From NCBI GenBank assembly GCA_017383325.1, contig JAFNYG010000056.1, forward strand, positions 1 through 11,626: a DNA stretch of 11,626 nucleotides, given 5' to 3'. Position 1 is the first letter of the stretch. Every line of letters starts with the position of its first letter. This document shows, piece after piece, positions 1 to 11,626 of the stretch. Below the pieces are notes generated by a model that was not told the origin of the DNA, made no database searches, and saw nothing but the letters and a program-made list of their open reading frames with translations. This DNA comes from Alphaproteobacteria bacterium. GTDB taxonomy: Bacteria; Pseudomonadota; Alphaproteobacteria; Rs-D84. Both the position numbers and the translations under genes were made by a program.

Positions 1-1287
1 GATTCAGATATGACTGTAAACATGCCGTTTGTAAAGTTTGATGATGCGTCTGATGTAAAAATCACCGTCAGCGCCCATTCATCTGGCAATAACTATGCGA
101 CATTTACGACCAATTCAAATTTTTGGACCGCGGAAAATGTTGGTGGTCGGCTGTATTTGTTGGGGCGTCAGTGGTTAATAACAGAATACATCAGCCCAAC
201 ACAAATCGTTGTTCATACAAATGGCACATATACATTACCTGGGGCGTCTGTATCAGATTGGTACGAATGCGCATTCGGAAAACGTCGTGGTTGGCCACGC
301 AGTATTACATTTCATCAAGACCGCTTGGTATTTGGTGGTTCACGTTCATGGCCTGGGGGGATATGGATGTCGCGTGTCGGCCAGCATAATAATTTTAACA
401 CAGGCACTGGCCTGGATGACGAAGCGATATTTATTTCCCTGTTGTCTGCCCAGCGTCAACAAATTTGCACCGTCGTCAGCAGTGATAATCTGCAAATTTT
501 AACCAACGTCGGTGAATGGGCGATTTCCAGTAAACCATTGACCCCATCCGCTGTTGATATAAAACAGCATACATCTGTTGGTTCGTACGTGGCGCACTAT
601 CTGCCACCCCAAAAAATAGAAGGCGCAACAATCTTTATATCTGGCAATGGGCTTGATATTCGTCAGTTATCTTTGGATGAATTGGGGGAAAATTACAATG
701 CGAACGATTTGTGTGCATTATCAAAGCATTTAATGAATACGCCGATTGATATTGCCTATAACGCGTCAACGCGCCAATTATTTGTTGTTCGTCATGACGG
801 TAAAATGGCGGTTTTGAATCAGAATGCGTCACTTGGGGTGTCTGCGTGGGGAACATATAAAACCTGTGGCGAATTTTTATCTGTTTCTGTATGTGATGGC
901 GTCACATATGTTGTAACGCGTCGCGCAGGTGTTGTTTACCTGGAATATTTTGATTCAGAAACGATGTTGGATGCGGACGTTCACGGATTTTCATATATTG
1001 CATCCGGGTTGCCGTTGCGCGTGTCTGGGCATAATGCAACGCGTTTACGCCTGCGCAAAATATCTGCGCGGGTAATTGATACTAAATCAGTGTCAATAAA
1101 TGGTCATCGTATAACATTGCCGAACACGATATATGCAGAAAACGCCCCTGGATACAGTGGTGATGTTTCGATAAACCTGTTGGGAAATATTCAAAATTTT
1201 GATGCGCCCACATGGACGGTGCACAGTGATGAAAATTTTCCCGCCACAATACTATCAATCAGCATGCATGGTTGGTACACAGTTTAA
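1..1287 (+). CDS. Phage tail structural protein, podovirus type (5' end outside window)
   Basis: The frame is open from base 1, so the N-terminus lies outside the window; 428 codons are visible. The segment at 289-429 reads GWPRSITFHQDRLVFGG, then SRVGQHNNFNTGTGLDDEA. This is the pattern found in large beta-rich tail proteins of T7/BPP-1-like prophages (gyPravtfHqqRLvfGG...DyenF..gtglddDa), often annotated as tail tubular protein B-like or hypothetical phage protein. Later stretches (GDGKMAVL-like repeats, VTRRAGVVYLEYFDSE) also suit a beta-propeller or jelly-roll build. It would sit at the tail tube or tail-head joint. There is no signal peptide or membrane segment in the visible part. It is followed after 24 bases by the next phage gene. 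The structural role is fairly sure; the exact T7 counterpart (gp12) is an inference. Confidence 0.65.
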   Translation, partial: DSDMTVNMPFVKFDDASDVKITVSAHSSGNNYATFTTNSNFWTAENVGGRLYLLGRQWLITEYISPTQIVVHTNGTYTLPGASVSDWYECAFGKRRGWPRSITFHQDRLVFGGSRSWPGGIWMSRVGQHNNFNTGTGLDDEAIFISLLSAQRQQICTVVSSDNLQILTNVGEWAISSKPLTPSAVDIKQHTSVGSYVAHYLPPQKIEGATIFISGNGLDIRQLSLDELGENYNANDLCALSKHLMNTPIDIAYNASTRQLFVVRHDGKMAVLNQNASLGVSAWGTYKTCGEFLSVSVCDGVTYVVTRRAGVVYLEYFDSETMLDADVHGFSYIASGLPLRVSGHNATRLRLRKISARVIDTKSVSINGHRITLPNTIYAENAPGYSGDVSINLLGNIQNFDAPTWTVHSDENFPATILSISMHGWYTV

Positions 1288-1311
1288 ATATAATAACCAA
1301 AGGATATAAAT

Positions 1312-1659
1312 ATGGGACAAGTTGTGTCAGATATCACAGAAATTCTGGAATATAAAGACGCCAAGAAGGCTGCAAAATCTCAGCGCAAAGAAATCTTGGC
1401 GCAGATGGCCGCAGATGACGCAGAAAAAACAAACCTGGTAAAAAAAGCTCTGGCTGCCCAGCGTGCTAAATATGGGGCATCTGGAATGCGCACATCTGGC
1501 GTCACCGAAGGCGCGGTATTAAAACGCTTGAAATCGGAAACTGCCGCACCATACGAAGAAAAACGGCTTAATAATTTAAGCAAATTAAAAAATATCAAAT
1601 CTAAAAAAACAAACCTATTAAAATCATTGCTTTCCAGATTTGATGATTTAGTGGGGTAA
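1312..1659 (+). CDS. Small charged phage protein, possible internal virion component
   Basis: 115 residues with a good ribosome site (AAAGGA, seven bases before ATG). The sequence is rich in Lys, Ala and Glu and predicted mostly helical. The N-terminal half is a long amphipathic helix; around residues 51-72 there is a small-residue segment (KYGASGMRTSGVTEGAVLKR), and the C-terminal 35 residues are Lys/Leu rich. Small proteins with a similar YGASG...SG/SE..AVLKRL stretch occur between tail and fibre genes in podoviruses and are usually called internal virion or hypothetical proteins. I infer that role from position and composition only. It is not fused to anything and shows no membrane segment. 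Confidence 0.55.
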   Translation: MGQVVSDITEILEYKDAKKAAKSQRKEILAQMAADDAEKTNLVKKALAAQRAKYGASGMRTSGVTEGAVLKRLKSETAAPYEEKRLNNLSKLKNIKSKKTNLLKSLLSRFDDLVG

Positions 1660-1678
1660 TTTGCATTGGGGGGATAGT

Positions 1679-2113
1679 ATGTATAAAATATCTTATGTCA
1701 TGGATGGACAGGCAACAGAATTTGCGTTTGCATTTCCATTTTTTCAGATTGCAGATGTTCGGGTTGCGATAAATGGGATTGTTGGTGGGGAACAATATAA
1801 TTATACAGTTGTACCAAACGAAGATTTTTCAGGTGGAAATATTGTCTTTGACGAAGCACCACCCGCAGACACTAAAATGGATATATTTCGCCAGATATCA
1901 TTGTCACGCACGATTGATTATCAGCCAACATGTGCGATTGATTCCGAATATTTAAACACAGATTTTAATTTCCTGTTGTCTGCGTTACAAGATTTTCATA
2001 TCATGATTGATGGCATATACAACTGTGTTAAATCGAAACTAGGCGCCGGGGCTGTGCCAGAATTGTACTGTGGCATATCTGATGTATCAAATGACAGCAG
2101 TAACGCTTACTGA
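1679..2113 (+). CDS. Short T7-type tail fibre attachment-domain protein
   Basis: 144 residues. The ATG at 1679 is chosen because GGGGGGA ends four bases upstream; a TTG at 1661 is in frame but lacks a ribosome site. The protein follows the layout of the N-terminal domain of the T7 gp17 tail fibre: YKISYVMDGQ at the start, F.FPFFQIADVRVAING, then YTVVPNEDFSGGNIVFDEAPP and MDIFRQISLSRTIDYQP, ending with a helical NTDFNFLLSALQDF stretch. In T7 this domain anchors the fibre to the tail. Here the gene stops just after it, without the long shaft and receptor-binding part (T7 gp17 is about 550 residues). The 3' end overlaps the terL start by 23 bases, typical of phage gene packing and arguing against a recent truncation. 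It may act as an adaptor for a separate receptor-binding protein. Confidence 0.7.
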   Translation: MYKISYVMDGQATEFAFAFPFFQIADVRVAINGIVGGEQYNYTVVPNEDFSGGNIVFDEAPPADTKMDIFRQISLSRTIDYQPTCAIDSEYLNTDFNFLLSALQDFHIMIDGIYNCVKSKLGAGAVPELYCGISDVSNDSSNAY

Positions 2114-2708
2114 TTTTTACAGCTTTCTGGATGAATGGAATCGAACGCTTGGGTTAAAAACGCCTGCGCATCATCGTCGAATTATGGAATTTTTATATGG
2201 CGTAATATGTGATGCCCCCCATCGTGGGTTGCTGATGGCGTTTCGTCATTCTGGTAAATCGACAGTTGTTGGTATTTTTGTTGCGTGTGTATTGTACCTG
2301 CGTCCCCAGACACGTATTCTTGTCCTGTCTGCAGAATCCGGTCTGGCATCGCGTATGGTTTCGCATATTCGTCATATTTTGGAAAATCATCCATGGTGCG
2401 AACACCTTGTCCCAGGGAACAAGAAAGAATGGTCATCAAATCGTATAACGATCAATCGTCCGATTGGGATTCGCGAACCATCTGTTGTTTGCCAGGGGTT
2501 GCATGGCAACATCACAGGTCTGCGCGCAGATTTGATTATTTGTGACGATATCGAAGTTCCAAATACATCCAACACAGCCCAGAAACGTGACAATATGCGC
2601 GAACGCCTGCGGGAACTTGATTTTATATTATCGCCCACCGGTGCCATGATTTATATTGGCACGCCACACACATACGATACGATATATCGTACCTCTCCCG
2701 CGGACTAG
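2091..2708 (+). pseudogene. terL: Phage terminase large subunit, ATPase half (gene split by insert)
   Basis: 205 residues from the ATG at 2091; GTG 2070 and ATG 2082 are alternatives and none has a strong ribosome site. TerL is the motor and nuclease that packs phage DNA through the portal. This half is the ATPase: Walker A at residues 51-58 (FRHSGKST), Walker B at 147-153 (DLIICDD) and the coupling segment YIGTPHTYDTIY at 188-199. No stop or frameshift disturbs it. It ends at TAG 2706-2708, a few residues after the point where relatives continue toward a FL.G(F/Y)..L.lPi segment. That continuation is found 3.3 kb away at 6040-6888. I list it as a broken gene; it could be a working separate ATPase subunit, which sequence alone cannot show. 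The stop overlaps the stop of the facing gene at 2705. Confidence 0.88.
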
Positions 2709-3346
2709 TTCATGCTGCTGATAAATGTTCGTAATTTTGCCAATAATTCTGCGCCTGCATCACCAAACATTGGTAAATATGTTTCATATTCTGGCATATC
2801 CGCCTGCACCTGGGCCCGTACCCGATCTGATATTGGGTTGGCGATGATATTATTTGCCGTATCCCACAGTCTATATGCGTTGTATGTCTGGTTTACGACA
2901 TTCCATTTATCCAGTAAATCTGGGCGCGCATTTAGTGCTGCACGAACGGCGTTTTGCCATTCTTCGCCAAACGCGCGAACGATATCCAGTGACATAAACC
3001 TGTCCAGTCCCATTTGATCTGGGGTGAAACTATTCAATGCATCTTCTAATTCGTGCAATTGATTTTGATTCAGTTTGACTGTTGCTATATCTTCTGCGAC
3101 CATCATTCCACCATATGGCATCAGTTCTGGGTCAATCGTATTCATCTGGGTCTTGCCATCACGCAGATTTTTGATATGTTGAACCAGCGATTTTCCATTT
3201 GGCAACCCCTGTAATTCTTTTAATACATCATCGGTCGCCTCGTTAACAAACACTGAATTAACCGTCGCCCAGCCCCCGATAATTACGTGTTCTTGGCGGT
3301 ACAGGTTTAATAATCTCAGTGCGATTGTGCCGGTTTTTACGTTCAT
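2705..3346 (-). CDS. Unrecognised 213-residue helical protein
   Basis: I do not recognise this family. The start is supported by GGAGAGAG placed four bases before ATG, and it begins 23 bases after the regulator, so the two are probably co-transcribed. The protein appears largely alpha-helical and soluble, with no signal peptide, membrane segment, cysteine cluster or nucleotide-binding loop. It has an N-terminal stretch with GTIALRLLNLYRQEHVIIGG, an acidic middle (residues about 80-130) and a C-terminal half rich in Trp, Asn, Asp and Arg ending LLAKLRTFISSMN. Its stop (TAG, 2705-2707 on the complement) overlaps the terL ATPase-half stop in the same CTAG, so its last residues could have been set by the insertion. 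The context suggests a partner or target of the upstream regulator, but this is a guess. Confidence 0.65.
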   Translation of the reverse strand: MNVKTGTIALRLLNLYRQEHVIIGGWATVNSVFVNEATDDVLKELQGLPNGKSLVQHIKNLRDGKTQMNTIDPELMPYGGMMVAEDIATVKLNQNQLHELEDALNSFTPDQMGLDRFMSLDIVRAFGEEWQNAVRAALNARPDLLDKWNVVNQTYNAYRLWDTANNIIANPISDRVRAQVQADMPEYETYLPMFGDAGAELLAKLRTFISSMN

Positions 3347-3369
3347 AATCTCTCTCCGTTGATGACAGG

Positions 3370-4383
3370 TTATTCCATAACAATCATAACAACCTTATGC
3401 ATTGTTGTGGCTGTAATTTTTTCATCTGGCGCAGAAATTTGGCCATAAACCTTGCCTTTGGAATCCTGACGGACACTGACGATATGTGCATTCACAGTTG
3501 TTTCATCATCCAGTGCATCAAAATCAGTATCGATTGCGATGGCTAAATCCCCAGGCTGTGCGGGCGTTTCAGAATCTGCGAACACATACGATTTTTCTGG
3601 TATAAATCCGCCCAAGCGTTTTGAGTTTGGCACAATTGCATATATGCCTGCGCGTCCTTCCAGTGTCATTGGTGCAACAATCATGGTTTTATCTGATTTT
3701 TTGAATGCGATTGTTTTTCCCGATGGTGTTCCAAATACTGGGACCAGTTTTTTTCGTGCGCTGTCATACAGCTTTGCGCCATACAGACCGCCATGCATGT
3801 CCATTCCTGATAATGGATTCCCGGGTACCAGAACTGATTTTACACGTTCTTTTACCTTGCTGATTTGTTTGTTCAGTTCGCCAGATTTATACAAGGTTGC
3901 GATTTTATCGAACAATTCTTCGGCACCCAGTGCGAATGATTTCGCCAATGGTTCGATTTCATTTTGATATATTTCGCGTTGTCCAACCTCTATCTTGTGA
4001 TACACAGACAGTGTCATTCCTGCATCTTTTGCCGCCTGGGCGATTGTTTTACCTTTTTGTTGGCGTATTTTGCGCAGTCCGCTGCCGAATACTTTTAGTC
4101 CGCTGTTTTCATTATCGGACATACGGCGCTTAATTTCATGCTGCCATTGGTTTGCCACATCATCTGATTCTTTGATAAAAATATCAGACAGCTTGCATCC
4201 CAAGATGTTGCAAATATTCAGCAACTGCTTTTGGTTCAGTCGTCGTACCCCTTTTTCTATTTTAGAAACAGCGGACAATGACAATCCTGTCTGGCGGGCC
4301 AGTTCGGTCATTTTCATACCATTAGCTAAGCGAATATTGCGAATGTTATTTGGAAATATAATTTCTTCTTGGGCCATGGGCAA
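3370..4383 (-). CDS. Two-HTH XRE regulator with S24/LexA-like C-terminal domain
   Basis: 337 residues; ATG 4383 has TAGGAG seven bases upstream. It carries two separate XRE/Cro-type helix-turn-helix domains: residues about 12-68 (IRNIRLANGMKMTELARQTG, then LSLSAVSKIEKG) and about 100-157 (GLRKIRQQKGKTIAQAAKDAG, then MTLSVYHKIEVGQRE). A linker follows, then residues about 213-337 resemble the S24/LexA beta-clip domain (GIYAIVPNS...FIPEKSYVFAD...PAQPGDLAIAI). S24 repressors usually have a GDSM-type catalytic serine motif; here the aligned stretch is VPNSKRLGG, so self-cleavage may be lost or altered. By family it is a DNA-binding repressor. A palindrome overlaps its promoter, suggesting autoregulation. 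It sits between dnaB and the 213-residue gene and may control the insert or the phage genes. Confidence 0.8.
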   Translation of the reverse strand: MPMAQEEIIFPNNIRNIRLANGMKMTELARQTGLSLSAVSKIEKGVRRLNQKQLLNICNILGCKLSDIFIKESDDVANQWQHEIKRRMSDNENSGLKVFGSGLRKIRQQKGKTIAQAAKDAGMTLSVYHKIEVGQREIYQNEIEPLAKSFALGAEELFDKIATLYKSGELNKQISKVKERVKSVLVPGNPLSGMDMHGGLYGAKLYDSARKKLVPVFGTPSGKTIAFKKSDKTMIVAPMTLEGRAGIYAIVPNSKRLGGFIPEKSYVFADSETPAQPGDLAIAIDTDFDALDDETTVNAHIVSVRQDSKGKVYGQISAPDEKITATTMHKVVMIVME

Positions 4384-4392
4384 ACTCCTAAA

Positions 4393-4439
4393 TGACTAAT
4401 ACTTGACAAAATAATAGTCAATTTTAACACCTGGCGCAA
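4393..4439 (-). promoter_or_regulatory. Regulator promoter with overlapping palindromic operator candidate
   Basis: In the 71-base gap before the two-HTH regulator, a sigma70-like promoter reads on the - strand as TTGCGC (4439-4434), 17 bases, TATTAT (4416-4411). An exact inverted repeat TGACTA (4393-4398), 16 bases, TAGTCA (4415-4420) overlaps the -10 box, and its flanks are also partly symmetric (AATGACTAATA facing TAATAGTCAATT). A smaller pair, TTGAC and GTCAA, lies inside the same region. The arms are about two helical turns apart centre to centre, which would suit a dimer or the two HTH domains. The operator role is inferred. Confidence 0.5.
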
Positions 4440-4454
4440 GTAAATAATTAAAAA

Positions 4455-6020
4455 TTACAATGGCATGTCGTCTGGGAATGCATCCGGATCGATTGCAGTC
4501 GGTGCCGAATCCGCGTCATTTGCCAGTTGTGCCGCCGTAATTGTTGGGGCAGGTTGTGCAAATTCATTTTCGCCACGGGCTTCAAACTCGTCCAGATTGT
4601 CAAACAGACTGTAATCGCCAAAGAACGCCGTACGAACGGTTTCTGGACGTCCATGTCGGTTTTTTCCGATGATAATATCTGCCTTGCCACGTGAACGTTC
4701 ATATCGTTTTTGCCATGATTCAACCATCGCATTATTTGTTGTATTTGACATACGTTCAGATGGGTCGCGATTTTGCAGATAGTATTCTTCGCGGTATGTA
4801 AACATAACGATGTCGGCGTCCTGTTCAATTGATCCAGATTCACGCAAATCTGACAGCATTGGGCGTTTGTCATCGCGCGCTTCGACACTTCGTGACAGCT
4901 GGGACAGCGCAATAACAGGAACATCTAATTCCTTGGCCAGCATCTTCAGCCCACGTGTAATCTCAGAAATTTCCTGAACACGGTTGTCGCTGTGCTTGCC
5001 GCCTGGCGACGTCATCAGCTGCAGATAGTCAATTACAATCAGTGCGATTCCGCCATGTTTGCGCGACAGTCTGCGCGCGCGTGTTCGCATCATCGGCACA
5101 CTCATTCCTGGGGTGTCATCTATAAACAGTGGCACCTGACCGATTGCGGCCGAATATTGCGACATTTTCAAGAAATCTTCGTCCGTCAGCGTTCCTTCGC
5201 GCATGGATGTTGCCGGAATTTTTGATTGTGACGATAAAACTCGCGCCGCCAATTGTGACGCAGACATTTCCAAACTGAAAAACACGACTGCGCCTTTATA
5301 GTTTTTATTTGCACGCCCATATGCGATTGCCTGGGCTGCATTAAATGCTATGTTCATTGCCAGCGTTGTTTTCCCCATCGCAGGACGTCCTGCGATGATA
5401 ATCAGGTCGGAATGGTGCAAACCGCTGATTGATTTGTCCAGTGCATTCAGCCCCGTTGTCAAACCCGACAATTGACCGTCTGCCTTGTATGCGATTTCTG
5501 CTTCGGCCAGTGCGCTTTGCAACGCGGTTGAAATTGATGTCACTTCGCGTTCAGACGTCCCTGTTGTTGCCATATCGAACAGTTTTTGTTCTGCGATTTC
5601 GATTTGTCGCGATACAGGGTTGTCCAAATCTTCTACAAATGCCTGGTCTGTGATATCCTGGGCCAACGCAATCAGATCGCGTCTCAACGCATGTTCATAG
5701 ACGATACGTGCATACTGTTCTACATTTGCGACCGTTGCACCGGCGCCGGCCAGTTGGCTTAAATAATCAACACCACCAACAGATTCCAGAACACCTTGTT
5801 GGTCCAAATAATTTTTTGCTGTGATAATTTCGAATGGTATTCCCGCGGCAAATTGTTTTTCGGCCAATTTATATATTTCCTGATGTGCGGGATGTGAAAA
5901 ATGCTTGCTGCTCAGGAATTCATTAACACGTTCCAGTGCCCGATTATTCATCAATACCGCGGCCAGGACGGCCTGTTCTGCTTCCAGATTTGTTGGTAAT
6001 GTTTTGGGGGTAAAATCCAT
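4455..6020 (-). CDS. dnaB: Replicative DNA helicase DnaB, chromosomal type
   Basis: 521 residues. DnaB is the hexameric helicase that unwinds DNA at replication forks. ATG 6020 begins MDFTPKTLPTNLEAEQAVL, the usual DnaB N-terminus, and has AAAGGA about six bases upstream; an upstream in-frame extension has no DnaB similarity. The N-terminal domain covers about 1-150, the linker 150-185 and the RecA-like C-terminal domain 185-480. Walker A is at 211-219 (GRPAMGKTT), Walker B at 327-335 (LIVIDYLQL) and the conserved DLRESGSIEQDAD at 391-403. The length and the insert before KADIIIGKNRHG (residues about 412-446) resemble alphaproteobacterial chromosomal DnaB more than compact phage helicases. 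The acidic tail (480-521) is variable. There is no RNA or protein intron. The usual rpsF-rpsR-rplI neighbours are absent. It is the first gene of the terL insert, and its 5' flank reads into the TerL nuclease half on the other strand. Confidence 0.95.
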   Translation of the reverse strand: MDFTPKTLPTNLEAEQAVLAAVLMNNRALERVNEFLSSKHFSHPAHQEIYKLAEKQFAAGIPFEIITAKNYLDQQGVLESVGGVDYLSQLAGAGATVANVEQYARIVYEHALRRDLIALAQDITDQAFVEDLDNPVSRQIEIAEQKLFDMATTGTSEREVTSISTALQSALAEAEIAYKADGQLSGLTTGLNALDKSISGLHHSDLIIIAGRPAMGKTTLAMNIAFNAAQAIAYGRANKNYKGAVVFFSLEMSASQLAARVLSSQSKIPATSMREGTLTDEDFLKMSQYSAAIGQVPLFIDDTPGMSVPMMRTRARRLSRKHGGIALIVIDYLQLMTSPGGKHSDNRVQEISEITRGLKMLAKELDVPVIALSQLSRSVEARDDKRPMLSDLRESGSIEQDADIVMFTYREEYYLQNRDPSERMSNTTNNAMVESWQKRYERSRGKADIIIGKNRHGRPETVRTAFFGDYSLFDNLDEFEARGENEFAQPAPTITAAQLANDADSAPTAIDPDAFPDDMPL

Positions 6021-6039
6021 GTCAAATTCCTTTACTTCT

Positions 6040-6888
6040 ATGCCAATGGTATATGAAAAAAAAGCTTTTTCAACGCCTTTTTTGCTTGGATATAAATTGT
6101 TGAAAATACCGATAATTAATGCTGTTGGCGAACCCGCGTGGCCCGAACTTTTTCCAGTATCCAGGATTGAAGAGCTGCGCATAACAGTTGGTCCGCGTCA
6201 TTTTTCATCACAAATGATGCTGGAATGCACGCCATTGGAACGCGCGCGCCTGGACCCAGGTGGGTTAATTTTTTACGACGATGAATTCGATGTACGTATG
6301 GCCCAGATTGGTGATTTTCACATATCAGGCATGACGTTATATTGGGATCCATCGACCGGGCGACGTCGTCGCGATGGCAGTGCCTGTGTCTTGCTATATC
6401 GGGATGATAAAACGCGTCATATTTTTATTCATGACGTTTTGTATCTGACCGTATCCGACGATGACCAGTTTCCATTATCGCGCCAATGCGACATGGTGCT
6501 GGATTTTATGGCTGCGCGCAATTTATCCAGAATCAGTCTGGAAACCAACGGTATTGGCATGGGTGTGCCCGAAATCATGCGTGATTGTGCGGTGCGTCGT
6601 GGCGTAAATATTTACGTTAACAAAATTCAGAATCACAAATCGAAATCAGACCGCATTTTAAACGCGATTGAACCAGTCCTGTCAACTGGGCGCCTGCATG
6701 CGCATACACGTGTTCAGAACACGGCCTTGATGGCGGAAATGCTGGGGTGGACACCGATTGGTGCGCCGGGTATTCACGATGACGGCCTGGATGCGGTTGC
6801 GGGCGCCATTGCGGACATGCCAATCCCGGTTCGCGCCATCGGTGCCCGTGCCAGAACATTTTCTGCGAATACAAATTTCAAGATTTAA
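6040..6888 (+). pseudogene. terL: Phage terminase large subunit, nuclease half (gene split by insert)
   Basis: 282 residues if the ATG at 6040 is used; the open frame extends back to 5905, but that part lies over dnaB and is not TerL-like. The TerL match resumes around STPFLLGYKLLKIPI (residues 11-25), followed by AWPELFP, RIEELRITVGPRHFSSQM and LDPGGLIFYDDEF, all typical of the linker in this TerL type. The RNase H-like nuclease keeps its acidic residues: D103 in LYWDPSTG, E168 in SLETNGIG, and D247/D248/D251 in HDDGLDA. There is no frameshift or stop. It has no clear ribosome site or promoter of its own at 6040, so expression is uncertain unless the insert is removed or transcription starts within dnaB. 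Downstream, the portal gene begins after 18 bases with its own ribosome site, as in intact phages. Confidence 0.88.
6046..6073 (-). promoter_or_regulatory. Possible dnaB promoter inside terL 3' half
   Basis: On the - strand a TTGAAA box (6073-6068), 16 bases, and TACCAT (6051-6046) lie 25 bases before the dnaB start. The -35 box is good and the -10 is weak. The site falls within codons of the resumed TerL frame, and next to it is the short inverted repeat GAAAAA/TTTTTC. Prediction by eye only. Confidence 0.3.
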
Positions 6889-6906
6889 CAACCAAAAGGA
6901 AACAAA

Positions 6907-8136
6907 ATGTATCAAAACTTGCAAAATCTTTATAAACGTGCCCTGGACATGCGCGGTCCATGGCAAAATCGCTGGGACGCGGCACGTCGCTATGCCATGC
7001 CGTCGGCCGACGATGATGCGGCGACATTATTTGATGCGACCGCCATGGATGCGGCCGATAATTTGGCGGCATCGATTTATACATTGATGACACCGCCTGA
7101 ATCTATGTGGCTGCAATTGGTTGGCGAAAGCGACCTGGCCCAAAATGCAGAATATGCAACTGCTGTTTTGCGTGCCAACTTAAATGACTCGAATTTCTAT
7201 ACGACAATTCATCAGTGTTATATGGACTTGGTCGTATTGGGAACTGCATGCCTGTTCATGGCCCAGTCTCCAATCGGTGCATCATCTGCGTTTCAATTTA
7301 CCGCCATCCCCATGTCTGACATTGCCATATTGCCAGACGCAGTATTTCATACCACATCCATGTCTGCACGCGAAGTAATGGCACAGTATCCAACATGGAC
7401 ACCACCTGTTGGGCTGCGCGACACGATAAAGCGTGACCCGGAAACGCCATTAAAATTAGTCCAGTCTTTGGTTGGCACTGATTTTGTTGCGTGGTTGGAT
7501 GTTGGTGGTGATATTGAAAATAACGTTGTATCGACTGGCACATTTGAAACGAATCCATACATTATATTTCGTTGGTCTGTATCGTCTGGCGAATTATATG
7601 GCCGTGGCCCTGTGTTGCGTGCGTTGCCAGATATCAAGACTGCAAATAAAGTTGTTGAACTGGTGCTAAAAAACGCGACGATTGCGGTATCCGGCATATG
7701 GCAGGCCGACGATGATGGCGTTATCAATCTGCAAAACATAAATTTGACCCCTGGTGCGATTATCCCCAAAGCTGTTGGGTCATCTGGTCTTACCCCATTG
7801 GCCAGCGGTGCAAATTTTGATGTTTCGCAATTAATACTAAAAGATTTACGTGAACGTATCCGCCATGCGTTATTGGCGGATCGACTGGGGCTGTTATCTG
7901 AAAAAGAAATGACCGCCACTGAAATCATGGCGCGCAATGCAGACATGATGCGTATTCTTGGGGCGACATACGGGCGCCTGTTGCATGAATTTATTCGTCC
8001 ATTGTGTGATCGTGGATTACAGATATTGGCGCGTCGCGGCTTAATTGAACCAATTCGTCTAAACGGTGACGCAGAATTAAAATACATTGCGCCGATTGCA
8101 CAAATGACCGCAATGGAAAGTGTTTTAGGGGGGTAA
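6907..8136 (+). CDS. Phage head-tail connector (portal), T7 gp8 type
   Basis: 409 residues; strong ribosome site AAAAGGAAA before ATG 6907. The N-terminus RGPWQNRWDAARRYAMPS (16-33), LFDATAMDAADNLAASIYTLMTPP (41-64) and the block ELYGRGPVLRALPDIKTAN (from about 229) are hallmarks of the Bacteriophage head-to-tail connecting protein family. The dodecameric portal forms the DNA channel at one capsid vertex and is the docking site for the terminase. A later segment with EKEMTATEIMARNADMMRILGATYGRL is the conserved C-terminal helix region (TAtEv..R...m...lG...grl). At 409 residues it is clearly shorter than T7 gp8 (about 536), ending soon after the core, so the variable C-terminal part is missing or very short. 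There are no internal stops. It is followed immediately by the Bbp19-like gene. Confidence 0.88.
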   Translation: MYQNLQNLYKRALDMRGPWQNRWDAARRYAMPSADDDAATLFDATAMDAADNLAASIYTLMTPPESMWLQLVGESDLAQNAEYATAVLRANLNDSNFYTTIHQCYMDLVVLGTACLFMAQSPIGASSAFQFTAIPMSDIAILPDAVFHTTSMSAREVMAQYPTWTPPVGLRDTIKRDPETPLKLVQSLVGTDFVAWLDVGGDIENNVVSTGTFETNPYIIFRWSVSSGELYGRGPVLRALPDIKTANKVVELVLKNATIAVSGIWQADDDGVINLQNINLTPGAIIPKAVGSSGLTPLASGANFDVSQLILKDLRERIRHALLADRLGLLSEKEMTATEIMARNADMMRILGATYGRLLHEFIRPLCDRGLQILARRGLIEPIRLNGDAELKYIAPIAQMTAMESVLGG

Positions 8137-8349
8137 ATGCAGGCTATGACAGATATTTCTTTAAATTATGCACGTTGTTTTTCATCTGCTGCGGGACGTT
8201 CTGTTCTGGGGCATTTGCGTAACATTACGATTGAACGTACATTGGGGCCAAACACGTCTGACAATGATTTGCGCTGGGCAGAAGCCCAACGCGCATTAGT
8301 GCGTCACATAGAATCACAAATTGCGCGGGGCAGGGGGGACAAGTTATGA
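8137..8349 (+). CDS. Bbp19-like small phage protein
   Basis: 70 residues; ATG 8137 comes directly after the portal stop, with GGGGGG four bases upstream inside the portal's last codons, so the two are translationally linked. The pattern YARCFSSAAGRSVLGHL (11-27) followed by EAQRALVRHIESQI (49-62) matches the small Bbp19 family named after Bordetella phage BPP-1 (Y..vF.t..G..VL.dL ... eGqR.l...I...l), which sits beside the portal in related podoviruses. Its function is unknown. No membrane segment. Confidence 0.7.
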   Translation: MQAMTDISLNYARCFSSAAGRSVLGHLRNITIERTLGPNTSDNDLRWAEAQRALVRHIESQIARGRGDKL

Positions 8350-8582
8350 TAAGCCTTGAATTTCTGCGCAACAGTTGGTTTTTGATTGTATTTATTGGTG
8401 GGTTAATCTATTGGGTTGCCCGCCAAGATTTATCGGTCGCTGAACTTGAACGCGTAGATGTGCGCATAACATCGCTTGAAAATCGTACAACTATGTTGGA
8501 AACGGGTATTGGCCAAATCCAGATAAAAATTGATGATATCAAAGAAGATCTGACTTTGATTAAGGGCGCCGTTATAAAATAA
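8346..8582 (+). CDS. Small membrane-anchored coiled-coil protein, holin/spanin-like position
   Basis: 78 residues starting in an ATGA overlap with the previous stop. Residues about 10-25 (SWFLIVFIGGLIYWVA) form one membrane helix. From about 30 to the end the sequence has regular heptads (VAELERVDVRITSLENR...IGQIQIKIDDIKEDLTLIKGA) predicted to form a coiled coil. In phages, small proteins of this build next to the portal/Bbp19 pair are usually annotated as hypothetical or holin-like. A single membrane helix with a coiled coil would also suit an inner-membrane spanin or an envelope anchor. No lipobox is present. It is the last phage gene before host DNA. Confidence 0.6.
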   Translation: MISLEFLRNSWFLIVFIGGLIYWVARQDLSVAELERVDVRITSLENRTTMLETGIGQIQIKIDDIKEDLTLIKGAVIK

Positions 8583-8587
8583 AAACA

Positions 8588-8605
8588 TCCCCACAAATGT
8601 GGGGA
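8588..8605 (-). terminator. Intrinsic terminator of rpmG at the phage/host border
   Basis: The inverted repeat CCCCACA (8589-8595) and TGTGGGG (8598-8604), extended by one T-A pair, is followed on the - strand by ATGTTTTTATTTT. It lies 27 bases after the rpmG stop. Its T-tract (8585-8581) overlaps the stop of the last phage gene. On the + strand there is no T-run, so it works mainly for rpmG. Confidence 0.8.
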
Positions 8606-8631
8606 ATGCTGAACCAAACTGTTGCACTGTC

Positions 8632-8811
8632 CTAGTGTGAAACCTTCGCTTCGGTCATAACGACATGCTTGCGCAATTTTTTGTCGTATTTACGGAATTT
8701 CATTTTACCCTGGGTATTCTCAGACTTAGTGTTTTTAGTAGTGATATAGAACACACCAGTTTCGTTGTTTCTTAACTGTACAACTTCTTTGCTGCCTTTT
8801 TTAGATGCCAT
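8632..8811 (-). CDS. rpmG: Ribosomal protein bL33
   Basis: 59 residues, a small basic protein of the large ribosomal subunit near the tRNA exit site. MASKKGSKEVVQLRNNETGVFYITTKN and the end KMKFRKYDKKLRKHVVMTEAKVSH follow the L33 pattern (l.s...tg.fY.t.KN......k.l.kyDp..rkHv...E.K). There are no zinc-binding cysteines, so it is the C-minus type. ATG 8811 is chosen over an upstream in-frame start at 8853 because similarity begins here and AAGG stands nine bases before it. It has its own promoter (8842-8870) and terminator (8588-8605), so it is a single-gene unit facing the phage block. Four residues longer than the common 55-residue alphaproteobacterial form. Confidence 0.92.
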   Translation of the reverse strand: MASKKGSKEVVQLRNNETGVFYITTKNTKSENTQGKMKFRKYDKKLRKHVVMTEAKVSH

Positions 8812-8841
8812 TTTATTCGCCTTTTTATTATTCTGGGACGG

Positions 8842-8870
8842 ATTGTATGTCATATTTTACTGGAAATCAA
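8842..8870 (-). promoter_or_regulatory. rpmG promoter
   Basis: On the - strand TTGATT (8870-8865), 17 bases, TACAAT (8847-8842), placed 30 bases before the rpmG start. Both boxes are near the sigma70 consensus with ideal spacing. Confidence 0.65.
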
Positions 8871-8884
8871 GTAAATTTTATCAT
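8856..8884 (+). promoter_or_regulatory. Possible tRNA-Leu promoter
   Basis: On the + strand TTTACT (8856-8861), 17 bases, TATCAT (8879-8884) lies about 21 bases before the mature tRNA end, overlapping the divergent rpmG promoter. Boxes are moderate; prediction by eye. Confidence 0.4.
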
Positions 8885-8905
8885 AAAATAACAAAACAGA
8901 CCGAT

Positions 8906-8990
<85 letters not shown>

Positions 8991-9041
8991 CAAATTTTTG
9001 TCCCATTACCGGCAAAATATACCAAATTAACATCCAATAAA

Positions 9042-9062
9042 AATCCCCCGAATTGGGGGATT
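9042..9062 (-). terminator. Intrinsic terminator of the cold-shock gene
   Basis: AATCCCCC (9042-9049) and GGGGGATT (9055-9062) pair perfectly around a five-base loop. On the - strand the stem is followed by TTTATTG, and counting the stem the T-run is five. It stands five bases after the stop at 9068. Read on the + strand it may also end tRNA-Leu transcription. Confidence 0.8.
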
Positions 9063-9067
9063 GTTAT

Positions 9068-9409
9068 TTATTTTTTCCAGAATGCAAAACCACGGCGTGA
9101 AGATTTTTCTTCGCGTTGTTTGCGATCCTCGATTGCACGCCGGCGTTCCGCGCGACGTTCCTGGAAACGGCGTGCAGATTCTTCGTCACGTTGAATGACT
9201 GCGATTGTTGTTGCTGATAATTTACCATTGCGAACTTCTTCTTCGAATTCAACAATGTCATTTTCATTTAAAAATCTAATACCTGCGGCCTTCAGCGAGC
9301 TAGAATGCACAAATACATCATCTGTGTTGCCGTCTGCATTTGGTGTGTCTGGGCTAATAAAACCAAAGCATTTTTTTCCATTATACCATTTAACTTTTCC
9401 TTGACGCAT
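9068..9409 (-). CDS. Cold-shock-domain protein with charged C-terminal tail
   Basis: 113 residues; ATG 9409 is preceded by AGGAAAGGATT. Residues 1-72 form a cold-shock domain, a five-stranded barrel that binds single-stranded RNA or DNA. It contains GKVKWYNGKKCFGFIS with RNP1 at 13-19 and RNP2 at 32-36 (VFVHS), followed by FLNENDIVEFE. RNP1 is K-C-FGFI, where the common form is KGFGFI. Residues 74-113 are an unusual tail of Arg and Glu (RDEESARRFQERRAERRRA..., ending GFAFWKK), likely a single charged helix. Typical CspA is about 70 residues, so the tail adds more than half again. The family acts as an RNA chaperone or antiterminator. Single-gene unit with its own terminator and a 5' hairpin; a weak promoter (TTCATT, 17 bases, TTATAT at 9492-9464) can be drawn. 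Confidence 0.88.
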   Translation of the reverse strand: MRQGKVKWYNGKKCFGFISPDTPNADGNTDDVFVHSSSLKAAGIRFLNENDIVEFEEEVRNGKLSATTIAVIQRDEESARRFQERRAERRRAIEDRKQREEKSSRRGFAFWKK

Positions 9410-9436
9410 AATCCAATCCTTTCCTTATGCTGTTAT

Positions 9437-9461
9437 GGTTCTGCCAAGCACGTTCAGAACC
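9437..9461 (-). promoter_or_regulatory. Hairpin upstream of the cold-shock gene
   Basis: GGTTCTG (9437-9443) and CAGAACC (9455-9461) form a perfect 7-bp stem with an 11-base loop, 28 bases before the csp start. If transcription starts further upstream it is a 5' leader hairpin, as cold-shock mRNAs often have. If the weak promoter noted for csp is right, it would overlap the start site and could instead be an operator. Confidence 0.4.
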
Positions 9462-9509
9462 TGATATAATTTTGACAGTTTTTCCCAATGAAAGCAAGGG
9501 GAATAAAAA

Positions 9510-9530
9510 TGCCCGCACATAACGCGGGCA
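9510..9530 (-). terminator. Intrinsic terminator of the lysS unit
   Basis: TGCCCGC (9510-9516) and GCGGGCA (9524-9530) pair perfectly around a seven-base loop. On the - strand TTTTTA follows the stem. It lies four bases after the stop of the 466-residue gene, so it ends the lysS operon. Confidence 0.85.
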
Positions 9531-9534
9531 ACGA

Positions 9535-10935
9535 CTATTTTTTATAGTATCTTTGAACTTCGTTCATTACAAAATTAAATAGTTTTCCTGCCTGTGTTGT
9601 TGGCGGCATTGCCCAGTCGTGTTGCATATACGGCATTGCCGCAACCAGCACAAATCGCGCCATAAAATGAAAGATGCGTGATTCTTGATGCTTGGACAAT
9701 TTGACCGGCGCATTTTGAACGCGAAAAACCTCGTTTTCGATTGCATCATCCAGTTTTTCGTTTATATTATCCAAAATCTTTTGTGGATAATACAGTCTGC
9801 ATTCTTTTGGGAATCCTTCGAATATTGACACATCGTTATTTCGCGAATATAAAATATTCCATCCAACCCGATCGAACAAATCTTCCAAGCATTGGCAGAT
9901 CATACGATTATACTCTTTTACGCCCTTTTCATAATACTCTGCCAGGCGGGCTTCCATATTATCTGACTTTGCGCACTTCTTTTTTCGTGCCGCCTCGTAA
10001 ACATCGTGTGTTTTGCTTTCGAATTCAAAGAATGTGCGAACCTGGCATATAATTTCCATTGGGATAACTTGATCTGGGCTGGGGCCGATGTTCAGTATTA
10101 TCTTTGCATCGCGATAATTGCGTGGGTTTTTCATGTTATAGAATGTATCACGCACCGCCAGCACGCGTTCAGGCATCATTTCATACAGCCGTTCAATGAA
10201 CGTACGTGCCTGTGGTATTAAATCGAACAGACATTTTACGCGCCAAACATCCTGCAATCGCATGCGTGGTGGTGCGATTTTATCAACAGCTCGCACTAAA
10301 TCGACTGCGATTTTTTCGTGGCCGCGTCCAATAATTGACAGCACGGTTTCTGATGCAGCGCTGACATATTTTTCTGTAAAACGTGAACGAATTTTATCTG
10401 CAATTGCACGTGCAGATGCCTCGCGTTCATGTGCCGCCAGAACACCATAGGCCGCATTTGCCACATCGTTTACATAATCTGCATAGTATTTACCCGTAAT
10501 TTTATCCAATGCGCGGTTTATATTTTTTTGCGCACCAACAATTACAGTCACTATCGACGATACCGCCAAATCAACGCGTTGCCCCACAGAATTGGTAAAG
10601 AATTGATTGCGCATTGGGTCCGCATCCAAGCGATGATTTACCACATATGGCGACAGTGGGCTGATATCTGCGATACGGATTGGTTCATCGATTGCACAGT
10701 TCGTTTCATAGTCATACTTCATAACCGCTGTTTTGGGTGCACCAAAGCATTTGCCCAGAACATAGAACACTTCGCGAAACCAGTGCAAACTGTCTGAATA
10801 CAGCGTCTTCAGATATTCGCCGGCCTCCTCATTAATACGTCCATCGGCAATTGCGCGATTTATAATTTCTAAATTTTTTCGATCGTTATCTGCAACTATA
10901 TCCTGCACAGAACTATCGGAACCAATGTATGACAT
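9535..10935 (-). CDS. 466-residue protein with a RelA/SpoT-like fold in the middle (divergent)
   Basis: 466 residues starting 15 bases after lysS, with AAGGTG eight bases before ATG, and ending at an intrinsic terminator. Residues about 180-320 show the order of motifs of a RelA/SpoT (p)ppGpp synthetase domain in weak form: GRGHEKIAVDLVRAVDK (203-219, cf. gR.Ks..Si..Km), LQDVWRVKCLFD (227-238, cf. iyDl.giRv.v), AVRDTFYNMKNPRNYRDAKIIL (260-281, cf. DYI..PK.NGYrslH), MEIICQVRT (293-301, cf. vEiQirT) and THDVYEAARK (309-318, cf. aH..YK). The NGYrSLH histidine is replaced (YRDAK), so activity may be lost or changed. The N-terminal 180 and C-terminal 150 residues are unrecognised and mostly helical, with no membrane segment. 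A role in sensing charged tRNA or starvation, suggested by lysS, is inference; it may be another nucleotidyltransferase-fold protein. Confidence 0.6.
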   Translation of the reverse strand: MSYIGSDSSVQDIVADNDRKNLEIINRAIADGRINEEAGEYLKTLYSDSLHWFREVFYVLGKCFGAPKTAVMKYDYETNCAIDEPIRIADISPLSPYVVNHRLDADPMRNQFFTNSVGQRVDLAVSSIVTVIVGAQKNINRALDKITGKYYADYVNDVANAAYGVLAAHEREASARAIADKIRSRFTEKYVSAASETVLSIIGRGHEKIAVDLVRAVDKIAPPRMRLQDVWRVKCLFDLIPQARTFIERLYEMMPERVLAVRDTFYNMKNPRNYRDAKIILNIGPSPDQVIPMEIICQVRTFFEFESKTHDVYEAARKKKCAKSDNMEARLAEYYEKGVKEYNRMICQCLEDLFDRVGWNILYSRNNDVSIFEGFPKECRLYYPQKILDNINEKLDDAIENEVFRVQNAPVKLSKHQESRIFHFMARFVLVAAMPYMQHDWAMPPTTQAGKLFNFVMNEVQRYYKK

Positions 10936-10947
10936 GGTGTATACACC
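10936..10947 (-). promoter_or_regulatory. 12-bp perfect palindrome over the ribosome site
   Basis: GGTGTATACACC is a perfect palindrome filling most of the gap between lysS and the 466-residue gene and ending right before its ATG. It contains the GGTG of the ribosome site, so in RNA a GGUG/CACC stem could hide it, or in DNA it could bind a dimer. The stem is short (4 bp with loop UAUA). Confidence 0.35.
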
Positions 10948-10950
10948 TTT

Positions 10951-11626
10951 TTACTTCATTATTGGGAACAAGATTACATCACGCAGCGTTGGCTGGTCAA
11001 AAATAATGCTGGCCAAACGATCAACACCAACCCCCACACCAGAAATCGGCGGGAACCCATGTTCCATCGCACGTACGAAATCGTTATCTGGGTTAAATGC
11101 TTCTTCATCCCCACCGGCAATATTTTTTGCCTGTTCTTCGAATGCGGCCAATTGCTGAATTGGGTTTACAAGTTCTGAATACCCCTTGCAGATTTCGGCG
11201 CCACACACCAACAATTGATACATATCTATGCGACGTTCGTCTTTGTCATTGCGGCGGGCCAACGGCACCATATATGCCGGATAGTTGTACAAGAATGTTG
11301 GATTGACAATATCACCACGAATCTTGCGCTTGTATACATAGTCAACCAGTGTTGGGATTGACTTTAAATCTTCTAATTCTGACATTGGGAACATGCCGTT
11401 ATCAACCAATTTCTGACGCAGCGTGTCTACATCATCAAAATCCAAAATATCACAACCAAAGAACTCGTTCATTTTGGCAGTATAGTCAATCATCTCGTAT
11501 TTTGAAAAATCCAGTTTTGTACCCTGATATTCAATCTGTAATGTGCCACGACATTTCATCAACAAATCCTGGATTAAATCCCATGTAAATTTGATATTGT
11601 CATTAAAATCCCAATACGCCGCATAC
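10951..11626 (-). CDS. lysS: Lysyl-tRNA synthetase, class II (N-terminal part outside window)
   Basis: The C-terminal 224 residues are visible; the frame remains open to the right edge. The enzyme joins lysine to tRNA-Lys using ATP. The stretch YAAYWDFNDNIKFTWDLI followed by IEYQGTKLDFSKYEMIDYT matches the region after the catalytic motif 2 of LysS (mAYADY.Dlm.ltE.l). The end holds EEAFNPDNDFVRAMEHGFPPISGVGVGVDRL, class II motif 3, and closes with RDVILFPIMK, very close to other LysS. The visible part runs FVRAMEHGFPP where many LysS have Y..ALE.GmPP, a common variant. First gene of an apparent unit with the downstream 466-residue gene; no promoter lies inside the window. LysS is preferred over LysX/EpmA because of the acidic pocket residues and the closing LFP.MK. 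Confidence 0.93.
   Translation of the reverse strand, partial: YAAYWDFNDNIKFTWDLIQDLLMKCRGTLQIEYQGTKLDFSKYEMIDYTAKMNEFFGCDILDFDDVDTLRQKLVDNGMFPMSELEDLKSIPTLVDYVYKRKIRGDIVNPTFLYNYPAYMVPLARRNDKDERRIDMYQLLVCGAEICKGYSELVNPIQQLAAFEEQAKNIAGGDEEAFNPDNDFVRAMEHGFPPISGVGVGVDRLASIIFDQPTLRDVILFPIMK

Follow-up and report, generated by a model that had tools for sequence, protein, structure and literature searches.

Can a phage-type large terminase subunit (TerL) whose ATPase and nuclease lie on either side of a replicative helicase gene still serve in DNA packaging, or is it a broken gene? The question is raised by a stretch of chromosomal DNA from a Candidatus Enterousia-like alphaproteobacterium of the order Rs-D84, analysed over its full 11,626 nucleotides and called the window here (Table 1). 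Instead of one polypeptide of about 500 amino acids, T7-type TerL is represented in the window by two ORFs, TerL-N and TerL-C. The three genes of the block between them (2709-6018, 3.3 kb), namely hyp213, an XRE-type regulator gene and dnaB, run on the minus strand. As argued below from comparisons of genes and genomes, we consider it likely that the locus belongs to a domesticated T7-type (podovirus-like), GTA-like virion cluster whose two-part terminase works, carried by nearly all sampled Rs-D84. The material throughout consists of drafts and metagenome assemblies, of which the most complete record is a 1.0-Mb MAG (L101).

The first-pass annotation, made from the sequence of the window, had described an ATPase half that stops at 2708. 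This is confirmed by the ORF, which ends at the TAG codon at 2706-2708 and carries a Walker A motif (FRHSGKST), a Walker B motif (LIICDD) and a coupling motif (GTPH), and by the T7-type TerL model NF033889, which TerL-N matches over positions 1-192 of 500 with a score above the cut-off of 150 bits. The nuclease half, likewise described as stop-free and on the same strand, matches positions 333-500 of this model (91.7 bits, alone below the cut-off); in PHROG 38, where its match is given in Table 1, the N half covers 271-459. The two were said to add up to a TerL of normal length, and by-eye comparison of the joined halves with an intact 507-aa TerL from a viral contig (L067) agrees, no conserved segment being absent. 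Two details needed correction. The nuclease half was thought to resume near 6060, but its start is most likely the in-frame ATG within CATG at 6019, judging from the SD-like GGGGG ahead of it. Nor does the cut fall exactly between motor and nuclease: it falls after the coupling motif, and about 95 residues ahead of the first nuclease motif, which we take to be the lid/linker of the ATPase domain, stay with the nuclease.

Table 1. Features of the window, with positions counted from its first nucleotide.
Feature	Positions	Strand	Basis or remark
Tail tubular protein B-like (TTPB)	1..1287	+	5' end outside window; PHROG 376, E 5e-57; L101 homologue matches 139/148 loci
g115, conserved cluster protein, role unassigned	1312..1659	+	No family match; L101 homologue matches 139/148 loci
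Tail-fibre N-terminus-like protein	1679..2113	+	PHROG 1640 (tail), E 4.6e-10
terN, ATPase core of T7-type TerL (Walker A, Walker B, coupling motif)	2091..2708	+	NF033889, 231.5 bits
hyp213	2705..3346	-	No family match; stop codon overlaps terN stop
XRE-type regulator (xre), two HTH domains	3370..4383	-	PF01381, E 5.7e-21
Putative operator-like inverted repeat TTGAC-N9-GTCAA between dnaB and xre	4403..4421		Read from sequence
dnaB, replicative helicase	4455..6020	-	PRK09165 equivalog, 610.7 bits
Promoter-like CTGAAA-N16-TATAGT inside dnaB, possible source of terC message	5275..5302	+	Scan
Shine-Dalgarno-like GGGGG for terC, within dnaB codons 4-5	6006..6010	+	Sequence
CATG, overlapping starts of dnaB (minus) and terC (plus)	6018..6021		Sequence
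terC, TerL presumed lid/linker and RNase H-fold nuclease	6019..6888	+	PHROG 38, 472-711
Promoter-like TTGAAA-N16-TACCAT for dnaB, embedded in terC	6046..6073	-	Scan
Portal, T7-type head-tail connector	6907..8136	+	PF12236, E 1e-81
g70, small conserved cluster protein	8137..8349	+	L101 homologue matches 106/148 loci
g78, small protein, last cluster gene in many loci	8346..8582	+	No PHROG match at E 1e-3; L101 homologue matches 85/148 loci
Host flank: rpmG, tRNA-Leu, csp, hyp466, lysS	8632..11626		Family/RNA matches

The AlphaFold model of terN (pLDDT 89.4) finds its best fold match in PhiV-1 TerL (8dgc_E; TM 0.82 by query length), a 586-aa protein to whose residues 19-211 TerL-N also aligns. 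The terC model (pLDDT 84.8, falling below 50 over the first 20 residues and to about 67-82 over residues 21-70) matches the same chain with a TM of 0.50 and an rmsd of 12.9, and a sequence search of the PDB with TerL-C gave no credible relative. Likeness to T7 gp19 and PhiV-1 TerL is by sequence and fold for terN and by fold only for terC, and the difference is that one polypeptide there corresponds to two in Rs-D84, cut after the coupling motif.

The split recurs in related loci far beyond chance. Searching related genomes for it returns the identical gene order in 119 of 148 loci, 117 of them distinct by sequence and drawn from many assemblies, which disposes of the earlier suggestion of a misassembly; a further 28 loci keep the same order up to the contig end (at most 353 nt left), and the viral contig L067 holds the sole intact TerL of the 148. 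Within the order, 135 of 142 sampled genomes match the TerL model and 133 the terC model (two weak and not counted), and six-frame genome searches found no intact TerL in any of the 142. Among the 58 genomes of a class-wide sample that exceed the TerL cut-off, the gene is intact in 52, with ATPase and nuclease in one chain, split in five and cut by a contig end in one; all five split cases fall within the order and are also in the order sample. In these samples, split TerL is specific to Rs-D84. The evidence for this is the six-frame genome searches; the protein database searches admitted only proteins of 0.55-1.75 times the query length, and the uniform half-lengths found there were not counted as proof.

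The comparison also dates the split relative to the block. In sister lineages the TerL halves are separate while dnaB lies on another contig, and in several genomes terC is found downstream of the portal gene. Since lineages without a nearby dnaB are also split, the dnaB-xre-hyp213 block came later than the split. The block had been called an insert with dnaB, a regulator and no recognisable mobility gene; the opposite-strand stretch is real, and family searches found no recombinase on its three proteins, but the term is misleading. Close relatives with an intact terL and dnaB elsewhere, together with stop codons accumulating in one half, had been named as a refuting observation; the relatives with dnaB elsewhere turn out to be split as well.

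These findings bear on whether an intron or an excisable element could restore a single TerL under some condition. Precedents exist in the introns and inteins of terL genes and in the excisable elements of nif and sigK genes, and in PMC3079670 the herpesvirus UL15 terminase gene is described as two parts that flank opposite-strand genes, its exons being spliced into one protein. UL15 resembles the Rs-D84 arrangement in this layout and differs in that no intron was found here and the expected products are two proteins. Start and stop codons are present for each half separately, and terC can lie beyond the portal gene. Searches of the window against Rfam at gathering scores yielded tRNA only, family searches found no intein on either TerL half, and an intron- or intein-interrupted terL was rejected for want of either at the junction. 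An excisable element of the nif/sigK type was likewise rejected, the block lacking a recombinase and no direct repeat joining its two borders among the 20 largest repeat families listed. Excision, which the first-pass annotation had entertained, would moreover remove the only full-length dnaB in 30/30 relatives' genomes. We regard restoration of one TerL by either route as extremely unlikely.

If the split were a recent disabling insertion, as also proposed at first, or if the cluster were a remnant prophage being lost with a dead terminase, the halves should not look as they do. Best matches to terN contain stops at the natural end only (170 loci) and those to terC none (144 loci). Walker A is present in 164/164 aligned terN sequences, and terC residues D103, E168, D248 and D251 (numbered from 6040) are invariant in 135/135, as they are in the 47 rows of alignment A2. 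Median dN/dS is 0.065 for terN (23 pairs) and 0.081 for terC (25), compared with 0.037 for dnaB (37), 0.038 for portal (27) and 0.059 for hyp213, and by this measure both halves are under purifying selection. The split being common to the order and neither half decaying, a recent insertion is not tenable. Decay of the whole cluster finds some encouragement in single loci with broken neighbours (portal in L061, TTPB in L049 and L158, xre in L074), in the failure to identify a small terminase, and in the 14 of 142 genomes that lack one or both halves (both halves in 128, terN alone in 4, terC alone in 3, neither in 7), all of which are drafts where loss and incompleteness look alike. Set against low dN/dS, intact catalytic positions and presence in most of the order, it is quite improbable.

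Inheritance of the cluster is mostly vertical, judging from tree comparison: for 28 of 30 chosen genomes, 14 of 25 splits in the rpoB tree are common to the cluster tree, the maximum in 200 shuffles being 1, and strongly supported conflicts with rpoB number two for the joined tree and up to four for portal alone.

The second half of the terminase is interlocked with dnaB. CATG is found at the dnaB/terC start in 122 of 126 loci, with terC in frame and open in 121, and the two genes are divergent within 100 nt in 105 of 130 genomes; at the other border, the convergent stops of terN and hyp213 lie at -10 to +9 nt in 119 of 145 loci. The dnaB promoter-like pattern, defined after inspection of the sequences, has a match ahead of dnaB in 121 of 126 loci; at six other offsets in these loci, used as controls, it matches in 2-10 of 121-124. 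Synonymous constraint is strong in terC codons 4-15 (0.23 over 7 informative codons, against 0.90). Together with the embedded motif, this might suggest that terC is retained mainly for the dnaB promoter inside it. Such a role accounts for the first 15 codons alone: synonymous constraint ends around codon 15, constraint on the protein continues through the nuclease, and terC is kept also where dnaB lies on another contig. We disfavour this explanation as very unlikely. In the opposite direction, a terC promoter inside dnaB is possible. In 68 of 112 loci the plus-strand site meets a loosely defined pattern, a match for which protein-coding constraint may account; synonymous constraint in dnaB is seen at codons 3, 4, 7 and 8, near the SD-like sequence, and at scattered single codons, with every 15-codon stretch staying at 0.72 or above.

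GTAs such as RcGTA and BaGTA are phage-derived structural clusters in alphaproteobacterial chromosomes that are inherited vertically. The Rs-D84 cluster is like them in all three respects, and its genes for capsid, portal, tail and terminase, all of phage type, lie together in one chromosomal cluster. No integrase or phage replication gene was found among the ORFs of the window and of L101, a 103-aa ORF after the capsid gene being left out and the dnaB, of chromosomal type by its equivalog match, not being counted as one. It differs in its T7-type proteins, its split terminase and its embedded essential host gene, and DNA transfer by it is a prediction. The families matched are NF033889 (terminase), PF12236 (portal), PF05396 (scaffold) and PF19821 (capsid), presumably other families than those of RcGTA, and on these matches it would be set apart from the RcGTA structural cluster. 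Among the open-licence papers listed for split or two-gene terminases, T7-like or podovirus GTAs, Enterousia and Rs-D84 prophages, no title or abstract concerns this arrangement. A cluster kept for another job, such as a defence, lysis or DNA-processing device in which TerL-N and TerL-C act as separate enzymes and nothing is packaged, would suit a split that leaves the nuclease independent of the motor. Against it, the cluster keeps scaffold, major capsid protein, portal and tail tube proteins as a set, as for DNA-filled particles, and we think such a job unlikely.

The preferred reading remains the working two-part terminase that the first-pass annotation had listed among its options, favoured by order-wide conservation, motifs, purifying selection and co-retention, with enzyme activity a prediction. 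TerL-N and TerL-C would dock at the portal, where the lid of TerL-C would complete the ATPase and position the nuclease, and both proteins together would package DNA, probably that of the host. The dnaB-xre-hyp213 block would have entered an already existing gap between the halves. As terN and hyp213 leave hardly any room for a terminator between them, TerL-C could conceivably come from a long plus-strand message running antisense through the block; alternatively, it might be expressed from a promoter inside dnaB. Such a long message would recall the noncontiguous operons or excludons, in which, according to PMC7154746, same-strand genes flank opposite-strand genes; the layout is alike, and the differences are that transcription is inferred in Rs-D84 and that the interposed gene is a replicative helicase. 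In both cases the message would run antisense to dnaB, whose expression it could oppose while the cluster is active.

Whether the ATPase and nuclease need to be joined is a mechanistic question, for which the order supplies more than 100 natural two-part terminases. The cluster also points to a T7-type GTA-like system in gut bacteria whose genomes measure about 1 Mb. With a start codon held in common and a promoter embedded in one of its genes, it illustrates how domesticated phage genes can come to be inseparable from a gene essential to the host. A bolder version, which we offer tentatively and hold to be doubtful, is that a GTA-like system of podovirus origin, inherited through the order, packages host DNA by a two-subunit motor-nuclease, that entanglement of the split with an essential gene, which is ftsZ for some lineages and dnaB where FtsZ is undetectable, guards it against deletion, and that induction RNA antisense to dnaB switches replication off. 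If this were true, turning packaging on would turn replication off; the promoter-like site inside dnaB slightly lowers our confidence in this version. FtsZ matches were absent from 125 of the 142 order genomes, and in 11 of the 17 that bear ftsZ the gene lies within the cluster. Two loci with dnaB elsewhere (L155 and L170) carry 38% identical relatives of the XRE regulator 3 kb from terC.

By family searches, the plus strand of the window carries T7-type virion genes, namely a partial tail tubular protein B, g115, a fibre N-terminus, and terN, which encodes the N half (ATPase core) of the terminase large subunit (TerL). Three minus-strand genes follow, hyp213, an XRE regulator (xre), and dnaB, after which the plus-strand virion genes resume with terC, encoding the C half (lid/linker and nuclease), portal, g70, and g78. 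Host genes (rpmG, tRNA-Leu, csp, and lysS) lie 3′ of the virion genes, and the window is therefore chromosomal. On the T7-type TerL model (NF033889, 500 positions), the N half covers positions 1-192 and the C half positions 333-500; on PHROG 38, the two cover 271-459 and 472-711. The N half aligns with residues 19-211 of the 586-aa PhiV-1 TerL, thus the cut comes after the coupling motif, and the nuclease motifs of the C half are preceded by ~95 residues.

Positions of features in the window and in related loci
Feature	Locus	Position	Strand	Remark
terN (TerL-N)	window	2091..2708	+	
terC (TerL-C)	window	6019..6888	+	start most likely at 6019, the CATG serving dnaB and terC
Inverted repeat TTGAC-N9-GTCAA	window	4403-4421		between dnaB and xre; possible candidate operator for the XRE protein
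Candidate promoter	window	5275-5302		within dnaB
HC2 histone-like lysine/alanine-repeat protein	L101	5566-5973		within cluster
Extra ORFs	L012	8580-10657		between terC and portal
Extra ORFs	L110	14775-15666		between terC and portal
Extra ORFs	L125	14794-16125		between terC and portal
RloB-like and AAA_21 genes (defence-like pair)	L168	2791-4717		between dnaB and terC
Second ORF, 517 aa	L185 (genome G001)	~845-847 kb		weak TerL similarity

The order and strand of terN, hyp213, xre, dnaB, terC, and portal recur in 119 of the 148 loci retrieved by N-half searches (45 on viral contigs and 74 in genomes; judged by terN and terC, 117 are distinct), and 28 show the identical order up to a contig end, with at most 353 nt remaining. 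An intact TerL occurs in one of the 148, the viral contig L067, where both parts form a single 507-aa protein. The best 80 of the 153 genome loci matching the N half include four from Candidatus Enterousia; nearly all the rest come from Alphaproteobacteria or proteobacteria, many of them sampled in animal guts. Order Rs-D84 is described as including Enterousia (PMC12306168). The order of Candidatus Enterousia intestinigallinarum, the genome of L101, is by its name probably Rs-D84 and was sampled evenly at 142 genomes, with sizes of 0.5-1.1 Mb (rounded). The TerL model matches 135 of these, 132 above the cut-off of 150 bits, and above-cut-off N-half matches stop by model position 224 with the sole exception of G034, in which one match, interrupted by nine stops, spans both halves and the two ORFs lie 174 bp apart. 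The terC model matches 133 of the 142; with the weak matches in G039 and G087 left out of the tally, 128 genomes hold both halves, four terN alone, three terC alone, and seven neither. Across an even sample of 385 Alphaproteobacteria, the TerL model matches 125 genomes, 58 of them above cut-off. One open frame across at least 425 of the 500 positions is present in 52 of the 58 (in G512 as two matched stretches in the same frame), a split TerL in five, all also within the order sample, and a TerL cut by a contig end in one.

The split is older than the dnaB block (hyp213, xre, and dnaB). The halves are adjoining but separate ORFs in L153, L154, L156, and L158, and terC lies 3′ of portal, kilobases from terN, in L155, L159, L160, L162, L163, L164, and L172. 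In L157, portal comes after terN, and terC was not found in its genome. In all of these lineages, dnaB is on another contig. dnaB and terC are divergent and at most 100 nt apart in 105 of the 130 genomes where both were located. The remaining 25 comprise 13 genomes of sister lineages whose dnaB sits on another contig, two further genomes with the genes on different contigs, and ten with dnaB on the same contig, more distant or differently oriented. G050, G055, G066, G107, G126, and G132 carry dnaB within 12 kb of terC on the same contig outside the head-to-head arrangement at ≤100 nt, and in G066 it shares a strand with both TerL halves.

Both terN and terC are under selection. The terN alignment holds 164 of 170 loci (150 distinct sequences; six partial or overrunning loci dropped, intact L067 included, four places present twice), in which Walker A is found in all 164, the coupling GTPH in 163, and Walker B by a stricter pattern in 161, with K56, D152, D153, and E155 invariant. 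In terC, D103, E168, D248, and D251 are invariant in all 135 aligned of 144 loci (L067 included; nine dropped, L153 and L156 among them) and in the 47 rows of a further alignment, A2, that includes L153 and L156. Stricter patterns score lower (ETNG/EVNG 110/135, DDGLDA 115/135) where neighbouring residues vary. Within best matches, beyond which frameshifts are invisible, stops occur in terN in 7 of 170 loci, confined to its natural end, and in terC in none of 144. Median dN/dS, from pairs with dS 0.1-0.9, is 0.065 for terN (23 pairs, maximum 0.473) and 0.081 for terC (25 pairs, maximum 0.143), zero pairs for either gene involving the window. Medians are 0.037 for dnaB (37 pairs), 0.038 for portal (27), 0.048 for xre (35), and 0.059 for hyp213 (18); faster cluster genes are the endolysin-like gene (0.399), scaffold (0.258), g115 (0.236), and tail tubular protein A (0.147).

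The block is interlocked with terC. Of 127 loci carrying dnaB and terC, 126 were scored for start overlap: a CATG is common to both starts in 122 loci, in 121 loci terC is in frame with it and uninterrupted, and the variants are CATTATG (three loci) and CATTTTG (one). The terC codons right after the start are near-frozen at synonymous sites, with a mean relative codon entropy of 0.23 (7 informative codons) compared with 0.90 over 102 codons. In 121 of 126 loci, the opposite strand of this stretch holds TTGAAA-N16-TAC(T/C)AT or a close variant; at six control offsets, the pattern is present in 2-10 of 121-124 loci. A consensus promoter scan gives 14 sites overall versus 10.2 expected (sd 3.4), so that conservation, not consensus match, is the evidence for the promoter-like motif. 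In 97 of the 121 loci with the motif, the spacing between the end of the -10-like hexamer and the dnaB start is 7 nt, suggesting that the dnaB message is nearly leaderless there; the window has a spacing of 25 nt, with AAGGA ahead of the start. In 119 of 145 loci, terN and hyp213 end on stop codons that touch or overlap. A single copy of dnaB is present in 30 of 30 relatives, thus the block should not be dispensable.

PhiV-1 TerL is the top solved fold for both predicted halves. TerL-N, predicted confidently by itself (pLDDT 89.4), matches it closely (TM 0.82), and TerL-C (pLDDT 84.8 overall) matches by parts only (TM 0.50, rmsd 12.9). The TerL-C nuclease is confident, the first 20 residues fall below 50, and residues 21-70 are intermediate; this N-terminal pattern is consistent with packing of the stretch against TerL-N. 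In the simplest reading, the two chains would reassemble at the portal. TerL-C may come from a plus-strand message running through the block, a proposal that resembles the noncontiguous operons described in PMC7154746, or alternatively from the candidate promoter within dnaB. Herpesvirus UL15 is described with a similar layout, its exons flanking opposite-strand genes, but its splicing gives one protein (PMC3079670).

A second gene, ftsZ, is embedded in the virion cluster of sister lineages: of the 17 genomes with any FtsZ/tubulin domain, 11 have it there, adjoining or separating terN, portal, and terC (L155, L158, L159, L160, L161, L162, L163, L164, L166, L170, and L171); in a twelfth genome, G032, it is on terC's contig ~8 kb off. 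These 17 are the only genomes with PF00091 among 142 of the order of G001. No PF00091 match was found in the Enterousia-type majority of the 142, and TIGR00065 matched none of eight Enterousia-type genomes; 13 of 14 control genomes were positive in each search. All 105 genomes in which dnaB and terC form the divergent pair lack a detectable ftsZ.

The L101 cluster (1.0-Mb record) spans from an endolysin-like gene, weakly matched (PHROG 938, E 1.4e-5), through g78, and includes, in this order, a scaffold matching PF05396, an HC2-like protein matched in 13 of 148 loci, a major capsid protein matching PF19821 (E 3e-73), and tail tubular proteins A and B. No integrase was found among the cluster ORFs scanned. 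In trees of 28 genomes (30 chosen; one without rpoB and one without portal), the five-protein cluster tree has 14 of 25 splits in common with rpoB (no more than one in any of 200 shuffles). Two pairs conflict with strong support, and single cluster genes have 10-13 splits in common with it. Gene content and agreement with the rpoB tree fit a domesticated gene-transfer-agent-like module rather than an infecting phage. The extra ORFs between terC and portal include cysteine-rich, secreted-looking proteins on the opposite strand, and this gap is possibly an insertion hot spot. The 517-aa ORF of L185, which looks like a phage terminase of a different type, adjoins a DNA methyltransferase-like ORF, and L185 may belong to a separate prophage-type region of that genome.
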